Position numbers and translations under genes: made by a program. Shown here piece after piece: positions 1 to 64,000 of a stretch of 64,000 nucleotides of DNA. The stretch comes from Thermincola carboxydiphila (lineage in GTDB: Bacteria; Bacillota; Thermincolia; Thermincolales; UBA2595): NCBI GenBank assembly GCA_016841045.1, contig JAENZX010000004.1, forward strand, positions 124,001 through 188,000. The letters are read 5' to 3'. Each line of letters opens with the position of its first letter. Within the stretch, counting starts at the first letter, position 1. The notes beneath the pieces are model-generated. The model ran no database searches. It was given only the letters and a program-made list of their open reading frames with translations, and had not been told where the DNA came from.

Positions 1-604
1 GGTTATTGAAAGAGTCACCGGTCTTAACCGAATGGTGCAGGATTTAATGGACTTGTCTCAGCTGGAATCCCGTCGGCTTAAACTAAATTTCAAACCGGTT
101 CCAATTAAACTGCTAATTGATGCTGCCGTAGAAAAATATAGCCTAGATCTGAAAACAGGAAAAGTAAGGTTTCAAACAAAGTATCCCTCCGAATGGAAGG
201 TTAATGGTCATTGGAAGGAACATCTATCTGTAATGGTCGACATTGAACAACTGGATCGAGTATTTACCAACCTGTTGAGTAATGCCCTTTCCCATACATC
301 TGAGGGAGATCAGGTTTGCCTCAGGTTTGATTTGATAAATAACGAGAGCAATCTGCTTATAGAAGTTTCAGATACAGGTACAGGAATTCCCTTAGAAGAT
401 TTGCCTTACATATTTGAACGGTTCTATAAGGTGACAAAGGCCAGGCAAACCAGTCAAAAAAGCAGTGGTTTAGGTTTGGCAATTACCAAAGAAATTGTGG
501 AATATCATGGTGGTCAAATCGGGGTCGAAAGTGAGGTTGATAAAGGCAGCAGATTCTTCTTTACAATACCGGTATATGGTAAAAACGAGACCAGATTCGT
601 GTAG
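1..604 (+). CDS. Sensor histidine kinase, C-terminal part (cut by window start)
   Basis: The reading frame is open from base 2 to the stop at 602-604; the 5' end lies outside the window. What remains is the end of the dimerisation region ([12 protein letters not shown], just after where the H-box would be) and the ATP-binding domain. An N-box-like stretch ([12 protein letters not shown]), a G1 box (VSDTGTGIP), an F box (FERFYK) and a G2 box ([12 protein letters not shown]) are all present. This is the membrane-sensor type of kinase (PhoR/VanS-like) that phosphorylates an OmpR-family partner. The regulator gene starts 26 bases downstream on the same strand, so the two form a two-component pair. 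The signal sensed cannot be told because the sensor half is missing. Confidence 0.93.
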
Positions 605-630
605 CAATTAACCAATTGGAGGTTGATACT

Positions 631-1332
631 TTGGCAGGAGAAACCATATTAATTGTAGATGACGACGAGGATATCAGGGAAGTGATTTCTTTATATCTGG
701 AAAAACAGGGTTATCAGGTAATTTCAGCCTGGGACGGCAATCAGGCAATAAAATGTGCACTGACTGATAACCCTGATTTAATTATTTTGGATATGATGCT
801 GCCAGGATTAGACGGAATCGAGGTGTGCCAGGAATTGCGCAAGAATTTGGCTACTCCTATAATATTTCTCAGTTGTAAAGGTGCTCCCCTTGATAAATCC
901 ATGGGGTTGACCGCAGGTGGAGATGACTATATGAGTAAGCCGTTTGATGCGTTAGAATTGATGGCAAGGGTGAAAGCCCATCTGCGTAGAAACCGAATGC
1001 TGCAAGGCTCATATACCTCAGGCAACATATTAAGATTTCCAGGATTAACAATTGATTTAACGAGCTACAGTGTAATAGTGAATGAGCAACTTGTTGATCT
1101 GTCCCCCAAGGAGTTTCAACTTCTGGCCTTACTAGCCCAGAAACCCAATACAGTGTTTAGCAGTGATGACTTGTTTCAGACACTTTGGGGCACAGAAAGC
1201 CTTGGAGATCACCGAACTGTGATGGTTCACATCAGTAATATACGAAAAAAAATAGAGCAGAATCCGGGCAACCCTACCTTTATACAAACCGTTAAAGGTA
1301 TTGGTTATAAATTATGTGTATCAGAAGTTTAG
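631..1332 (+). CDS. OmpR/PhoB-family response regulator
   Basis: This 233-residue protein has an N-terminal receiver domain: an acidic pocket (VDDDED), the phosphoacceptor in LIILDMMLPGLDG, and the conserved Lys in MSKPFD. A C-terminal winged-helix DNA-binding domain of the OmpR type follows (LSPKEFQLLALLAQ, then RKKIEQNP and VKGIGYKL). A longer frame begins at TTG 616, but GGAGG at 618-622 sits eight bases before TTG 631. I therefore take 631 as the start. It is the cognate regulator of the kinase just upstream. The target genes are unknown. Confidence 0.93.
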   Translation: MAGETILIVDDDEDIREVISLYLEKQGYQVISAWDGNQAIKCALTDNPDLIILDMMLPGLDGIEVCQELRKNLATPIIFLSCKGAPLDKSMGLTAGGDDYMSKPFDALELMARVKAHLRRNRMLQGSYTSGNILRFPGLTIDLTSYSVIVNEQLVDLSPKEFQLLALLAQKPNTVFSSDDLFQTLWGTESLGDHRTVMVHISNIRKKIEQNPGNPTFIQTVKGIGYKLCVSEV

Positions 1333-1493
1333 GCCAATTACTTGAGCCGGCCAAAAGCTAAGACCATAGTTAACCGACAACCTCAAAACTAGAAATATGT
1401 CCAGTAATAATGCCATCAGTATAAAGCACTATCTTGCCTCCGGAATTCAAATCAAGGGTAGACTCCAAAAAATTTATACATTCAAAACATCGT

Positions 1494-1528
1494 AAAAACT
1501 CCCGCAATCTCTTGCGGGAGTAAGTTTT
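1494..1528 (-). terminator. Intrinsic terminator of the tRNA-Thr gene
   Basis: A 10-bp stem (1498-1507 with 1512-1521, GC-rich core CCCGC/GCGGG) and a four-base loop are followed on the minus strand by TTTTA. A T-run also follows on the plus strand after three bases, so it may also stop readthrough from the response regulator. Confidence 0.8.
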
Positions 1529-1536
1529 TCCAATGG

Positions 1537-1608
1537 TGCCGATGATGGGAGTTGAACCCACGACCTACGCATTACGAGTGCGTTGCTCTACCACTGAGCC
1601 ACATCGGC
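1537..1608 (-). tRNA. tRNA-Thr (anticodon CGU)
   Basis: Read on the minus strand, the sequence folds into a full cloverleaf. The acceptor stem is GCCGATG/CATCGGC with discriminator A, and the D-stem is GCTC/GAGC. The anticodon stem ACGCA/TGCGT carries loop CTCGTAA with anticodon CGT. The T-stem GTGGG/CCCAT encloses TTCAACT. The anticodon reads ACG (Thr). No CCA is encoded: the base after the discriminator does not continue as CCA. A strong promoter lies just upstream and a terminator just downstream, so it is transcribed alone. Confidence 0.95.
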
Positions 1609-1632
1609 ATATTCAGTATTACTGCACAAAAT

Positions 1633-1661
1633 ATTATAGCAGAGAAAATCATGAAAAGCAA
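1633..1661 (-). promoter_or_regulatory. Sigma-A-type promoter of tRNA-Thr
   Basis: On the minus strand TTGCTT (1661-1656) lies 17 bases before a consensus TATAAT (1638-1633), which is preceded by TGC as an extended -10. The tRNA begins about 24 bases downstream. Confidence 0.75.
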
Positions 1662-1772
1662 CCATAGCTAATGGCCGCTAGATCCCACGTACATCACGAT
1701 AATTCTATATAAATAGCAATAGGCGCATACAAAACGCATACGCCTCATAAAACCTTCATTATGATATTCTAT

Positions 1773-2696
1773 CTAGTTGGAAAACACCGGTGTAGACAAA
1801 TATCTTTCTCCGGTATCCGGCAGAATCACGACAATTATCTTACCCTTACTTTCCGGGCGTTTTGCCACTTCCATGGCTCCGTAGAGTGCTGCACCCGAGG
1901 ATATTCCTGCCAACACCCCTTCCTCCCTGGCCAGGGCGCGTGTGGTGGCAAAAGCCTGTTCATTGGTGACCTTTATAATTTCATCCAGCAGCTTTACCTG
2001 TAACACGTTAGGAACAAATCCGGCACCAATACCCTGTATTTTGTGAGGGCCGGGAGAACCGCCTGACAGAACCGGGGAATCTGTCGGTTCTACTGCAACA
2101 GCCTTAAAATCAGGCTTCTTTTCTTTTATAAATGAGGAAATGCCTGTGATAGTTCCTCCGGTGCCTACCCCGGCTACAACTATATCCACCTTACCTTCGG
2201 TATCCTCCCATATTTCCTCAGCAGTGGTCTGAACATGTATTTCCGGGTTGGCAGGATTATTAAACTGCTGTGGGATAAAGGCGCTGGGAAATTCTTTGTA
2301 AAGCCTCTCTGCCTCTTCTACGGCTCCCTTCATGCCCTTTTCTCCGGGTGTAAGTACAATTTCCGCCCCAAAGGCCTTTAGGATGCTTCTTCTCTCAACA
2401 CTCATTGTTTCAGGCATGGTCAGTATCAGTCGATAACCTTTAGCTGCTGCTATATAACCCAACGCTATTCCGGTATTACCACTGGTAGGTTCGATTATAA
2501 CAGTATCTTTAGTAATCAGCCCCTGCTCCTCTGCCCTTTTTATCATGTTGAAGCCAATCCTGTCTTTAATGCTGCCTCCTGGGTTAAAGGATTCAAGTTT
2601 TAAAAATATCTCGCCCTTTAAATTTTCATTCATTCTGTTTAATTTTAAGAGTGGTGTATGTCCAATTAGATCAGTTATAACAGACGCATATTTCAT
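1773..2696 (-). CDS. cysK: Cysteine synthase (O-acetylserine sulfhydrylase)
   Basis: This pyridoxal-phosphate enzyme makes cysteine from O-acetylserine and sulfide in the cytoplasm. The 307-residue protein has the usual family length. It carries the PLP-binding lysine in NPGGSIKDR (about residue 44), the substrate loop [10 protein letters not shown], the phosphate-binding glycine loop [10 protein letters not shown] and the C-terminal GISSGAAL. The ATG at 2696 has GGGGGA close upstream. The gene is monocistronic, with its own promoter and an inverted repeat in the leader. CysK and CysM types are hard to separate by eye, but length and motifs favour CysK. Confidence 0.95.
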
Positions 2697-2724
2697 AAAA
2701 TTTCCCCCTTTAACTATTGTATTA

Positions 2725-2788
2725 AATTCCTATCAAAATAATCGGAATTGATTAATTTAAGTGTACCCAAAAAAGCCCACCTTGTCAA
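2725..2788 (-). promoter_or_regulatory. cysK promoter with operator-like inverted repeat
   Basis: On the minus strand TTGACA (2788-2783) is 17 bases from TACACT (2765-2760), a near-consensus promoter for cysK. In the transcribed leader an inverted repeat AATTCC (2725-2730) / GGAATT (2744-2749) is followed by A/T-rich sequence. GGAATT preceded by AT resembles the core I remember for the CymR cysteine-metabolism repressor. That assignment is inference only. Confidence 0.7.
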
Positions 2789-2843
2789 CCATATGTTTAT
2801 CTTTATTGGGAAAAATAATACAATATCATCTTCAATTCACTCA

Positions 2844-2866
2844 CAAAAAAAGCCCCTAATGGGGCT
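2844..2866 (-). terminator. Intrinsic terminator
   Basis: On the minus strand AGCCCC-ATTA-GGGGCT is followed directly by seven T residues. It is the last of three hairpins between groEL and the cysK promoter and is the most convincing end of the groESL transcript. Confidence 0.85.
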
Positions 2867-2892
2867 GACTTAATGCTTAACCCAAAGATTAG

Positions 2893-2948
2893 AGAGGGGA
2901 TGGGATTTTTCCGGAAGGACGAGTCTGAGGAAACATCCCATCCCCTCT
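2893..2948. repeat. 14-bp inverted repeat with 28-base interior, between groEL and its terminator
   Basis: Arms 2893-2906 and 2935-2948 (core GAGGGGATGGGAT and its complement) are perfectly complementary. The interior also contains short TTTCC/GGAAA complements, so the hairpin can be extended. It lies between a GC hairpin at 2979-2997 and the terminator at 2844-2866. It has no coding potential that I trust and matches no RNA family that I recognise. Confidence 0.6.
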
Positions 2949-2977
2949 TGCCCGAATATGGAGTTTGACAATAAATT

Positions 2978-3004
2978 AGCCCCCGCATTGCGGGGGCTTT
3001 TACT
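2978..3004. terminator. GC-rich hairpin after groEL
   Basis: GCCCCCGCA and TGCGGGGGC form a strong stem at 2979-2997. On the minus strand (after groEL) the tail is TAATTTATT, a weak T-run. On the plus strand the tail is TTTTACTTTT, a better one. It may attenuate groESL, protect its 3' end, or terminate an unseen plus-strand RNA. Confidence 0.6.
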
Positions 3005-3016
3005 TTTATTAACTCT

Positions 3017-4648
<1,632 letters not shown>

Positions 4649-4677
4649 CTACCTCCTCTGGTTACATGATTTTCAAT

Positions 4678-4965
4678 TTACTCGACTATTGCCAGAATAT
4701 CTCTTTCATTTAAGATCATGCATTCTTCACCGTCGATCTTAATCTCATTACCGGCGTATTTTGAATAAATTACTTTGTCGCCGACTTTAACCTCCAAAGC
4801 TACCTTCTCGCCATTCTCAAGAAGTTTTCCGCTACCAACAGCTAAAACTTCTCCCTGTTGCGGCTTTTCCTTTGCAGTATCAGGAAGCACAATGCCGCTA
4901 ACGGTTTTCTCCTCGGCAGCTAAAGGTTTAATTAAGATTCTGTCACCTAGTGGTTTGACTTTCAT
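4678..4965 (-). CDS. groES: Co-chaperonin GroES (Hsp10)
   Basis: The 95-residue co-chaperonin caps the GroEL ring. The N-terminus [15 protein letters not shown], the region carrying the mobile loop ([14 protein letters not shown]) and the [12 protein letters not shown] stretch are typical. The start ATG at 4965 follows AAAGGAGGGG. It is the first gene of the groESL operon. Confidence 0.98.
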
Positions 4966-5010
4966 CTGTTTACCCCTCCTTTTATTTTTTTTATATTAGT
5001 TTTTTATTTG

Positions 5011-5037
5011 TTAGCACTCAACTTAAGCGAGTGCTAA
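5011..5037 (-). promoter_or_regulatory. CIRCE operator (HrcA site)
   Basis: TTAGCACTC, nine bases, then GAGTGCTAA: a perfect match to the CIRCE consensus. HrcA, the heat-shock repressor, binds this element. It sits between the groESL promoter and the groES start. hrcA is not in the window. Confidence 0.97.
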
Positions 5038-5047
5038 TACACTTTTT

Positions 5048-5076
5048 ATAATATAAAATGAGAAATGAAAAATCAA
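5048..5076 (-). promoter_or_regulatory. groESL promoter (vegetative sigma-A type)
   Basis: On the minus strand TTGATT (5076-5071) is 17 bases from TATTAT (5053-5048). The transcription start would fall at the upstream edge of CIRCE, the usual arrangement for HrcA repression. Confidence 0.85.
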
Positions 5077-5295
5077 CTTCCTGAATTGGCTAAAATTACA
5101 GGAGTTTTCTTCAATATCTCATTTTATCTCCCGTTTTCCTCGTTTTTCTTGTTGTAGCGGCTAATTTTTCCTTATTTTGAAAAAAACACACATATGACCA
5201 TTACAATATAGATAATTTCCAATTAGTAAAAATTCTATACATAATTTTTCCACTTCAACTACTAGAAAAAGCGGACTTTGTCCGAATAATTTTCA

Positions 5296-5326
5296 AATAA
5301 AAAAACCCCCGTTAGGGTTAGGGGGT
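5296..5326 (-). terminator. Intrinsic terminator of the lipoprotein gene
   Basis: On the minus strand ACCCCC, a ten-base loop (TAACCCTAAC), then GGGGGT followed by a run of T. It begins five bases after the lipoprotein stop codon. Confidence 0.85.
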
Positions 5327-5331
5327 GTACT

Positions 5332-5820
5332 CTATTTTTTAATCCAAAGATATCGCCAATTTTTTTCCGGTGTCTGAACCATATACATTTTGTTGGCAAA
5401 ATTAACCTTACCTCTTGGTGTAACAATATCAGCAGTATACGAAATCTCTGCCACATGCTTATATGTGATTCCGTTAATCTTATCGACCCATTCCGGAAGT
5501 ATTTTTGGTTCTTCAGTTATCTTATGGTTCTCGTACGAAACCTTGGCCTTGCCATTAAAATCGACAAAATCTTCTCTGGAAATTGTCTTCTGTATATCAA
5601 CATAGATATAATCGTAAAGCTTGCTCCATTCCTTTTCCTGCTTAAATTTCAAGACAAGCTCAGCAGTTGTCTTTGGGTCGGTACTGGTTGGTCCGGGACC
5701 CTTCGGAACTTCAACCTGCTTTTGGGATTCGACCGTTTTTTCTGTCTTTTTACTTCCACACCCGAATATAACCATAAAGCAAAGTAGAATTATCAAAGCA
5801 GATATGAGCTTTTTAACCAA
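5332..5820 (-). CDS. Putative secreted lipoprotein, function unknown
   Basis: The 162-residue product begins with a lipoprotein signal peptide: charged VKKL, a hydrophobic stretch of about 15 residues, and the lipobox FGC at about residue 21. The mature protein should therefore be lipid-anchored on the outer face of the membrane. A Lys/Glu/Thr-rich linker follows. A compact domain of about 115 residues comes next, with FKQEKEWSKLYDYIY near its start. I do not recognise the domain. The start is TTG at 5820 with AGGGGGA about nine bases upstream. It is flanked by its own terminator and is divergent from the next gene. Confidence 0.75.
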   Translation of the reverse strand: MVKKLISALIILLCFMVIFGCGSKKTEKTVESQKQVEVPKGPGPTSTDPKTTAELVLKFKQEKEWSKLYDYIYVDIQKTISREDFVDFNGKAKVSYENHKITEEPKILPEWVDKINGITYKHVAEISYTADIVTPRGKVNFANKMYMVQTPEKNWRYLWIKK

Positions 5821-5905
5821 TCAATTCTTCCCCCTTTTTTTTACCCTCTTCGTTATAATTCGACTTTTTTTTAAATGTTCCTGCTAGGGGGCAATAAACT
5901 GTAAC

Positions 5906-5934
5906 TTAACAGTAGTCACTTATTTTGATATAAT
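5906..5934 (+). promoter_or_regulatory. Sigma-A-type promoter for the gene at 5972
   Basis: TTAACA (5906-5911), 17 bases, TATAAT (5929-5934). Transcription would start near 5941, downstream of the ATG at 5936, which supports the internal ATG at 5972 as the true start. Confidence 0.8.
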
Positions 5935-5971
5935 TGTGCTATTAATGATTTTAGGAGGCTGCAAATTTTTT

Positions 5972-6769
5972 ATGACCAGAGACCAGCTTTTACTTGCTAT
6001 CACCACAGCGGGATACGTAAATCCTGCAAATATTATTTCTGAAGAACAGGTCCTAGGCAGATTGCTCAATGATTCTGCCGAGTTTAACCGATTTTATCAA
6101 AATGAGAGGAAGAAAATTAAAAAAGAAATCTTTTGGTTTCTTAACCCGATGTTGACTTCAAGTCTCAGAACCGAGCCCATTTTAGGTAAAAAAGATATCG
6201 TTCTTGGATATACCATTAATACAAAATTACCTGAAATTGACCCGGCTAATGTATTTGATTCAGCCTATGAATTTATTGATATCATAAGGTCCGAACAGGG
6301 TTTCACAGAAATGATAAAATTAACTTCTGCGGCATCCGGGCCACAGTCCGCGTTTTTTCAAAATACCGCCTCAGCTCTTTCAAGTATGCTTAATGGTCCT
6401 TCGGTCAACATGATACTGGCTAACTACGGCTTTGATCTATGGCCCTATTATGACACAACCAGTGGTATTCAACGCCAACAGCTGGAACCATTTACAACCG
6501 AACCACAACTTCCCCTATGGAAACTATATCAAGTATCTTTCTATGTCCAAAAAGCCCTGGACTGGGAGGTAGCTTGTAAGGTCTCTCTCAGAGAAAATAA
6601 CGAATTTCTGTCATGGTATGAAGCCAGATACCCGGTAATTTCTTCAGAAGCCAGGGAAGTACTGGAATGGGTTAAGCGAACAGGTTATACCACCCCAAGC
6701 AAGGCTCGCCGAATCTTTAGAGAAATGATTCGGAGATATGATGCCGATGCGTATTTTACCGTCAGCTAA
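5972..6769 (+). CDS. Hypothetical protein, function unknown
   Basis: This 265-residue protein from ATG 5972 is soluble, with no signal peptide or membrane segment. AGGAGG lies at 5953-5958 and the promoter places the RNA start after the ATG at 5936, so the shorter start is preferred. The N-terminal part is rich in charged helices (NERKKIKKEIFWFLNP). The C-terminal part ends in a basic segment (TPSKARRIFREMIRRY). I do not recognise the family. It is monocistronic on the plus strand and convergent with the Moco operon. Confidence 0.75.
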   Translation: MTRDQLLLAITTAGYVNPANIISEEQVLGRLLNDSAEFNRFYQNERKKIKKEIFWFLNPMLTSSLRTEPILGKKDIVLGYTINTKLPEIDPANVFDSAYEFIDIIRSEQGFTEMIKLTSAASGPQSAFFQNTASALSSMLNGPSVNMILANYGFDLWPYYDTTSGIQRQQLEPFTTEPQLPLWKLYQVSFYVQKALDWEVACKVSLRENNEFLSWYEARYPVISSEAREVLEWVKRTGYTTPSKARRIFREMIRRYDADAYFTVS

Positions 6770-6789
6770 CAATATATACTAACGATATA

Positions 6790-7278
6790 CTAACGTGCAC
6801 ATTCTGAGTCTGTTCCCTTTAGGATATCCAAACCATGCGGCAGTGAGGGCAGAATCCAGCTAAGGTTTTCACGCACTGCTTTGGGACTGCCGGGAAGGTT
6901 TATGATTAGGGTCTGTTTCCGAATTCCCGCTGTTGCTCTCGAAAGAATCGCCCTGGGGGTAATCTTGTAGCTTTCCATGCGCACCAGTTCGGGAATTCCC
7001 GGAACCAGACGTTCAATAACTTCCAGAGTGGCTTCCGGGGTCACATCTCGGGGGCTAAAGCCTGTCCCACCCGTAGTGAGTATAAGATCAAGCTTCTTCA
7101 CATCAGAGAACTCAATAAGCTTATTCTTAATGATTTCCTGCTCATCAGGAATAATTACGTATTCCACGATTTCCCCATCTATTTTTGCTACTTCTTCCTT
7201 AATCACTTGTGCGCTTAGGTCTTCCCGCTCCCCACGGCTGCCTTTATCGCTGGCGGTGATAATTCCTACTTTATACAT
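6790..7278 (-). CDS. mogA: Molybdopterin adenylyltransferase (MogA/MoaB family)
   Basis: This enzyme adenylylates molybdopterin before MoeA inserts molybdate. The 162-residue protein carries the family motifs VGIITASDKGSRG, LTTGGTGFSPRDVTPE and NLPGSPKAVREN. I chose ATG 7278 over the in-frame TTG at 7284 because GAGGTGG is placed correctly for it. It overlaps the end of the MOSC gene by eight bases and is the last gene of the Moco operon. MogA and MoaB types have similar sequences, so the symbol is by family. Confidence 0.9.
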   Translation of the reverse strand: MYKVGIITASDKGSRGEREDLSAQVIKEEVAKIDGEIVEYVIIPDEQEIIKNKLIEFSDVKKLDLILTTGGTGFSPRDVTPEATLEVIERLVPGIPELVRMESYKITPRAILSRATAGIRKQTLIINLPGSPKAVRENLSWILPSLPHGLDILKGTDSECAR

Positions 7279-7720
7279 CCCCAACCACCTCTATAGTATC
7301 CCCAACCTTAACGGGTCCTCCATTCAGGACTTTAATGAAGATGCCTTCTTTGGGCATTACACAGTCACCTGCCTGGTAATAGATCGCACACCTATCGTGG
7401 CATACCTTGCCGATTTGGGTTACCTCTCCTTCTGCTTCAGCACCAATCTTCACTTTAGTGCCAACCGGCAGATCCACCAGTACTATACCCTCAGTGGTAA
7501 GGTTTTCGGCAAAATCTCCAGGATTCACATCTAAGCCTTTCTGACGCATCTTCTCAATGCTTTCGATAGCCAGCAGACTTACCTGCCTGTGCCAGTCACC
7601 GGCATGACCGTCGCCTTCCAAACCGTGGTTGGCTATCAACTTACCTTCCCCAACGTTCTTTTTGCGTTCACCTTTATTCTTACTTGTACATACTGCGATA
7701 ATTTTTCCACTTGCAGCCAT
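7271..7720 (-). CDS. MOSC-domain protein
   Basis: This 149-residue protein is a stand-alone MOSC domain (Moco sulfurase C-terminal). The motif GDGHAGDWHRQVSLL and the conserved-cysteine region VCHDRCAIY are visible. The MOSC family binds or transfers sulfur or the cofactor to molybdoenzymes; the exact role of these short versions is not established. Its position between moaC and mogA, with overlapping ends (it shares one base with moaC), ties it to molybdenum cofactor maturation, perhaps delivery to the formate dehydrogenase in this window. Confidence 0.88.
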   Translation of the reverse strand: MAASGKIIAVCTSKNKGERKKNVGEGKLIANHGLEGDGHAGDWHRQVSLLAIESIEKMRQKGLDVNPGDFAENLTTEGIVLVDLPVGTKVKIGAEAEGEVTQIGKVCHDRCAIYYQAGDCVMPKEGIFIKVLNGGPVKVGDTIEVVGDV

Positions 7721-8205
7721 TATATTTCGCCCTCCCTAACGTATCGACCGCTTTTGCCACCGGTCTTTTCAATTAATCTGGTGTTGTCAATCACCATATC
7801 CTTGTCTATAGCCTTACACATATCGTAAATAGTTAGTGCCGCTACTGATACGGCAGTCAGAGCTTCCATTTCGACACCTGTCTTACCCGTTGTCTTAACC
7901 ACAGCCTGGACGTCTACTTTTGAACTCTGTTCGTCAATATTAAAGCTTAAGTCTGCCCCAGTAATAAAAAGTGGATGGCACATGGGAATCAAAGCACTTG
8001 TCTGTTTGGCAGCCATTACTCCTGCTACCTGAGCTACAGCCAATACATCCCCCTTGGCAATTTGCCCTTCTTTTATAGCAGCCAGCGTCTCAGGCCGCAT
8101 ATAAACTGCCCCTCTGGCTGTGGCCACGCGTACCGTCTCATCCTTGGCAGTGACATCAACCATCCTAGCTCTACCATCTTCATTAAAATGAGTCAGCTCA
8201 CTCAT
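7720..8205 (-). CDS. moaC: Cyclic pyranopterin monophosphate synthase MoaC
   Basis: Together with MoaA, this enzyme turns GTP into cyclic pyranopterin monophosphate, the first step of Moco synthesis. From ATG 8205 the protein is 161 residues, the standard length. Motifs include [14 protein letters not shown], the active-site region [12 protein letters not shown] and [18 protein letters not shown]. The longer frame starting at 8259 adds an unrelated stretch; GAAAGGA sits eight bases before 8205. It is the fifth gene of the operon. Confidence 0.95.
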
Positions 8206-8257
8206 GGAACCCGTCCTTTCATATACAACTAGTGGGTAGGTTTGCTCCATCATCCTC

Positions 8258-8289
8258 AATCAATTGTCAATTATTAATTGTCAATTGTT
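8258..8289. repeat. AT-rich CAATTGTCAATT repeat between moaA and moaC
   Basis: Two near copies of a CAATTGTCAATT unit, separated by an AT core, fill part of the gap. The same word recurs as the terminal repeats of the element at 41561-41759. Confidence 0.5.
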
Positions 8290-8294
8290 CATTC

Positions 8295-9275
8295 CTACCC
8301 TCCTATCTGATTCATTACCCTCCTGTTGCCTTCCCAGCCTGTGGCAGCCATATCGTGCTTCTCTGGTTTACTGTTTATTGCCTGTCTTATTATGTTGGCA
8401 AGCTCAAGCTGCGAGGCCCCTTCCCTCAGGGGGGTCCTAAGGTCAATTTCGTGCGGGGAATGCAGGCACGGTCTAAGCTGGCCTTCAGAAGTAAGGCGCA
8501 GCCTATTACATTGGGAACAGAAATGATTGCTGATTGGGCTGATGAAACCTATTGTTCCTAATGCACCGGGGATCCTGTAGTATTTTGCCGGGCCGCTGCC
8601 GGTAACTTCTTTTTCAGGCACAAGCTCACACTTAGTGCTGATAATTTGTTTCAACTCATCTGATGACATATAGCTGTCGGCGGCCCACAATTCGCTAGTT
8701 CCGATAGGCATCAGTTCAATGAAACGGATATGCAGCGGTGACTTTCGGCTTAATTCTACAAATTCCCATAACTCATCGTTATTAAAACCCCTAATCATTA
8801 CAGTATTTATTTTTACCGGGTCAAAACCGGCATCAAGGGCTTTTTCAATCCCCATCCATACCTTGGAAAGCTCTCCTCCCCGAGTAACTTTTGCAAACTT
8901 TTCCGGGGATAATGTATCCAAACTTATATTGATTCTTTTAAGACCGGCCTCTTTCAGGTCAGCAGCCATCTCCGGCAGGAGAATCCCGTTAGTGGTAAGG
9001 GCAATGTCATCAATTTCCGGAATTTCATCAATAGTTTTTATAAGATGCATAATTCCTTTTCTGACCAAAGGCTCTCCACCGGTAAGCCGAATTTTCCTTA
9101 TCCCAACCATGACTGCACTTTGAACTATTTTAACTATTTCCTCAAAGTTAAGCACTACGTCATGCCCAGCCAGTTGAACCCCGTCCTCCGGCATACAGTA
9201 AACACATCTTAAGTTACATCTGTCAGTAATTGATATCCTGAGATAATTGATATTCCGTTTGAAAGTGTCATTCAT
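8295..9275 (-). CDS. moaA: GTP 3',8-cyclase MoaA (radical SAM)
   Basis: This radical-SAM enzyme starts Moco synthesis from GTP. The 326-residue protein begins MNDTFKRNINYLRIS and has the N-terminal SAM cluster motif CNLRCVYC. A C-terminal [4Fe-4S] region follows (FCSQCNRLR, then LRPC), and the protein ends in the conserved GG needed for function. The open frame runs on to 9419 but overlaps the upstream gene. ATG 9275 with AAGGGTGAT upstream gives the family's normal N-terminus. Confidence 0.96.
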   Translation of the reverse strand: MNDTFKRNINYLRISITDRCNLRCVYCMPEDGVQLAGHDVVLNFEEIVKIVQSAVMVGIRKIRLTGGEPLVRKGIMHLIKTIDEIPEIDDIALTTNGILLPEMAADLKEAGLKRINISLDTLSPEKFAKVTRGGELSKVWMGIEKALDAGFDPVKINTVMIRGFNNDELWEFVELSRKSPLHIRFIELMPIGTSELWAADSYMSSDELKQIISTKCELVPEKEVTGSGPAKYYRIPGALGTIGFISPISNHFCSQCNRLRLTSEGQLRPCLHSPHEIDLRTPLREGASQLELANIIRQAINSKPEKHDMAATGWEGNRRVMNQIGG

Positions 9276-9321
9276 TTCTATCACCCTTCCCAAATACAAC
9301 GGCTGATTGTAGTCTGTCGAA

Positions 9322-11292
9322 TTAATTTTCCAGCGTACCTGTCCGGTAAACAACCTCTCCTGTTGAGCGTAAGCTATATCCCCCGAGGCTCTCAACACTT
9401 CTCTTGAAATGGGAATCATTCATTACTTCAAGAAGAGTGGAAATATACGATGTATCCCAGTATTCTTCGGGAATAGCTAAATCATAGCGTTCTTCTGTTA
9501 CAGGTATAAAGTCCAGGTTGAGGGCATTGGCCGCCGCCAGGATGCCTAAACCAACATCAGCACTGCCACCTGCTACTGCTGCAGCTACTGCCATATGAGT
9601 GTATTCCTCCCGGTCGTAACCCTCTACATGGTTAGGTTCAATACCTTCCCTGCGCAGGTGGTAATCCAGCAGGAGCCGCGTACCGGCACCTTTCTGCCGG
9701 TTAACGAATTTTACGTCAGGCCCTGCCAGGTCTGTAAAACTCCTTATAGACCGCGGGTTTCCTTTAGGTACAATGAATCCCTGCTGCCTATACAGCAAAT
9801 TAACAAGAACCACAGGTATCCCCGGCAGCAGTTTCTTTAAATATGAAACATTATACTCCCCTGTCTCCTCGTCAAGGAGGTGTATACCCGCAAGGTGGGC
9901 TTCCCGCCTTCTAAGGGCCAGCAGCCCTCCCAAACTCCCCACATGGGCGGAAGATAGGCTCCTGCCAGGAAAATTCTGCCTTAGAAAGTTTGCAAGTATA
10001 TCCAGCGATACATCATGGCTGCCAATAATAACTGTTGTATTATAGATTTCCCTTTTATCTCGCAGGAGTTCGACTTCAATCTCTTCGCCTGCCTCAAACC
10101 CTTCCCTGAGTGTCGGGGCTTTTAGGATGCCGTCAGCCCTGATCATTGAAGTAAGCACTCCGGCTCCTCTCGATATCGGTGTAGCAATAGTCTTGTCGCC
10201 CACTCTGCCCAGTTTAACACGTACGAATTCGTCTACTCCCTGAGGGGATATAAGCTTACGGGATAGGAGAGCTTTCATTGTTGCCCCCTTAGTAGGTGAA
10301 GCACCAGCCATACTCTCAATTACCGGTTTAACAAACAGTTCGCTGTTTAATACTGCCGAAACAGGATAACCGGGAATTCCGATAACAGGCTTATCTTGAA
10401 CCACTCCCAAAATAACCGGTTTGCCGGGTTTGATTGCCACCCCGTGAATTACAACCTCACCCAGCTCCCTGATAATAGAGGAGGTAAAATCCTCAGAGCC
10501 TGCAGACGAACCCGCGTTGACTACAACTACATCAGATTCCTGTACAGCCCTGTATATTTTTTCTTTCAGCAAAGGGTAAGAGTCTACAGTAATGTCATAT
10601 CTTATAGGGTCGGCACCCCATTGTTTAACCAGTCCTCCAATAACCCTTGAGTTATATTCTATGATATCACCCGACTTAAGTTCCGACCCTGGCTGAACCA
10701 GTTCGGTTCCTGTCGGTAAAATTGCGACTACCGGGCGCTTTCGCACTAAAATCTCCGTTAATCCACCGGCAAGAATACCTCCAATATCTACAGGACGAAG
10801 CAAGTGATTAGCAGGAACTATCATCTCTGTAGCCACGATATCTTCGCCCATTGGACGTATATGCTGCCATGGAGCTGCTGCAGAAATAATCTCAGCCTCT
10901 TTGTCCGATATAAAATGTACTTGTTCTATCATTATGACCGCGTTACAGCCCTCCGGCAAAGGGTCACCAGTGTCAACTATGAATGCATTGACCCCTACAT
11001 TAAGAATTACCGGAGTTGTTTCACTGGCCTTAAAAGTATCCCCGGCATTGACCGCTATCCCGTCCATGGCAGAAGCATGGTAGTGAGGAGAAGATATCCT
11101 GGCAAATACAGGTTCAGCCGTCACTCTGCCCAAGGCATCGTCTACTGGTATAATTTCGCCTTCAAGAGGCAGTATTGCATTTAGTTCCCGCAGTCTGCCA
11201 AAATATTTTTCTACAGTCTCTTCCAGCGGGGTATTATCGAGGTAAACATTTCTTTTAGTCAAAGTCTTCACCAGCCTGTCAGCAGCAGTCAT
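9322..11292 (-). CDS. MoeA molybdotransferase fused to a periplasmic-binding-like domain
   Basis: This 656-residue fusion has a MoeA domain over about residues 15-415. It shows HASAMDGIAV, GDPLPEGCNAVIMIEQ, ILPTGTELV, NAGSSAGSEDF and GIPGYPVSAV. A COG1910-type periplasmic-binding-like domain covers about residues 420-650, with VIIGSHDVSLDIL, SSAHVGSLGG, NRQKGAGTRLLLDY and SADVGLGI. No signal peptide is present, so the binding domain is cytoplasmic and may sense or hold molybdate, tungstate or a pterin. A second, stand-alone moeA lies directly upstream, which suggests division of labour such as Mo versus W insertion. The start at 11292 has only a poor ribosome-binding site. Confidence 0.9.
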   Translation of the reverse strand: MTAADRLVKTLTKRNVYLDNTPLEETVEKYFGRLRELNAILPLEGEIIPVDDALGRVTAEPVFARISSPHYHASAMDGIAVNAGDTFKASETTPVILNVGVNAFIVDTGDPLPEGCNAVIMIEQVHFISDKEAEIISAAAPWQHIRPMGEDIVATEMIVPANHLLRPVDIGGILAGGLTEILVRKRPVVAILPTGTELVQPGSELKSGDIIEYNSRVIGGLVKQWGADPIRYDITVDSYPLLKEKIYRAVQESDVVVVNAGSSAGSEDFTSSIIRELGEVVIHGVAIKPGKPVILGVVQDKPVIGIPGYPVSAVLNSELFVKPVIESMAGASPTKGATMKALLSRKLISPQGVDEFVRVKLGRVGDKTIATPISRGAGVLTSMIRADGILKAPTLREGFEAGEEIEVELLRDKREIYNTTVIIGSHDVSLDILANFLRQNFPGRSLSSAHVGSLGGLLALRRREAHLAGIHLLDEETGEYNVSYLKKLLPGIPVVLVNLLYRQQGFIVPKGNPRSIRSFTDLAGPDVKFVNRQKGAGTRLLLDYHLRREGIEPNHVEGYDREEYTHMAVAAAVAGGSADVGLGILAAANALNLDFIPVTEERYDLAIPEEYWDTSYISTLLEVMNDSHFKRSVESLGGYSLRSTGEVVYRTGTLEN

Positions 11293-11351
11293 TGAGATTA
11301 TTTAATAATAAAATTATTTTCTCTAAAACCTTTTACTAAAATCAACTAAAA

Positions 11352-12590
11352 TCAGAAGAGAACTACATCAACTTCTTCTCCGGCTTCCACACCTTCTTTA
11401 GCAGCCGGAATGATGACAATACCTTCAGCCTTAACCATTGTTGTTATCAATCCCGATTTGCCCAATATAGGTTCAGCTGTTTTAAACCCTTCTTTTTCGG
11501 CTAGATTTACCCTGATGTAATCCACTCTGCCGCTGGTAGAAGCCATGCTTCTGCCCATTACCGCTCTTAGAGTCCTCCTGTATGGTGCGGAAAACCCTAA
11601 GCCGGAATATGCCCTTATCAGGGGAATCAGGAAGATATCCGCCAGGACCATAGCACTGGCAGGGTGTCCGGGCAGCCCAATCACCGGTTTATTATCAACT
11701 ACACCCAGTATCACCGGTTTTCCCGGTTTTACAGAAACACCGTGGACCAAAACTCCCGGTTTACCAAGAGAATCTATAACTGCCGAACTTACGTCCCGTG
11801 TACCTACAGAGCTTCCACCGGATAAAACCATAATGTCAGTCTCCTGGTAAGCCTTACTTAGAACCTGCTCAAGACTGGCAAAATCGTCTTTGGTAATCCC
11901 AAAACGTAGAGGGAGGCCTCCAACCTGTTCCACCAGTCCGGATATGGCAAAAGAATTGATATCCCTTATTTGACCCGGGCCTGGTATTTTATCCGGCTCT
12001 ACCACTTCATCTCCAGTTGATAGAATAGCCACTCTGGGTTTTCTAACCACACTGCAGGCTGTTATTCCCACACCAGCCATTGCACCCATTTCCTGCGGCC
12101 TGATTATCGTCCCCTCGGCAACCACTGTTTCACCTTTGGCGATATCTTCCCCGCATCGGACCATATTTTCACCGGGTGCAACCGGTTTAATCACAAGAAT
12201 TGTACTCTGATCCAACTGCTCGGTATATTCTATCATTACAACGGCATCTGCCCCAGGGGGCAGCATACCTCCAGTGGAAATTCTAACAGCTTTTCCCGGT
12301 TCAAGGGATATTTCAGCATTCTGTCCCATTAGGACTTCCCCAATTACATCAAGCATTGCCGGCATTGCCTCTGACGCACCAAAAGTGTCCTTGGCCATCA
12401 CAGCATAACCATCCATTGTAGAACGGTCAAAGTCAGGTACATTCACCCCTGATACTAAATTTTCTGCAGCAATCCTGCCCAGGGCTTCTGTAACAGAGAC
12501 AAGTTCAGACTGGGGTGTGGGAAAACTGATATTTTCCCTGAAAATCTCCCATGCCTGTTCAACAGACATAAGCTTGAAAAGTTCGGTCAT
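11352..12590 (-). CDS. moeA: Molybdopterin molybdenumtransferase MoeA
   Basis: This enzyme inserts molybdate into adenylylated molybdopterin with release of AMP. The 412-residue protein has the standard MoeA architecture. The motifs are VPDFDRSTMDGYAV, MLPPGADAVVMIEY, ILSTGDEVV, LSGGSSVGTRD, GLPGHPASAMV and a C-terminal beta-barrel domain. ATG 12590 follows GGAGG. It lies 12 bases after the small first gene of the operon and 59 bases before the moeA-PBP fusion. Confidence 0.95.
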   Translation of the reverse strand: MTELFKLMSVEQAWEIFRENISFPTPQSELVSVTEALGRIAAENLVSGVNVPDFDRSTMDGYAVMAKDTFGASEAMPAMLDVIGEVLMGQNAEISLEPGKAVRISTGGMLPPGADAVVMIEYTEQLDQSTILVIKPVAPGENMVRCGEDIAKGETVVAEGTIIRPQEMGAMAGVGITACSVVRKPRVAILSTGDEVVEPDKIPGPGQIRDINSFAISGLVEQVGGLPLRFGITKDDFASLEQVLSKAYQETDIMVLSGGSSVGTRDVSSAVIDSLGKPGVLVHGVSVKPGKPVILGVVDNKPVIGLPGHPASAMVLADIFLIPLIRAYSGLGFSAPYRRTLRAVMGRSMASTSGRVDYIRVNLAEKEGFKTAEPILGKSGLITTMVKAEGIVIIPAAKEGVEAGEEVDVVLF

Positions 12591-12602
12591 ATTAACCTCC
12601 GA

Positions 12603-12782
12603 TTAGAAGCATCCTAGCTGACATTGTTTAATACGCACGTTTAACTCATCAGCGGCTTTTCCTATTAATAGGAGTTCAACTCCCAGCTCTTTAGCCAGAG
12701 CATGAGCAGCCTCACAGGTTATTCTGCCCTCCGGGGCAGCAGCTTTAACCGCATCTAAAACTTTATTCGGTATCTTGTCCAT
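12603..12782 (-). CDS. Small conserved-looking protein with C-terminal CQLGCF, first gene of the Moco operon
   Basis: This 59-residue ORF is too short for most gene finders. ATG 12782 is preceded by a strong AAGGAGG. The sequence looks like a small helix-turn-helix (RITCEAAHALAKELG followed by IGKAADELNVRI) and ends CQLGCF, with three cysteines in all. I recall similar small proteins ending in QLGCF near molybdenum genes in other anaerobes, but cannot verify this here. It lies between the Moco riboswitch and moeA, only 12 bases from moeA, so it is co-regulated with cofactor synthesis. Possible roles are a metal- or thiol-binding regulator or chaperone. Confidence 0.82.
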   Translation of the reverse strand: MDKIPNKVLDAVKAAAPEGRITCEAAHALAKELGVELLLIGKAADELNVRIKQCQLGCF

Positions 12783-12847
12783 TTGAAAAAACCTCCTTAA
12801 ATTTTAAACTTTTTGATTCTTTTTAGATTCCATATTTTTAGATTCCA

Positions 12848-12879
12848 TATAAAAATAAAGACACCCTGGAAAGGGTGCT
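12848..12879 (-). terminator. Terminator of the Moco riboswitch expression platform
   Basis: On the minus strand GCACCC-TTTCC-AGGGTGT is followed by TTTATTTTTAT. The sequence CCTTTCC inside this hairpin is exactly complementary to GGAAAGG at the 3' side of the aptamer, so the two structures are mutually exclusive. That is a classic attenuation switch. Confidence 0.8.
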
Positions 12880-12894
12880 TTAAATAGCTTTAAT

Positions 12895-13008
12895 CTCCTT
12901 TCCAAATGAGGGAGGCATCGCAGTTTCCCGCAGATACCCTTAACCGGATGTACCGGTTGGAGGCTGGCAATCCATACCTCAAGGCTTAGGATTGAAAGCT
13001 CGGAGTAA
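12895..13008 (-). promoter_or_regulatory. Moco riboswitch (molybdenum cofactor RNA motif)
   Basis: On the minus strand, the leader of the Moco operon contains the 3' signature of the Moco RNA motif: ATGCCTCCC followed by TTTGGAAAGG. I recall the corresponding CGCCTCCC...CTGGAAAGG in the E. coli moaA leader. A helix AACCGG...CCGGTT and a GCGGGAAACTGC hairpin lie in the middle, and CTCC/GGAG can close the outer stem. An intrinsic terminator follows directly. This family is thought to sense Moco or the tungsten cofactor. Here it would control the seven-gene operon downstream. Confidence 0.85.
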
Positions 13009-13040
13009 ATATTCATTTATTTGCTAAGCTGTTATTAAAC

Positions 13041-13069
13041 ATTATATACTGTCTTGTCTTTTTTAGCAA
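13041..13069 (-). promoter_or_regulatory. Promoter of the Moco operon
   Basis: On the minus strand TTGCTA (13069-13064), 17 bases, TATAAT (13046-13041). Transcription would start about 25 bases before the aptamer. Confidence 0.8.
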
Positions 13070-13124
13070 TCTTAATATAGTGTCCTTTTGTAATTTAGAA
13101 AGTAATTAAAAGTAATTAAAAGCA

Positions 13125-13817
13125 TTATATTTTATCCAGCACTCTGGCAATTATAGCTGATACCTCTCCCCAGGTAACCGGCGCGTCGAGATCATGGTCA
13201 CCAAGGATAACCCCCTCCCGTTTTAGCCTTGTATAGTTTTCCTCAGCCCAGTTTGGCTGTTGAACAATAGGAGGGGTAGTAACAAGATTTAGTGCTTTGG
13301 AAATGCCTTCAGCGACAGCTCCGGCAATCCGGCCCAGAAACTCGGGTTCCCGCAGTTTAGCAGCATCTTTTTGGTTATCAATAAATAAATTTTCAAGCAA
13401 AACAGCAGGCATTAAAGTCTGCTTCAGAACAGCGAATTCAGCCTTCTTCATGCCGCGGTCAGGAAACCCGTTTAAGATATAAAAATCAGCTATTGATTTA
13501 TGTATTGTTTCTCTGACAAATATAGTTTCAGCCATTGCATAATTATAAATAAAACTCTCAAACCCTGTACCTCCACCTGCATTTACATGCAGAGAAACAA
13601 ACAAATCTGCTCCCATTCTATTGGCAAATGCAGCTCGTTCAGACAAGCTTACGAATATATCACTGCTTCGTGTTAAGCTTATATCCGCAGTATTTGCCAG
13701 CATCCCTCTGAGTCTAAGGGCTATATCAAGATTTATGTTCTTTTCCTGAAGCCCAAATCCAATAGCTCCTGTGTCATATCCCCCATGGCCTGGGTCTATA
13801 ACGATTTTTTTTGTCAT
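13125..13817 (-). CDS. N-acetylmuramoyl-L-alanine amidase (Amidase_3)
   Basis: This zinc amidase cuts the bond between MurNAc and the stem peptide. The 230-residue protein has the Zn-ligand motifs DPGHGGYDTGAIG near the N-terminus, SLHVNAGGGTGFE in the middle and the catalytic-glutamate region AVLLENLF. There is no signal peptide, so it may be released by lysis, act inside the mother cell during sporulation, or leave by another route. After the catalytic domain comes a tail of about 55 residues that looks like half of an S-layer-homology-like repeat (NYTRLKREGVILGDHD, then VTWGEVSAIIARVL). ATG 13817 follows AGGGGGT; the frame from 13841 is less likely. Confidence 0.9.
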   Translation of the reverse strand: MTKKIVIDPGHGGYDTGAIGFGLQEKNINLDIALRLRGMLANTADISLTRSSDIFVSLSERAAFANRMGADLFVSLHVNAGGGTGFESFIYNYAMAETIFVRETIHKSIADFYILNGFPDRGMKKAEFAVLKQTLMPAVLLENLFIDNQKDAAKLREPEFLGRIAGAVAEGISKALNLVTTPPIVQQPNWAEENYTRLKREGVILGDHDLDAPVTWGEVSAIIARVLDKI

Positions 13818-13896
13818 TTCAGCACCCCCTACGATTAACATTTTATTCGTCGCGTGAGGGATATGTGCAGGACTTGTTAGGCTTCTTTTATAATAA

Positions 13897-13935
13897 CAAA
13901 AAGCAGTAACCTGTTTCGGCTACTGCATTTTTGTA
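13897..13935 (-). terminator. Intrinsic terminator of the phoH-type gene
   Basis: GCAGTA...TACTGC stem with flanking T-runs. On the minus strand the tail is TTTTTGTT. It lies about 20 bases after the PhoH-type stop. Confidence 0.8.
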
Positions 13936-13955
13936 ACACTTTATTAACATAAAAT

Positions 13956-15326
13956 CTAAATCAACTCCGCGGCGATTTGAGCCAGTTCGGAACGCTCACC
14001 TTTCGTGAAGGTTACATGCCCGGCTAATTTAATACCTTTAAACTTTTCAACTACATAAGTCAGACCATTACTATTGGCATCCAGATAAGGATGATCAATC
14101 TGGTGGGGGTCCCCCGTCAGGACCACTTTAGTACCTTCTCCTGCCCTTGTTAGTATTGTCTTAACTTCATGCGGGGTTAGGTTCTGGGCCTCATCAACTA
14201 TCAGGTACTGTCTCGGCATGGTTCTTCCCCTGATATAGGTAATAGCTTCCAGCTCTAACTGGCCTTTTTCCTTAAAATACCGAACCATATTTTCGATATT
14301 TGCAGCCTTGAACTTTTCATCTGTTTTATCTTTCTTAGTTTCTTTTCCTGTGCCAAATATATATTCGAGGTTATCATAGATTGGACTCATCCATGGGCGC
14401 ATTTTTTCTTCTTTATCACCGGGAAGAAATCCAATATCACCGCCCAGTGGGATAACAGGCCTGGTAACAACCAATTTTTTATAGCTCTCACGTTCAATTA
14501 CCTTTTCAAGCCCGGCAGCAACCGCTAACAGAGTTTTGCCGGTGCCTGCCTGCCCCACTAAGGTTACCAGCCCAATACTATCATCCATCAGCAGTTCCAT
14601 GGCATATCGTTGTTCTTTGTTGCGCGCCCTTATTCCAAAAGCTTCCGAAGCCCCGAACAACAAGGGAACCAAACCCTTCTTATCTGCATTAAACCTAGCG
14701 AGAGCGCTTTGACCACTTCCATTTTCGTCTACCAGTGATAAAAACTGGTTTGCATGAAGGACCTGCGGATCATCTTCAGTTTTGTCCCAGGGCAGGAAGT
14801 TATTGCTGTAGAACTGATTTATAATCTGCGAAGAAACTTTTAATTCTACTGCCCCGGTATAGAGTTCTTCGATATTCACTTTGTCAGTCTTGTAATCCTC
14901 GGCTTCTATCCCGGCAACATCTGCCTTGATACGAAGCCAGGTATCCTTTGTGACAAGAACTACTTTACGTTCGGGAAACTCCTCTTGGTACGCTAAAGCA
15001 ACTGCTAAAATGCGATTGTCAGCCTTAAATTTTTCCAGAGCTCCCGAGAGGTTTTCCAATTTCTGGTGGTTTAATTCCACCTTCAGAGTACCTCCATTTT
15101 CCAACTGAACTCCCTCATAAATCTTTCCCTGCTGCCGCAGGTCATCAATAAACCTGGCAACACGGCGGGCATTTCTCCCGACTTCGTCGGGCCTGCGCTT
15201 TTGGTTGTCCATTTCTTCAATTGCTATCAGGGGAATTATTACATCATTATCCTGAAATTTAAATACTGCCTGAGGGTCGTGAAGTAGGACATTGGTGTCA
15301 ATAATAAACATCTTCTTCAAGCACAT
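13956..15326 (-). CDS. PIN domain-PhoH ATPase (YlaK type)
   Basis: The 456-residue protein joins an N-terminal PIN nuclease domain to a PhoH-type P-loop ATPase. The PIN domain covers about residues 5-150: FIIDTNVLLHDP, the acidic residues of AIEEMDNQKRR, and LVTKD. The ATPase covers about residues 220-455: LVGQAGTGKTLLAVA as Walker A, YLIVDEAQNLTPHEVK as Walker B, and VVLTGDPHQIDHPYL. Such proteins are thought to be ATP-driven RNA-unwinding nucleases. It is monocistronic with its own terminator. Confidence 0.93.
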   Translation of the reverse strand: MCLKKMFIIDTNVLLHDPQAVFKFQDNDVIIPLIAIEEMDNQKRRPDEVGRNARRVARFIDDLRQQGKIYEGVQLENGGTLKVELNHQKLENLSGALEKFKADNRILAVALAYQEEFPERKVVLVTKDTWLRIKADVAGIEAEDYKTDKVNIEELYTGAVELKVSSQIINQFYSNNFLPWDKTEDDPQVLHANQFLSLVDENGSGQSALARFNADKKGLVPLLFGASEAFGIRARNKEQRYAMELLMDDSIGLVTLVGQAGTGKTLLAVAAGLEKVIERESYKKLVVTRPVIPLGGDIGFLPGDKEEKMRPWMSPIYDNLEYIFGTGKETKKDKTDEKFKAANIENMVRYFKEKGQLELEAITYIRGRTMPRQYLIVDEAQNLTPHEVKTILTRAGEGTKVVLTGDPHQIDHPYLDANSNGLTYVVEKFKGIKLAGHVTFTKGERSELAQIAAELI

Positions 15327-15444
15327 CGCCGCCTTTCTTTGTCACTTTATATTATTCGACACAGCACGTCCCTTTTCCTTGTAATATCACAATATTTAAT
15401 AAATAGTTAACATAAATAACTGTGTTGTTTTTTGATTTTTTCGT

Positions 15445-17085
15445 TTATTCCTTAGTCTTCGTACCGGGATACAGAAGCTTATGTGTGGTATTTTCAATTA
15501 AGGGTATCTCTATAATATTTTTTATAAAATCTGGACCGTATTTAAACAAATACGGAAATATGTTAAATACACGTTCCTGCATGCTTCTTTTGGGAAATAG
15601 CTGGTTTTCTATGTTGCGATACCTTTTAACCGCCACATCACATGATTTCCGGTGACTTTGACGGGCTTTACGCTCCAAATATGACATCTGGTGCATTAGC
15701 TTCTTAAGGCTCTCCTGACCGTGTTTCTGCAATTCTGAGTCATTGATGGAGATTTTTTCAATAAATTCTTCAAATGATTTAGTCAAATCCCTGGTATAAG
15801 TTTCAAACAAACTGTCAATTCCCACAGAATCCTGTTTTTCCAGGTATTCACTCAGTTTTTTCTCAATACCGTCCGTACCATCATTAAATCTAATTCCGTA
15901 CTTTTCCATGTATTTGGCGGTGGCGCGTTCTAAAATGGTTACATTGGCACGGGGAAATATGATGGGCATTGTCTGCCCAAACAAAGGGTAAATTTCGCGA
16001 TAAAGCGCATAATATGATATTTCTCCCGGCCCGGCTATGTAGGCTATCGTTGGCAGCAGCGCGTCCTGTGCAACCGGACGCAGGATCACATTAGGACTAA
16101 AAATTTCAGGATTAGACTTAGCTGCTTCCAGAAGTTCTTTAAGACTCCAAGCCCCGTTACCGCCTCTAACCTCATACCGGTCCCCCTTCTTTAGGAGAGC
16201 CGACCTTTCTCCGTCAACAAGGATAAACATATTGATGTTTTCTTGTTCTTTTTCTACCTGTGGTACAGCACCAAGTTGACGTACCTTCTCCATTCCTGAC
16301 AGGAGCTTTTCATTAACCCTGTCCGCCTGCTGCAGGAATGACACAAACGTATCGGACCAAAGTCTGCGCAAACCAATATTTAGTGGATTAATCATAACAA
16401 GGCCGCTGCCGTTAAACAGCCAGGTCATTACCGCAGCAAACCAGTCGGCAAGATTATCACTCTGCCTGGCTGACTGGGTAAGGAATGAAATTATTTCATC
16501 CTTCCACTCTGAGGGGTTTGTGGAAACCCTAAGCTCTTCTATTAAGTCATAAACTGCTTCCGTTACAGGAATATGCCCTACCGGATATTTACCTGCCGGA
16601 GTATAGTTCAAACACAAACGAATTAATTCCTGTTCCTTGTTTAAAAGGTTTAGGTGATCTACCTCCGCATAATCATGGTCTTCCGCAGCAACCCAAAACA
16701 TCGGTACTACATTTTTTCCCAGCCGGGAAGCAGACTCTCTGGCCAGTTGAATAGCGGTTACTGCCTTGTAGATAGTATACAGCGGTCCTGTCAAAACACC
16801 GGCCTGCTGTCCTGTTACAACTACAACAGTGCCGGATTCTTTAAGCCTCTCAATATTTGCCGTGGTCTCAGCACCGCAGCCAAGCGATTCATTATATTCC
16901 TTCAGAATTCGAACCAGCTCGTGTCTGTCATTATTATATTCCCGCATAACGAGGTCATATCTTTCTACAAAGGATTCTGCGCTATGCGGATTATGTTCAA
17001 ACAGGCTGCCCATTCTGCCAAAATCGTTCAGATAGTTGTTTAACAACGGACTGCCGTAGTCATAAGGAACCTCTTTAATTTTCAA
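15445..17085 (-). CDS. bshC: Putative cysteine ligase BshC (bacillithiol synthesis)
   Basis: BshC adds cysteine to glucosaminyl-malate in the last step of bacillithiol synthesis in Bacillota. The 546-residue length fits. The motifs VTGQQAGVLTGPLYTIYKA and WVAAEDHDYAEVDHL, the IPVTEAVY region, the FPRANVTILE segment and the C-terminal coiled coil are those of the family. bshA and bshB are not in the window. It follows selD by 22 bases, and a thiol-making enzyme beside selenium genes suggests a link to thiol-selenium handling, but this is only inference. Confidence 0.92.
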   Translation of the reverse strand: MKIKEVPYDYGSPLLNNYLNDFGRMGSLFEHNPHSAESFVERYDLVMREYNNDRHELVRILKEYNESLGCGAETTANIERLKESGTVVVVTGQQAGVLTGPLYTIYKAVTAIQLARESASRLGKNVVPMFWVAAEDHDYAEVDHLNLLNKEQELIRLCLNYTPAGKYPVGHIPVTEAVYDLIEELRVSTNPSEWKDEIISFLTQSARQSDNLADWFAAVMTWLFNGSGLVMINPLNIGLRRLWSDTFVSFLQQADRVNEKLLSGMEKVRQLGAVPQVEKEQENINMFILVDGERSALLKKGDRYEVRGGNGAWSLKELLEAAKSNPEIFSPNVILRPVAQDALLPTIAYIAGPGEISYYALYREIYPLFGQTMPIIFPRANVTILERATAKYMEKYGIRFNDGTDGIEKKLSEYLEKQDSVGIDSLFETYTRDLTKSFEEFIEKISINDSELQKHGQESLKKLMHQMSYLERKARQSHRKSCDVAVKRYRNIENQLFPKRSMQERVFNIFPYLFKYGPDFIKNIIEIPLIENTTHKLLYPGTKTKE

Positions 17086-17107
17086 AAATACTCACCCTTT
17101 TTACCAG

Positions 17108-18166
17108 TTAAGGCAGGTTTGTAACAATTATTTTACCGCTGCCTGCACCGACCTCACCAACGACAGCTGCTTCCCGGACACCACGGTCGGCAAGCTCTTT
17201 CATAAGCTGTTGACTCTTGTGACCGGGTACCGAAATCAAAAGCCCGCCTGAGGTGGTAGCATCAGTCAAAACAAGCCTGTCTTCCTCCAAAACATTTTGT
17301 TTAAAGTCAACAAACTGGCTTATATACTTCAGGTTTCCCCGTGTTCCCTCCGGTACGATACCCATTTTAGTATATTCGCGGGCCCCTTTAAGGACCGGTA
17401 CCAACTCAGACCAAATTGTCATTGAAACGCTACTTCCCCGGGCCATTTCAGAAGCATGTCCCAGCAGGCCAAAACCTGTAATATCGGTACATCCATTTAC
17501 TCCAACCTCAGCCATAGCTTCCGCCGCATTTTTATTGAGGGTAGCCATAACCTGTATAACATTGTCAATTTCCTCCTGTGATGCAAGCTCCCCTTTAATG
17601 GCTGTTGTAATAATACCGGTGCCAATAGGTTTGGTAAGCACCAGAACATCGCCTGGCCTCGCTCCGGCATTTGTCAGAACTTTTTCGGGATGAACTACCC
17701 CTGTAACAGACAAGCCATATTTCGGTTCATTGTCCTCCACCGAATGGCCCCCTAAAAGAATGGCTCCAGCTTCCTTTATTTTATCTGCCCCACCTCTTAA
17801 AATGTCTGCCAGAACCTTCAATTCCAGCTTCTTTGTCGGAAAACAGATGATATTCATAGCCGTCAGAGGCTTTCCTCCCATCGCGTATACATCACTAAGG
17901 GAATTGGCAGCAGCAATCTGCCCGTAAAAATACGGGTCATCAACAATCGGTGTGAAAAAATCTACAGTTTGAATCATGGCTATATCATCATTGATACGGT
18001 ACACCCCGGCATCATCACTTGTATCCAGCCCCACCAGCAGGTTTGGGTCAGGCTCCCCCGGCGGAAGCATACTGAGAACTTCGGCAAGGTCCTCCGGACC
18101 AATTTTGGCTGCTCAGCCTGCTGAACACGATAATGATGTAAGGGTATAAATTTCTTTCTTTGTCAT
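17108..18166 (-). CDS. selD: Selenide, water dikinase SelD, itself a selenoprotein (Sec18)
   Basis: SelD makes selenophosphate from selenide and ATP, the selenium donor for selenocysteine. The full gene is 352 residues from ATG 18166. An in-frame TGA at 18115-18113 (codon 18) falls in the active-site motif CSAGU-AAKIGPEDL, where other SelD proteins have Cys or Sec, so it is read as selenocysteine. A SECIS-like hairpin follows the TGA. Downstream are LLVGLDTSDDAGVYR, VDFFTPIVDDPYFYGQIAAAN and ILLGGHSVEDNEPKYG, all typical. Conventional calling would start at 18070 and lose the catalytic residue. It sits between selA and bshC on the same strand. Confidence 0.96.
18085..18115 (-). promoter_or_regulatory. 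bSECIS element of selD
   Basis: Twelve bases after the UGA (18115-18113) on the minus strand, GGTCC-GGA-GGACC (18100-18088) can form a hairpin. Position and size match bacterial SECIS elements bound by SelB. Confidence 0.75.
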
Positions 18167-18203
18167 TGAAAACGCCTCGTTTCTTAGTCAGTTCCTGGTT
18201 AAA

Positions 18204-19607
18204 CTAAATTTCGAAAATTTTCTTCAAATGATTTATTATAATTTCTGAATCACCTGCCAACAGCGTTCTGGGATCTATAAGCAGGCGTTCCTTCTGTATT
18301 CTGGCGAGCACGGGAGGGTCCATTTGACGGAGGCTTTCCTCAAGGGCATTTACACTAATGTCTGAAGTGCTTATAGCTACCAGACAGGTTGGAATATTTT
18401 CTTCGGGCAGTGCACCGCCTCCTACCTGTGAATAACCATCTTCCACTGTCGCTTTAATACCTGATCCACACTGTTTATTAATATCCGCTGCAAGTCTTTT
18501 AGCTGAAGCCGATATTAGTTCTCCATCCATAGTTATCATTCTCAATGTGGGTATCTCTCTTATGGCCCTGTCTTCATCTATATATAACCTTAATGTGGCC
18601 TCCATCGCAGCCAGGGTAAGTTTATCGATTCTTAATGCCCTGGTAAGGGGATTCTTCTTCATTTTGCTGATAAGGTCTGCCCGTCCGACAATAATTCCTG
18701 CCTGAGGCCCGCCAAAGAGCTTGTCCCCGCTGCAGGTTACCACATCTGCGCCTGCCCCGATACTTTCACGTACCGTCGGCTCATGAATAACTCCGTATTT
18801 TACAAAGTCAACCAGCACTCCGCTTCCCAGGTCTTCATACACAGGAATATTCTTTTCCCTTCCCAGTTTTACCAAGTCGCTAATGGGCACTTCTGCGGTA
18901 AACCCTATTATTTTATAGTTACTGGTATGTACTTTTAACAAGAGAGAGGTCTGATCAGTCATCGCCTGTTCATAATCCCTGAGGTGGGTCTTGTTAGTCG
19001 TCCCTACCTCAACCAGGGCAGCGCCGCTCTGAGTCATAACATCAGGAATTCGGAAAGAACCGCCTATTTCGACAAGCTGCCCCCTTGAGACAATTACCTC
19101 TTTATCTTTCGCCAGGGTACTCAGCACCAGAAGAACTGCCCCAGCATTATTATTTACCACCAGAGCAGCTTCAGCCCCTGTAAGACTGCAGACCAGTTCC
19201 TCTACGTGGGAGTATCTAGTGCCTCTTTCCCCTGTAGTAAGATCCAATTCGAGGTTTGAATAGTTTGCCGCTATATCTTCTATAGCCTTAACAGCGCTTT
19301 GGGCTAAAACTGCTCGGCCCAGGTTTGTATGCAGGATAATTCCGGTAGCATTAATAACTTTTTTAAGTTTTGGTTTTGCCTTCTCCTGAAGCCTGTTGAC
19401 CATTAAACTAACTATTGAATCCAGGTCTATTGGATGGGTGAATTCTCCCTCCTCTAAAATTGCTTCCCTGATACCCTGAACTACCTCACCGGCAGTATCA
19501 GATATAACCTGGTGAGAAAAAGAACCGGTTAATTTTTTTATGGCCTCCTGTTCAAGTATTACGCTGATAGCAGGAAGCTGTCTTAACAAATGCTGTTTGG
19601 TTACCAT
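18204..19607 (-). CDS. selA: L-seryl-tRNA(Sec) selenium transferase SelA
   Basis: This PLP enzyme converts seryl-tRNA(Sec) to selenocysteyl-tRNA(Sec) using selenophosphate. The 467-residue protein has the family's N-terminal domain (HLLRQLPAISVIL), INATGIILHTNLGRA, YSNLELDLTTGERG, and the PLP lysine in CSGDKLFGGPQAGII. ATG 19607 follows GGAG; the frame begins four codons earlier at a TTG. It is immediately upstream of selD in the same direction. selB and selC (tRNA-Sec) are not in this window but must exist if the UGA codons here are decoded. Confidence 0.96.
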   Translation of the reverse strand: MVTKQHLLRQLPAISVILEQEAIKKLTGSFSHQVISDTAGEVVQGIREAILEEGEFTHPIDLDSIVSLMVNRLQEKAKPKLKKVINATGIILHTNLGRAVLAQSAVKAIEDIAANYSNLELDLTTGERGTRYSHVEELVCSLTGAEAALVVNNNAGAVLLVLSTLAKDKEVIVSRGQLVEIGGSFRIPDVMTQSGAALVEVGTTNKTHLRDYEQAMTDQTSLLLKVHTSNYKIIGFTAEVPISDLVKLGREKNIPVYEDLGSGVLVDFVKYGVIHEPTVRESIGAGADVVTCSGDKLFGGPQAGIIVGRADLISKMKKNPLTRALRIDKLTLAAMEATLRLYIDEDRAIREIPTLRMITMDGELISASAKRLAADINKQCGSGIKATVEDGYSQVGGGALPEENIPTCLVAISTSDISVNALEESLRQMDPPVLARIQKERLLIDPRTLLAGDSEIIINHLKKIFEI

Positions 19608-19754
19608 AACTATCTCCAATCACATACTAAATAATTTCCGAAACTTTTATTTCTTCTACAAAAAAACTACATTTCCTCCAATGTTTGCGTAAGACTAATT
19701 TACACAGGGTTTTGTGGTTTTATTCCTCATAATCCATTTATTTCTATTTTCCTT

Positions 19755-20261
19755 TTATCCTTTAACCTTTACTACTCTTAGGGGGAGTATTACACCATCC
19801 TTTAAATTTCCTCCTTTAATTTCTACCGTCCAATTTTCATCTGGGTTTCCTTTAGGAACGTTAATGATTACGGTCCCTTGCGATAAAGTCCCTGGATTAA
19901 TTTGTACAGCGGGCTGCTCCCTGGCCTTTAAACCGTACCGTCTCCCCTGTGGGTCTATCAGGGTTATGTCAGCATCAAACTGAACGGGTGCCGACCCCTG
20001 ATTGGCCACTAACAAGTCTAATACTTTTTGTTCTTCTTCTGCGGCGGCAGCCGACCTGGTTTCCAAACCAATAATAGCTATACCGATTTGACCGCTCCAT
20101 CTTCCTTCAACAGTGCCCAATCCAGCTACAAAAACCCGGTAATTGGGTTCATTTACCAAAACGCCTGTCTCCTTTCTGCTCCATAATCCCGTCAATACTA
20201 ATACAGCACATATTAAAATCCCGGTTATCAGAAACATTTTGTCCCTTATTATTAAAATCAC
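19755..20261 (-). CDS. Membrane-anchored hypothetical protein
   Basis: The 168-residue protein starts at GTG 20261 with GGAGGGG upstream. One N-terminal transmembrane or signal-anchor segment (MFLITGILICAVLVLTGLW) is followed by an extracytoplasmic domain of about 135 residues. Its later part (VLDLLVANQGSAPVQF, then LIDPQGRRYGLK) resembles the immunoglobulin-like DUF4352 type of fold, but I am not sure. It lies between selA and yyaC on the same strand. No function can be assigned. Confidence 0.75.
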   Translation of the reverse strand: MILIIRDKMFLITGILICAVLVLTGLWSRKETGVLVNEPNYRVFVAGLGTVEGRWSGQIGIAIIGLETRSAAAAEEEQKVLDLLVANQGSAPVQFDADITLIDPQGRRYGLKAREQPAVQINPGTLSQGTVIINVPKGNPDENWTVEIKGGNLKDGVILPLRVVKVKG

Positions 20262-20323
20262 AACATCCCCTCCCTGCTACAGAGATACGCTAACCAAGCT
20301 CGTTTCATTCATTAAAAAACGCA

Positions 20324-20352
20324 TAAAAAAAACAACCGGAAAATCCCGGCTG
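20324..20352 (-). terminator. Intrinsic terminator of yyaC
   Basis: On the minus strand AGCCGG-GATTTT-CCGGTT is followed by GTTTTTTTT. It lies 13 bases after the yyaC stop. Confidence 0.85.
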
Positions 20353-20364
20353 ACAGGGTGAGCT

Positions 20365-20922
20365 TTAAGCTTGTTTCAGCTTTAATAGAGGATAAAAGGA
20401 GCGATGAGCAATAATGGTCTGCGCCAGTGTTGCTGCAATTATTTTCGCCATGTTATAAATGGTGTTCATACGTGTATTTTGAATTACCAACTGAGGTAAG
20501 AAGCCTCCAACATTGACAATCCCCTGTATGTTGACGTTTCCTACTTCCGGAAGGTCTTTATTTACACCCATCCCCGGTTTTAAAGGTTTATTAAGAAATG
20601 CTATCTTCTCTACGTTAGCTGCTTTGCCGAGGCAGGCATCCACGGCAATTATAAAAGCCTCAGGGTGATTTCTTTGTATTACGGCCATGGTTTCAGACAG
20701 GTTTTGGGCATGAACAGGGTCACGAAGTGTGCCATAAACCTTGGCATACCTGCATTCTTCAATAAGCAATGTGCCCACAAGAGGACCAAGGCTGTCACCA
20801 GAAACACGGTCTGTTCCGACACATAAGACAACTATTTCTAATTGGTTTATAACAAGATTGGATAGAATATTCAAAAGTTTTTGTTGTCCTTCAATTTCAG
20901 TGTAATGAAAAGATAAGTCCAT
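20365..20922 (-). CDS. yyaC: YyaC-type sporulation protein
   Basis: The 185-residue protein belongs to the YyaC family, which is restricted to spore formers and related to Gpr-like and hydrogenase-maturation-type proteases. Visible motifs are VVLCVGTDRVSGDSLGPLVG near the N-terminus, GTLRDPVHAQNL, IIAVDACLG, and NVNIQGIVNVGGFLP. ATG 20922 has AAAGG nine bases upstream; a TTG three codons earlier is less likely. Its presence supports a spore-forming host. Confidence 0.9.
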   Translation of the reverse strand: MDLSFHYTEIEGQQKLLNILSNLVINQLEIVVLCVGTDRVSGDSLGPLVGTLLIEECRYAKVYGTLRDPVHAQNLSETMAVIQRNHPEAFIIAVDACLGKAANVEKIAFLNKPLKPGMGVNKDLPEVGNVNIQGIVNVGGFLPQLVIQNTRMNTIYNMAKIIAATLAQTIIAHRSFYPLLKLKQA

Positions 20923-21040
20923 AAGCACCAACCTTTAATGTTCAAAGTCCAATCATATTATATAAAAAATACCATGTCGAATACCTAAAAAAATAACAGC
21001 TGTTATAAAGAACTTATCGTGGTATTGTGACAATATGCCT

Positions 21041-21073
21041 AAAAATAGGAGGTGTCTCTTAAGAGACACCTCC
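21041..21073 (-). terminator. Intrinsic terminator of the cheR-kinase operon
   Basis: A perfect 13-bp inverted repeat with no spacer (GGAGGTGTCTCTT / AAGAGACACCTCC, 21048-21073) is followed on the minus strand by TATTTTTA. It begins eight bases after the kinase stop. Confidence 0.88.
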
Positions 21074-21080
21074 GTTTTCA

Positions 21081-23015
21081 CTAATTACAGCTTTGATTAA
21101 TAACTTCTGACCTGAAGCGAACAAAAAATGTAGTTCCAGTATCGTTGGAAATAAAATTTACAGTCGCGTTGTGCCGGGTGGCAACACTGTAACAGACAGC
21201 AAGACCTAACCCGGTTCCGGTATTTTTTGTAGTAAAGAAAGGGGTTCCTATTTTATCATGTATGTCTTCTTTTATACCAGAGCCCTGATCAATTATTTCC
21301 AACACAACATCATTATTATCAACATACGTCCTTATTTTCAGTGCACCCCCTTTTTCCATTGCCTCCAATCCATTGAGGGTTAGGTTCAAAATTAGCTGCC
21401 TTATTTCTTTTTCGTCCAGATAAAGTACAGGGCATTCATTTAAGTCCATCATCAAGCGTTTGTCCTGTCTAAGCCCTTCCGCCTCGATAAGCGGCAGCAG
21501 ATGGTTGATAATCGAATTTAAGCACTGCAGCTTCCGGTCTGACTTTTTATTTTTAGCTAATGTCAAAAATTCTGTAATAATGGAATTAGCCCGCTGCAGT
21601 TCATCCAACATTAAATTTGCATATTCTGAAGATAGTGTTTTACCTTCCAGGGTTTGCAAAAATCCGTGAACAGTTGTCATAGGGTTTCTTATTTCATGAG
21701 CGATTCCGGCGGCCATTTCACCTACCAGGTGTAGTCGATCCAGCCGGGTTATTTCCCGATCAATCATTATACGCTCAGTAATGTCTGTAACTACATTAAG
21801 AAAGCATTCTTCACCCTCGATTTCAATCTTTTCGGTGGACAATAATCCATAGCGAAGATTACCTTGCTTTGTATAGTACTTAACTTGAATATTCTTAATC
21901 TGATTTTTTCTTTTCTGCTTATTGTCTAAAGGAAAAAGGAGTGTTAAAGAACGATTCTTCATTTCATCGCGAGAGTACCCGGTATTGTTTTGCCAACTTT
22001 GGTTAACATCAATAACTCTGCCATCTTTTAGGGATCTGATTGAAATCAGGTTAGGACTGGACTCAAATATCCTACGGAAACGTTCTTCTGACAAACTCAA
22101 TTCCCTAGTGCGCTCTTTTACAAGTTTTTCCAGCAGTTCATACTTTCTTTCGCGCACTTCTTCTAGCATTTTAGCATCAGTTATGTCACGAATTGATAAA
22201 ACAAGGAGGTTTTGATTCTCTACACAAGACTGTCCTACATAGACAGATGCATAAAAATTGCTTTTATCCTTTCGATAGCACAAAGTTTCAATTGATCTAC
22301 TCTCGTTAACAGAACTGTTTAGAGTTAAAATGCTTGCCCATATCTCTTCTGCAAAAAGGATGTTAAGGTGCTCTCCTATAAGTTCCTCCTTTTCAAACCC
22401 AAACATCCGGGTTACCGAAGGGTTAACTGCCAGTATAAGTCCTAGTACATCAGTAGTACAGATAGTATCATTTGATGTTTCACCTATAACCCTGGCAAGG
22501 GCCTCAGCCCGCGCCAGGTCCGTAGTGATAGCCTTTAACTTCGCGTTGGCTTCTTCTAGTTCCTGTGCCCTCTGTTCCAGTAATAGACTGTGAATTTCCA
22601 CCTGCCTCCGGCTTCTATACATTTCTACAAAAGTTCTAATTTTTAATTTCAAAGTCCTGGGATCAAAAGGCTTAAAAATGTAATCAATGGCCCCCTCAGT
22701 ATAGCCCTGCCACACGTGTTCACTTGCTTTATTAATGGCTGTTACGAAAATTATCGGTGTATTCTTTGATTTCTCACGTGATTTAATAAGTTTGGCTGTT
22801 TCAAATCCACTTAGACCAGGCATCTGAACATCCAGTAATATCACAGCAAAATCATACTGTAAAATATATTTTAATGCCTCTTCACCAGATGAGGCACAAA
22901 TAAGATTATATTCCGGGTTCTTAAGAACAGCCTCCAATGCAATTAAGTTCTGGGGGAGATCATCCACCAATAAAATATTTACTTTTTCAATTTGCATGGT
23001 AACCACCGTTTTCAT
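21081..23015 (-). CDS. Receiver-PAS-PAS histidine kinase (soluble)
   Basis: The 644-residue protein starts with a receiver domain (ILLVDDLPQN, VILLDVQMPGLSGF, YIFKPFDPRTL). Two PAS-type sensor regions follow (DTICTTDVLGLILAVNP and PNLISIRSLKDGRVIDVNQ) with PAC-like stretches. The kinase core has the H-box GEMAAGIAHEIRNPMTT, the N-box LILNLTLNGLEAM and the G2 box NTGTGLGLAV. The H-box is very like those of sporulation kinases. No membrane segment is seen. Its ATG overlaps the CheR stop by four bases (ATGA), implying translational coupling; an ATG six codons in has a better ribosome-binding site and is the alternative start. Confidence 0.92.
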   Translation of the reverse strand: MKTVVTMQIEKVNILLVDDLPQNLIALEAVLKNPEYNLICASSGEEALKYILQYDFAVILLDVQMPGLSGFETAKLIKSREKSKNTPIIFVTAINKASEHVWQGYTEGAIDYIFKPFDPRTLKLKIRTFVEMYRSRRQVEIHSLLLEQRAQELEEANAKLKAITTDLARAEALARVIGETSNDTICTTDVLGLILAVNPSVTRMFGFEKEELIGEHLNILFAEEIWASILTLNSSVNESRSIETLCYRKDKSNFYASVYVGQSCVENQNLLVLSIRDITDAKMLEEVRERKYELLEKLVKERTRELSLSEERFRRIFESSPNLISIRSLKDGRVIDVNQSWQNNTGYSRDEMKNRSLTLLFPLDNKQKRKNQIKNIQVKYYTKQGNLRYGLLSTEKIEIEGEECFLNVVTDITERIMIDREITRLDRLHLVGEMAAGIAHEIRNPMTTVHGFLQTLEGKTLSSEYANLMLDELQRANSIITEFLTLAKNKKSDRKLQCLNSIINHLLPLIEAEGLRQDKRLMMDLNECPVLYLDEKEIRQLILNLTLNGLEAMEKGGALKIRTYVDNNDVVLEIIDQGSGIKEDIHDKIGTPFFTTKNTGTGLGLAVCYSVATRHNATVNFISNDTGTTFFVRFRSEVINQSCN

Positions 23016-23842
23016 AGGATTTTGCGAAATATCTTTTCATCAGGAGCAAATCTATCATAAAACTTATTCCAGGCCGTAAATTTAATATCTTCCTTTGCAC
23101 CCAGACCCAAAAATCCCCCGTAGTGAAGACTATCATGAAACAGGTTCAGAACACGCTCCTGAAGAAAATTATTAAAATATATTAAAACATTTCTGCAGAT
23201 GACAACGTGAAATTCATTGATTGACTGGTCTGTTACCAGATTGTGGGGAGCAAAAACAATGTTTTCGCTAAGATATGGGGCCAAGGCCACCTTCTTGTCA
23301 TTTGAAACCATATAATACTCTGAAAATGCCTGAGTTCCTCCGGCAGCATGATAGTTTTTTGTATAAACTTTCATCTTTTCCAGGGCAAATACTGCTTTCT
23401 TTGCTTTTTCCAATATATTTTCCTGTAGATCAGTGGCATAAATTCTGGTCTTTTGATAAAGCCCCTCTTCGTGCAATAAAATTGCCATAGAGTAGACTTC
23501 TTCCCCTGTAGAACAGCCCGCATGCCAAATCCTTATGAAGGGATATTCCCTGAGAACGGGCACAACTCTCTCTCGAAACGCCAGAAAAAACTCCGGGTCA
23601 CGGAACATTTCCGTTACATTAATTGAAAAATCACTTATGAATCTATTGATAAAACCAGGTTCATGTAATACCTTTTCCTGCAAACCAGATATGCTTTTTA
23701 GGTTTTCAGCCTGCATTCTATTGGCTATTCTGCGGCACAGAAAGGAGTATGAATAGTCGCGGAAGTCGAAACCGTACTGCCGGTAAACTCCATTTAGCAG
23801 CAGCTCTATTTCTAGTTTTTCTAAGTCTTCATCATATGTCAT
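23012..23842 (-). CDS. CheR-type protein-glutamate methyltransferase
   Basis: The 276-residue protein is a SAM-dependent methyltransferase of the chemotaxis CheR family. It has an N-terminal helical domain (YGFDFRDYSYSFLCRRIANRM), the TEMFRDPEFF region, the SAM-binding HAGCSTGEEVYSMAILL and IYATDLQ motifs, and VICRNVLIYF. No CheB or MCP gene is next to it. It lies between a hybrid membrane kinase with an MCP-like four-helix sensor and a cytosolic kinase, so its substrate may be a kinase rather than a chemoreceptor; this is inference. It is preceded closely by the hybrid kinase gene. Confidence 0.93.
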   Translation of the reverse strand: MTYDEDLEKLEIELLLNGVYRQYGFDFRDYSYSFLCRRIANRMQAENLKSISGLQEKVLHEPGFINRFISDFSINVTEMFRDPEFFLAFRERVVPVLREYPFIRIWHAGCSTGEEVYSMAILLHEEGLYQKTRIYATDLQENILEKAKKAVFALEKMKVYTKNYHAAGGTQAFSEYYMVSNDKKVALAPYLSENIVFAPHNLVTDQSINEFHVVICRNVLIYFNNFLQERVLNLFHDSLHYGGFLGLGAKEDIKFTAWNKFYDRFAPDEKIFRKIL

Positions 23843-23876
23843 GGCAGTTAGTTTCCTTAACTTTAAATTGAGAATT

Positions 23877-26591
23877 CTATTTACATAACCAAACTAGAAT
23901 AAGTGAATATAACTGTTCAATGTTAATGGGCTTACTAATGTAATCAGACGCTCCTGCGTCAATACACTTTTGCCTATCGCCTTTCATAGCCTTTGCTGTC
24001 ACAGCTATAATAGGAAGCTGCTTATACTCAGGCATCTGGCGAATACAACCGATAGTCTCGTAACCATCCATTTCAGGCATCATAATATCCATTAAAATCA
24101 AGTCAATATCGGGATTTTCTTCCAATATCTCAATTGACTCCCTGCCATTTTCAGCAAAGAGTACTATCATGTTGTGACGCTCCAAGACAGTGGTGAGGGC
24201 AAAAACGTTTCGCATATCATCATCTACAATGAGTATCTTTTTCCCGTCAAGGAGTTCCTTGTCACCGTCCTGCATTATTTCACCGTGCACTTCTTTTGCT
24301 TCAACCGGCTGAATCAATGACGGCATTTCATAAGAACCACATGCTGCCTCTTCCTCAGATGAAAAGTCCTGTTCTATCAGATCCCCAATAGGCAGGTATA
24401 ACGTAAACGTACTTCCCTCCCCCTCTGCTGTTTCAACCTCGATATGGCCGCCCAGCAGCTGAGCCAATTCTTTACTTATCGACAGCCCAAGACCGGTTCC
24501 ACCGTACTTTCTGCTAGTCGTGCCATCAGCCTGACTAAATGATTCAAAGATAAGGTGGACCTTGTCCCGGGATATACCAATACCCGTATCAATCACTGAC
24601 ATCGCCAAAGTCTGATCATCAACTGATTTTATATCAAGAATCACAGACCCGTATTCCGTGAACTTAATGGCATTAGACAGTAAATTGTTTAATATCTGTT
24701 TAAGTTTTTGTTCATCTGTATAAATGGCAGTTGGGATATTTTCATCTAGCCGGACATCCAGCTTTATTCCCTTCTGCTCTGCAACTGCCGAAAACTGGCT
24801 TCTGATAAACGTTTCCAGTTCATCCATAAACAACTCACCCATTTCGACATTCATCTTACCTGATTCGATTTTTGACAGGTCAAGGATAGTATTAATTAAT
24901 CCTAATAAATCATTACCTGAACTATACATTGCACCGGCATATTCGACCTGCTTATCATCTAAGTTCCCATCCGGATTTTCTTTAAGAAGCTGTGCCAAGA
25001 TAAGAAGACTGTTTAAGGGGGTTCTTAATTCGTGTGACATGTTGGCAAGAAACTCCGACTTATATTTTGAAGTGAGAGTTAACTGCCTGGTTTTTTCCTC
25101 AAGAGTTGTTTTAATCTTCTCTAACTCCTCAGCCCTCTCTTCGGAACAACGGTTTTGTTCCTGTAATTCCTCGTTCATACTGCGAAGCTCTTCCTGCTGA
25201 GACTGTAATTCTTCAGCCTGGGACTGAAGTTCTTCAGTCAATACTTTTGATTCCTCCAGCAACTGCTGAATAGTCAGGTGACTGTCAATGCTGTGTATGA
25301 CTATTCCTACATTCCCCAATACCTGCTGGAACAATGTCAAATGGAGTTCACTAAACCGGTCCAGGGTAGCAAGTTCTATTGCACCTACCACCTGACCCTC
25401 AAATTCAATAGGCAGTATTATAATCGAAGCCGGGGGAGTTTGTCCGAGACCTGACGAAATTTTTATGTAATTCTCGGGAACCTCTGGTAGAATGAGTATC
25501 TTACTCTCCAAAATACACTGTCCTGCCAGACCTTCCCCAGCTTTTATTCTTTCGACGCCAGGTTCACCTGCTGTATCGGCATACGCAGCGTATTTCTTAA
25601 AATATTGAGGCTCACCAAGAAAATCCTTTATGTAAAATGCCCCATAACTTGCCCCTGCCAAAGGAGTAAGCTTATTGATGAGCAGAGAAGACATTGTATC
25701 AAAATTCTGCACTCCCTGGCAGAGCATTGATATCTCCGCCATAGCTGAATTGAGCCAATTTTGTTCCTCCATAGTATGCAAAAACTGTTTTTCAGTACGA
25801 GTCTGTTCTTCAATAGCGGCGGCCATCTCATTAATTGCAACAGCTATCTGTTTAAACTCGTTATCACCTTTAACTTCAAGCCGGGGAAGATTATCCTTCT
25901 CTCCATATGCAATACCGTTAAGAGCCCCTATTAATTGCCTAAGACTTTTGTTAAAGCTTCCGACAAACCAATAAGTAAAAAAAAGCCCGATTATGAAACT
26001 GGCGATAATTGTCATATATGTCAGTTTACTTGAATTACTAACAGTCTCTTCAATGCGGCTGTAGGCCCTTTGCGTTCTTTTTTCATGAAGGTCTCTTAAC
26101 TCGGCCATTATCTTAAAAATTTGTAGTCGTAGATTTTTACCCTCACGAAAAAAAAGCTGAGCAGCCTCTTCATTGTTACCCCCGGCAACCTGTTTTAGGA
26201 TTTGGTCTTCAAGCCGTCCATAATTTTGATGGGCCAGGCTTAGTCTGCTTATAATAACTTCTACTTCAGAAGTTTTATTATTCTTTTGCCCAGATTCCAT
26301 CGCAAGGATAGTTTCCAAAGTAGTTTCCACTTCAAAACGGGATTTATCCAATTCATCTCGCATATTTTCATTATATTTCTCGTTAACAACGATTTGCATC
26401 AGTTTTGATTCAGATAAATTCAACCCATTCTCAAGCTTATTTACCATTCTAAGTTTCTGCAGTCTGTCAGTAACTATCTCCTTGGTATCTTTTTGGAGTT
26501 GGTCAAGGAAAAATACCTGAATAGACATAAATAAAGCCATTACAATCAAGACCGCGCCAAAACCTAGATATAACTTACTGCTTATTTTCAT
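23877..26591 (-). CDS. Membrane hybrid histidine kinase, copy 1
   Basis: The 904-residue protein has TM1 (LYLGFGAVLIVMALFMSIQ), an extracytoplasmic helical sensor of about 170 residues and TM2 (MTIIASFIIGLFFTYWFV). A HAMP segment, a GAF-like domain (NFDTMSSLLINKLTPLAG), a Gln/Glu-rich coiled coil and an HK core follow (NMSHELRTPLNSL, NLLSNAIKFTE, GTGLGLSISKEL). A C-terminal receiver ends it (ILIVDDDMRN, LILMDIMMPEMDG, ISKPIN). Start ATG 26591 follows AAGGAGATCGG. The upstream paralogue at 26803-29529 is identical from about the coiled coil to the receiver end. Confidence 0.93.
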   Translation of the reverse strand: MKISSKLYLGFGAVLIVMALFMSIQVFFLDQLQKDTKEIVTDRLQKLRMVNKLENGLNLSESKLMQIVVNEKYNENMRDELDKSRFEVETTLETILAMESGQKNNKTSEVEVIISRLSLAHQNYGRLEDQILKQVAGGNNEEAAQLFFREGKNLRLQIFKIMAELRDLHEKRTQRAYSRIEETVSNSSKLTYMTIIASFIIGLFFTYWFVGSFNKSLRQLIGALNGIAYGEKDNLPRLEVKGDNEFKQIAVAINEMAAAIEEQTRTEKQFLHTMEEQNWLNSAMAEISMLCQGVQNFDTMSSLLINKLTPLAGASYGAFYIKDFLGEPQYFKKYAAYADTAGEPGVERIKAGEGLAGQCILESKILILPEVPENYIKISSGLGQTPPASIIILPIEFEGQVVGAIELATLDRFSELHLTLFQQVLGNVGIVIHSIDSHLTIQQLLEESKVLTEELQSQAEELQSQQEELRSMNEELQEQNRCSEERAEELEKIKTTLEEKTRQLTLTSKYKSEFLANMSHELRTPLNSLLILAQLLKENPDGNLDDKQVEYAGAMYSSGNDLLGLINTILDLSKIESGKMNVEMGELFMDELETFIRSQFSAVAEQKGIKLDVRLDENIPTAIYTDEQKLKQILNNLLSNAIKFTEYGSVILDIKSVDDQTLAMSVIDTGIGISRDKVHLIFESFSQADGTTSRKYGGTGLGLSISKELAQLLGGHIEVETAEGEGSTFTLYLPIGDLIEQDFSSEEEAACGSYEMPSLIQPVEAKEVHGEIMQDGDKELLDGKKILIVDDDMRNVFALTTVLERHNMIVLFAENGRESIEILEENPDIDLILMDIMMPEMDGYETIGCIRQMPEYKQLPIIAVTAKAMKGDRQKCIDAGASDYISKPINIEQLYSLILVWLCK
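23945..25240. repeat. Long direct repeat, copy A (pairs with 26871-28166)
   Basis: About 1,296 bases here and at a constant offset of 2,926 bases look identical wherever I compared them. Synonymous and amino-acid differences appear outside both ends. The tract covers the coiled coil, kinase core and most of the receiver of the two hybrid kinases. Confidence 0.9.
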
Positions 26592-26750
26592 ATCCGATCT
26601 CCTTATAAGAATAAAAAAATATCTACCCCTTCGCATAAATTAGCTTAAATACACTATAAAACCCCATTATTTTTTAAAAACCAAACTTTATTATAATAAA
26701 TTATAAATACTAAGTCTTGAAAAATTTGTCGAAATAATATCCATATGTTG

Positions 26751-26768
26751 GTCTTCATCTTATGTCAT
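26751..26768 (-). pseudogene. Remnant of a duplicated cheR 5' end
   Basis: The sequence downstream of kinase copy 2 aligns base by base with the sequence at the start of cheR: the shared GTCTTCATC, ATGTCATGGCAG and TTTACATAACCAAAC words. The copied start reads ATG ACA TAA, so it stops at codon 3. After about six codons the homology is lost. This shows that the duplication unit included the cheR start and that the extra cheR copy was deleted. Confidence 0.65.
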
Positions 26769-26802
26769 GGCAGGTATCTTCCTTAAAATTAATTTGAGAA
26801 TT

Positions 26803-29529
26803 CTATTTACATAACCAAACTAATATAAGTGAGTATAACTGCTCAATGTTAATAGGTTTGCTGATATAATCAGACGCTCCTGCGTCAATACACTTTTGCC
26901 TATCGCCTTTCATAGCCTTTGCTGTCACAGCTATAATAGGAAGCTGCTTATACTCAGGCATCTGGCGAATACAACCGATAGTCTCGTAACCATCCATTTC
27001 AGGCATCATAATATCCATTAAAATCAAGTCAATATCGGGATTTTCTTCCAATATCTCAATTGACTCCCTGCCATTTTCAGCAAAGAGTACTATCATGTTG
27101 TGACGCTCCAAGACAGTGGTGAGGGCAAAAACGTTTCGCATATCATCATCTACAATGAGTATCTTTTTCCCGTCAAGGAGTTCCTTGTCACCGTCCTGCA
27201 TTATTTCACCGTGCACTTCTTTTGCTTCAACCGGCTGAATCAATGACGGCATTTCATAAGAACCACATGCTGCCTCTTCCTCAGATGAAAAGTCCTGTTC
27301 TATCAGATCCCCAATAGGCAGGTATAACGTAAACGTACTTCCCTCCCCCTCTGCTGTTTCAACCTCGATATGGCCGCCCAGCAGCTGAGCCAATTCTTTA
27401 CTTATCGACAGCCCAAGACCGGTTCCACCGTACTTTCTGCTAGTCGTGCCATCAGCCTGACTAAATGATTCAAAGATAAGGTGGACCTTGTCCCGGGATA
27501 TACCAATACCCGTATCAATCACTGACATCGCCAAAGTCTGATCATCAACTGATTTTATATCAAGAATCACAGACCCGTATTCCGTGAACTTAATGGCATT
27601 AGACAGTAAATTGTTTAATATCTGTTTAAGTTTTTGTTCATCTGTATAAATGGCAGTTGGGATATTTTCATCTAGCCGGACATCCAGCTTTATTCCCTTC
27701 TGCTCTGCAACTGCCGAAAACTGGCTTCTGATAAACGTTTCCAGTTCATCCATAAACAACTCACCCATTTCGACATTCATCTTACCTGATTCGATTTTTG
27801 ACAGGTCAAGGATAGTATTAATTAATCCTAATAAATCATTACCTGAACTATACATTGCACCGGCATATTCGACCTGCTTATCATCTAAGTTCCCATCCGG
27901 ATTTTCTTTAAGAAGCTGTGCCAAGATAAGAAGACTGTTTAAGGGGGTTCTTAATTCGTGTGACATGTTGGCAAGAAACTCCGACTTATATTTTGAAGTG
28001 AGAGTTAACTGCCTGGTTTTTTCCTCAAGAGTTGTTTTAATCTTCTCTAACTCCTCAGCCCTCTCTTCGGAACAACGGTTTTGTTCCTGTAATTCCTCGT
28101 TCATACTGCGAAGCTCTTCCTGCTGAGACTGTAATTCTTCAGCCTGGGACTGAAGTTCTTCAGTCAGCGCTTTTGATTCCTCCAGCAGTCCCTGAATAGT
28201 CAGGTGGCTCTTAATACCGTGTATAACAATACCAATATTCGCCAGCACTTGCTGCAGCAAAGTCATATGAAGTTCGGTAAACTGGTCCAGGGTAGCAAGT
28301 TCAATTGCACCCACAGCCTGGCCCTCGAATTCGATAGGCATGATTATAATCGACGCAGGGAGAGTATGTCCAAGACCTGACGAAATTTTTATGTAATTCT
28401 CAGGCACCTCAGGTAAAATGATTGTCTTATTCTCTGAAATACACTGTCCTATCAGGCCTTCACCGACCTTTATTCTTTCAACGCCAGGTTCACCTGCAGT
28501 ATCGGCATACGCAGCGTATTTCTTAAAACATTGAGGGTCGCCCAAAAAATCCCTTATGTAAAACGCTCCATAACTTGCCCCTGCCATTGGGGTAATCTTA
28601 TTAATGAGCAGAGAAGACATTGTATCAAAATTCTGCACACCCTGGGAAAGCACTGATATCTCCGCCACAGCTAAATTGAGCCAGTTTTGGTCCTCCATGG
28701 TCTGTAAAAACTGTTTCTCAGTTTTTGCCTGTTCTTCAATAGCGGCGGCCATCTCATTAACTGCATCAGCAATTTCTTTAAACTCGTTATTACCTTTAAC
28801 TTCAAGCCGGGGAAGGTTGTCCTTCTGTCCATATGCAATACCGTTAAGAGCCCCTATCAATTGCTTAAGACTCTTGTTAAAGTTCCCGACAAACCAATAA
28901 ACAAAGGCTAATCCTATTATAAAACTGGAAATGACCGTAACATATATCAATTGGTTCGACTTAAGAATAGTTTGTTCAAAGCTGCTGTAAACCGCATTCG
29001 TTCTTTTTTCATAAAGTTCTCTCGTCTCTGCCATTATCTGAATCATTTCCATCCGTAGATTCTTACCCTCATGAAAAAAGAGATAAGAAGCCTCCGCATT
29101 GTTACCAGCGGCAGATTGTTCTAAAATTTTTTCTTGAAGCTCTACGTATTTTTTATTCATCAGTCTTGATCTAGTAATAATATCATCAACTTCGGAAATA
29201 TTGCTTACGAGAGCCTCGACATCGGATGTGACAGCGAGTCGTTGAAGAGAATCAAAGGTTGTTGCTACTTCAAAACTTATTTTATCTAATTCGCTTCGCA
29301 CCCCTTCATTATATTTGCCTCCAACAACAAGTTCCGTTAGTATTGCTTCCGAAGAGTTCAGATCGTTTTGAATTTTGTTTAACAATCTCAGTATCCGCAC
29401 TCTATCATTGACTATTTTCTTGGTATCATCGTGAATTCGGTCAAGAAGAACTGCCTGAACAGCCATAAAAATAGTCATAACGATCAATAACGAGCCAAAA
29501 CCTAAATATAACTTTCTGCTTATTTTCAA
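26803..29529 (-). CDS. Membrane hybrid histidine kinase, copy 2
   Basis: The 908-residue paralogue of the downstream gene has the same order: TM1, extracytoplasmic helical sensor, TM2 (LIYVTVISSFIIGLAFVYWF), HAMP, GAF, coiled coil, HisKA, HATPase and receiver. The sensor has clearly diverged from copy 1, while residues from about LTEELQSQAEEL to the C-terminus are identical. The start is TTG 29529 with AAGGAG upstream, which aligns with the ATG of copy 1. The frame continues to 29616 but that extension has no counterpart in copy 1. The two kinases probably sense different ligands and signal through the same output. Confidence 0.92.
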   Translation of the reverse strand: MKISRKLYLGFGSLLIVMTIFMAVQAVLLDRIHDDTKKIVNDRVRILRLLNKIQNDLNSSEAILTELVVGGKYNEGVRSELDKISFEVATTFDSLQRLAVTSDVEALVSNISEVDDIITRSRLMNKKYVELQEKILEQSAAGNNAEASYLFFHEGKNLRMEMIQIMAETRELYEKRTNAVYSSFEQTILKSNQLIYVTVISSFIIGLAFVYWFVGNFNKSLKQLIGALNGIAYGQKDNLPRLEVKGNNEFKEIADAVNEMAAAIEEQAKTEKQFLQTMEDQNWLNLAVAEISVLSQGVQNFDTMSSLLINKITPMAGASYGAFYIRDFLGDPQCFKKYAAYADTAGEPGVERIKVGEGLIGQCISENKTIILPEVPENYIKISSGLGHTLPASIIIMPIEFEGQAVGAIELATLDQFTELHMTLLQQVLANIGIVIHGIKSHLTIQGLLEESKALTEELQSQAEELQSQQEELRSMNEELQEQNRCSEERAEELEKIKTTLEEKTRQLTLTSKYKSEFLANMSHELRTPLNSLLILAQLLKENPDGNLDDKQVEYAGAMYSSGNDLLGLINTILDLSKIESGKMNVEMGELFMDELETFIRSQFSAVAEQKGIKLDVRLDENIPTAIYTDEQKLKQILNNLLSNAIKFTEYGSVILDIKSVDDQTLAMSVIDTGIGISRDKVHLIFESFSQADGTTSRKYGGTGLGLSISKELAQLLGGHIEVETAEGEGSTFTLYLPIGDLIEQDFSSEEEAACGSYEMPSLIQPVEAKEVHGEIMQDGDKELLDGKKILIVDDDMRNVFALTTVLERHNMIVLFAENGRESIEILEENPDIDLILMDIMMPEMDGYETIGCIRQMPEYKQLPIIAVTAKAMKGDRQKCIDAGASDYISKPINIEQLYSLILVWLCK
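26871..28166. repeat. Long direct repeat, copy B (pairs with 23945-25240)
   Basis: Second copy of the identical kinase-receiver tract. Its sharp borders inside otherwise diverged paralogues point to gene conversion rather than a recent whole-gene duplication. Confidence 0.9.
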
Positions 29530-29715
29530 TACTCCCAACTCCTTATGAAGATAGGTCTCCTTATTAAAATAGGATATGCATCTACTCATTCGACATAACC
29601 AAGACAAAAACATCACAAAACCACATCATTTTCAAATGCCAGAATCTATTATAATAAATTATAAATACTAAGTCCTGAAAACTTTGTCGAATTAATAGCC
29701 ATATACTGCCAAATG

Positions 29716-29774
29716 ATAAAAGGGAGCGCCCTCATAAGTTTTTAACTTATGGGACGCTCCCGCTCCCTTTTCTT
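29716..29774 (-). terminator. Nested-hairpin terminator of the formate dehydrogenase operon
   Basis: The outer stem AAAAGGGAGCG/CGCTCCCTTTT encloses an inner stem CATAAGTT/AACTTATG. Both strands end in TTTT, so it can work in both directions between fdhA and kinase copy 2. Confidence 0.8.
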
Positions 29775-29809
29775 AATAATAATATATTTATGAAATATTT
29801 TATAATATT

Positions 29810-32500
29810 TTAACTAATTTTTTCAACTTTGACCGCAGCCACTTTTAATTCAGGTATCTTGGCTATTGGGTCACGGGCAGTATTGGTAAGGAAGTTTACA
29901 GCCACTTCTGAGAAGTGGAAGGAAGTAAACACCATGCCCTGAGGAACCCTCTTGGTAACGTTGGCCTTTGCCATTATGCTGCCTCGCCGCGAGCTTACCT
30001 TTACAGTGTCACCATCACCGACCTCAAGACTGCAGGCATCTGCAGGATTGATTTCAATAGTTTCTTCACTGTAGATGGTGTTAAGTCCTTTGGCTCTTCT
30101 TGTCATAGTACCGGTATGGTAATGGTACAAACGGCGTCCGGTGTTTAATACAAAGGGGTATTCCTCATCAGGCAGCTCTGCCGGCGGCTCAAAGTCAACT
30201 GCAGTGAACTTGCCCAAACCTCTTGAGAATTTACCTTCATGCAGGTACTTGGTTCCTGGGTGGTCTGCTGTGGGACATGGCCACTGAAGACCTCCCTGAT
30301 CCAGACGGGCAAAACTCATGCCGGCATACTGGGGAGTAATAGAGACCATTTCGTTAAATACATCTGAAGCACTGCAGTATTCATGAGGATAGCCCATCAT
30401 TGTCAGCACTTCTGAAATAACTTCCCAGTCAGCCTTTCCAGCAACCGGTTCAACAGCCTTGCGCACTCTCTGGACACGACGCTCAGTATTACTGAAGGTA
30501 CCGTCCTTCTCGGCAAAACTGGCCCCTGGCAGGACAACATCTGCCAGCATGGCTGTTTCCGTCAGGAAAAGATCCTGAACCACAAGAAATTCGAGATTGT
30601 CAAGGGCTTTCTCTACATGGGAAATATCCGGGTCACTCAGCATTGGGTTCTCACCAAGGATATAAAGAGCCTTCAGATCCCCGTGATGAGCAGCATCCAT
30701 CATTTCACCAACAGTAAGACCAACCTTCTCGGACTGCTGAACACCCCATGCTCTGGTAAATTTCTCAATATTGGCAGGATCAGTCACAGCCTGATAACCG
30801 GGGAATACATTTGGCAGGCCACCCATATCGCAGGCACCCTGAACATTATTCTGTCCACGCAGTGGGTTAACCCCGCTGCTGGGCTTGCCTATCTGCCCTG
30901 TAAGCATTGACAGGTTAGCAATTGCCAGAACGTTTGTTGTGCCCGATGTATGCTGGGTAATACCCATAGTATAGAATATAGCAGCATTATTAGCTTTTGC
31001 GAAGCCACGAGCAATTTCCCTGATAGTATCAGCGGATACGCCAATTACACCGGCATATGCCTCAGGGGTAAAAGCGGCTGTTGCCTCCTTCAATTCATCG
31101 AACCCTTCAGTGCGGTTAGTTACAAATTCTTTGTCATAAAGCCCTTCTTCAATTATTACATTACACATTGTCATAACCAATGGAATGTTCGCACCAGGTT
31201 TCAGTGGAACGTGCACTTTGGCTAATTCTGCTATCTCAGTTTTACGTGGATCAGCTACTACAAGAGTTGCCCCATTCTTAAGAGCCTTTCTCATTTCTAT
31301 ACTGATGATGGGGTGAGTCTCTGTAGTGTTTGAACCAATTACAAGCATGTAATCACAATCTTTGATTTCACCAATAGAGTTAGTCATTGCTCCACTACCA
31401 AATGAAGTTGCCAGACCGGCAACAGTAGCGGAGTGTCAGAGACGGGCGCAGTGGTCTATGTTATTGGTTCCAAAAGCCACCCGCGCCATTTTGTTCATTA
31501 GATAGTTTTCTTCATTGGTACAGCGTGCGGAAGTTAAGACTCCCATCGCTTCACTGCCGTTCTTTTCTTTAATCTCCTTCATCCTGTAAGCGACATAACG
31601 GATTGCCTCATCCCAGGAAGCTTCCACAAATTCGCCGTCCTTTTTAATGAGAGGCCTGGTAAGACGGTCAGAACTGTGTATAAAATCATATCCAAAACGT
31701 CCTTTGACACAGAGATGGCGACCGTTAACCTCACTTGAGGGGTTAGAGGTTACCCCTACTACTTTTCCGTCTTTAACATTAAGGTCAAAATTACAGCCAC
31801 ATCCGCAGTAAGGACAGGTGGTTTTTACTTTCTTAACTTCCCATGGACGGGCCTTGCCCATCATGTTTTTCTCCACGATGGCGCCCACAGGGCAAACTGC
31901 CACACAACTACCGCAGCTTACACACTTGGATTCATCAATTTCACCTAAGCCCACATCAAGAGCCGGAGCAACTTTGGTGGTAAAACCACGGGAGGTAAAG
32001 TCATAAACACTGCGACCAACTATCTCGGCACAAACCCGGACGCACTTGCCGCAAAGAATACACTTGTTCATATCCCTGTAAAGAACTGCGCTTGATTCAT
32101 CAACAGGGAAATCGCTCTTATCACCAACAAAACTGGCTTTTCTGACCCCGTAACGATAAGCATATTCAGCCAGTTTACAGTCTCCGAACTTCTGGCAGGT
32201 CATGCAATCTTCAGGGTGATTAGCCAAAAGTAGATCAAGAATGGTACGTCTTGCTTCCACCACGTCTGCCGATTCTGTCTCTACTTCCATCCCTTCCACA
32301 ACTGTAGTTACACAGGACGGTGGAAGATTACGCATCCCTTTGATTTCGACCACACATATCCGGCAGGCACCCGGCTTGGACAGCTCGGGGTCATGGCAAA
32401 AAGTAGGGATATCAATTCCTGCCTGAGCTGCCGCTTCAAGTACAGTAGTCCCCGCCGGAACAGTAACTTTCTGGCCGTTAATTGTCAGGGTTATAGACAT
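29810..32500 (-). CDS. fdhA: Selenocysteine-containing NAD-linked formate dehydrogenase, catalytic subunit
   Basis: The 896-residue protein oxidises formate or reduces CO2 at a Mo/W-bis-pterin site. An in-frame TGA at 31438-31436 (codon 355) lies in HCARL-U-HSATVAG, the exact Sec site of formate dehydrogenases, and is followed by a canonical SECIS. From the N-terminus it has a [2Fe-2S] domain (CHDP, CRICVVEIKG), a NuoG-type cysteine cluster (CMTCQKFGDC) and two [4Fe-4S] motifs (CILCGKCVRVC, CVSCGSCVAVCP). The catalytic domain's own cluster (CPYCGCGC) and the molybdopterin oxidoreductase domain complete it. ATG 32500 follows AAGGAGGGAG. It is the last gene of the Hnd/Nuo-like operon. Confidence 0.97.
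31407..31438 (-). promoter_or_regulatory. bSECIS element of fdhA
   Basis: On the minus strand, 12 bases after the UGA, GTTGCC-GGTCT-GGCAAC forms a six-bp stem with the apical loop GGUCU. That is the same loop as in the E. coli fdhF SECIS bound by SelB. The element lies within the coding sequence. Confidence 0.92.
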
Positions 32501-32597
32501 TCCAGTCTCCCTCCTTTTTCAACAGCCATTGAAAAACTCGCTTGTTTTAGAATGGCCTTAGTAATAATTATTCTGATAACAGGCATGTTTTGTACTT

Positions 32598-33533
32598 TTA
32601 CTTCTTCTGCGCAGTTAGTTTTTCGATAATGGGAGCTATTCCGAGTGCTTCTTCCCATGAAGTTTCTACAAACTCGCCATCCTTGTTGATAAGAGGAAGT
32701 TCTGACTTATCCGGGTTGTAAATCAACTCAATGCCAAGACGGCCTTTAAGGCACAGGGGCCTTCCCTGATCCGGTGATTTGGCAGTAACACCCATGAATT
32801 TACCGTCTTTATAATTAACATCAAATTTGCACCCTGAATCACAGAATGTGCAGGTCACTTCTTTCTTCTCAAGCTCCCATCCGCGGCCCTTACCCATCAT
32901 GGTTTTATCCACAATGGCACCTACAGGACAGATTGCAACACAGCGGTTGCAGTATACACAAGTTGAATCCTTCAGGTCTGTATCCATAAATGTTGCGATC
33001 TTGGTATTAAAGCCCCTGTAAGCAAAATCCAGCACGTTCCTGTCTGAAACCGCTCTGCAGGTGGCCACACACTTGCCGCAAAGGATACACTTGTTTAAAT
33101 CTCTGTAAATATAGGGGTTACTGTCATCAATACCAAATTCGTGCTTTTCACCCTCAAAACGTGTTTGGCTTGCCACCCCGTATCGGTATGAGTAATCCTG
33201 AAGTTTGCAGTTACCGCTTTTTTCACAAGACAGGCAATCAAGCGGATGATTGGCAACAAGCAGCTCAAGAATTGTCTTCCTGGCTTCAACAACTGCGGGA
33301 GATTCGGTTTCAACTTCCATACCCTGTGCAACAGTAGTTATACAGGACGGAGGCAGGTTTCGCCAGCCCTTTATCTCAACAACACATATACGACACGCAC
33401 CGGGAGCTGTCAGGCCTTTTTCATAACAGAATGTTGGAATATCAATCCCAATCTGCTTAGCTGCCTCCAGCACTGTTATTCCCTCAGGTACTGTAACTTT
33501 TTGCCCGTTAATGGTTAAATTGATATCGGCCAT
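32598..33533 (-). CDS. NuoG-like iron-sulfur protein without catalytic domain
   Basis: The 311-residue protein parallels the N-terminal third of FdhA. It has a [2Fe-2S] domain (CYEK, CRICVVEIKG), a NuoG-type cluster (CLSCEKSGNC), two [4Fe-4S] motifs (CILCGKCVATC, CVYCNRCVAICP) and a fourth cluster motif CTFCDSGC. It then stops shortly after FVETSWEEALG, exactly where the catalytic domain of FdhA would begin. It therefore looks like an electron-wire subunit made by duplicating and truncating fdhA, not a pseudogene: the frame, RBS (AGGAGG) and cysteines are intact. It is co-transcribed between the NuoF-like gene and fdhA. Confidence 0.88.
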   Translation of the reverse strand: MADINLTINGQKVTVPEGITVLEAAKQIGIDIPTFCYEKGLTAPGACRICVVEIKGWRNLPPSCITTVAQGMEVETESPAVVEARKTILELLVANHPLDCLSCEKSGNCKLQDYSYRYGVASQTRFEGEKHEFGIDDSNPYIYRDLNKCILCGKCVATCRAVSDRNVLDFAYRGFNTKIATFMDTDLKDSTCVYCNRCVAICPVGAIVDKTMMGKGRGWELEKKEVTCTFCDSGCKFDVNYKDGKFMGVTAKSPDQGRPLCLKGRLGIELIYNPDKSELPLINKDGEFVETSWEEALGIAPIIEKLTAQKK

Positions 33534-33546
33534 ATTTTAGACCTCC

Positions 33547-35340
33547 TTAACCCTTAACGATGGCGTTGAATTTGCATTTTTCTATACAGCTTCCACACTT
33601 GATACACTTTGAGGTATCGAGAGTGTGAGCCTCTTTCTTCTCGCCGGTAATTGCGCCAACCGGGCAGACGCGGGCACATGCGCCGCAGCCTTTGCAATTC
33701 TCAGCGACAATTTTGTATTCAAGCATGGCGGTGCAAACACCTGCAGGGCATTTCTTTTGATAAATGTGAGCTTCAAATTCATCCCTGAAGTATCTAAGAG
33801 TTGAAAGAATCGGGTTTGGAGCACTTTGTCCCAGAGCACAGAGAGCAGTATTCTTAATAACTTTACCCAACTGTTCAAGGGTTGTGATATCCTCAGGAAC
33901 ACCATTACCGTCACAGATTTTCTCAAGGATCTCAAGCATCCTCTTGGTACCTTCACGACAAGGTATGCACTTACCACAGGACTCTTTCTGGGTGAAGTTA
34001 AGGAAGAACTTGGCAACATCCACCATACAGGATGTCTCGTCCATAACAACAAGACCACCAGAACCCATCATAGCGCCAAGAGCTGTCAGAGAGTCATAAT
34101 CAACCGGTGTATCAAGGTGCTGCTCAGGAATACATCCTCCTGAGGGACCGCCTATCTGAACAGCCTTGAATTTTTTATCATCCATGATACCGCCACCGAT
34201 GTCGAAGATAATTTCCCTAAGTGTGATGCCCATGGGAACTTCAGCAAGACCGGTATTCCTCAGCTTTCCGGTGAGGGCAAATACCTTGGTCCCTTTACTC
34301 TTCTCAGTTCCAACACTGGCATATTTATCTGCACCGTGGAGGTAAATTACCGGAACATTGGCAAAGGTCTCAACGTTGTTAATATTAGATGGTTTTTCCC
34401 ATAAACCCTTGACTGCCGGGAATGGCGGCCTTGGGTTGGGCATACCGCGGGAACCTTCAATTGAGGCCATGAGAGCGGTTTCTTCGCCACAGACGAAAGC
34501 TCCGGCACCCTCTTTAATATGAAGTCGGCAGCTAAAACCTGATCCCATAATATTTTCACCAAGCAGGCCCATTTCCTCAGCCTGGGCGATGGCAACTTTA
34601 AGGCGCTTGATAGCAAGGGGATACTCAGCCCGCACATAAAGGTAGCCTTCGTCAGCACCAATAGCGAATGCTGCGATCAGCATACCTTCAAGTACGCTGT
34701 GGGGGTCACCTTCGAGTACGCTTCGGTCCATAAATGCACCAGGATCTCCCTCGTCAGCATTACAAATAATATACTTCTTGGGACCAGGAGATTTGGATGC
34801 GAATTCCCACTTTAAACCGGTCGAGAAACCGCCGCCTCCACGTCCCCTTAAGCCTGCCTTTTTCATATCCTCAATGACCTCATTGGGGGTCATGCCGGTC
34901 AGCACCTTGGCCAGTGCTTCATATCCGTCGCGAGCGATATATTCCTTAATATCTTCGGGATCAATGTGACCGCAATTTCTGAGAGCTACCCTCTGCTGTT
35001 TCTTATAAAAAGCAATTTCCTTGTAAGAGGGAACCTGTTCTTCAGTGACCGGTGCCTTAAATAAAAGACGCTGAACAATCCGGCCCTTGACAAGGTGCTC
35101 TGACACAATTTCGGGTATGTCTTCAACAGCTACACGGCAGTAAAAGGTGCCTTCCGGATAAACGATTACAATTGGCCCCATTTCACAGAAACCGTGACAA
35201 CCTGTTTCTACAATCTTAACTTCTTTATCAATATTCTGCTTAGCCAGTTCGTCGGTAAGAGCCTGCTCAATCTTCTTTGATCCTGAAGAAACGCAACCCG
35301 TACCTCCGCAGACCAGCACGTGAGCACGATACAACTGCAT
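33547..35340 (-). CDS. NADH-binding flavoprotein subunit (NuoF/HndC/HydB type)
   Basis: The 597-residue protein has an N-terminal thioredoxin-like [2Fe-2S] domain (VCGGTGCVSSG, VETGCHGFCEMGP). The NuoF core follows: GLRGRGGGGFSTGLKWEF for FMN/NADH, CNADEGDPGAFMDR, and ESCGKCIPCREG for the [4Fe-4S] centre. A C-terminal ferredoxin domain has two [4Fe-4S] motifs (CKGCGACARVCP, CIKCGSCIEKC). This architecture is that of electron-bifurcating hydrogenases and formate dehydrogenases, where it moves electrons between NAD(P)H and ferredoxin. It is the third gene of the operon. Confidence 0.93.
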   Translation of the reverse strand: MQLYRAHVLVCGGTGCVSSGSKKIEQALTDELAKQNIDKEVKIVETGCHGFCEMGPIVIVYPEGTFYCRVAVEDIPEIVSEHLVKGRIVQRLLFKAPVTEEQVPSYKEIAFYKKQQRVALRNCGHIDPEDIKEYIARDGYEALAKVLTGMTPNEVIEDMKKAGLRGRGGGGFSTGLKWEFASKSPGPKKYIICNADEGDPGAFMDRSVLEGDPHSVLEGMLIAAFAIGADEGYLYVRAEYPLAIKRLKVAIAQAEEMGLLGENIMGSGFSCRLHIKEGAGAFVCGEETALMASIEGSRGMPNPRPPFPAVKGLWEKPSNINNVETFANVPVIYLHGADKYASVGTEKSKGTKVFALTGKLRNTGLAEVPMGITLREIIFDIGGGIMDDKKFKAVQIGGPSGGCIPEQHLDTPVDYDSLTALGAMMGSGGLVVMDETSCMVDVAKFFLNFTQKESCGKCIPCREGTKRMLEILEKICDGNGVPEDITTLEQLGKVIKNTALCALGQSAPNPILSTLRYFRDEFEAHIYQKKCPAGVCTAMLEYKIVAENCKGCGACARVCPVGAITGEKKEAHTLDTSKCIKCGSCIEKCKFNAIVKG

Positions 35341-35364
35341 TAAAATTACCTCCTTTCTAAAGGA

Positions 35365-35730
35365 CTAATCAAGTTTTGCAACGACCAGGTCTTCCACTAT
35401 CTGACCATTTATTACATGTGAGTTAATAATTCTGGATATATCCTGAGGTTTTACGCGTCCGTAAGTAATTCTTGTTTCTCCCGGACGTACAACATCAATC
35501 AGGACTTCCTTTTCACACATTCCAATACAACCGGTTTGAGTAACTCTGACGTCAGTCATATCCCTTTTTGCCAGTTCATCCAAAACGGCACTCATTACTT
35601 CTCTGGCTCCGGCTGCAATCCCGCAGGTACCCATCCCAACAATTATCTCAACACCCTGTCCAGCACGAATGTTGGTGAGTGCTTTTGCTTCTTCCCTAAG
35701 GCGTCTGAGGTCTTCAGCGCTTTTAATCAC
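35365..35730 (-). CDS. Thioredoxin-like [2Fe-2S] ferredoxin (HndB type)
   Basis: The 121-residue protein has the four-cysteine pattern of the thioredoxin-like ferredoxin fold (GMGTCGIAAGA, then TQTGCIGMCEKEV), as in HndB of the NADP-reducing hydrogenase. It should carry one [2Fe-2S] cluster and serve as an electron-transfer subunit. It lies between the NuoE-like and NuoF-like genes. Confidence 0.9.
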   Translation of the reverse strand: MIKSAEDLRRLREEAKALTNIRAGQGVEIIVGMGTCGIAAGAREVMSAVLDELAKRDMTDVRVTQTGCIGMCEKEVLIDVVRPGETRITYGRVKPQDISRIINSHVINGQIVEDLVVAKLD

Positions 35731-35753
35731 TAAAGGTCACCTCCCTTATTTTA

Positions 35754-35875
35754 GTGACTAGTTACTAGTAGCTACTATCTAGCATCCAGCATCTAGTTTC
35801 TATCAACTATCATTTATCATCTCTTACTGTCAACTATCATTTGTCAACTGCTAACTGTTAACTATCTAACTATCA
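35754..35875. repeat. Degenerate AT-rich direct repeats inside the operon
   Basis: The gap between the NuoE-like and HndB-like genes is filled with imperfect repeats of words such as CTATCA, CAACTATCATTT and CTAGCATC. No ORF or stable hairpin is visible. It resembles the short simple-repeat fillers at 8258, 40650 and 41561. Confidence 0.6.
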
Positions 35876-36364
35876 CTACTTGTACTGTTCCAAAAGGCCG
35901 GCTACCATATCAGGCGTGAGACGACCGTGAGTATCATCATTAACCATCATAACAGGAGCCAGACCGCAAGCCCCAAGGCAAGCCACCGACTCAAATGTGT
36001 ACCTCAGGTCTTCAGAAGTCTCGCCGTCCTTAATTCCGACTGCCTTTGTGACAGCCTCAGCAACTTTCGCCCCGCCACGCACATGGCACGCGGTACCGAG
36101 ACAAACCCTGATAATATTGCGGCCTCTCGGCTTCAAATGGAATTGGGCGTAAAAAGTAACGACTCCGTAAATCTTGCTGAGAGGAATCTGCAAATTAGCA
36201 GAAATCTCCTTCAACACTTCAGCGGGCAGGTAACCATAAATCTCCTGAGCCGCCTGAAGAACCGGGATCAATGCACCTTTTTTACCAGCAAATTTGTTGA
36301 ACACCTTTTCCAATTCCAGGGCTTCCTTTGTTTTTGTTTCGGCTGCATTACAACATTGACACAT
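35876..36364 (-). CDS. NuoE/HndA-type [2Fe-2S] subunit
   Basis: The 162-residue protein has the four ligands of the NuoE [2Fe-2S] cluster (VCLGTACHVRG and SVACLGACGLAPVM). It also has the usual N-terminal helical part (GALIPVLQAAQEIYGYLP and IYGVVTFYAQF). An extra Cys pair at the N-terminus (MCQCC) is unusual. It opens the operon NuoE-HndB-NuoF-NuoG-like-FdhA. Confidence 0.93.
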   Translation of the reverse strand: MCQCCNAAETKTKEALELEKVFNKFAGKKGALIPVLQAAQEIYGYLPAEVLKEISANLQIPLSKIYGVVTFYAQFHLKPRGRNIIRVCLGTACHVRGGAKVAEAVTKAVGIKDGETSEDLRYTFESVACLGACGLAPVMMVNDDTHGRLTPDMVAGLLEQYK

Positions 36365-36652
36365 GATACCTTTTCCCTCCTTCCTTAATAACTGTTGCTT
36401 AATTTATAGGTTTATCAGACAAATTTTGTATAAACTTTGAATCAAACCCTAAAACTGTACAATAGGTATCTATTAGACAAAATATCTCGTAATTCCTGCC
36501 CGAAAAAGTCTTAATTTTTTGAATTTAAGAGGCAATTTGAGGAAGGAATCATAATTTTCAAAGCGAAACTGTAAATGGGTGAAAAGTCTACCAGTTAAAT
36601 GTTTAAATAAACGTTAAAGAATTTGACAAATCTCTTAGAAATCCTTCCTGAT
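36365..36652. other. Divergent intergenic region, no gene seen
   Basis: This AT-rich stretch lies between the formate dehydrogenase operon and the sensory hydrogenase cluster. I see no ORF with a ribosome-binding site. It must carry the promoter of the minus-strand operon, for which I find only weak -10-like words (TATAAA, TATACA). It also holds the left arm of an inverted repeat GACAAATC (36625-36632) / GATTTGTC (36650-36657) next to the plus-strand promoter. Confidence 0.6.
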
Positions 36653-36681
36653 TTGTCCTGAATTTTCAGATTCAATAATAT
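36653..36681 (+). promoter_or_regulatory. Promoter of the sensory hydrogenase cluster
   Basis: TTGTCC (36653-36658), 17 bases, TAATAT (36676-36681). The -35 overlaps the right arm of an 8-bp inverted repeat, GACAAATC-N17-GATTTGTC, which could be an operator. Confidence 0.6.
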
Positions 36682-36772
36682 ACTAATACCCCAGAAAATT
36701 ATTTTATGGAATAAAAGAGCCACACAAGTTTCCTTTGATCCGACGTAACACTAATCATAAGGAGTGTGCTGT

Positions 36773-37123
36773 ATGAACCTGGCAAATCTTGCTAACATTC
36801 TGGAAGCTGAGCTTATATGCTGCGACTTTAATCTTGAAAAGGCTGTAACATATGTCAGTGCCGGTGATCTGATGAGTGATATTCTTACATCCACGCATCC
36901 CAATGCCCTCCTTGTCACTGGATTGGTCAATGTTCAGGTTGTCAGAACAGCCGAAATGCTGGACATCGCAGGTATAGTATTTATAAATGGAAAAAAACCT
37001 ACCAAGGAAATGATTGGACTAGCAATCAAAAAAGGCATCCCTCTTTTTGTTACGGCCAAGTCCCTTTATCTGAGCTGTGGACTCTTATACACAGCAGGTT
37101 TGAGAAATCCTTCCATTGCTTAA
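36773..37123 (+). CDS. DRTGG-domain protein 1
   Basis: The 116-residue protein is a stand-alone DRTGG domain, a small fold otherwise found in phosphotransacetylase and CBS proteins. Recognisable parts are the N-terminal LANILEAELIC, the AGDLMSDILT core and the LLVTGLVNVQVVRTAEML stretch. ATG 36773 follows AAGGAG. The domain is thought to bind ligands, but its role is not established. A second copy lies at 39004-39339. Such pairs recur beside HydS-like hydrogenase genes in Clostridia. Confidence 0.8.
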   Translation: MNLANLANILEAELICCDFNLEKAVTYVSAGDLMSDILTSTHPNALLVTGLVNVQVVRTAEMLDIAGIVFINGKKPTKEMIGLAIKKGIPLFVTAKSLYLSCGLLYTAGLRNPSIA

Positions 37124-37185
37124 GGGTACAAAAGTCTGTTATACTTCTTCCGAAATCCCGGCGAGAGTGAAAGGCGGTCAAACCT

Positions 37186-37644
37186 ATGGATAAAAAAGGA
37201 CCCAAAGAACAATTAACAACGTCAAAAGACATCAACCTTCAATACGCCATAAAAGGATTGGATCTTCTTGCCGCAGGAGAAGCTTCGAGTAATATAAAAC
37301 ATACACTGCAGCTGATAGGTTTCAGTCCCGCAATTATCCGCAAAGCGGCTATTGCTGCCTATGAAGCAGAAATGAATATTGTTATCCATGGCAGGCAGGG
37401 ATTTTTAAAAGCTGTTATAAATCCTAAAAGAATTGAATTAATTGCTGAAGATACCGGTCCGGGTATTCACGATATCGATCTGGCAATGACAGAAGGTTAC
37501 TCAACTGCTCCGGACTATATCCGGGAGATGGGTTTCGGGGCCGGAATGGGGCTGCCTAACATTAAAAATTGTGCCGATGAACTTACTATAGACTCTTCTG
37601 TAGGCAAAGGAACAATACTTCGGATAATCATTAATAACTACTAA
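37186..37644 (+). CDS. RsbW-like ATP-binding protein (anti-sigma kinase type)
   Basis: The 152-residue protein is a GHKL ATPase of the RsbW type. An N-box-like AAYEAEMNIVIHG, a G1 box EDTGPGIHDID and a G2 region FGAGMGLPNIKNCADE are present. No dimerisation His domain is present. RsbW-like proteins bind or phosphorylate STAS partners; none is seen here. Its place directly before the HydS-like gene suggests a role in signal output of that cluster. Confidence 0.85.
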   Translation: MDKKGPKEQLTTSKDINLQYAIKGLDLLAAGEASSNIKHTLQLIGFSPAIIRKAAIAAYEAEMNIVIHGRQGFLKAVINPKRIELIAEDTGPGIHDIDLAMTEGYSTAPDYIREMGFGAGMGLPNIKNCADELTIDSSVGKGTILRIIINNY

Positions 37645-37663
37645 ACGTTTGGAGTGACCACAC

Positions 37664-39007
37664 TTGAACAGGAATTACCTCTTTTCTAATACTGTAGATG
37701 CCCAAAAATGCAAAGGTTGTACCAACTGTGTCAAAAACTGCCCTACAGAAGCTATAAGAGTTAAAAAAGGCACTGCCACAACTATTGAAGAAAGATGCAT
37801 AAATTGCGGTAACTGTATCAGGACATGCCCGTATCATGCCAAGATCGCCATAACTGACCCTCTTGACCTGGAACGTCTCAGGGAATTTAAATATACAGTT
37901 GCTCTTTGTTCTTCAGTACTATATTCCCAATTCCACAGGTTAATACCGCCAGGTATAATTTTAAATGCTGTAAAATCCCTGGGGTTTGATGATGTATATC
38001 AGGAGGCCGTTGGTGCAGATGCGGTATCTGTAGCCACATGGGAGCTTCTTAATTCCAAAGAAAACAAAAAGCCCATTATCTCAACTTCATGCCCTGCAAT
38101 TATAAAACTAATTCAGGTGCGTTTTCCGACCCTTTTGGAAAACCTTTCACCCCTTCTTCCGCCAGTAGAAATCGCTGCAAAGCTCGTCAGGGAAAAAATC
38201 AGCAAAAAACAGAACCTTCCTCCAGACGAGATAGGAATATTCCTTATTACCCCATGCGTAGCCAAAGCCTCAGCCATCAAACATCCAGTGGGTATAACCA
38301 AATCTAATATCGACGGCGCAATCTCTGTAATCCGTCTCTATAACCAAATTCATAGTCTAGTCAGCACCACCCCTGACGATAAAAGTCTCGCATCCGCTTC
38401 CGGTCCCGCTGTTGGCTGGGTCAGGTCAGGCGGCGAAACAGCCGCTCTAAATCCTCCTAACTATGTTGTAGCCGACGGAATGAGCAATGTTTTGAAACTT
38501 CTTGAAGAAGCTGATATGAGACATTTTGACGATGTCGATTATATTGAGTGCCATTCATGTCATGGCGGCTGTCTTGGCGGCCCGCTTACGATAGAAAATT
38601 CTTTTGTGGCCAGGATTTTGAACAGGAAACTGGTGAGAACTTTACCGGCTGCAATTACAGAAAAAGAAAAGACTTTTTACAAAAAGCACTATTTAGAAGG
38701 TTATTTCTACTTCGACAAAGAAATTAAGGCTCATCCGATGATGCCTTTGGATCATGATATTGCCAAAGCCATTCAACTGGTTAGTAAGGTGGATGAAATA
38801 CTCAAAGACCTACCCGGTCTGGATTGTGCATCTTGCGGCTGTCCCAGCTGTAGGGCCCTGGCCGAAGATATTGCCAGGGGAAGCGCTGCATTGACTGATT
38901 GTATTTTCGTCCTGCTCCGCACAATCCGCGACTCTGCTCAGGAGACAATGAGCCTTATTCAAAAGGACCACAGAATTTCCAAAAATGGAAAGGAGCCTAA
39001 TAAATGA
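37664..39007 (+). CDS. Sensory-type [FeFe]-hydrogenase-like protein (HydS-like)
   Basis: The 447-residue protein has two N-terminal [4Fe-4S] motifs (CKGCTNCVKNCP, CINCGNCIRTCP) and a hydrogenase domain. All four H-cluster cysteines are present: Cys143 in STSCPA, Cys198 in TPCVAK, Cys299 and Cys303 in ECHSCHGGC. The proton-relay Cys of catalytic enzymes (TSCCP) is Ser142 and the L3 Met is His297, so fast turnover is unlikely. A C-terminal cysteine cluster (CASCGCPSCRAL) follows, as in the HydS group. It likely senses H2 or redox state. The start is TTG 37664 after GGAG. Confidence 0.87.
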   Translation: MNRNYLFSNTVDAQKCKGCTNCVKNCPTEAIRVKKGTATTIEERCINCGNCIRTCPYHAKIAITDPLDLERLREFKYTVALCSSVLYSQFHRLIPPGIILNAVKSLGFDDVYQEAVGADAVSVATWELLNSKENKKPIISTSCPAIIKLIQVRFPTLLENLSPLLPPVEIAAKLVREKISKKQNLPPDEIGIFLITPCVAKASAIKHPVGITKSNIDGAISVIRLYNQIHSLVSTTPDDKSLASASGPAVGWVRSGGETAALNPPNYVVADGMSNVLKLLEEADMRHFDDVDYIECHSCHGGCLGGPLTIENSFVARILNRKLVRTLPAAITEKEKTFYKKHYLEGYFYFDKEIKAHPMMPLDHDIAKAIQLVSKVDEILKDLPGLDCASCGCPSCRALAEDIARGSAALTDCIFVLLRTIRDSAQETMSLIQKDHRISKNGKEPNK

Positions 39008-39339
39008 AGCTGTCAGAAATCGTAACAGAACTTGGAGCCGAAGTGAAATGCTGCGCAGAATCCCTCCAGCGTGAGGTAAAGTGGTGCTACTGCTCCGATC
39101 TGCTCAGTGATGTGATGGCTAACGCAGAAAAAGACAGTATATGGATTACCCTCCAGACTCATCCAAATACCATTGCCGTGGCCTCTCTTATTAACCTGTC
39201 CGCTATTTTAATATCCAGGGGGGCTTCCCCGGATAACGAAACCGTTGAGAAAGCCATTCGTGAAAATATACCTGTGCTTACTACCAACCTTCCCACCTTT
39301 GAAGCAGCAGGAATCTTATATAAAATGCTGTCAAAGTAA
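39004..39339 (+). CDS. DRTGG-domain protein 2
   Basis: The 111-residue protein is a paralogue of the product of the gene at 36773, with the same SDLLSDVMA core and EAAGILYKML end. Its ATG overlaps the end of the HydS-like gene by four bases, so the two are translationally coupled. The function is not established; a small-molecule-sensing or protein-docking role within the sensory complex is possible. Confidence 0.8.
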   Translation: MKLSEIVTELGAEVKCCAESLQREVKWCYCSDLLSDVMANAEKDSIWITLQTHPNTIAVASLINLSAILISRGASPDNETVEKAIRENIPVLTTNLPTFEAAGILYKMLSK

Positions 39340-39353
39340 TGGGAGGTGGCGGG

Positions 39354-40649
39354 ATGAACCCGCTCAGGAATGAACCGTACCTAATCGACCTTCATATACA
39401 CACCGCCTTATCCCCCTGTGCCGAAGAAGAGATGACCCCTCCGAAAATCATTCATGCAGCCAGGGCAAAAGGCCTGAAAATGATTGCCGTTACAGATCAC
39501 AATACCGCAGAAAACGTTGCGGCAACCGTCAGAGCCTCTGTTGGAAGCGGCATTATTGTTATCCCCGGACTAGAGGTTCAAACCAGGGAAGAAGTTCACA
39601 TGGTATGTCTGTTTCCAAATATTGAATCATGTCTTAAGATGCAGAATCTTGTTTATGCAAGCCTGCCCGACCTTCGTAACCGAAAAGACATTTTCGGTTC
39701 CCAGATTATTATGGATAGTTCTGGTAATGCTGTAGCAGAACTAGACAGGATGCTTCTCATATCTGCCGAAATGACAGTAGAGTCCTTGGCAGATAAAACC
39801 GCCCAGTTAGGAGGGATTTGTTTCCCGGCTCATATCGACAGGCCATCCTTCAGCCTCCTGGCCACTCTGGGTTTCATTCCTCCGGAGCTAAACATTCAAA
39901 CAGTTGAATTATCAAAGCATATAACATCCGACGAAGCCGGTTACCGCTTCCCTTTTCTAAAAAACTATACATTATTAAGTTCCTCAGATGCCCATTGTCT
40001 TAAGGATATTGGTTCCAATCCAACGACATTTTTTTCCGTTTCAAACCCTGATTTTAGCCAATTAAAGCTGGCTTTGGGCAGTAACTTAGGTCGAAAGGTG
40101 CTGGCAAAAATGAAGGACCTCTCAATGCATATAATAGACATAGTTCAGAATTCAATAGAAGCAGGAGCTTCCGAAATCAGGCTGACTATTAATGAAGAGA
40201 CTGAGTCTGATTGCTTTTCTCTTGAAATTGCCGATGACGGCCGCGGTATGAGTGAATCCGAACTGAAACAGGCTGCCGATCCTTTTTTTACAACCCGTAC
40301 AACAAGAAAGATAGGTCTTGGAATCCCTCTTCTAAAGGCAGCCGCAGAACGGTGCAACGGGAAACTGCAGCTTTCTTCCACTGTGGGAAAAGGAACAACG
40401 GTAAGGGCTACTTTCAGTCACAGTCACATCGACCGGGCTCCTCTCGGTAATATTATTAATACAGTCGTCAATTTGGTTGCGGGCACTCCTGACTTAAACC
40501 TATATTTTTTACACATAATAGACAACCATGAAGTCAGATTCGATGCCAAGGAACTCAGAAACCAGTTGGAAGATATACCATTAAACAATCCTGCTGTGCT
40601 TAGCTGGATTAAGAAATACCTTAATGAAAGTTATAGTGCAATAAAGTGA
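39354..40649 (+). CDS. PHP phosphoesterase domain fused to a GHKL ATPase domain
   Basis: The 431-residue fusion begins with a PHP domain (about residues 8-245: DLHIHTALSPCAEEE, VTDHNTAENV, PGLEVQT, SSDAHCL), which normally binds two or three metals and cuts phosphoesters. A histidine-kinase-like ATPase domain follows from about residue 253 (KDLSMHIIDIVQNSIEAG, ADDGRGMSESEL, FFTTRTTRKIGLGIPLL). The ATPase part begins with a Met and looks like a once-separate protein. There is no phosphoacceptor His domain. ATG 39354 has GGAGG correctly placed. It is the last gene of the sensory cluster. Confidence 0.87.
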   Translation: MNPLRNEPYLIDLHIHTALSPCAEEEMTPPKIIHAARAKGLKMIAVTDHNTAENVAATVRASVGSGIIVIPGLEVQTREEVHMVCLFPNIESCLKMQNLVYASLPDLRNRKDIFGSQIIMDSSGNAVAELDRMLLISAEMTVESLADKTAQLGGICFPAHIDRPSFSLLATLGFIPPELNIQTVELSKHITSDEAGYRFPFLKNYTLLSSSDAHCLKDIGSNPTTFFSVSNPDFSQLKLALGSNLGRKVLAKMKDLSMHIIDIVQNSIEAGASEIRLTINEETESDCFSLEIADDGRGMSESELKQAADPFFTTRTTRKIGLGIPLLKAAAERCNGKLQLSSTVGKGTTVRATFSHSHIDRAPLGNIINTVVNLVAGTPDLNLYFLHIIDNHEVRFDAKELRNQLEDIPLNNPAVLSWIKKYLNESYSAIK

Positions 40650-40690
40650 GTAGTGAGTGGTGAGTAGTGGGTAGCGGGCAGTGACTTAGT
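40650..40690. repeat. Short GTGAGTAGTG-type tandem repeats
   Basis: Imperfect repeats of GTGAGTAGTG / GTGGGTAGCG follow the stop codon of the PHP-ATPase gene. No other structure is visible. Confidence 0.6.
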
Positions 40691-40725
40691 ATTTATAATT
40701 TTTTACCCTCTTCGACTTTTTTCGC

Positions 40726-40754
40726 AGGACAAGCAATTAAAATGTTATTATAAT
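40726..40754 (+). promoter_or_regulatory. Promoter of the soluble kinase gene
   Basis: AGGACA (40726-40731), 17 bases, TATAAT (40749-40754), ending 34 bases before the kinase ATG. TTCGACT just upstream is one base off a reversed Spo0A box. Confidence 0.6.
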
Positions 40755-40788
40755 AGATTTAAAATACCCTGCAGGAAAGGTTTTCATC

Positions 40789-41574
40789 ATGAGATATCAT
40801 CATAAAACAAAAGAAGAACTGATTAAAGAACTCTCAGAGCTTCGTAAAACGGAAAGTGATATTGCCCGGTTGGATAGACTAAATCTTATCGGGCAAATGG
40901 CTGCCGGCATCGGGCATGAAATAAGAAATCCCATGACAACAGTCAGGGGATTTCTGCAAATGCTTGTTAATAAAGAAGACGATTTAGAAAAAAAAGAGTA
41001 TTATAATATAATGATTGACGAACTTGACAGGGCCAATTCGATTATAACAGAGTTTCTTTCTCTGGCTAAAGACAGGCTGGTAAAGCTAAAGCCAGTATGT
41101 ATAAACGTGATGTTAAATAGCTTGTACCCAATGCTTTCAGTTGAAGCCCTAAAGCAGGATAAGCGCATAATTCTTAAAAAAGGCGACGTCCCTAAATTGA
41201 TGGCCAGTGAAAAAGAAATTGGCCAGCTTATACTTAACTTAGTCAGAAATGGCCTTGAAGCAATGGAGCCAAAGGGAACCCTTAGAATAGGCACGTTTTA
41301 TAAAAATAATGAAGTAGTTCTCACTGTTGAAGATGAAGGGACAGGTATTCAGGCTGAGATTCTTGATAAGCTGGGAACCCCTTTTGTTACTACAAAAGAC
41401 ACTGGAACAGGGTTAGGACTTGCTGTTTGCTATAGTATAGCCAATCGCCATAATGCCAAGATAGATGTAAAAACAAGCTCCGAGGGCACAACCTTTATAA
41501 TCCGTTTCGCACTTCCTTCAGCCAAGTTTGCTTCAGTAGAAGATTTGGTGGCATGTGGTTCAATTGACAATTGA
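40789..41574 (+). CDS. Soluble histidine kinase without sensor domain (sporulation-kinase-like)
   Basis: The 261-residue protein has only about 30 residues before the kinase core, including KTKEELIKELSELRK. The H-box IGQMAAGIGHEIRNPMTT, N-box LILNLVRNGLEAM and G2 box DTGTGLGLAV are nearly identical to those of the kinase at 21081. There is no membrane segment or PAS domain, so the signal must come from a partner, perhaps the sensory cluster upstream. The last residues (GSIDN) are encoded by the left arm of an inverted-repeat element, so the C-terminus may have been altered by its insertion. Confidence 0.9.
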   Translation: MRYHHKTKEELIKELSELRKTESDIARLDRLNLIGQMAAGIGHEIRNPMTTVRGFLQMLVNKEDDLEKKEYYNIMIDELDRANSIITEFLSLAKDRLVKLKPVCINVMLNSLYPMLSVEALKQDKRIILKKGDVPKLMASEKEIGQLILNLVRNGLEAMEPKGTLRIGTFYKNNEVVLTVEDEGTGIQAEILDKLGTPFVTTKDTGTGLGLAVCYSIANRHNAKIDVKTSSEGTTFIIRFALPSAKFASVEDLVACGSIDN

Positions 41575-41759
41575 CAATGTTTAAAACCAAAATGCTTCGC
41601 AGAACCAACCGTTTATAAGTAATAGTTAAAGGTGTGACACCTAATTATTTACTAAAAAATCCAGAAAGGTTTGCGTATGCAAACCCTCCTACTACCTAAA
41701 AGCGGCGGGCACCCGCCGCTTTAGCTTATCTTGTTTTTTCCATTGTCAATTGTCAATTG
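41561..41759. mobile_element. 199-bp MITE-like element with 19-bp terminal inverted repeats
   Basis: CAATTGACAATTGACAATG at 41561-41579 is perfectly complementary to 41741-41759. The interior carries a GGTTTGC-GTAT-GCAAACC hairpin (about 41668-41685) and an AGCGGCGGG/CCCGCCGCT hairpin (41701-41720), and no ORF. The left arm supplies the stop codon of the kinase gene. I cannot show a target-site duplication, so the mobile nature is a hypothesis; it could also be an unusual bidirectional terminator region. Confidence 0.45.
41698..41723. terminator. Hairpin between convergent kinase and folate genes
   Basis: AGCGGCGGG-CA-CCCGCCGCT, with AAA before and TTT after. The minus-strand tail is TTTTAGG and the plus-strand tail reaches TTTTTT only after 13 bases. 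It probably serves both convergent genes. Confidence 0.6.
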
Positions 41760-41764
41760 TCAAT

Positions 41765-42334
41765 TTATTTGCACTTCATCACCCTGTCCTCAGTCACTAC
41801 ATAATGCACAGGATAATCATGTTCTTCCGGGCATACATCATCTCTAATCTGCATTTCAAAGGCAAGAGCGGCAAAAACTGTATCAGGTCTCATAAGTCTT
41901 AGAAAACGGTCGTAAAAGCCGCCTCCATAACCGAGCCTGTTGCCTTTCTCATCAAAAGAAACACCCGGTACAATCACAAAGTCTATTTCAGTTGGCTCAA
42001 CCGGCCTTACACACTCTGGCTTTGGTTCGAGAATACCCCAAGTGCCGCTCATTAGATCGCCAGGGAAATCCTTCAACTCGGAAGGAATAAGCCTGATATT
42101 TTTTGTATCGGTAATAGGAATCACTACTCTTTTCCCCTGCTCCAACGAGTACTTTATAAGTTCTCCTGTAGCCACTTCTTTTCTAAAGTCGATATAGAAC
42201 ATGACGAGACCAGCCTTCTGAAATTCAGGGAGGCTCTTTACATGTTCGGCAACCCTGGCACTTTTCTCTACTACTTCACTATCAGACTGCCCCATACGAG
42301 CAGCTAAAATTTCTTTTCTCAACTGTTTTTTCAT
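41765..42334 (-). CDS. 5-formyltetrahydrofolate cyclo-ligase
   Basis: The enzyme converts 5-formyl-THF to 5,10-methenyl-THF with ATP, returning folate to one-carbon metabolism. The 189-residue protein starts MKKQLRKEILAAR and has the conserved VIVPGVSFDEKGNRLGYGGG and FYDRFL motif near the C-terminus. Length and motif fit the YgfA/MTHFS family. It is monocistronic. The link to formate metabolism in this window is reasonable but not shown. Confidence 0.93.
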   Translation of the reverse strand: MKKQLRKEILAARMGQSDSEVVEKSARVAEHVKSLPEFQKAGLVMFYIDFRKEVATGELIKYSLEQGKRVVIPITDTKNIRLIPSELKDFPGDLMSGTWGILEPKPECVRPVEPTEIDFVIVPGVSFDEKGNRLGYGGGFYDRFLRLMRPDTVFAALAFEMQIRDDVCPEEHDYPVHYVVTEDRVMKCK

Positions 42335-42524
42335 GACCCAGACCCCTTTTCGTAATTTTCAGACTATTAATCTTATATTTCTTTGTTCAATACAAAATTC
42401 CTCCTTCATTCGGGGTTGTAATTAGCCGACTAATATGGGAAAATTAGAAATGGCATAAAATGGCTGGCTATCAGCTGATGGGGAAACCTCTAAAACAGTT
42501 TATTATTGGAGGGAATTGCAAAAA

Positions 42525-44171
42525 ATGGACAGCACAAAAGTGCAGAGCTGGGCTAAAGTTAACGCTGCGGTAATTACTTCAATAGTGGTTCTCTGGATTA
42601 CCATTGCAGTCACTGCTTGGATTTCTATAAATAAAAACCAGGGATATCTCGTGTATGCCCTGGATGATGCATATATACATATGTCAATTGCAAAAAACCT
42701 GGCTTTAAACGGAGTATGGGGCATCAATGGGGGTATGTTCTCCTCAGCCTCGTCGTCTATTCTCTGGACTTTGTTAGTATCATTGATATTTTACTGTTTC
42801 GGTACCAATGAGTTAGTTCCTTTGGTACTAAATATCATTATGGCAACAGCAGTACTTTTGGTTGTTCATTATATACTTAAAAAATATTTTATAAACGGTT
42901 GGCGCGAAGGGGTGATCTTGTTATCAATTGTATTTCTTACCCCTCTACCTGCCAATGTCTTTAACGGAATGGAACATCTGCTGCAGATATTAATAACCAC
43001 ATCAGCTGTATACCTTGCTGCCGTATTGTTAGAGGATCCTAGCTTTAGATTCAGTCAAAAGACAGCACTTATAATGTTAATTCTTTCTTCATTAGTTACA
43101 ATGATCAGATATGAAGGGCTGTTTGTAATACTTATTATCTGCATCCTGTTTTTGTTAAGACACAGATTCTTGTACGCTGTTTTCCTGGGGACAATGGGCT
43201 TGCTGCCCATCGTTATCTTCGGATTAATTTCTCTCAGAATGGGCTGGTATTTCCTGCCAAACTCTCTAATGATCAAAGGAAGCTGGCCTGAATTTGCCTC
43301 TTTCCAAGAAGCTCTTCTGGCCTTGGGGTCACGTATTGGATTATTACTAACATCCGCTCCCCATCTTGTTTTTTTGGCTGCTTTAGTCTTTGCGGTTTTT
43401 CACTATAAGTATACAAATGACAGAACCTTTTGGAACAGAAGTACAATAATGGCTACCATTTTTGTTGGATCTACAATCCTTCATTTATCCTTTGCCGGTG
43501 TTGGTTGGTTTTATCGGTATGAAGCCTACCTGGTAGCCATAGGGATTCTGACACTAGGTTTAGCAGCCAGATTTGATATTCCTGGCAGCTTTGAAAAAAT
43601 TTCACTGCTGCGGGCGAAGCCGACAGCCTTACTGATGATATTATGCCTTGTTACACTACTCTTACGAGGAGTATCAGCCGTTTCTTCAATTCCACTGGCT
43701 ACTGCGAATATTTTTCAACAGCAGTACCAAATGGGCCTGTTTCTGCAGAAATATTATACCGGCGCAAAAGTAGCCGCAAATGATATCGGGATTATCAGCC
43801 TCAATGGAAACATCCATCTGTTGGACCTTGTTGGTCTGGCAGACATGGAAACTGCAAAAGCAAGACGAGCCGATATTTATAACAGTGAATTTATCTATCG
43901 ACTCGCGCAATCCAGAGACATAGAAATTGCCATGGTTTTTGATTCGTGGTTCGAATCATCCGGTGGTATACCGAAACAATGGTATATGGCTGGAAAATGG
44001 CGTATTCCCAATAATATAATTTGCGGTGACGATACAGTGACATTCTACTCGGTCAGACCTTCAGGCAGGGAAAAGTTAGTTAAAAGTCTGAGGGATTTTG
44101 CCAAACAGATGCCCCCGGAAGTAATACAATCCGGCGAGTATACTATCGGCAATGATACTATAGGTCAGTAA
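42525..44171 (+). CDS. Polytopic membrane protein, GT-C glycosyltransferase-like
   Basis: The 548-residue protein has about 10-12 hydrophobic segments. An acidic motif lies in the first extracytoplasmic loop (YALDDAYIHMSIAKNL), as in lipid-linked-sugar-using GT-C enzymes. A soluble C-terminal part of about 150 residues contains ANDIGIISLNGNIHLLDLVG, also common in this class. ATG 42525 with GGAGGG 11 bases upstream is chosen over the TTG at 42516. Substrate and role are unknown; cell-surface glycosylation is likely. Confidence 0.75.
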   Translation: MDSTKVQSWAKVNAAVITSIVVLWITIAVTAWISINKNQGYLVYALDDAYIHMSIAKNLALNGVWGINGGMFSSASSSILWTLLVSLIFYCFGTNELVPLVLNIIMATAVLLVVHYILKKYFINGWREGVILLSIVFLTPLPANVFNGMEHLLQILITTSAVYLAAVLLEDPSFRFSQKTALIMLILSSLVTMIRYEGLFVILIICILFLLRHRFLYAVFLGTMGLLPIVIFGLISLRMGWYFLPNSLMIKGSWPEFASFQEALLALGSRIGLLLTSAPHLVFLAALVFAVFHYKYTNDRTFWNRSTIMATIFVGSTILHLSFAGVGWFYRYEAYLVAIGILTLGLAARFDIPGSFEKISLLRAKPTALLMILCLVTLLLRGVSAVSSIPLATANIFQQQYQMGLFLQKYYTGAKVAANDIGIISLNGNIHLLDLVGLADMETAKARRADIYNSEFIYRLAQSRDIEIAMVFDSWFESSGGIPKQWYMAGKWRIPNNIICGDDTVTFYSVRPSGREKLVKSLRDFAKQMPPEVIQSGEYTIGNDTIGQ

Positions 44172-44194
44172 ACTAATAACTCTACTACATTAGA

Positions 44195-44596
44195 CTATTC
44201 AGTTATTTTAAGCTCGCCAGGGCCGCCTTCCTGCCAAACAGTTACAAATACCTTGCCATCTTGCCTAAAACCACGGACCAGCTCACAGTGACGAAGGACA
44301 GCAAAGTTTTTCTCAAGCTGCCATTTGGCAAGCTTAAATTTTGTCATTATCTGCTCATGGGTTATCGGCCCTTCAGCTTTTATATAATTATAAATGTCAG
44401 TCTGGAGTTCTGTAAGACCATCGGTTCCTTCCTGACCAGCCATTTTACGTGCTACTTTGGCGCTGTACACCGCAGTTACATCACATGTACGAGGTGGTTC
44501 AATGGCCTCAATGTAGCAGTCTTCACATAAAGTTTTGCCCAGGTGCTCAAATTGCTCCCCCTCAGGAATAACATCCTGACATCTTTCACAAATCAT
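44195..44596 (-). CDS. Zinc-ribbon/winged-helix protein
   Basis: The 133-residue protein has an N-terminal zinc-binding motif with two CxxC pairs (CERC and CEDC, spaced like a LIM or treble-clef ribbon). A winged-helix-like domain follows from about residue 60 (LTELQTDIYNYIKAEG, HEQIMTKFKLAKWQLEKN). It may be a small regulator. It lies 12 bases after the MarR gene in the same direction, so the pair is probably an operon. Confidence 0.75.
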   Translation of the reverse strand: MICERCQDVIPEGEQFEHLGKTLCEDCYIEAIEPPRTCDVTAVYSAKVARKMAGQEGTDGLTELQTDIYNYIKAEGPITHEQIMTKFKLAKWQLEKNFAVLRHCELVRGFRQDGKVFVTVWQEGGPGELKITE

Positions 44597-44608
44597 TTCT
44601 TCTCCTCC

Positions 44609-45025
44609 TTATTTTGTACGAAGTTTATTTAGTAAAGCACGAAGTTGTTCCTGCTCTTCAGGGGTTAAACGATCGCCAAGGGCCAGCTTGACCTGACCAA
44701 GACCATCGAGTATTTCTTCCCGTATACCGTCACCCTTCGGTGTCGTAAACAACACCTGTGACCGACGGTCTGCCAGGTCTACCTCCCTCTTAACTAAACC
44801 AAGCTTCTCCAGTTTTTCGACTATTCCCCCTATGGTAGTTCGGTCAACATTCATCAAATTACCCAGCTCCTGTTGGTTCAAACCATCCTTTTTCCATAAA
44901 AATGCCAGGGTGGCAAACTGGGGCGGTGTAAGTCCAAACTTCTCAACACAGCTTTTCATCAAACCACAGGTATGTTGATGGCTTTTGGCCAATAAGAAAG
45001 GCAGCCAATTTTCTATATCAAACAA
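44609..45025 (-). CDS. MarR-family transcriptional regulator
   Basis: The 138-residue protein has the MarR winged helix: LTPPQFATLAFLWKKDGLNQ, the recognition region NLMNVDRTTIGGIVEKLE, and the wing VKREVDLADRRSQVLF. It ends in the usual dimerisation helix (LTPEEQEQLRALLNKL). The start is TTG 45025 with AGGAGG about 11 bases upstream. A perfect palindrome overlaps its promoter, which suggests autorepression. Confidence 0.93.
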   Translation of the reverse strand: MFDIENWLPFLLAKSHQHTCGLMKSCVEKFGLTPPQFATLAFLWKKDGLNQQELGNLMNVDRTTIGGIVEKLEKLGLVKREVDLADRRSQVLFTTPKGDGIREEILDGLGQVKLALGDRLTPEEQEQLRALLNKLRTK

Positions 45026-45046
45026 AATTACCAGATCCTCCTAAAC

Positions 45047-45071
45047 TAATCAGTACACTGATTATATTTTA
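45047..45071 (-). promoter_or_regulatory. MarR operator-like palindrome over a -10 element
   Basis: The 18-bp perfect palindrome at 45047-45064 (TAATCAGT-AC-ACTGATTA) overlaps TATAAT on the minus strand, 22 bases before the MarR start. The placement fits autorepression. Confidence 0.75.
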
Positions 45072-45130
45072 ACTCAGGATGATGCTTAACGCAACCAAGA
45101 TATAAAAAAAAGATATGTCCAGCTTATAAG

Positions 45131-45160
45131 AAAAAAATAACAAGGCTTGCGGCACCTTGT
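45131..45160 (-). terminator. Intrinsic terminator of the SpoIIM-like gene
   Basis: On the minus strand ACAAGG-TGCCGCAAG-CCTTGT is followed by TATTTTTTT. Confidence 0.8.
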
Positions 45161-45244
45161 CATTTAAAATCACGACTTATTTTTCTCACAAGTTTTGATA
45201 CATATCCGACCCCTGCCCTGCCAACCTTATAGAAGCCTTTCTCT

Positions 45245-45898
45245 CTAACTCATTAACAGGGCAAAAATTCCAGGCGTCAGACGGACCTCCATAAACGCAG
45301 CCAATCCAATTGATAAAATCAGTAGTAATAAAACTTTTAGACTCGGGTTTTTGTGATCTTTTTTTCCTATATACCTGAGGGTAACTTCCATTCCTACCGC
45401 ACCAGCCATTCCTAAGGCTAGTAGTTCAGGGACACCATGGGGAAAAATTATTCCCAAAAAGGTGAGGATTCGACCCTTTTGAATCTGACCTGAAAAATCA
45501 TTGACAACAAGGGCAAAGCGTATAGCTTCACGGTTTAAAAAGATGGTTGGAAATGAGTATAAAAGAAACCTTTCACGGATTGACAGCAGTGAATTACAGT
45601 CCCTATACTTTTCCCATATTTTTCGCAGAAAAAGGGCAAATGGTGTAAAGTAGACCAAAACAAGAGCAATAAAGCTGTTGTTTAGAAAAATTATAAAAAA
45701 CTCGCGCACGTAGTTTTCCCTGTAATACCTCAGGAACTCAGCCAAGACCTGCCGACTAAGACCATTACCCATTTCACCGGCTGAAAATAATGCTGTTGAC
45801 AAAAGGGTAATCGTAAAAAACAAAATCGGCAGGCCAACACACCATAAGATTAATCCAACATTAAATTTAATTTCGCTTACCTTTTCAACCTGTTCCAT
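45245..45898 (-). CDS. SpoIIM-family (DUF95) membrane protein
   Basis: The 217-residue protein has about five hydrophobic segments. It carries the family's hallmark near residue 150, FLGIIFPHGVPELLALGMAGA, with NNSFIALVLVYFTPF earlier. In B. subtilis SpoIIM takes part in septal peptidoglycan removal during engulfment, but many DUF95 proteins lie outside sporulation loci, and this one is beside an efflux pump. I therefore give only the family. Confidence 0.8.
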   Translation of the reverse strand: MEQVEKVSEIKFNVGLILWCVGLPILFFTITLLSTALFSAGEMGNGLSRQVLAEFLRYYRENYVREFFIIFLNNSFIALVLVYFTPFALFLRKIWEKYRDCNSLLSIRERFLLYSFPTIFLNREAIRFALVVNDFSGQIQKGRILTFLGIIFPHGVPELLALGMAGAVGMEVTLRYIGKKDHKNPSLKVLLLLILSIGLAAFMEVRLTPGIFALLMS

Positions 45899-45928
45899 GT
45901 TTTCCCATCCTGTATTCAGAATCGCTAT

Positions 45929-48900
45929 CTAAATTTTACCAGAATGAGTCTGTCCAGTCAAAACTTTTGGACTTCGCTTTACCCAATTGCGTAAGTCATC
46001 CAGCAGGGTGTAAGCCACAGGTATAAGGATTGGAGTCAGCACCGTTGATGTCAGAAGACCACCTACCAGTACTATTCCCATGCTTTTTCTTATCTCTGCT
46101 CCGTCAGCCAGAGCAAGGGCAGTGGGAAGCATACCAAATATCATTGTGGTAGAGGTCATAAAGATTGGCCTCAGTCTCCTGGTTCCAGCCTCAAGCAGTG
46201 CATCCCGTAAATTCATACCCTGTTTCATCAAAGTGTTGGTATAATCAATGAGCAGCGTACCATTCTTGGCAGCTAATCCTTCTAGCATTATTATCCCTAT
46301 AATAGACATCATATTCAGAGTGTTATTGGTAAGATACAGTCCAGCCAAGGCACCTATAATCCCAACCGGAAGAGAAAGCATCCTGATAAAAGGCGTAAGA
46401 AACGACTCATAGAGGATAACCATAATCATGTAAACCAGCACCCAGGACAATACAAGCACCTGACCTAAATCAGAGTTGGACTCATTCATCTGCTTAATCA
46501 AACCATCATATCCAATATCATAGCCGTTAGGTTTATCAAGTTTAGCAAATCCATCATTAAATGTTTTCTGGACTGTTGAAAGGGATACATCCTTATAATT
46601 GGCAACAACGGTAATCATTCGTTCCCGGTCTTTGTGCCTTATTTCGGAAGGTCCGCTGGCCATTACTATAGAAGCAACCTGTTTAATTAAAACCGTCTGG
46701 CCAAAACGGTTGGATACCGTAATATTTTCGATGTCCGTAACATTCCTTCTATCGACATTACTAAGCTGAACCCAAATTCCGATATCTTTGTTATCTATCT
46801 TTATTTTCGAAGCCTCATCACCAGCCACCGCGGCCCTCAGTGCCTGAGCCACCTCACCGGCCGTTAGTCCAAAGCTGGAAGCTTTGTCTCTATCAATTAC
46901 CACCTGATATTCCGGCTTGGCATCTTCCTTCCAAGACATAGACACATCATTTACACCGGGAGTGTTCTCCACAATGTTCTTTACTTGTTTGGACAAGGCG
47001 ACCAGATTCTCTTGATCGCTGCCGCGCACTTCAACTATAATCGGGGCTTCAAAATTATTTAGGCCTGTCATTTGAGCCTCAATGATCTTCAACTTAGCAC
47101 CGGGGTAATCACCAGTCCAAACCCTAACCTGGTCTGCTACATCCCACACCGTCTTTTTTCTCTCTTTTTTTGGTTTCAAAATTACGTCAATTTTGGCCAA
47201 GTGGGAAGAACTCACATTTAACAGATTGCTGTTTTGACTGCCAACCGTGGCAAACAGATGAGATATTTCAGGTATCTTACCCAGACGTAACTCAAGGTCT
47301 CTTACCACCTTATCAGTTTCCTCAATTGCGGTACCAGGAGGCATCTCTACATTAATTTTGAATTTACCCTGGTCTGTTTGTGACATAAACTCAAAACCAA
47401 TGGGTTTAATCAATAAAAGTGAAGCCATTACCCCAAGAACAATTACTGTGAGAACTTTTACTCTGTTTTTTAAAGACCAGACAAGGAGATTCCGGTAAAA
47501 TACCACCACTAAGTCTCCCAGTCTGCCAGATTTATCGCCTACTAATTCCCACAGTCTGTTCTTTCTTCTGCTGCTCCCCTGTTCAGGATTGTCCTTATAA
47601 ATCTTGGCAGCCATCATAGGATTCAAGGTAAAGGAGACAAAAAGAGAAAACAGTGTTGCAACTACAACAGTAAGACCAAACTCTCTAAAAAACTGGCCTA
47701 CCATACCGTCCATGAATGCAATTGGTCCGAATACAACCACGTCGGATAAGGTGATGGCCACAGCCGCCATTCCTATCTCGGCCCTTCCATCTATAGCAGC
47801 GCGGACAGGCCCTTTACCCATACTCATGTGACGGTGTATGTTTTCAAGTACAACGACGGAATCATCCACCAGAATTCCAACGCAAAGTGATAGACCCATA
47901 AGGGACAGAATGTTAAAGGTATAGCCGAAGAAGTACATCATCATAAATGTTGCAATAATCGATGTCGGTATCGCCAGCATAACGATTACCAGAGAACGCC
48001 ATTCCCTGAGAAAGAACAAGAGAACTATCCCTGTCATAATAATACCTTCAACAAGTGTACGCTTGGTATCATCAAGAGAGTTGTTAATGAAAACAGAGTT
48101 ATCATCTGAAATCATTATTTTAACATCAGGTGGAAGCACCTTTTTAAGATCTTCAAGTTCCTTCAGTAAGCCACCAACAGTATCAACAATACTGGCATCA
48201 CTTTGTTTCTGAATTGCCAGCCCCACCGCTTCTTCCGTATTAGCCTGCCCCGGTCCGGCGCTTATACTGGTGAGACGGCTGTATTCCTTAGTTTCCGAAA
48301 AGCCGTCATAAACCCGGGCGATTTCCCGCAAAGGTACAGTAGAACCAGTTGCCAGAGGAACAGGGAGTTTTGATATATCTTCAATGGTCTTAAATTTACC
48401 GACGAGTCTGACATCAATTTCCATTGACTGACTTTTGATGCTGCCTCCCGGAACATTAAGGTTCTCTGCCTTTAACAACTGTATTATCTGATTTACCGAT
48501 AACCCATAAGCTTCCATCTTTGCCCTATCAATATCAATCCTGACCTGGCGCTGCCGACCTCCAATAATGTTAACTGAGGCCGCCCCTGGGACAGTTTCGA
48601 GACGGGCTTTAATTGTATCCTTTGCTATGTCATATACTTCATTCAGAGGCCTCTTTGCAGAAACTGCAAGAGTAAGTACAGGTTCGGCATTCATATCAAT
48701 TTTTTGAATAACAGGCTTTTCAATATCTTCGGGTAGTTTTTGCATTACTTTATCAACGGCTTTCTGGACATCCATTGCCGCTACATCTACGTTAGTAGAC
48801 ATGGCGAATTCCAGAATAGTAAATGAGACACCATCATACACATAGGTCTTTTGGCTCTTTAGACCACTGAGGGACGAACATGCTTCCTCAATATTCTCAA

Positions 48901-49090
48901 CAACTTGGTTCTCAATTTCTTCCGGCCCTGCTCCCGGATAAGGTGCAACAATTGTTACAACAGGTATATTGGCCTTAGGAAATAAATCGGAACCTATTTT
49001 AGAATATCCGAATAAACCCAAAACAACAAAAAACATTATTACCATTGTCATGGCTGCAGGGCGTTTTATTGCCAGTTCTGTTACTTTCAT
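45929..49090 (-). CDS. RND-family efflux transporter (AcrB/HAE1-like)
   Basis: The 1053-residue inner-membrane pump has the RND duplication: 12 membrane segments with two large extracytoplasmic loops. It starts MKVTELAIKRPAAMTMVIMF and has the proton-relay Asp pair in GILVDDSVVVLENIHRH (TM4). No membrane-fusion or outer-membrane gene is adjacent. Single RND genes are common in Gram-positive Clostridia, where the substrate may be lipid-like or toxic compounds released outside the membrane. It follows the TetR gene by 56 bases and is probably controlled by it. Confidence 0.95.
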   Translation of the reverse strand: MKVTELAIKRPAAMTMVIMFFVVLGLFGYSKIGSDLFPKANIPVVTIVAPYPGAGPEEIENQVVENIEEACSSLSGLKSQKTYVYDGVSFTILEFAMSTNVDVAAMDVQKAVDKVMQKLPEDIEKPVIQKIDMNAEPVLTLAVSAKRPLNEVYDIAKDTIKARLETVPGAASVNIIGGRQRQVRIDIDRAKMEAYGLSVNQIIQLLKAENLNVPGGSIKSQSMEIDVRLVGKFKTIEDISKLPVPLATGSTVPLREIARVYDGFSETKEYSRLTSISAGPGQANTEEAVGLAIQKQSDASIVDTVGGLLKELEDLKKVLPPDVKIMISDDNSVFINNSLDDTKRTLVEGIIMTGIVLLFFLREWRSLVIVMLAIPTSIIATFMMMYFFGYTFNILSLMGLSLCVGILVDDSVVVLENIHRHMSMGKGPVRAAIDGRAEIGMAAVAITLSDVVVFGPIAFMDGMVGQFFREFGLTVVVATLFSLFVSFTLNPMMAAKIYKDNPEQGSSRRKNRLWELVGDKSGRLGDLVVVFYRNLLVWSLKNRVKVLTVIVLGVMASLLLIKPIGFEFMSQTDQGKFKINVEMPPGTAIEETDKVVRDLELRLGKIPEISHLFATVGSQNSNLLNVSSSHLAKIDVILKPKKERKKTVWDVADQVRVWTGDYPGAKLKIIEAQMTGLNNFEAPIIVEVRGSDQENLVALSKQVKNIVENTPGVNDVSMSWKEDAKPEYQVVIDRDKASSFGLTAGEVAQALRAAVAGDEASKIKIDNKDIGIWVQLSNVDRRNVTDIENITVSNRFGQTVLIKQVASIVMASGPSEIRHKDRERMITVVANYKDVSLSTVQKTFNDGFAKLDKPNGYDIGYDGLIKQMNESNSDLGQVLVLSWVLVYMIMVILYESFLTPFIRMLSLPVGIIGALAGLYLTNNTLNMMSIIGIIMLEGLAAKNGTLLIDYTNTLMKQGMNLRDALLEAGTRRLRPIFMTSTTMIFGMLPTALALADGAEIRKSMGIVLVGGLLTSTVLTPILIPVAYTLLDDLRNWVKRSPKVLTGQTHSGKI

Positions 49091-49146
49091 TTAGAACCTC
49101 CTCAGTTTCAATTAACAGGATTCTTAGTTCAGATGGAGTTTAAGAC

Positions 49147-49791
49147 TCAACAGAACATTCCCATTAAAATAGGGCCTGGGCAGTTGCCCTTTTCTTCAAT
49201 ACCTGTGAACAGCAGCCCGATTCCCTGCCTAAATATAGATTCTAAATCCTGCGAAGTATCACACAGCCATGTAAGCACACTAAAATGATAAAATCCGAGA
49301 AACTGCCGGGTCAGTACTTCAATCGGGGCCGAACGGGTAACATCCCCTAACCTCTGTCCCATTGATAATATTTCGGTCATCAATTCCTCAAGTCCACTCC
49401 GAGGTAGATCAGCCATAAAGTGTCCGCATATGTAGCTTCGGGGATCGAGTTTTAGTGTATAGACTTCAGCTAAAACAGCGTTTTCACGCATCCATTGAGC
49501 TGATATCCGGCAAAGGAAGTGCAAGCGTTCACGAGTTGTATCCAAGTCACACAGCTCTTCCCAGTGTTTCTCCTGCTCGTTTTTCACTGACATTTGTACA
49601 TATGTCGCAACTATTGCTTCTTTGGAAGGAAAATAATTATACAGTGTCCTCAGAGCTATATCAGCTTCCCGGGCAATCATCTGCATGGTGGTTTCGTTAA
49701 AACCCTGTTGGTTGATTAAGTCTATGGCTGTATTAAGTATTGAGGCTTTTGTAGCTTCTTTTTTTCTCTCCCGCATCGTCCCTTCAGCCAA
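49147..49791 (-). CDS. TetR-family transcriptional regulator
   Basis: The 214-residue protein has an N-terminal HTH of the TetR type (ILNTAIDLINQQGFNETTMQMIAREADIALRTLYNYFPSKEAIV, spread over about residues 18-61) and a variable ligand-binding C-terminal part. The start is TTG 49791 after GGGGGAG; ATG 49776 is an alternative. It sits upstream of the RND pump in one operon, so it probably represses pump expression and its own. Confidence 0.92.
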   Translation of the reverse strand: MAEGTMRERKKEATKASILNTAIDLINQQGFNETTMQMIAREADIALRTLYNYFPSKEAIVATYVQMSVKNEQEKHWEELCDLDTTRERLHFLCRISAQWMRENAVLAEVYTLKLDPRSYICGHFMADLPRSGLEELMTEILSMGQRLGDVTRSAPIEVLTRQFLGFYHFSVLTWLCDTSQDLESIFRQGIGLLFTGIEEKGNCPGPILMGMFC

Positions 49792-49825
49792 CTTTACTCC
49801 CCCTTAGTTGAAATGAAAATATTTT

Positions 49826-49874
49826 TTGCACATTATGCATTTTTGCTCTCCATGTAAAATTATAAGCTGTGCAA
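49826..49874 (-). promoter_or_regulatory. Promoter and inverted repeat of the TetR-RND operon
   Basis: On the minus strand TTTACA (49858-49853), 17 bases, TAATGT (49835-49830). The promoter is flanked by the inverted words TTGCACA (49826-49832) and TGTGCAA (49868-49874), a possible TetR operator. Confidence 0.6.
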
Positions 49875-49889
49875 GTTTATTACGTCAAT

Positions 49890-49938
49890 AAAAAAATTGA
49901 AGGCGAAGTGTCAGCAACCACTTCGCCTTCAAAAAAAT
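49890..49938 (-). terminator. Strong bidirectional terminator after glnN
   Basis: TTGAAGGCGAAGTG (49897-49910) pairs with CACTTCGCCTTCAA (49919-49932). It is flanked by runs of A and T, giving T-tails in both directions. Confidence 0.9.
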
Positions 49939-49981
49939 GAGAGGAAGATCCAAAATAAAATTTAGAAATCTCACTGTATTA

Positions 49982-52111
49982 CTACAGGTTAAACAGCAGG
50001 TCTGCATATGTGGGCAGCGGCCAGAGGTCTTTATCTACCAGGGTTTCAAGTTTATCAGCATCGGACCTCAGTGCATTCATGGTAGTAAATACGCTGTCTC
50101 TATAGAAAACAGCTTGCTTGTAAGTATCACCATGCATGCTCTCAGCCTCAGCCTGTGCCTTCTCCAGGGCTGTAATATTTTTCTTCAAAGATGCCAGAGC
50201 GGCAGAAACTTCTTTGAGCAGTTCTTCCTGAGCGCTGGTATCGGCTTCTACCCCGGTGGCTTTTATAGAGTTAATAGAACCTGCAACCTCGGTGGTAAAA
50301 GCAATACCGGCAGGCAGAATCTGTCTCTTGGCCATTTCAAGTGAAGTTAAGGCTTCAATATTAATGGTCTTGATATAACTTTCCAGAGTGATTTCCTCCC
50401 GAGCTTCCAGTTCTGTTTTACTTAAAATCCCGTGCTTTTCAAATAAGCGAACGTTTTTCTCAGCTGTCAGCTGAGGGACGGCCTCAACAGTTGAACAGAA
50501 GTTAGGAAGACCGCGTTTTTCTGCGAGCTGTACCCACTCATCAGTGTAACCATTGCCGTTGAAGATAACACGACCATGGTCTTTAGCTATCTTCTGCACT
50601 ATCTTTTGCGCTTCGGCATTAACATCGTCTTTGCCTTCCAACTGATCAGCAATTTCACTAAGAATTTCGGCAACAATGGTATTTAAAACAAAGTTGGGCC
50701 CTGACACGGATTGTGTTGAACCAACCATACGGAATTCGAACTTATTGCCAGTGAAGGCAAAAGGTGATGTACGGTTTCGGTCGGTATTGTCTCTGGGCAG
50801 CTCAGGCAGTGCGGAAACTCCCAGTTTAAGCTGTCCACCGTTCTTTTCGCCAGCCTGACCGCCTTCAGCAATCTTCTCGAGAATCTCGGTCAACTGATCC
50901 CCAAGGAAGATAGAGATAATAGCAGGTGGTGCTTCATTGGCGCCTAACCGATGATCGTTGCCAGGGCTGGCAGCTGAAACCCGTAGTAAGTCAGCATAAA
51001 CATCAACAGCCTTAATTACCGCAGAAAGAAATACCAAGAACTGTGCATTACTCTGGGGAGTTTCACCAGGGTCAAGGAGGTTTTGCCCATCATCAGTACT
51101 TATAGACCAGTTGTTATGTTTGCCTGAGCCGTTAACCCCTGCATAGGGTTTTTCATGAAGTAATGCTACCAGGCCGTGGCGGAGCGCTACTTTTTTCATA
51201 GTATCCATGACCAATTGATTATGATCAGTTCCGACATTTACGTCGTTATAAACAGGGGCGATTTCATACTGAGCGGGCGCAACTTCGTTATGCTTAGTCT
51301 TGGCGGAAACGCCCAATTTCCATAATTCAACGTCCAGTTCCTGCATGAAAGCGGAAACCCGCTCTTTGATGGTTCCGAAATATTGATCCTCTAATTCCTG
51401 TCCTTTAGGAGAGGGAGCGCCGAAAAGGGTCCGACCGGTCAAGATTAGATCCCGGCGCTGTTCGTAAAGTTCTTTGTCAACGAGGAAATATTCCTGTTCA
51501 GGACCAACAGTGGCTATTACCTTCTTAGCTGTGGAATTACTAAAGGCGCGTAACACACGGAGGGCTTGGTTTGACACAACTTCCATAGAACGAAGCAGGG
51601 GAGTTTTTTTGTCCAATACCTCACCAGTGTAAGATATAAAAGCAGTGGGAATATACAGGGTTTTGTCCTTAATAAATGCAGGAGATGTAGTATCCCACGC
51701 AGTATAACCCCTTGCCTCAAAGGTAGCCCGAAGCCCACCGGAGGGGAAGGAAGATGCATCAGGCTCCCCTTTTATAAGTTCCTTTCCTGAAAACTCAAGG
51801 ATTACCCGACCGTCAGAAGTAGGGGAAATAAAAGCATCGTGTTTTTCGGCAGTAAGACCAGTCATGGGCTGGAACCAGTGGGTGTAGTGTGTAACACCTT
51901 TTTCGATAGCCCAGTCTTTTAATGAATTAGCTACAACTTCAGCCACGTTGGGATCAAGCGGCATCCCTTCGTCAATAGTTTTCTTCAGCGCCTTGTATAT
52001 TTTTTTGGGCAGGCGTTCCTTCATTACCGCTTCACTAAAAACATTGGAACCAAATACCACATCTACTCCTTCAATATCAGTCATTGTTTTTTGACAAACT
52101 TGGTTGCTCAT
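49982..52111 (-). CDS. glnN: Glutamine synthetase type III
   Basis: The enzyme joins glutamate and ammonia with ATP. The 709-residue length and the motifs of the large GSIII class are clear: [54 protein letters not shown] and [17 protein letters not shown]. It is the last gene of the nitrogen cluster and sits 195 bases after the type I enzyme. Its leader contains an ANTAR-type antitermination module. Two glutamine synthetases of different classes side by side suggest different conditions of use. Confidence 0.96.
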
Positions 52112-52137
52112 TTCCTAAATCCCCTTTCTACTAATAG

Positions 52138-52214
52138 CAAATAAAAAAGACGCACCAAATCAACATTTGGAACGCCTTTGTCCAACCTCTTAAAACATAG
52201 AACTCCATTGTTCT
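52138..52214 (-). promoter_or_regulatory. ANTAR-type antitermination leader of glnN
   Basis: Minus-strand order: hairpin 1 AGAAC-[AATGGA]-GTTCT (52214-52199), hairpin 2 TTGGAC-[AAAGGC]-GTTCCAA (52185-52167, one bulge), then a terminator made of GGCGTTCCAAAT/ATTTGGTGCGTC and TTTTTT (52176-52138). Both loops have six bases with A1 and G4. Hairpin 2 and the terminator share the 52167-52176 segment, so only one can form. Confidence 0.88.
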
Positions 52215-52306
52215 AAATATTCTTTTTCGAAAACATATAACTTCTACAAAGTTTCTACAGAAAATACGAAATTCCTTCTACAAGAAAATCTTTTTGCTGG
52301 TTTTTC

Positions 52307-53629
52307 TTAATAGATTGTCAAATACTTCTCAATTTCCCATTCAGTCACCCTAAGTCTGTATTCATCCCATTCCTTGACTTTTCCTTCGCTAAACTTGGTG
52401 AGAACATGCTCGCCAAGCATTTTCTTCATTACTTCATTTTCCCTGAGTTCACTAATTGCCTCGTTAAGGCCTGACGGAAGACTCAAGATACCTTCTTTTA
52501 TTCTCGCTTCCTCATCCATATGATAGATGTTAGCAGAGGTTTCGACCGGGGGCTTAATCTTGTTTTTTATACCATCCATACCTGCGGCCAGCGCGGCTGC
52601 AATAGCAAGGTACGGGTTGCAGGAAGGATCAGGGTTTCTGAGTTCTACCCTGGTACTAGGGCCTCTCTTTGCCGGAATCCGTACAAGAGCACTTCTGTTG
52701 GCCGCTGACCAGGCAAGATATACTGGCGCTTCGTATCCCGGAACGAGACGCTTATAGGAGTTAACAGTCGGGTTGGTCAGAGCTGTAAAGGAACGAACGT
52801 GTTTTAACAAACCACCAATGTAATAAAGGGCGTCTTCACTAAGTTGTTTGTATCCGTTGGGGTCAAAAAATGCATTTTCTCCATTTTTAAACAGAGACTG
52901 ATTCAAGTGCATTCCAGAACCGTTTATACCAAAAATAGGTTTAGGCATAAATGTGGCATGTAAGCCGTGACGCTGAGCTATTGTCCTTACGACAAACTTA
53001 AACGTCATAATTTTATCAGCAACATCAAGAGCCTCAGAATACTTAAAATCAATTTCATGCTGCCCTTCAGCTACTTCATGGTGTGAAGCTTCAATCTCAA
53101 AGCCCATCTGTTCCAGGTTGAGGACCATATCGCGGCGGGCGTTTTCACCCAGATCAATAGGACTCATATCAAAATAACCCGCAGTATCATGAGTGATTGT
53201 GGTCGGTCTACCCTGCTCATCAACCTGGAAGAGGAAAAATTCCGCTTCTGGACCAACATACATTGTATAACCCATATCAGCAGCTTCTTTTAGAGTTTTC
53301 TTAAGTACATACCGGGGATCACCCTCAAAGGGTGTTCCATCAGGTTTATGAACATCACATATCAGTCTTGCAACTGCGCCATCCTTAGGTCTCCATGGAA
53401 ATACCAGGAATGTGTCAGGATCGGGCTTTAAGTACATATCTGATTCTTCAATCCTGCTGAAGCCTTCGATAGAAGACCCATCAAACATTAGTTCTCCGTC
53501 TAAGGCCTTATCAAGCTGTTCAACGGTGATAGCAACATTTTTGAGCACTCCGTAGATATCAGTAAATTGCAGTCTCACGAACTTGACATTCATCTCTCTG
53601 GCCTTTTCCATTACCTGCCTCTTATCCAT
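52307..53629 (-). CDS. glnA: Glutamine synthetase type I
   Basis: The 440-residue enzyme starts [14 protein letters not shown] and has the GSI motifs: [52 protein letters not shown] and the R-rich [10 protein letters not shown]. The short length and lack of an adenylylation-site KP-type ending fit the GSI-alpha class of Bacillota. ATG 53629 follows AAAGGTG; the TTG six codons earlier is not preferred. It follows the ANTAR regulator gene by 70 bases with no terminator between them, so they share one transcript. Confidence 0.96.
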
Positions 53630-53699
53630 ATTTATCACACCTTTCAAATTAGTAAGAATCCCGTTACCTTTTTCATTGAAGAATCACTTGATAATAATG

Positions 53700-54281
53700 T
53701 CACTTATTGATTTCGTCAGCCAGTATAATAGCCTTCGCCACAGATTTCATGGAAACACGTTTATTCATACTCTGCTTTTGTATTCTCTTGAAGGCTTCAG
53801 CTTCCGGAATTCCCAGAGAATCCATCAAAATCCCCTTGGCCTTCTCAACTAGTTTCCTTGTTTCTATAACATCTCTAAGCTTAGCCACTTCTTGTTCCAA
53901 ACTTCTGATTCGCCTATAGTTGCTCATAACAATATCCATTATCGGAAGAAGGCTTCTTTCTGAAACAGGCTTTGATATATATGCAAAGTTCTTATTATCT
54001 CCACCCTGCTCATTTATCCTGAATTGATTTTCGGATGTCATCATAACTACCGGAGCCAGCCCATCTTCTTCTATGATATCTGCCAGTTCCGCACCATCCA
54101 TTACTGCCATTCTGGCATCTAAAATAACCATATCAGGTTGTCTCGTTCGCACCAGTTTAAGTGCAGTCAAACCATCCTCTGCTTCACCGACAACCATGTG
54201 ACCAGCCTGAGCCAGAATTGCTTTAAGACTTTTCCTGCTCTGTGTATCTGCATCGGCTATTACGACCCTGATTTCTCCCAA
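53700..54281 (-). CDS. ANTAR-domain response regulator (putative nitrogen antiterminator)
   Basis: The 193-residue protein has a receiver domain with an intact acidic pocket and phosphoacceptor (VVIADADTQ, VILDARMAVMDG, ISKPVSERS), a short coiled coil and a C-terminal ANTAR RNA-binding domain (EKAKGILMDSLGIPEAEAF, RIQKQSMNKRVSM). ANTAR proteins stabilise a two-hairpin RNA to block terminators. The start is TTG 54281 with AAGGAGGG seven bases upstream. The longer frame from ATG 54380 runs through the leader terminator and is rejected. It is co-transcribed with glnA and its own leader carries the same RNA module, implying autoregulation. Confidence 0.93.
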   Translation of the reverse strand: MGEIRVVIADADTQSRKSLKAILAQAGHMVVGEAEDGLTALKLVRTRQPDMVILDARMAVMDGAELADIIEEDGLAPVVMMTSENQFRINEQGGDNKNFAYISKPVSERSLLPIMDIVMSNYRRIRSLEQEVAKLRDVIETRKLVEKAKGILMDSLGIPEAEAFKRIQKQSMNKRVSMKSVAKAIILADEINK

Positions 54282-54299
54282 GCTAAGCCCTCCTTCCCT

Positions 54300-54387
54300 A
54301 AAAATTAAAAGCCCCGGAATTTCTGAGATTAACTCAAAAATTCGCAGGGCTTCTTCGCCTGTCAGTTTATGATACGCCATTGTACCA
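54300..54387 (-). promoter_or_regulatory. ANTAR-type antitermination leader of the regulator-glnA operon
   Basis: Hairpin 1 is GGTAC-[AATGGC]-GTATC (54386-54371). Hairpin 2 is AGGC-[GAAGAA]-GCCCT (about 54360-54346). The terminator is AAGCCC...GGGGCTT with an inner 11-bp stem and a TTAATTTTT tail (54352-54300). Hairpin 2 shares its 3' arm with the terminator's 5' arm. The ATG at 54380 is inside hairpin 1. Confidence 0.88.
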
Positions 54388-54413
54388 CTTGATATATAGT
54401 TTCTATATACATT

Positions 54414-54441
54414 ATTATATCAAATATTATTTCCAATGCAA
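54414..54441 (-). promoter_or_regulatory. Promoter of the regulator-glnA operon
   Basis: On the minus strand TTGCAT (54441-54436), 16 bases, TATAAT (54419-54414). Transcription would start about 20 bases before the first leader hairpin. Confidence 0.7.
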
Positions 54442-54450
54442 CAACAAATT

Positions 54451-55740
54451 TTATGATATTTTGCCTACTCCCTCAGACAATTGGGTAAACGGTCTCACAT
54501 GAGAAGCCTCTAGACCAGTATATGCGGTCATGCCATGTTCACATAAATCCATACCATCCAGCTCATCATCAGCACTGACCCTGATACCCACAGTCTTTTC
54601 TAGTATATAAAATACAGCAGCAGTTGCAGCAAAAGCCCATAATGAAACTGATAGAACTCCCAGTGCCTGGATTCCCAGCAGTTCGAAACCGCCTCCATAG
54701 AGTAATCCGCCATTTTCTGCAAAAATACCTACTGCCAGTGTACCAAAGGTTCCACAGACACCGTGTACGGCAATTGCTCCGACAGGGTCGTCAGCCTTAA
54801 TCCAGTCAAAAAATTGAACCGCCAAAACAACCAATACCCCAGCTGTTCCACCTATTACAACTGCACTGGCCGGAGAAATAAAAGCAGTACCTGCAGTAAC
54901 TGCTACCAGTCCTGCCAAAGATCCGTTAATAATCATACTCGCATCAGGTTTACCATACTTCCACATGGTATAAAGGGTACTCATAGTACCTCCGGCAGCA
55001 GCTGCCAAGTTGGTAGTTACAGCAATACGAGCTATATTAAGGTCTAAACCGGACAAAGAACTTCCCGGGTTAAAACCAAACCAGCCAAACCAAAGCATAA
55101 ATGCCCCCAAAGCAGCCAGCGGCAGATTATGAGCTGGGAGTACATTCATAGAACCATCTTTGTTATACTTTCCTTTTCTTGGTCCCAAAACCATCACTGC
55201 AGCAAGGGAAGCCCATCCACCTACAGAGTGCACTGCAGCTGAGCCCGCAAAATCCAGCATACCCATTTGGGCAAGCCATCCCGATGGATTCCATACCCAG
55301 TGCCCAGCTATAGGATAGATTACAGCAGTTGCAAGAACGCTAAATATAATGTAAGGACCGAATTTCATCCTTTCAGCCACAGCACCCGAAACAATTGTAG
55401 CAACAGCTACAGCAAAAGCTGCTTGGAAAATCCAGTATGCATAAAGAGGAATATTAAGTTTTAAGTGGGCAAAATCCCCTGTCAGAAAAGAGCCATTTGT
55501 CCCGAAAAGACCTGCACTATCGAGACCGTACATCAGTCCAAAACCGATTGCCCAGTACCCCAGCATACCTACTGTACAGTCGGCAAAAACCTTCATAATA
55601 ATATTCAAAGAGTTCTTACTTCTAATAAATCCTGCCTCAAGAGCAGCAAAACCGCCTTCCATAAAAAATACAAGTGCAGCACATAATAATACCCATACCG
55701 TATCAATACCCTGGGCCAGGCTTGTAATGTTAATCTCCAT
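54451..55740 (-). CDS. Ammonium transporter 3
   Basis: The 429-residue Amt-family channel has 11 predicted membrane segments and no cleavable signal peptide (MEINITSLAQGIDTVW). The twin-histidine pore is represented by SAAVHSVGGWAS and IAVHGVCGTFG; FGWFGFNPGSSLSG is the Amt signature. The FFMEGGFAALEAGFIRSKN start of TM1-2 places it with Amt2 (56606) in one subclade, apart from Amt1. It follows a P-II gene by about 250 bases and has its own ANTAR leader. Confidence 0.95.
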   Translation of the reverse strand: MEINITSLAQGIDTVWVLLCAALVFFMEGGFAALEAGFIRSKNSLNIIMKVFADCTVGMLGYWAIGFGLMYGLDSAGLFGTNGSFLTGDFAHLKLNIPLYAYWIFQAAFAVAVATIVSGAVAERMKFGPYIIFSVLATAVIYPIAGHWVWNPSGWLAQMGMLDFAGSAAVHSVGGWASLAAVMVLGPRKGKYNKDGSMNVLPAHNLPLAALGAFMLWFGWFGFNPGSSLSGLDLNIARIAVTTNLAAAAGGTMSTLYTMWKYGKPDASMIINGSLAGLVAVTAGTAFISPASAVVIGGTAGVLVVLAVQFFDWIKADDPVGAIAVHGVCGTFGTLAVGIFAENGGLLYGGGFELLGIQALGVLSVSLWAFAATAAVFYILEKTVGIRVSADDELDGMDLCEHGMTAYTGLEASHVRPFTQLSEGVGKIS

Positions 55741-55892
55741 TGATTTACCTCCCCTCTCCCGTGAAGGAGAAAAATTCAGTTATCCCTGTGTAAACAATAA
55801 TATTAGACTTTGTGCTTACTTAAATTTTACGTTTCTTTAAATTATCCGTATCCTTTACTCATGGGCGGCGTCTCCCTTCCTTCGAGTATTTA

Positions 55893-55976
55893 CAAAACAA
55901 AAAGATGCCTAACACTAAGGGCATATTTATCCCTTGGTGCAGGCATCTTTGCCGGTTAAATAACAACCCTGTTTAT
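55893..55976 (-). promoter_or_regulatory. ANTAR-type antitermination leader of amt3
   Basis: Hairpin 1 ATAAAC-[AGGGTT]-GTTAT (55976-55960, one bulged A); hairpin 2 GGC-[AAAGAT]-GCC (55953-55942). The terminator AAGATGCCT...AGGCATCTT with an inner CCAAGGG/CCCTTAGTG stem ends in TTTGTTTTG (55948-55893). Loops have A1 and G4. No separate promoter is evident, so readthrough from the P-II gene is likely. Confidence 0.83.
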
Positions 55977-55987
55977 TCACTTAGAGG

Positions 55988-56350
<363 letters not shown>

Positions 56351-56400
56351 CTAAAAACAATTCTCCATATATGACAGATATCCTTTTTGGGGGAAACAAA

Positions 56401-56475
56401 AACATAAAAACCCGATAAAAGAGTAAACTACTCCTCCACCGGGCTACATCGCCACAAATAACACAACACTGTGTT
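56401..56475 (-). promoter_or_regulatory. ANTAR-type antitermination leader of P-II gene 2
   Basis: Hairpin 1 AACAC-[AGTGTT]-GTGTT is perfect (56475-56460). Hairpin 2 GGC-[GATGTA]-GCC (56453-56442) has G at loop positions 1 and 4. The terminator CCCG...CGGG with inner GAGTA/TACTC is followed by TTTTTATGTTTTTG (56445-56401). Confidence 0.85.
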
Positions 56476-56500
56476 AAAAATTATTTTTCTTCTAGAACCT

Positions 56501-56529
56501 ATTATAATCCAGAGTTCTTTCGGGGTCAA
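56501..56529 (-). promoter_or_regulatory. Promoter of P-II gene 2
   Basis: On the minus strand TTGACC (56529-56524), 17 bases, TATAAT (56506-56501). Its -35 box and spacing match the amt1 promoter exactly. Confidence 0.85.
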
Positions 56530-56533
56530 TACG

Positions 56534-56563
56534 AAAAATCCCGGATCTATTAATTCCGGGATT
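56534..56563 (-). terminator. Intrinsic terminator of amt2
   Basis: On the minus strand AATCCCGGA-loop-TCCGGGATT followed by TTTCG. It lies between the amt2 stop and the P-II promoter. Confidence 0.8.
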
Positions 56564-56605
56564 CTTGCTTTTCGTTCTTAATTTTTTCTTCTAATGAGGA
56601 ATTTA

Positions 56606-58009
56606 TTAAACAGATTCTTTGGCTACTGGAGCTGCAACATTAGCAGCAGGCTGCGGGTTCATGTTAACCCCAACCCGGGCTGAAGCACCCCTTAATATAA
56701 AGTCATTGTAAGCAGCCATACCATGCTCACCGATATCCAGACCTTCAATCTCTTCTGCTTCAGTAACTCGGAGTCCAACAGTGTATTTTATAACTGTAAA
56801 GAGTATACCCGCAGTTACTACCGTCCATGCAAATACAGCTGCGACCCCGGTTAACTGGGTAACAAGGAGCTGCGTGCCTCCACCGTAAAAAAGGCCTCCT
56901 TCTACGGCAAAAAGTCCAACCATTGCAGTACCAAACGCTCCACATACGCCATGAACTGAAATCGCTCCTACAGGGTCATCTATTTTAGCGACTTTGTCAA
57001 AGAACTCAACTGACAGGATAACAAGTATTCCGGCCATCGCACCAATAACAGCCGCTCCAACATTGTTAACCGCATTACAACCTGCAGTGATAGCTACCAA
57101 ACCGGCCAGAGCACCGTTTAATGTCATACTTACATCAGCCTTACCATACTTGAACCATGTAAATATCATAGCCAAGACTGCTCCAGCAGCAGCTGCAATG
57201 TTTGTCGTTACTGCAATATCAGCGATTTTGGGGTTAGTTGCAGCTATTGTACTTCCAGGGTTAAAACCAAACCAGCCAAACCAAAGGATAAATACGCCAA
57301 GAGCAGCAAGAGTTATGCTGTGACCGGGAATTACATTTACCTTGCCGTCTTTACCGTACTTTCCAATCCTTGGTCCAAGAATAGCAGCCCCAACCATGGC
57401 AGCCCAACCACCAACGGAGTGAACTACAGTAGAACCGGCAAAGTCAATCATGCCCTTTTTAAACAGCCAGCCATCCGCATTCCAAATCCAGTGACCAACT
57501 ATCGGATAGATAATTAAACTAATAACAGCACTATATATGATATAAGAGCTAAACTTAGTTCTTTCAGCCATTGCGCCCGAAACAATAGTTGAAGCAGTAG
57601 CTGCAAAAACTGTCTGGAATATTAGAAATGCCATCAATGGAATTGACAGTCCAAGATGATCAGTATTTCCCGTTGCGCCAAAAAGGCTGGTTCCGAACAA
57701 TCCCACTTTACTAGCACCAAACATCAAACCAAAACCGACCAGCCAATATGCGATTGTCCCTACAGAAAAGTCCATCAGGTTTTTCATGATTATGTTTGAT
57801 GCGTTTTTAGCACGCGCAAAACCGGTCTCCACCATTGCAAATCCAGCCTGCATAAAGAATACCAGAAAACCTGCTATAAGAGTCCACATGGTATCTATCG
57901 CAATTGCATTAGCTTCCGCTGTTGAGCCATCAGCCGCCCATACTAATCCAGTCGTACTTAAAATAAGCAATATAGTTGCAGTTGATATATTAAGTAATCT
58001 TCTAATCAT
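56606..58009 (-). CDS. Ammonium transporter 2
   Basis: The 467-residue Amt-family channel has an N-terminal hydrophobic signal (IRRLLNISTATILLILSTTG) with a likely cleavage site after VWA. Membrane segments include FFMQAGFAMVETGFARAKN and FAGSTVVHSVGGWAA; FGWFGFNPGSTIAA and the second pore histidine ISVHGVCGAFG follow. The C-terminal tail is longer than in Amt3 and Ala/Pro-rich. It follows glnK 1 and has its own ANTAR leader. ATG 58009 follows AAGGAGGG. Confidence 0.95.
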   Translation of the reverse strand: MIRRLLNISTATILLILSTTGLVWAADGSTAEANAIAIDTMWTLIAGFLVFFMQAGFAMVETGFARAKNASNIIMKNLMDFSVGTIAYWLVGFGLMFGASKVGLFGTSLFGATGNTDHLGLSIPLMAFLIFQTVFAATASTIVSGAMAERTKFSSYIIYSAVISLIIYPIVGHWIWNADGWLFKKGMIDFAGSTVVHSVGGWAAMVGAAILGPRIGKYGKDGKVNVIPGHSITLAALGVFILWFGWFGFNPGSTIAATNPKIADIAVTTNIAAAAGAVLAMIFTWFKYGKADVSMTLNGALAGLVAITAGCNAVNNVGAAVIGAMAGILVILSVEFFDKVAKIDDPVGAISVHGVCGAFGTAMVGLFAVEGGLFYGGGTQLLVTQLTGVAAVFAWTVVTAGILFTVIKYTVGLRVTEAEEIEGLDIGEHGMAAYNDFILRGASARVGVNMNPQPAANVAAPVAKESV

Positions 58010-58103
58010 CTAAAGTCCCTCCTTGATTTGTAAAATTAAATGTCGAAGCGCCACTGCTCAACCAACACAAGTTATTCCATATACTTGCTGCAAATTTTTA
58101 GTT

Positions 58104-58175
58104 TAAATCAAAAAGACGCTCCCAGGGTGTTTTACTTCCCCCAAAAGCGTCTTCGCCTTTTTTTACGTCTTAGTA
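58104..58175 (-). promoter_or_regulatory. ANTAR-type antitermination leader of amt2
   Basis: Hairpin 2 is clear: AAAGGC-[GAAGAC]-GCTTTT (58160-58143), overlapping terminator AAGACGCT...AGCGTCTT with TTTGATTT tail (58153-58104). Hairpin 1 is weaker: TAC-[TAAGAC]-GTA (58175-58164), with T at loop position 1 but G4 kept. This is the least certain of the series. Confidence 0.7.
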
Positions 58176-58210
58176 GTTAATTTTATTTGTCTTACCTTCT
58201 TAAATATGGA

Positions 58211-58594
<384 letters not shown>

Positions 58595-58598
58595 TTAT

Positions 58599-59990
58599 TT
58601 ATGAGATATGCACTGGCACAGACTTAGAATCAGCAATCCGCTCCTTCAACCGGCCACGCGAAACAGAAACAGTCATCACCGCATCCCTGTAGGCTTCTTC
58701 ACCATGCATAGTCAGATCAAGTCCGGTAAGTTCCTCTTCAGTTGTAACTCTAAGCGGTGTAAATAACGCCACAACTTTCAGTATTACAACTGTACCTACA
58801 GCTGCAAAGGCATATGTAGCAACTACACTTATTAACTGAGCCTTAAGTAAAGCAGGATTACCGTAGAATAAACCATCAGCTCCACCAGAGTTTATTGTTG
58901 TTGTAGCAAATAAACCAGTGGCAATAGCTCCCCATGTTCCACCTATACCATGGCAGCCAAATGCGTCTAGCGAATCATCGTAACCCAGTTTTGCTTTAAG
59001 TACACTTACACCAAGATAACATACAACTCCGCCTACCAAACCGATAATAATTGCAGCTAATGGAGTTACGAAACCAGAAGCCGGAGTAATAGCCACGAGC
59101 CCCGCTACAGCACCGCTGGCTGCGCCAAGAACTGTGGGTTTACCGTGGTGCAGCCATTCAGCAAACATCCATGCTATAGCCGCAGCTGCTGCCGAAGTAT
59201 TTGTAACAACAAAAGCATTTGTGGCCAGACCATTTGCCGAGAGAGCACTACCTGCATTGAAACCAAACCACCCAAACCAGAGCAGAGCCGCACCAAGCAC
59301 AGTCATGGGCAAATGATGTGGTAATAATGGTTCTTTTCCGTAACCTTTTCTTTTACCCAATACCAAGGCGGCAATAAGGCCTGATACACCTGAACTGATA
59401 TGAACCACAGTACCGCCCGCAAAGTCCAGGGCTCCAAGATTACGGATCCATCCATCCACACCCCAGACCCAGTGTGCAAGGGGGTCATAGATAAACGTAG
59501 CCCAGATAACAGCAAAAGCAAGAAAAGCAGGGAACCTCATTCGTTCAGCGATGGAACCTGTGATTAAAGCTGGTGTAATAATAGCAAACATCAGCTGGAA
59601 CATGGCGAATATCTGGTGGGGAATAGTTCCTGCATAATCAGGGTTGGGAGACATTCCTACGCCGTTAAAACCTAACCACGTCAGGCCTCCAATCAGATGT
59701 CCCTTGTCAGGGCCAAAGGCCAGTGTATAACCTATGAGCACCCACTGTACAGAAATTACAGCAATTAATATAAAACTTTGCATAAAAGTACTAAGGACAT
59801 TTTTTCTTCTGACCATACCACCGTAGAATAGGGCTAACCCAGGTGTCATGAGCATTACCAGCGCACTGGCGATAATGATAAAAGTTGTATCACCACTATC
59901 AATAGCTGATGAATCAGCAGCAAAGGCTGCTTCTGACATAGCCAATAATAGCAATAAAGTCAGAATAGATACCATTCTCTTAGATTTCAT
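58599..59990 (-). CDS. amt: Ammonium transporter 1 (AmtB type)
   Basis: The 463-residue channel has a signal peptide cleaved after about AFA-AD. It carries the AmtB-like LMTPGLALFYGGMVRRKN, first pore histidine FAGGTVVHISSGVSG, FGWFGFNAGSALSANG and second histidine FGCHGIGGTWGA. ATG 59990 has AAGGGGTG eight bases upstream; the GTG at 59999 is too close to it. It is the most AmtB-like of the three transporters, is co-transcribed with glnK 1, and has a doubled ANTAR leader. Confidence 0.96.
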   Translation of the reverse strand: MKSKRMVSILTLLLLLAMSEAAFAADSSAIDSGDTTFIIIASALVMLMTPGLALFYGGMVRRKNVLSTFMQSFILIAVISVQWVLIGYTLAFGPDKGHLIGGLTWLGFNGVGMSPNPDYAGTIPHQIFAMFQLMFAIITPALITGSIAERMRFPAFLAFAVIWATFIYDPLAHWVWGVDGWIRNLGALDFAGGTVVHISSGVSGLIAALVLGKRKGYGKEPLLPHHLPMTVLGAALLWFGWFGFNAGSALSANGLATNAFVVTNTSAAAAAIAWMFAEWLHHGKPTVLGAASGAVAGLVAITPASGFVTPLAAIIIGLVGGVVCYLGVSVLKAKLGYDDSLDAFGCHGIGGTWGAIATGLFATTTINSGGADGLFYGNPALLKAQLISVVATYAFAAVGTVVILKVVALFTPLRVTTEEELTGLDLTMHGEEAYRDAVMTVSVSRGRLKERIADSKSVPVHIS

Positions 59991-60024
59991 CGGCGTCACC
60001 CCTTAAATGGTAATTATGCTTAAA

Positions 60025-60177
60025 CAAAAACACTCTCACTTAGGAACCGGCGCCAATTCCTAATAGAGAGCGTCTTTGCTCAACCCGCAATGATTTGGGG
60101 TATAAAAACTAAACAAAAAAACGCTTTTACGGGAAAATCCCCACAAAAGCGTCATTGCTATGATACTTCAATGTATC
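60025..60177 (-). promoter_or_regulatory. Double ANTAR antitermination leader of amt1-glnK
   Basis: Two complete modules in series. Module 1: GATAC-[ATTGAA]-GTATC (60177-60162), AGC-[AATGAC]-GCT (60159-60148), terminator ACGCTTTT...AAAAGCGT with a run of seven T (60152-60114). Module 2: AATC-[ATTGCG]-GGTT (60095-60082), GAGC-[AAAGAC]-GCTC (60081-60068), terminator ACGCTCTC...GAGAGTGT with TTTTG and an inner TAGGAA/TTCCTA stem (60074-60025). All four loops have six bases with A1 and G4. Confidence 0.9.
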
Positions 60178-60195
60178 TGATATTTAATTAACGTT

Positions 60196-60224
60196 ATTAT
60201 AGCATGGTGGATTATTACGGTCAA
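60196..60224 (-). promoter_or_regulatory. Promoter of amt1-glnK
   Basis: On the minus strand TTGACC (60224-60219), 17 bases, TATAAT (60201-60196), with TG before the -10. The -35 overlaps the stop codon of the upstream gene. The predicted start lies about 12 bases before the first leader hairpin. Confidence 0.88.
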
Positions 60225-60631
60225 TAGATTTTTGCTACAAAACGCTTTTTCCTCCGGAGAAACCTTGCATTTATTCCAGCAACCCCACCTATGCTGCCAA
60301 CTGCCAGGATAGGACAAGCCAGAATTAAACTTACCTGGTCAAAGTTGGATTCGGGGAACAGAAAAAACCTTATTATGGTCGAGATTATTATGTACATAAG
60401 TGCGACCATAAATCCATGAAGCCATCCCTGCGTCCCTGCTGACATGCCACCCTTGATCCCCCCCATGAACACACTGACTATAGTAATACCGATTAGAGCC
60501 TGAGGGAGATATACTACTTTTTGATTTGTTATCAAGATGTATAATAGCAGACCAACTCCCCCAATGGCTGTAACCTTCATTGCCATCTTTCCGCCGCTGA
60601 TAAGGGCTGCAGTTAAAGTTTTATCTGTCAT
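60221..60631 (-). CDS. Small four-helix membrane protein (TIGR04086-like)
   Basis: The 136-residue protein has four hydrophobic segments (including GGVGLLLYILITNQ and LIGITIVSVFMGGIKGGM) and a basic C-terminus (RFLRRKKRFVAK). The layout, with a GGIKGG turn between helices 2 and 3, resembles the TIGR04086 family of Bacillota; the function is unknown. ATG 60631 follows AAGGAGGG. It is 22 bases after the antiporter gene and likely co-transcribed. Confidence 0.7.
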   Translation of the reverse strand: MTDKTLTAALISGGKMAMKVTAIGGVGLLLYILITNQKVVYLPQALIGITIVSVFMGGIKGGMSAGTQGWLHGFMVALMYIIISTIIRFFLFPESNFDQVSLILACPILAVGSIGGVAGINARFLRRKKRFVAKIY

Positions 60632-60653
60632 TTAAGACCCTCCTTAATGAGCT

Positions 60654-61655
60654 TTAGACCTTACCTCCGATGACCAAAAACAGGAACAGGGCATAAAAGG
60701 CACCCCCAGACAGAAGTGTGTAAGCTCGCAAATAGCCCTTCCATAAAATCATCAACAGCACCACAGCAGCTGATGAAAGAGCAACTGCCGCGCAAGTCAG
60801 AGCAACGTTGCTAAGCACCCAGGGAGTCATGGCAATACCGATAGCCGGTATGATAGAACTTTGAAATACCATAGCCCCGGTTATATTCCCTAGGGCAAGT
60901 GTATCTTTACCCCTGCTTACCCATATAATACTGTTGAATTTTTCCGGTAATTCAGTTGCGATGGGAGTAATTATAACTGACAAAATGAAAGGTGAAACAT
61001 TAACAGTCTCTGCAATACGTTCCATCGAGTGGATGAAAATTTCCGCTCCTCCGATGATACCCCCGACGGCACATAACACCTGCAGCAGAATGATCCGTAT
61101 TCTTGGCACAACCGCCCTTTTATCAAACGTAAGCGGATTAAGTTTACCAGATGCTACACATTCTCCTCCGGTAATTGTTTTATAAGCATAGGTCATATAC
61201 GCCATAACCAATCCGGCAGCTACAAGCAGCTTCAAATTATGATCTCTCAAAAAGGCTGCAAATATGGCAAAGGTATATACCAATAAAAAGAATTTCAGGT
61301 CCCGCTTCATAACACATTCATCAATCATCATTGTAGCTCTTCTTTTCCCCGCCAAAGCCAGAATAAGGGCAGTAACACCGGTTACAAAAAGAGCCAGCGT
61401 CCCGAGCATGAAGGGAGCCCCCAGAATCGCCCCAACTCCTATTTCTTCCGTGGCTTTACTGGCTCCGAACCCTATAGCAATTATCGGAACTAGGGTTTCC
61501 GGGAGAGCCGTGCCTACTGCCGCAAGAATACTACCGACAGCACCCTCTGATAGTTTTAATCTTCGGCCCAACCATTCAATCCCGTTAGTAAATAACTCCG
61601 CACTTAAAAGAATTATACCCAGCCCCAGAGCAAGAGTACCTATGTTCGTCACCAA
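60654..61655 (-). CDS. Sodium/calcium exchanger-family antiporter
   Basis: The 333-residue protein has about 10 membrane segments arranged as two repeats. The alpha-repeat motifs are AAVGTALPETLVPIIAI in the first half and ITPIATELPEKFNSIIWV in the second, with the ion-coordinating Glu in each. This is the CaCA superfamily (YrbG-like). The start is TTG 61655 or GTG 61652 after AAGGGGTG. It probably exchanges Ca2+ or another cation for Na+ or H+. Confidence 0.85.
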   Translation of the reverse strand: MVTNIGTLALGLGIILLSAELFTNGIEWLGRRLKLSEGAVGSILAAVGTALPETLVPIIAIGFGASKATEEIGVGAILGAPFMLGTLALFVTGVTALILALAGKRRATMMIDECVMKRDLKFFLLVYTFAIFAAFLRDHNLKLLVAAGLVMAYMTYAYKTITGGECVASGKLNPLTFDKRAVVPRIRIILLQVLCAVGGIIGGAEIFIHSMERIAETVNVSPFILSVIITPIATELPEKFNSIIWVSRGKDTLALGNITGAMVFQSSIIPAIGIAMTPWVLSNVALTCAAVALSSAAVVLLMILWKGYLRAYTLLSGGAFYALFLFLVIGGKV

Positions 61656-61742
61656 TTAGCAAACACCCCTTTTTGACTGCACATTAAAGGATTATGCACC
61701 ATTGCAGATTTTAATGCTTTATTTAAACAATCTGCGTTGCCT

Positions 61743-63320
61743 TTATTTATTTCCAAAATAATAATTTATCTTACTGGATTTTTTCCGGGTCAGGTAACCC
61801 TGTACTAAGTGTTCAAAAACAGAATCGTGATGACTGTTCGGTGCGAAAGGGTCCGGTGAAAAATCAGTAGCGAAACTTTTGATTGTTAGCTGATGCTTTA
61901 TTTCTTCGAAGGTTTTCCTATCCGGAATGGAAAAAAGAATTGTCCACTTGCTTGACCTCACAGCATCAAGGCAGAGTGATAAATCTTTAAGCTGCCATTC
62001 TGCACACCCAGATACAAGAATCGGAATATTTGACCGGCACATTTCTTCATAACAGGAATTGGGGGTCCCCCCCTCTGCATCGGCCATCCACCGTAGATCC
62101 GCAGAATCCATACTTTTATGAATTTGCATATCATGGGTTGTTAATAACCTACCCAAGTCAATTATCACAAAATCATATCCACCTTGCAGGGCTTCTGATA
62201 TGATTGTCTCGCCCTTGTACCAATTCTGCCAATAAAAATCTATGCCTGTTTTTCTGAAGTACCCTTTAAAAAACTTACTGCAAGAGCTATCTTCGCTTAG
62301 AGTGGAAAATACCGGATTTTCGTTCTTTTCAACTACTGCAACCTTACAATCCTGCCTTCTAAGAAACGATGCCAGGGCTATAGATGTATATGTACAGCCA
62401 ACCCCCCTGTTAGTACCGCCGACAGCTATTACAACAGTACCTATGAAGTTATCTGCAAACAGTGATTTTTTTCTGTTGGGCTTTTGCAAAGTTCTCCTGA
62501 GCCTTGCAAAAAAACCCTCCGCATTTAACCTTCTAATTGAATTGATATTCTCTAAATCAGTCAATAATTCCTGAGCGCTTTGATATCTATCATCAGGATT
62601 TTGTTGAGTGCATCTGATAATAATTTTTTCTATTTCTGCTGACAAAGAACTGTCACCTTCTCTTACCGGAACTATTCTTTGTGAGTTATGCCCAGGTTTA
62701 ATGCCAGTAAGTACATGGTAAAGAGTTACTCCCAGTCCGTAAACATCGGTTCTTTCATCAGCCTTGGTGCCTATACTATATTGTTCCGGCGCTGCATAAC
62801 CAATTGTCCCTATAAAGGTACTGTCACTGTCCTGATCACTCCTGAACTCCCGAGCAATTCCAAAATCAATAAGCTTTACATTATTATCACTATCTATGAT
62901 AATATTGCTCGGTTTCATGTCTCTGTAAATAATCGGGTTAGGCTTGAGATTGTGAAGGTAAATCAGAATTTCACATAACTGTTTTCCCCAGGTAATCACG
63001 TTATTCTCACTGCATAAATCCCGGTACTGTATTAACTCGCTAAGGTTTCGCCCTTCAAAGTAATCTTCGATAATATAGAGAAAATCATCGGACCTTATTA
63101 CATCTATGATTCGCGGCAAGCTCCTGTGATTGAGAATTTTTAGTATCTCCGGTTCGGCCTGCAGGTTTACCCTCAGATCACTTGTAAGACTAATTTCTTT
63201 AACAGCCCACCTGTTTCCGATCTTGAGGTTCTCCGCCAAAAAAACACGCCCCCACCTCCCCTTTCCTATATACTCAATAATATGATATTTATCATCCAGT
63301 ATATCCCCCGTTTTGAGCAT
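61743..63320 (-). CDS. Ser/Thr protein kinase fused to a CpaE/ParA-like P-loop domain
   Basis: The 525-residue protein has a Hanks-type kinase domain: Gly loop YIGKGRWGRVFLAEN, catalytic IYRDMKPSNIIID with the proton-acceptor Asp, metal site LIDFGIAR, and a GTIGYAAPEQYS activation segment. After a linker of about 40 residues a second domain contains IAVGGTNRGVGCTYTSIAL, a deviant Walker A as in CpaE/MinD proteins, then VIIDLG. No transmembrane or PASTA region is seen. ATG 63320 is chosen over the frame start at 63386. It lies 129 bases after an ANTAR gene. Confidence 0.87.
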   Translation of the reverse strand: MLKTGDILDDKYHIIEYIGKGRWGRVFLAENLKIGNRWAVKEISLTSDLRVNLQAEPEILKILNHRSLPRIIDVIRSDDFLYIIEDYFEGRNLSELIQYRDLCSENNVITWGKQLCEILIYLHNLKPNPIIYRDMKPSNIIIDSDNNVKLIDFGIAREFRSDQDSDSTFIGTIGYAAPEQYSIGTKADERTDVYGLGVTLYHVLTGIKPGHNSQRIVPVREGDSSLSAEIEKIIIRCTQQNPDDRYQSAQELLTDLENINSIRRLNAEGFFARLRRTLQKPNRKKSLFADNFIGTVVIAVGGTNRGVGCTYTSIALASFLRRQDCKVAVVEKNENPVFSTLSEDSSCSKFFKGYFRKTGIDFYWQNWYKGETIISEALQGGYDFVIIDLGRLLTTHDMQIHKSMDSADLRWMADAEGGTPNSCYEEMCRSNIPILVSGCAEWQLKDLSLCLDAVRSSKWTILFSIPDRKTFEEIKHQLTIKSFATDFSPDPFAPNSHHDSVFEHLVQGYLTRKKSSKINYYFGNK

Positions 63321-63422
63321 AAAAATAATAACCCCCAATATCCAATTTTTATGTAAATATATGGTATTTTCTACATATAAATCCATTTTCCTTTTTTCTT
63401 TTTCTCTTAATCCTTAATAGCA

Positions 63423-63452
63423 AAGAAAAAAAGAGGCTTATTTGCCTCTTTA
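63423..63452 (-). terminator. Intrinsic terminator of the ANTAR gene at the window end
   Basis: On the minus strand AAGAGGC-AAATAA-GCCTCTT followed by TTTTT. The hairpin's first bases overlap the stop codon at 63450-63452. Confidence 0.85.
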
Positions 63453-64000
63453 ATCTGGTTTCGATATTTCGTAACTCATTATAATTGCCTCTGCTAAGTT
63501 TTTCATTGTTGTACGCTTCTTCATGCTCTGCTGCTGGATTCGTTTGAAGGCTTCTTCCTCGGTTAACCCATAAGCCTTCATGAGAATACCTTTGGCTTTT
63601 TCCACCACTTTTCGGGTCTCTAAACCACTTTTTAACCGGCTTACTTCCTGTTCAAGACCCGCGACCTTGCTAAATACCATATATGAGTAATCAATAAGAG
63701 TAAGAAGGTTAAGTTCCTCAAAGGGTTTGACTAATATTGGGATAGCCAAGTTTGCATCCTGATTGTAAACAAGATCCTTTTCGGCATAGTCGACCACCAG
63801 TATAACAGCAGCAATTCTGGTCTCCTCTATAGTTTTTGCCAGTTCAATTACTTCAGCCCCTCCCTCTAGAGAAACAATACATAAATCAGGCTGTACTGTG
63901 TGGACAAGGCGCAGAGCGGAGATTGCATCTTCCGTCTCTCCTATAACCCCATGTCCGGCTATACTAAGGGTCTCTTTCAATTGTTTACGGAACAGGACAT
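63450..64000 (-). CDS. ANTAR-domain regulator with degenerate receiver (cut by window end)
   Basis: The frame stays open to the last base (reading ...VLFRKQLKETL), so the N-terminus lies outside the window. The receiver-like domain has LCIVSLEGG where an active receiver has the phosphoacceptor Asp, so phosphorylation at the usual site is not possible; the Lys in LVKPFEEL is kept. The ANTAR domain is complete (EKAKGILMKAYGLTEEEAF, RIQQQSMKKRTTM) and very similar to that of the regulator at 53700. It may act on the same RNA leaders, driven by a signal other than phosphorylation. Confidence 0.9.
   Translation of the reverse strand, partial: VLFRKQLKETLSIAGHGVIGETEDAISALRLVHTVQPDLCIVSLEGGAEVIELAKTIEETRIAAVILVVDYAEKDLVYNQDANLAIPILVKPFEELNLLTLIDYSYMVFSKVAGLEQEVSRLKSGLETRKVVEKAKGILMKAYGLTEEEAFKRIQQQSMKKRTTMKNLAEAIIMSYEISKPD

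Follow-up and report, generated by a model that had tools for sequence, protein, structure and literature searches.

A group D HydS gene set beside a probable seleno-formate dehydrogenase operon in Thermincola carboxydiphila and its relatives

In Thermincola carboxydiphila, a conserved set of five genes centred on HydS, a putatively sensory [FeFe]-hydrogenase-like protein of group D, lies divergent from a formate dehydrogenase (fdh) operon. We analysed this arrangement in a 64,000-nucleotide stretch (contig JAENZX010000004.1, positions 124,001 to 188,000; hereafter the window). The same divergence is kept in eight of the nine genomes of the window's family (f1). On balance, we favour the view that the group D HydS forms a sensory module controlling an adjacent NAD/ferredoxin enzyme, here the product of the fdh operon.

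Results

A conserved five-gene set around HydS

Positions 36773-40649 of the window hold five closely packed open reading frames (ORFs) on the plus strand, all at the coordinates of the initial annotation and all with Pfam scores above the curated cut-offs:

36773..37123, plus: DRTGG-domain protein 1, 116 aa (ORF; Pfam DRTGG 27.3 bits)
37186..37644, plus: RsbW/SpoIIAB-like GHKL ATPase, 152 aa (Pfam HATPase_c 31.2 bits)
37664..39007, plus: HydS, group D (M2e-type), 447 aa (Fe_hyd_lg_C 103.4, C-terminal FeS 43.9 bits)
39004..39339, plus: DRTGG-domain protein 2, 111 aa (ORF; Pfam DRTGG 34.8 bits)
39339..40649, plus: PHP phosphoesterase-HATPase fusion, 436 aa (PHP 39.1, HATPase_c 61.0 bits)

These genes had been proposed to make a coherent signalling set; that they belong together is borne out by their conservation as a set of five in relatives. 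In most of these, the set opens with an orthologue of DRTGG protein 1, whose gene here starts with ATG at 36773 behind the ribosome-binding site aggag, an alternative GTG at 36764 being possible. HydS starts with TTG, its stop overlaps the gene of DRTGG protein 2 by four bases, and a whole-genome search finds the HydS/DRTGG pair only once. DRTGG domains are thought to bind nucleotides, and both DRTGG proteins of the set are probable nucleotide binders. The PHP domain of the fusion protein keeps all of its HxH, TDHN, PAH and SDAH motifs; in other families, PHP and HATPase are two separate genes, often with nuoE in between. A soluble histidine kinase at 40789-41574, considered as a sixth member, was rejected, as it is absent beside the set in family relatives.

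With its intact N-box (EAEMN), G1 (DTGPGI) and G2 (GFGAGMGL), the ATPase shares the GHKL domain of the RsbW/SpoIIAB anti-sigma kinases. It differs from these in scoring far under the curated cut-off of the anti-sigma F model TIGR01925 (49.1 against 135 bits) and in the lack of a STAS or sigma gene in its set. Neither a STAS antagonist nor a sigma factor gene occurs among the five genes or the scanned flanking genes, in agreement with the earlier statement that no output partner is adjacent, and no DNA-binding protein is encoded in the set.

HydS has the sequence features of group D

HydS consists of two N-terminal [4Fe-4S] motifs and the H-domain, followed by a C-terminal Cx2Cx4Cx16C motif at C388-C413 with conserved D387, E401, D402 and D412; Pfam detects no PAS domain. 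The H-cluster ligand cysteines are present (C143, C198, C299 and C303; L1, L2, L3), Ser142 occupies the position of the proton-relay cysteine (C299 in CpI) and His297 that of the L3 methionine, all as initially reported. The two substitutions had also been taken as marks of a sensor, but they are not diagnostic: family relatives carry Ala or Thr at the first position and mostly Leu at the second, where His is mostly private to the window's genome. For the same reason, an L3 His as the mark of fdh-linked HydS is rejected, and the Met position is known to be poorly conserved (Land et al. 2020, PMC8163306).

We took the criteria for group D from PMC8163306, PMC10407848 and PMC13104023. The M353 position is Thr196, a hydroxyl residue that fits the group D definer (PMC8163306), and the residues of the proposed group D proton path in Thermoanaerobacter mathranii (Tam) HydS, E252, E289, D265 and S249, correspond to E258, E295, D271 and S255, as mapped by motif alignment with a constant offset of +6. 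By every published sequence definer that could be checked, HydS is a group D protein, which supports its assignment to the putatively sensory kind. The typical group D trait of a link to a group A bifurcating hydrogenase is absent here, the partner being FdhA. A structure of HydS alone, predicted with AlphaFold, is too poor for pocket geometry (pLDDT 35).

The closest described counterpart is the HydS operon of T. mathranii (Land et al. 2020, PMC8163306; Carere et al. 2012, PMC3561251), with which the window shares the domain order of HydS, the lost relay cysteine, Ser/Thr at the M353 position, the proposed Glu/Asp proton path, the C-terminal Cx2Cx4Cx16C motif and an adjoining ATPase gene. In the window, however, the partner is a formate dehydrogenase instead of a bifurcating hydrogenase, the set is divergent and not upstream in a shared operon, PHP and HATPase are fused, and the position of Tam L291 is His. 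TmHydS of Thermotoga maritima, a putative sensor of group C (M2f), likewise combines a C-terminal [4Fe-4S] motif with loss of the relay cysteine (PMC10055695), but unlike the HydS of the window it has a PAS domain.

Three HydS genes of relatives contain internal stop codons (L073 in G098, L072 in G010, L056 in G070), due to decay or sequencing error; that of G098 adjoins fdhA.

The divergent operon is probably of the bifurcating formate dehydrogenase type

Between 36364 and 29810, the minus strand encodes, in order:

35876..36364, minus: NuoE/HydC-like thioredoxin-fold [2Fe-2S] subunit (Pfam)
35365..35730, minus: small ferredoxin-like (2Fe-2S-type) subunit, no Pfam match; its gene adjoins NuoF in most relatives
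33547..35340, minus: NuoF/HydB-like NAD(P)/FMN diaphorase subunit
32598..33533, minus: NuoG/FdhA-N-terminus-like iron-sulphur subunit, a truncated relative of the FdhA N-terminus
29810..32500, minus: FdhA, catalytic subunit of formate dehydrogenase, with TIGR01591 matches on both halves

A TGA at 31436-31438 interrupts the reading frame of FdhA, and 3' of it lies a hairpin (-23.1 kcal/mol, z -4.1) whose loop reads GGUCU. As such an arrangement is expected for selenocysteine insertion, FdhA is probably a selenoprotein, with the TGA encoding selenocysteine. FdhA, NuoE/NuoF-type subunits and NuoG-like N-terminal clusters are together the features by which NAD-coupled electron-bifurcating formate dehydrogenases are recognized, and from this gene content we infer that the neighbour of the set is a putative enzyme of the bifurcating type. 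It resembles the Clostridium acidurici-type Fdh of the BfuABC family (PMC9304861) in its FdhA, its NuoE/NuoF-like diaphorase and its NuoG-like N-terminus, and differs from it in the extra truncated FdhA-N-like subunit and the adjacent HydS set. The separate truncated subunit goes with the f1 fdh operon; it was not seen in the fdh operons of families f29, f53 and f7.

Catalytic hydrogenases and maturases in the genome

The claim that the window is free of catalytic hydrogenases withstood a whole-genome search. A single one is encoded elsewhere, a HydA of NCBIfam group A6 on contig C36, with no HydS/DRTGG set within 10 kb. The maturase HydG scores above its curated cut-off, and genes of the HydE and HydF types lie beside it on contig C45, which also encodes a third hydrogenase-like protein, one that is joined to a CheA-like kinase.

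HydS sets accompany hydrogenase, formate dehydrogenase or Rnf genes

One-query searches for HydS covered 100 relatives and then 399 genomes of the phylum. Each locus was taken with flanks of about 10 kb, and its ORFs were compared with the proteins of the window, yielding a survey of 93 relatives' loci plus the window's own. A HydA partner, together with NuoE and NuoF, is present in 57 loci of 32 families (56 of the 93 in 31 families before extension of the flank, which revealed L182 as an additional HydA-linked locus), confirming the expectation that such sets stand beside catalytic hydrogenases elsewhere. The usual order, all one way, is DRTGG, RsbW-like ATPase, HydS, DRTGG, PHP, NuoE, HATPase, small 2Fe-2S protein, NuoF and HydA. 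This link of group D HydS to bifurcating hydrogenases is already known (PMC3561251, PMC8163306).

FdhA is the partner in 15 loci, including the window, from five families: f1, f29, f53, f7 and f67. In f53, f7 and f67, the otherwise usual operon has fdhA in the position of hydA. The set and the fdh operon diverge in f1, and they do so in f29 too (G036, G178, G226, G295), where about 7 kb separate them. The initial annotation had named the absence of co-occurrence with fdhA in relatives as a refutation; we find this co-occurrence in eight of the nine family genomes and in four further families. The open-access papers searched name only hydrogenases as partners of group D HydS, and we found none that places HydS beside a formate dehydrogenase, a weak absence given this scope.

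In three loci of two further families (L059 in G047, L145 in G382, L139 in G182), the set has Rnf neighbours: rnfC and rnfD follow directly, and nuoF and hydA are missing. RnfC and RnfD are profile-confirmed in G047 and G182 and deduced from the similar layout in G382. About 18 surveyed loci have no partner in view, partly through contig ends. L174 (G102) combines the set with NuoE and NuoF but lacks both HydA and FdhA; a Rex repressor gene comes next, and rnfC lies further along.

These neighbourhoods also bear on the idea that HydS is itself a working hydrogenase subunit, forming with FdhA a complex like the hydrogen-dependent CO2 reductase. The position of the HydS gene beside fdhA and the three accessory [4Fe-4S] motifs in HydS would fit such a role. 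Its pocket residues, however, are those of group D and not group A, activity is very low in the one group D enzyme characterised so far (PMC10407848), HydS of this type also adjoins complete HydABC and precedes Rnf, HydS is transcribed apart from fdh, and a HycB-type linker was not recognised. We therefore consider a CO2 reductase-like complex highly improbable.

Within family f1, the set follows the diaphorase

The full divergent arrangement is seen in six f1 genomes, the window's included. In two others it is split over contig ends, with RsbW, DRTGG protein 1, NuoE and more on contig C54 in G003, and with the set on C50 and NuoE, Trx and NuoF on C177 in G006. The ninth genome, G002, keeps an FdhA of 83% identity and has no HydS anywhere. 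Its NuoF is only 66% identical to that of the window, compared to 86-90% in the other f1 genomes, and in the NuoF tree it falls outside the set-linked sequences, a placement that carries a long-branch caveat. The gene for 5-formyl-THF cyclo-ligase, which in the window lies beyond the set, directly adjoins the fdh operon of G002. Together with linkage that is independent of whether HydA or FdhA is present, G002 indicates that the set tracks the NAD/ferredoxin diaphorase rather than the catalytic subunit.

In an alternative reading, the ATPases, DRTGG proteins and PHP protein would act on the NuoE/NuoF diaphorase complex itself, through its modification, gating or assembly, with HydS as redox input and no role in transcription. 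Most hydrogenase-linked loci interleave PHP, NuoE, HATPase, small 2Fe-2S protein, NuoF and HydA in one direction, G002, with its different type of diaphorase, lacks the set, and the set includes no DNA-binding protein, all of which speak for this possibility; in f1 and f29, however, the set has moved to a divergent transcript of its own. Overall, we regard action purely at the protein level as rather unlikely.

Phylogeny of HydS and its partners

HydS sequences of f1 and f29 group together (SH-aLRT 90-94). Free trees imply two to three partner changes for the fdh-linked HydS, although the AU test does not reject their placement in a single clade (p 0.61). There may thus have been one swap between hydA and fdhA or several independent ones. 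The proposal that HydS evolves faster in fdh-linked loci was rejected: the ratio of HydS to NuoF distances is 1.55 there, against 1.48, with overlapping ranges, so that no excess divergence is apparent beside fdh.

This ratio is relevant to the possibility that the set is a bystander, regulating another target (HydA elsewhere, or the redox state globally) and lying beside fdh because fdhA took over from hydA in an ancestral operon. Hydrogenase-linked sets are by far the most frequent, and a HydA is encoded on contig C36. That HydA has no HydS set nearby, though, the linkage to fdh persists in eight of nine f1 genomes and in f29 despite rearrangement, and HydS in fdh-linked loci is not unduly diverged relative to NuoF. 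We consider a mere bystander improbable, and the set-fdh association first proposed from the window stands as a linkage that is not due to chance.

Paired SigH-like sites in the intergenic region

The region between the set and the fdh operon contains two SigH-like sites:

36472..36497, minus: nuoE-proximal SigH-like site, AGGAATT-N11-TGTCTAAT, pointing into the fdh operon
36621..36645, minus: second SigH-like site, AGGATTT-N10-TGTCAAAT, pointing into the fdh operon as well

Alignment of six f1 loci shows a unit of about 52 nt in two copies of the same orientation, each of which reads AGGA[A/T]TT-N10/11-TGTCNAAT on the minus strand, i.e. AGGA-N17/18-NAAT. The SigH promoter measured in Sporomusa sphaeroides, where SigH sites precede fdh genes too, consists of AGGA and GAAT with a spacer of 17-18 nt (PMC12456013); compared to this consensus, both copies in the window have A or T in place of the initial G of GAAT. 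Exactly two sites are found in each of the eight f1 genomes that have the locus, all directed towards nuoE-fdh, in three genomes with one mismatch in one site; G002 has no such sites. Two sites arose in none of 16,000 mononucleotide shuffles of the regions, and the window, with its two matches, had none in its dinucleotide shuffles. Genome-wide, the pattern matches 3-9 times per genome, compared to 0-1 times for a reversed control, suggesting that it represents a general promoter type, and a SigH gene above its cut-off is present in the genome. We read the two sites as putative tandem SigH-type promoters of the fdh operon. The conserved AT-rich block directly upstream of each -35 could be a candidate activator site. 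Rex and FNR boxes were rejected as control sites between the operons, since the best matches, with 4 and 2-3 mismatches, are unconvincing.

Discussion

In the mechanism that we propose, HydS would carry an H-cluster, and its conformation would shift with H2 or with reduction of its FeS chain by the ferredoxin/NADH pool. The change would be passed to the RsbW-like ATPase, the two DRTGG proteins and the PHP-HATPase protein, which would adjust the neighbouring NAD/ferredoxin-coupled diaphorase enzyme, either in its expression or directly in its activity. In most Firmicutes families this enzyme is the bifurcating hydrogenase HydABC; in the lineage of the window, with a probable seleno-formate dehydrogenase as catalytic subunit, the controlled step would be the interconversion of CO2 and formate. 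The H-cluster occupancy, the ligand, the order of the relay and the fdh operon as its output are all inferred from sequence and gene context. As CODH/ACS beta is encoded in the genome, a CO2-reducing role of this formate dehydrogenase is plausible.

Several points weigh against control of fdh by the HydS module: linkage kept in evolution does not prove regulation, the set comes without a DNA-binding output or STAS partner, and the interleaving with enzyme subunits in other families agrees as well with action on the proteins, in control or assembly, as with a transcriptional output. Within the proposed mechanism, the set may also act directly on the enzyme complex, given that set genes are interleaved in hydrogenase operons. 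A further point against the module comes from TamHydS: with an affinity constant close to 0.1 mM, it binds H2 weakly for a sensor, and H2 does not reduce its C-terminal cluster (PMC8163306, PMC13104023). With the set linked to fdh and rnf, a ferredoxin/NADH redox signal appears equally plausible; the variable common to hydrogenase, formate dehydrogenase and, at three loci, Rnf would be the ferredoxin/NADH couple and not H2. It is conceivable, albeit tentative, that group D HydS modules are general regulators of NADH/ferredoxin-coupled enzymes (HydABC, Fdh-ABC, Rnf), reading the state of ferredoxin/NADH or of H2 through an H-cluster, and that the module of this lineage is a dedicated CO2-to-formate switch.

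The putative sensory role of group D HydS rests on its gene neighbours, and the constant neighbour is a diaphorase, with hydrogenase, formate dehydrogenase or Rnf attached. This link sharpens the question of whether HydS responds to H2 or to the redox state of ferredoxin and NADH; the set may watch the electron supply of the cell, rather than serve hydrogenases alone. If HydS does control the formate dehydrogenase of CO2-fixing bacteria, it would put the entrance of the Wood-Ljungdahl pathway under the control of a sensor.

Other signalling loci in the genome

The maturase contig C45 (G000) carries a second, different hydrogenase-based signalling operon (L172:11106-19447, minus strand), in which the HydG, HydE and HydF genes are followed by a fusion protein of 1126 aa, composed of an [FeFe]-hydrogenase domain, a CheA-like kinase and CheX, next to a response regulator with GGDEF. 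On contig C14 (G000), a Rex-like repressor gene (L170:9896-10525) precedes a separate nuoE-nuoF operon with no gene for a catalytic subunit beside it. Within the window, two hybrid histidine kinases are encoded side by side at 23877-26636 and 26803-29616; their C-terminal halves look identical in protein sequence, pointing to recent duplication or gene conversion.
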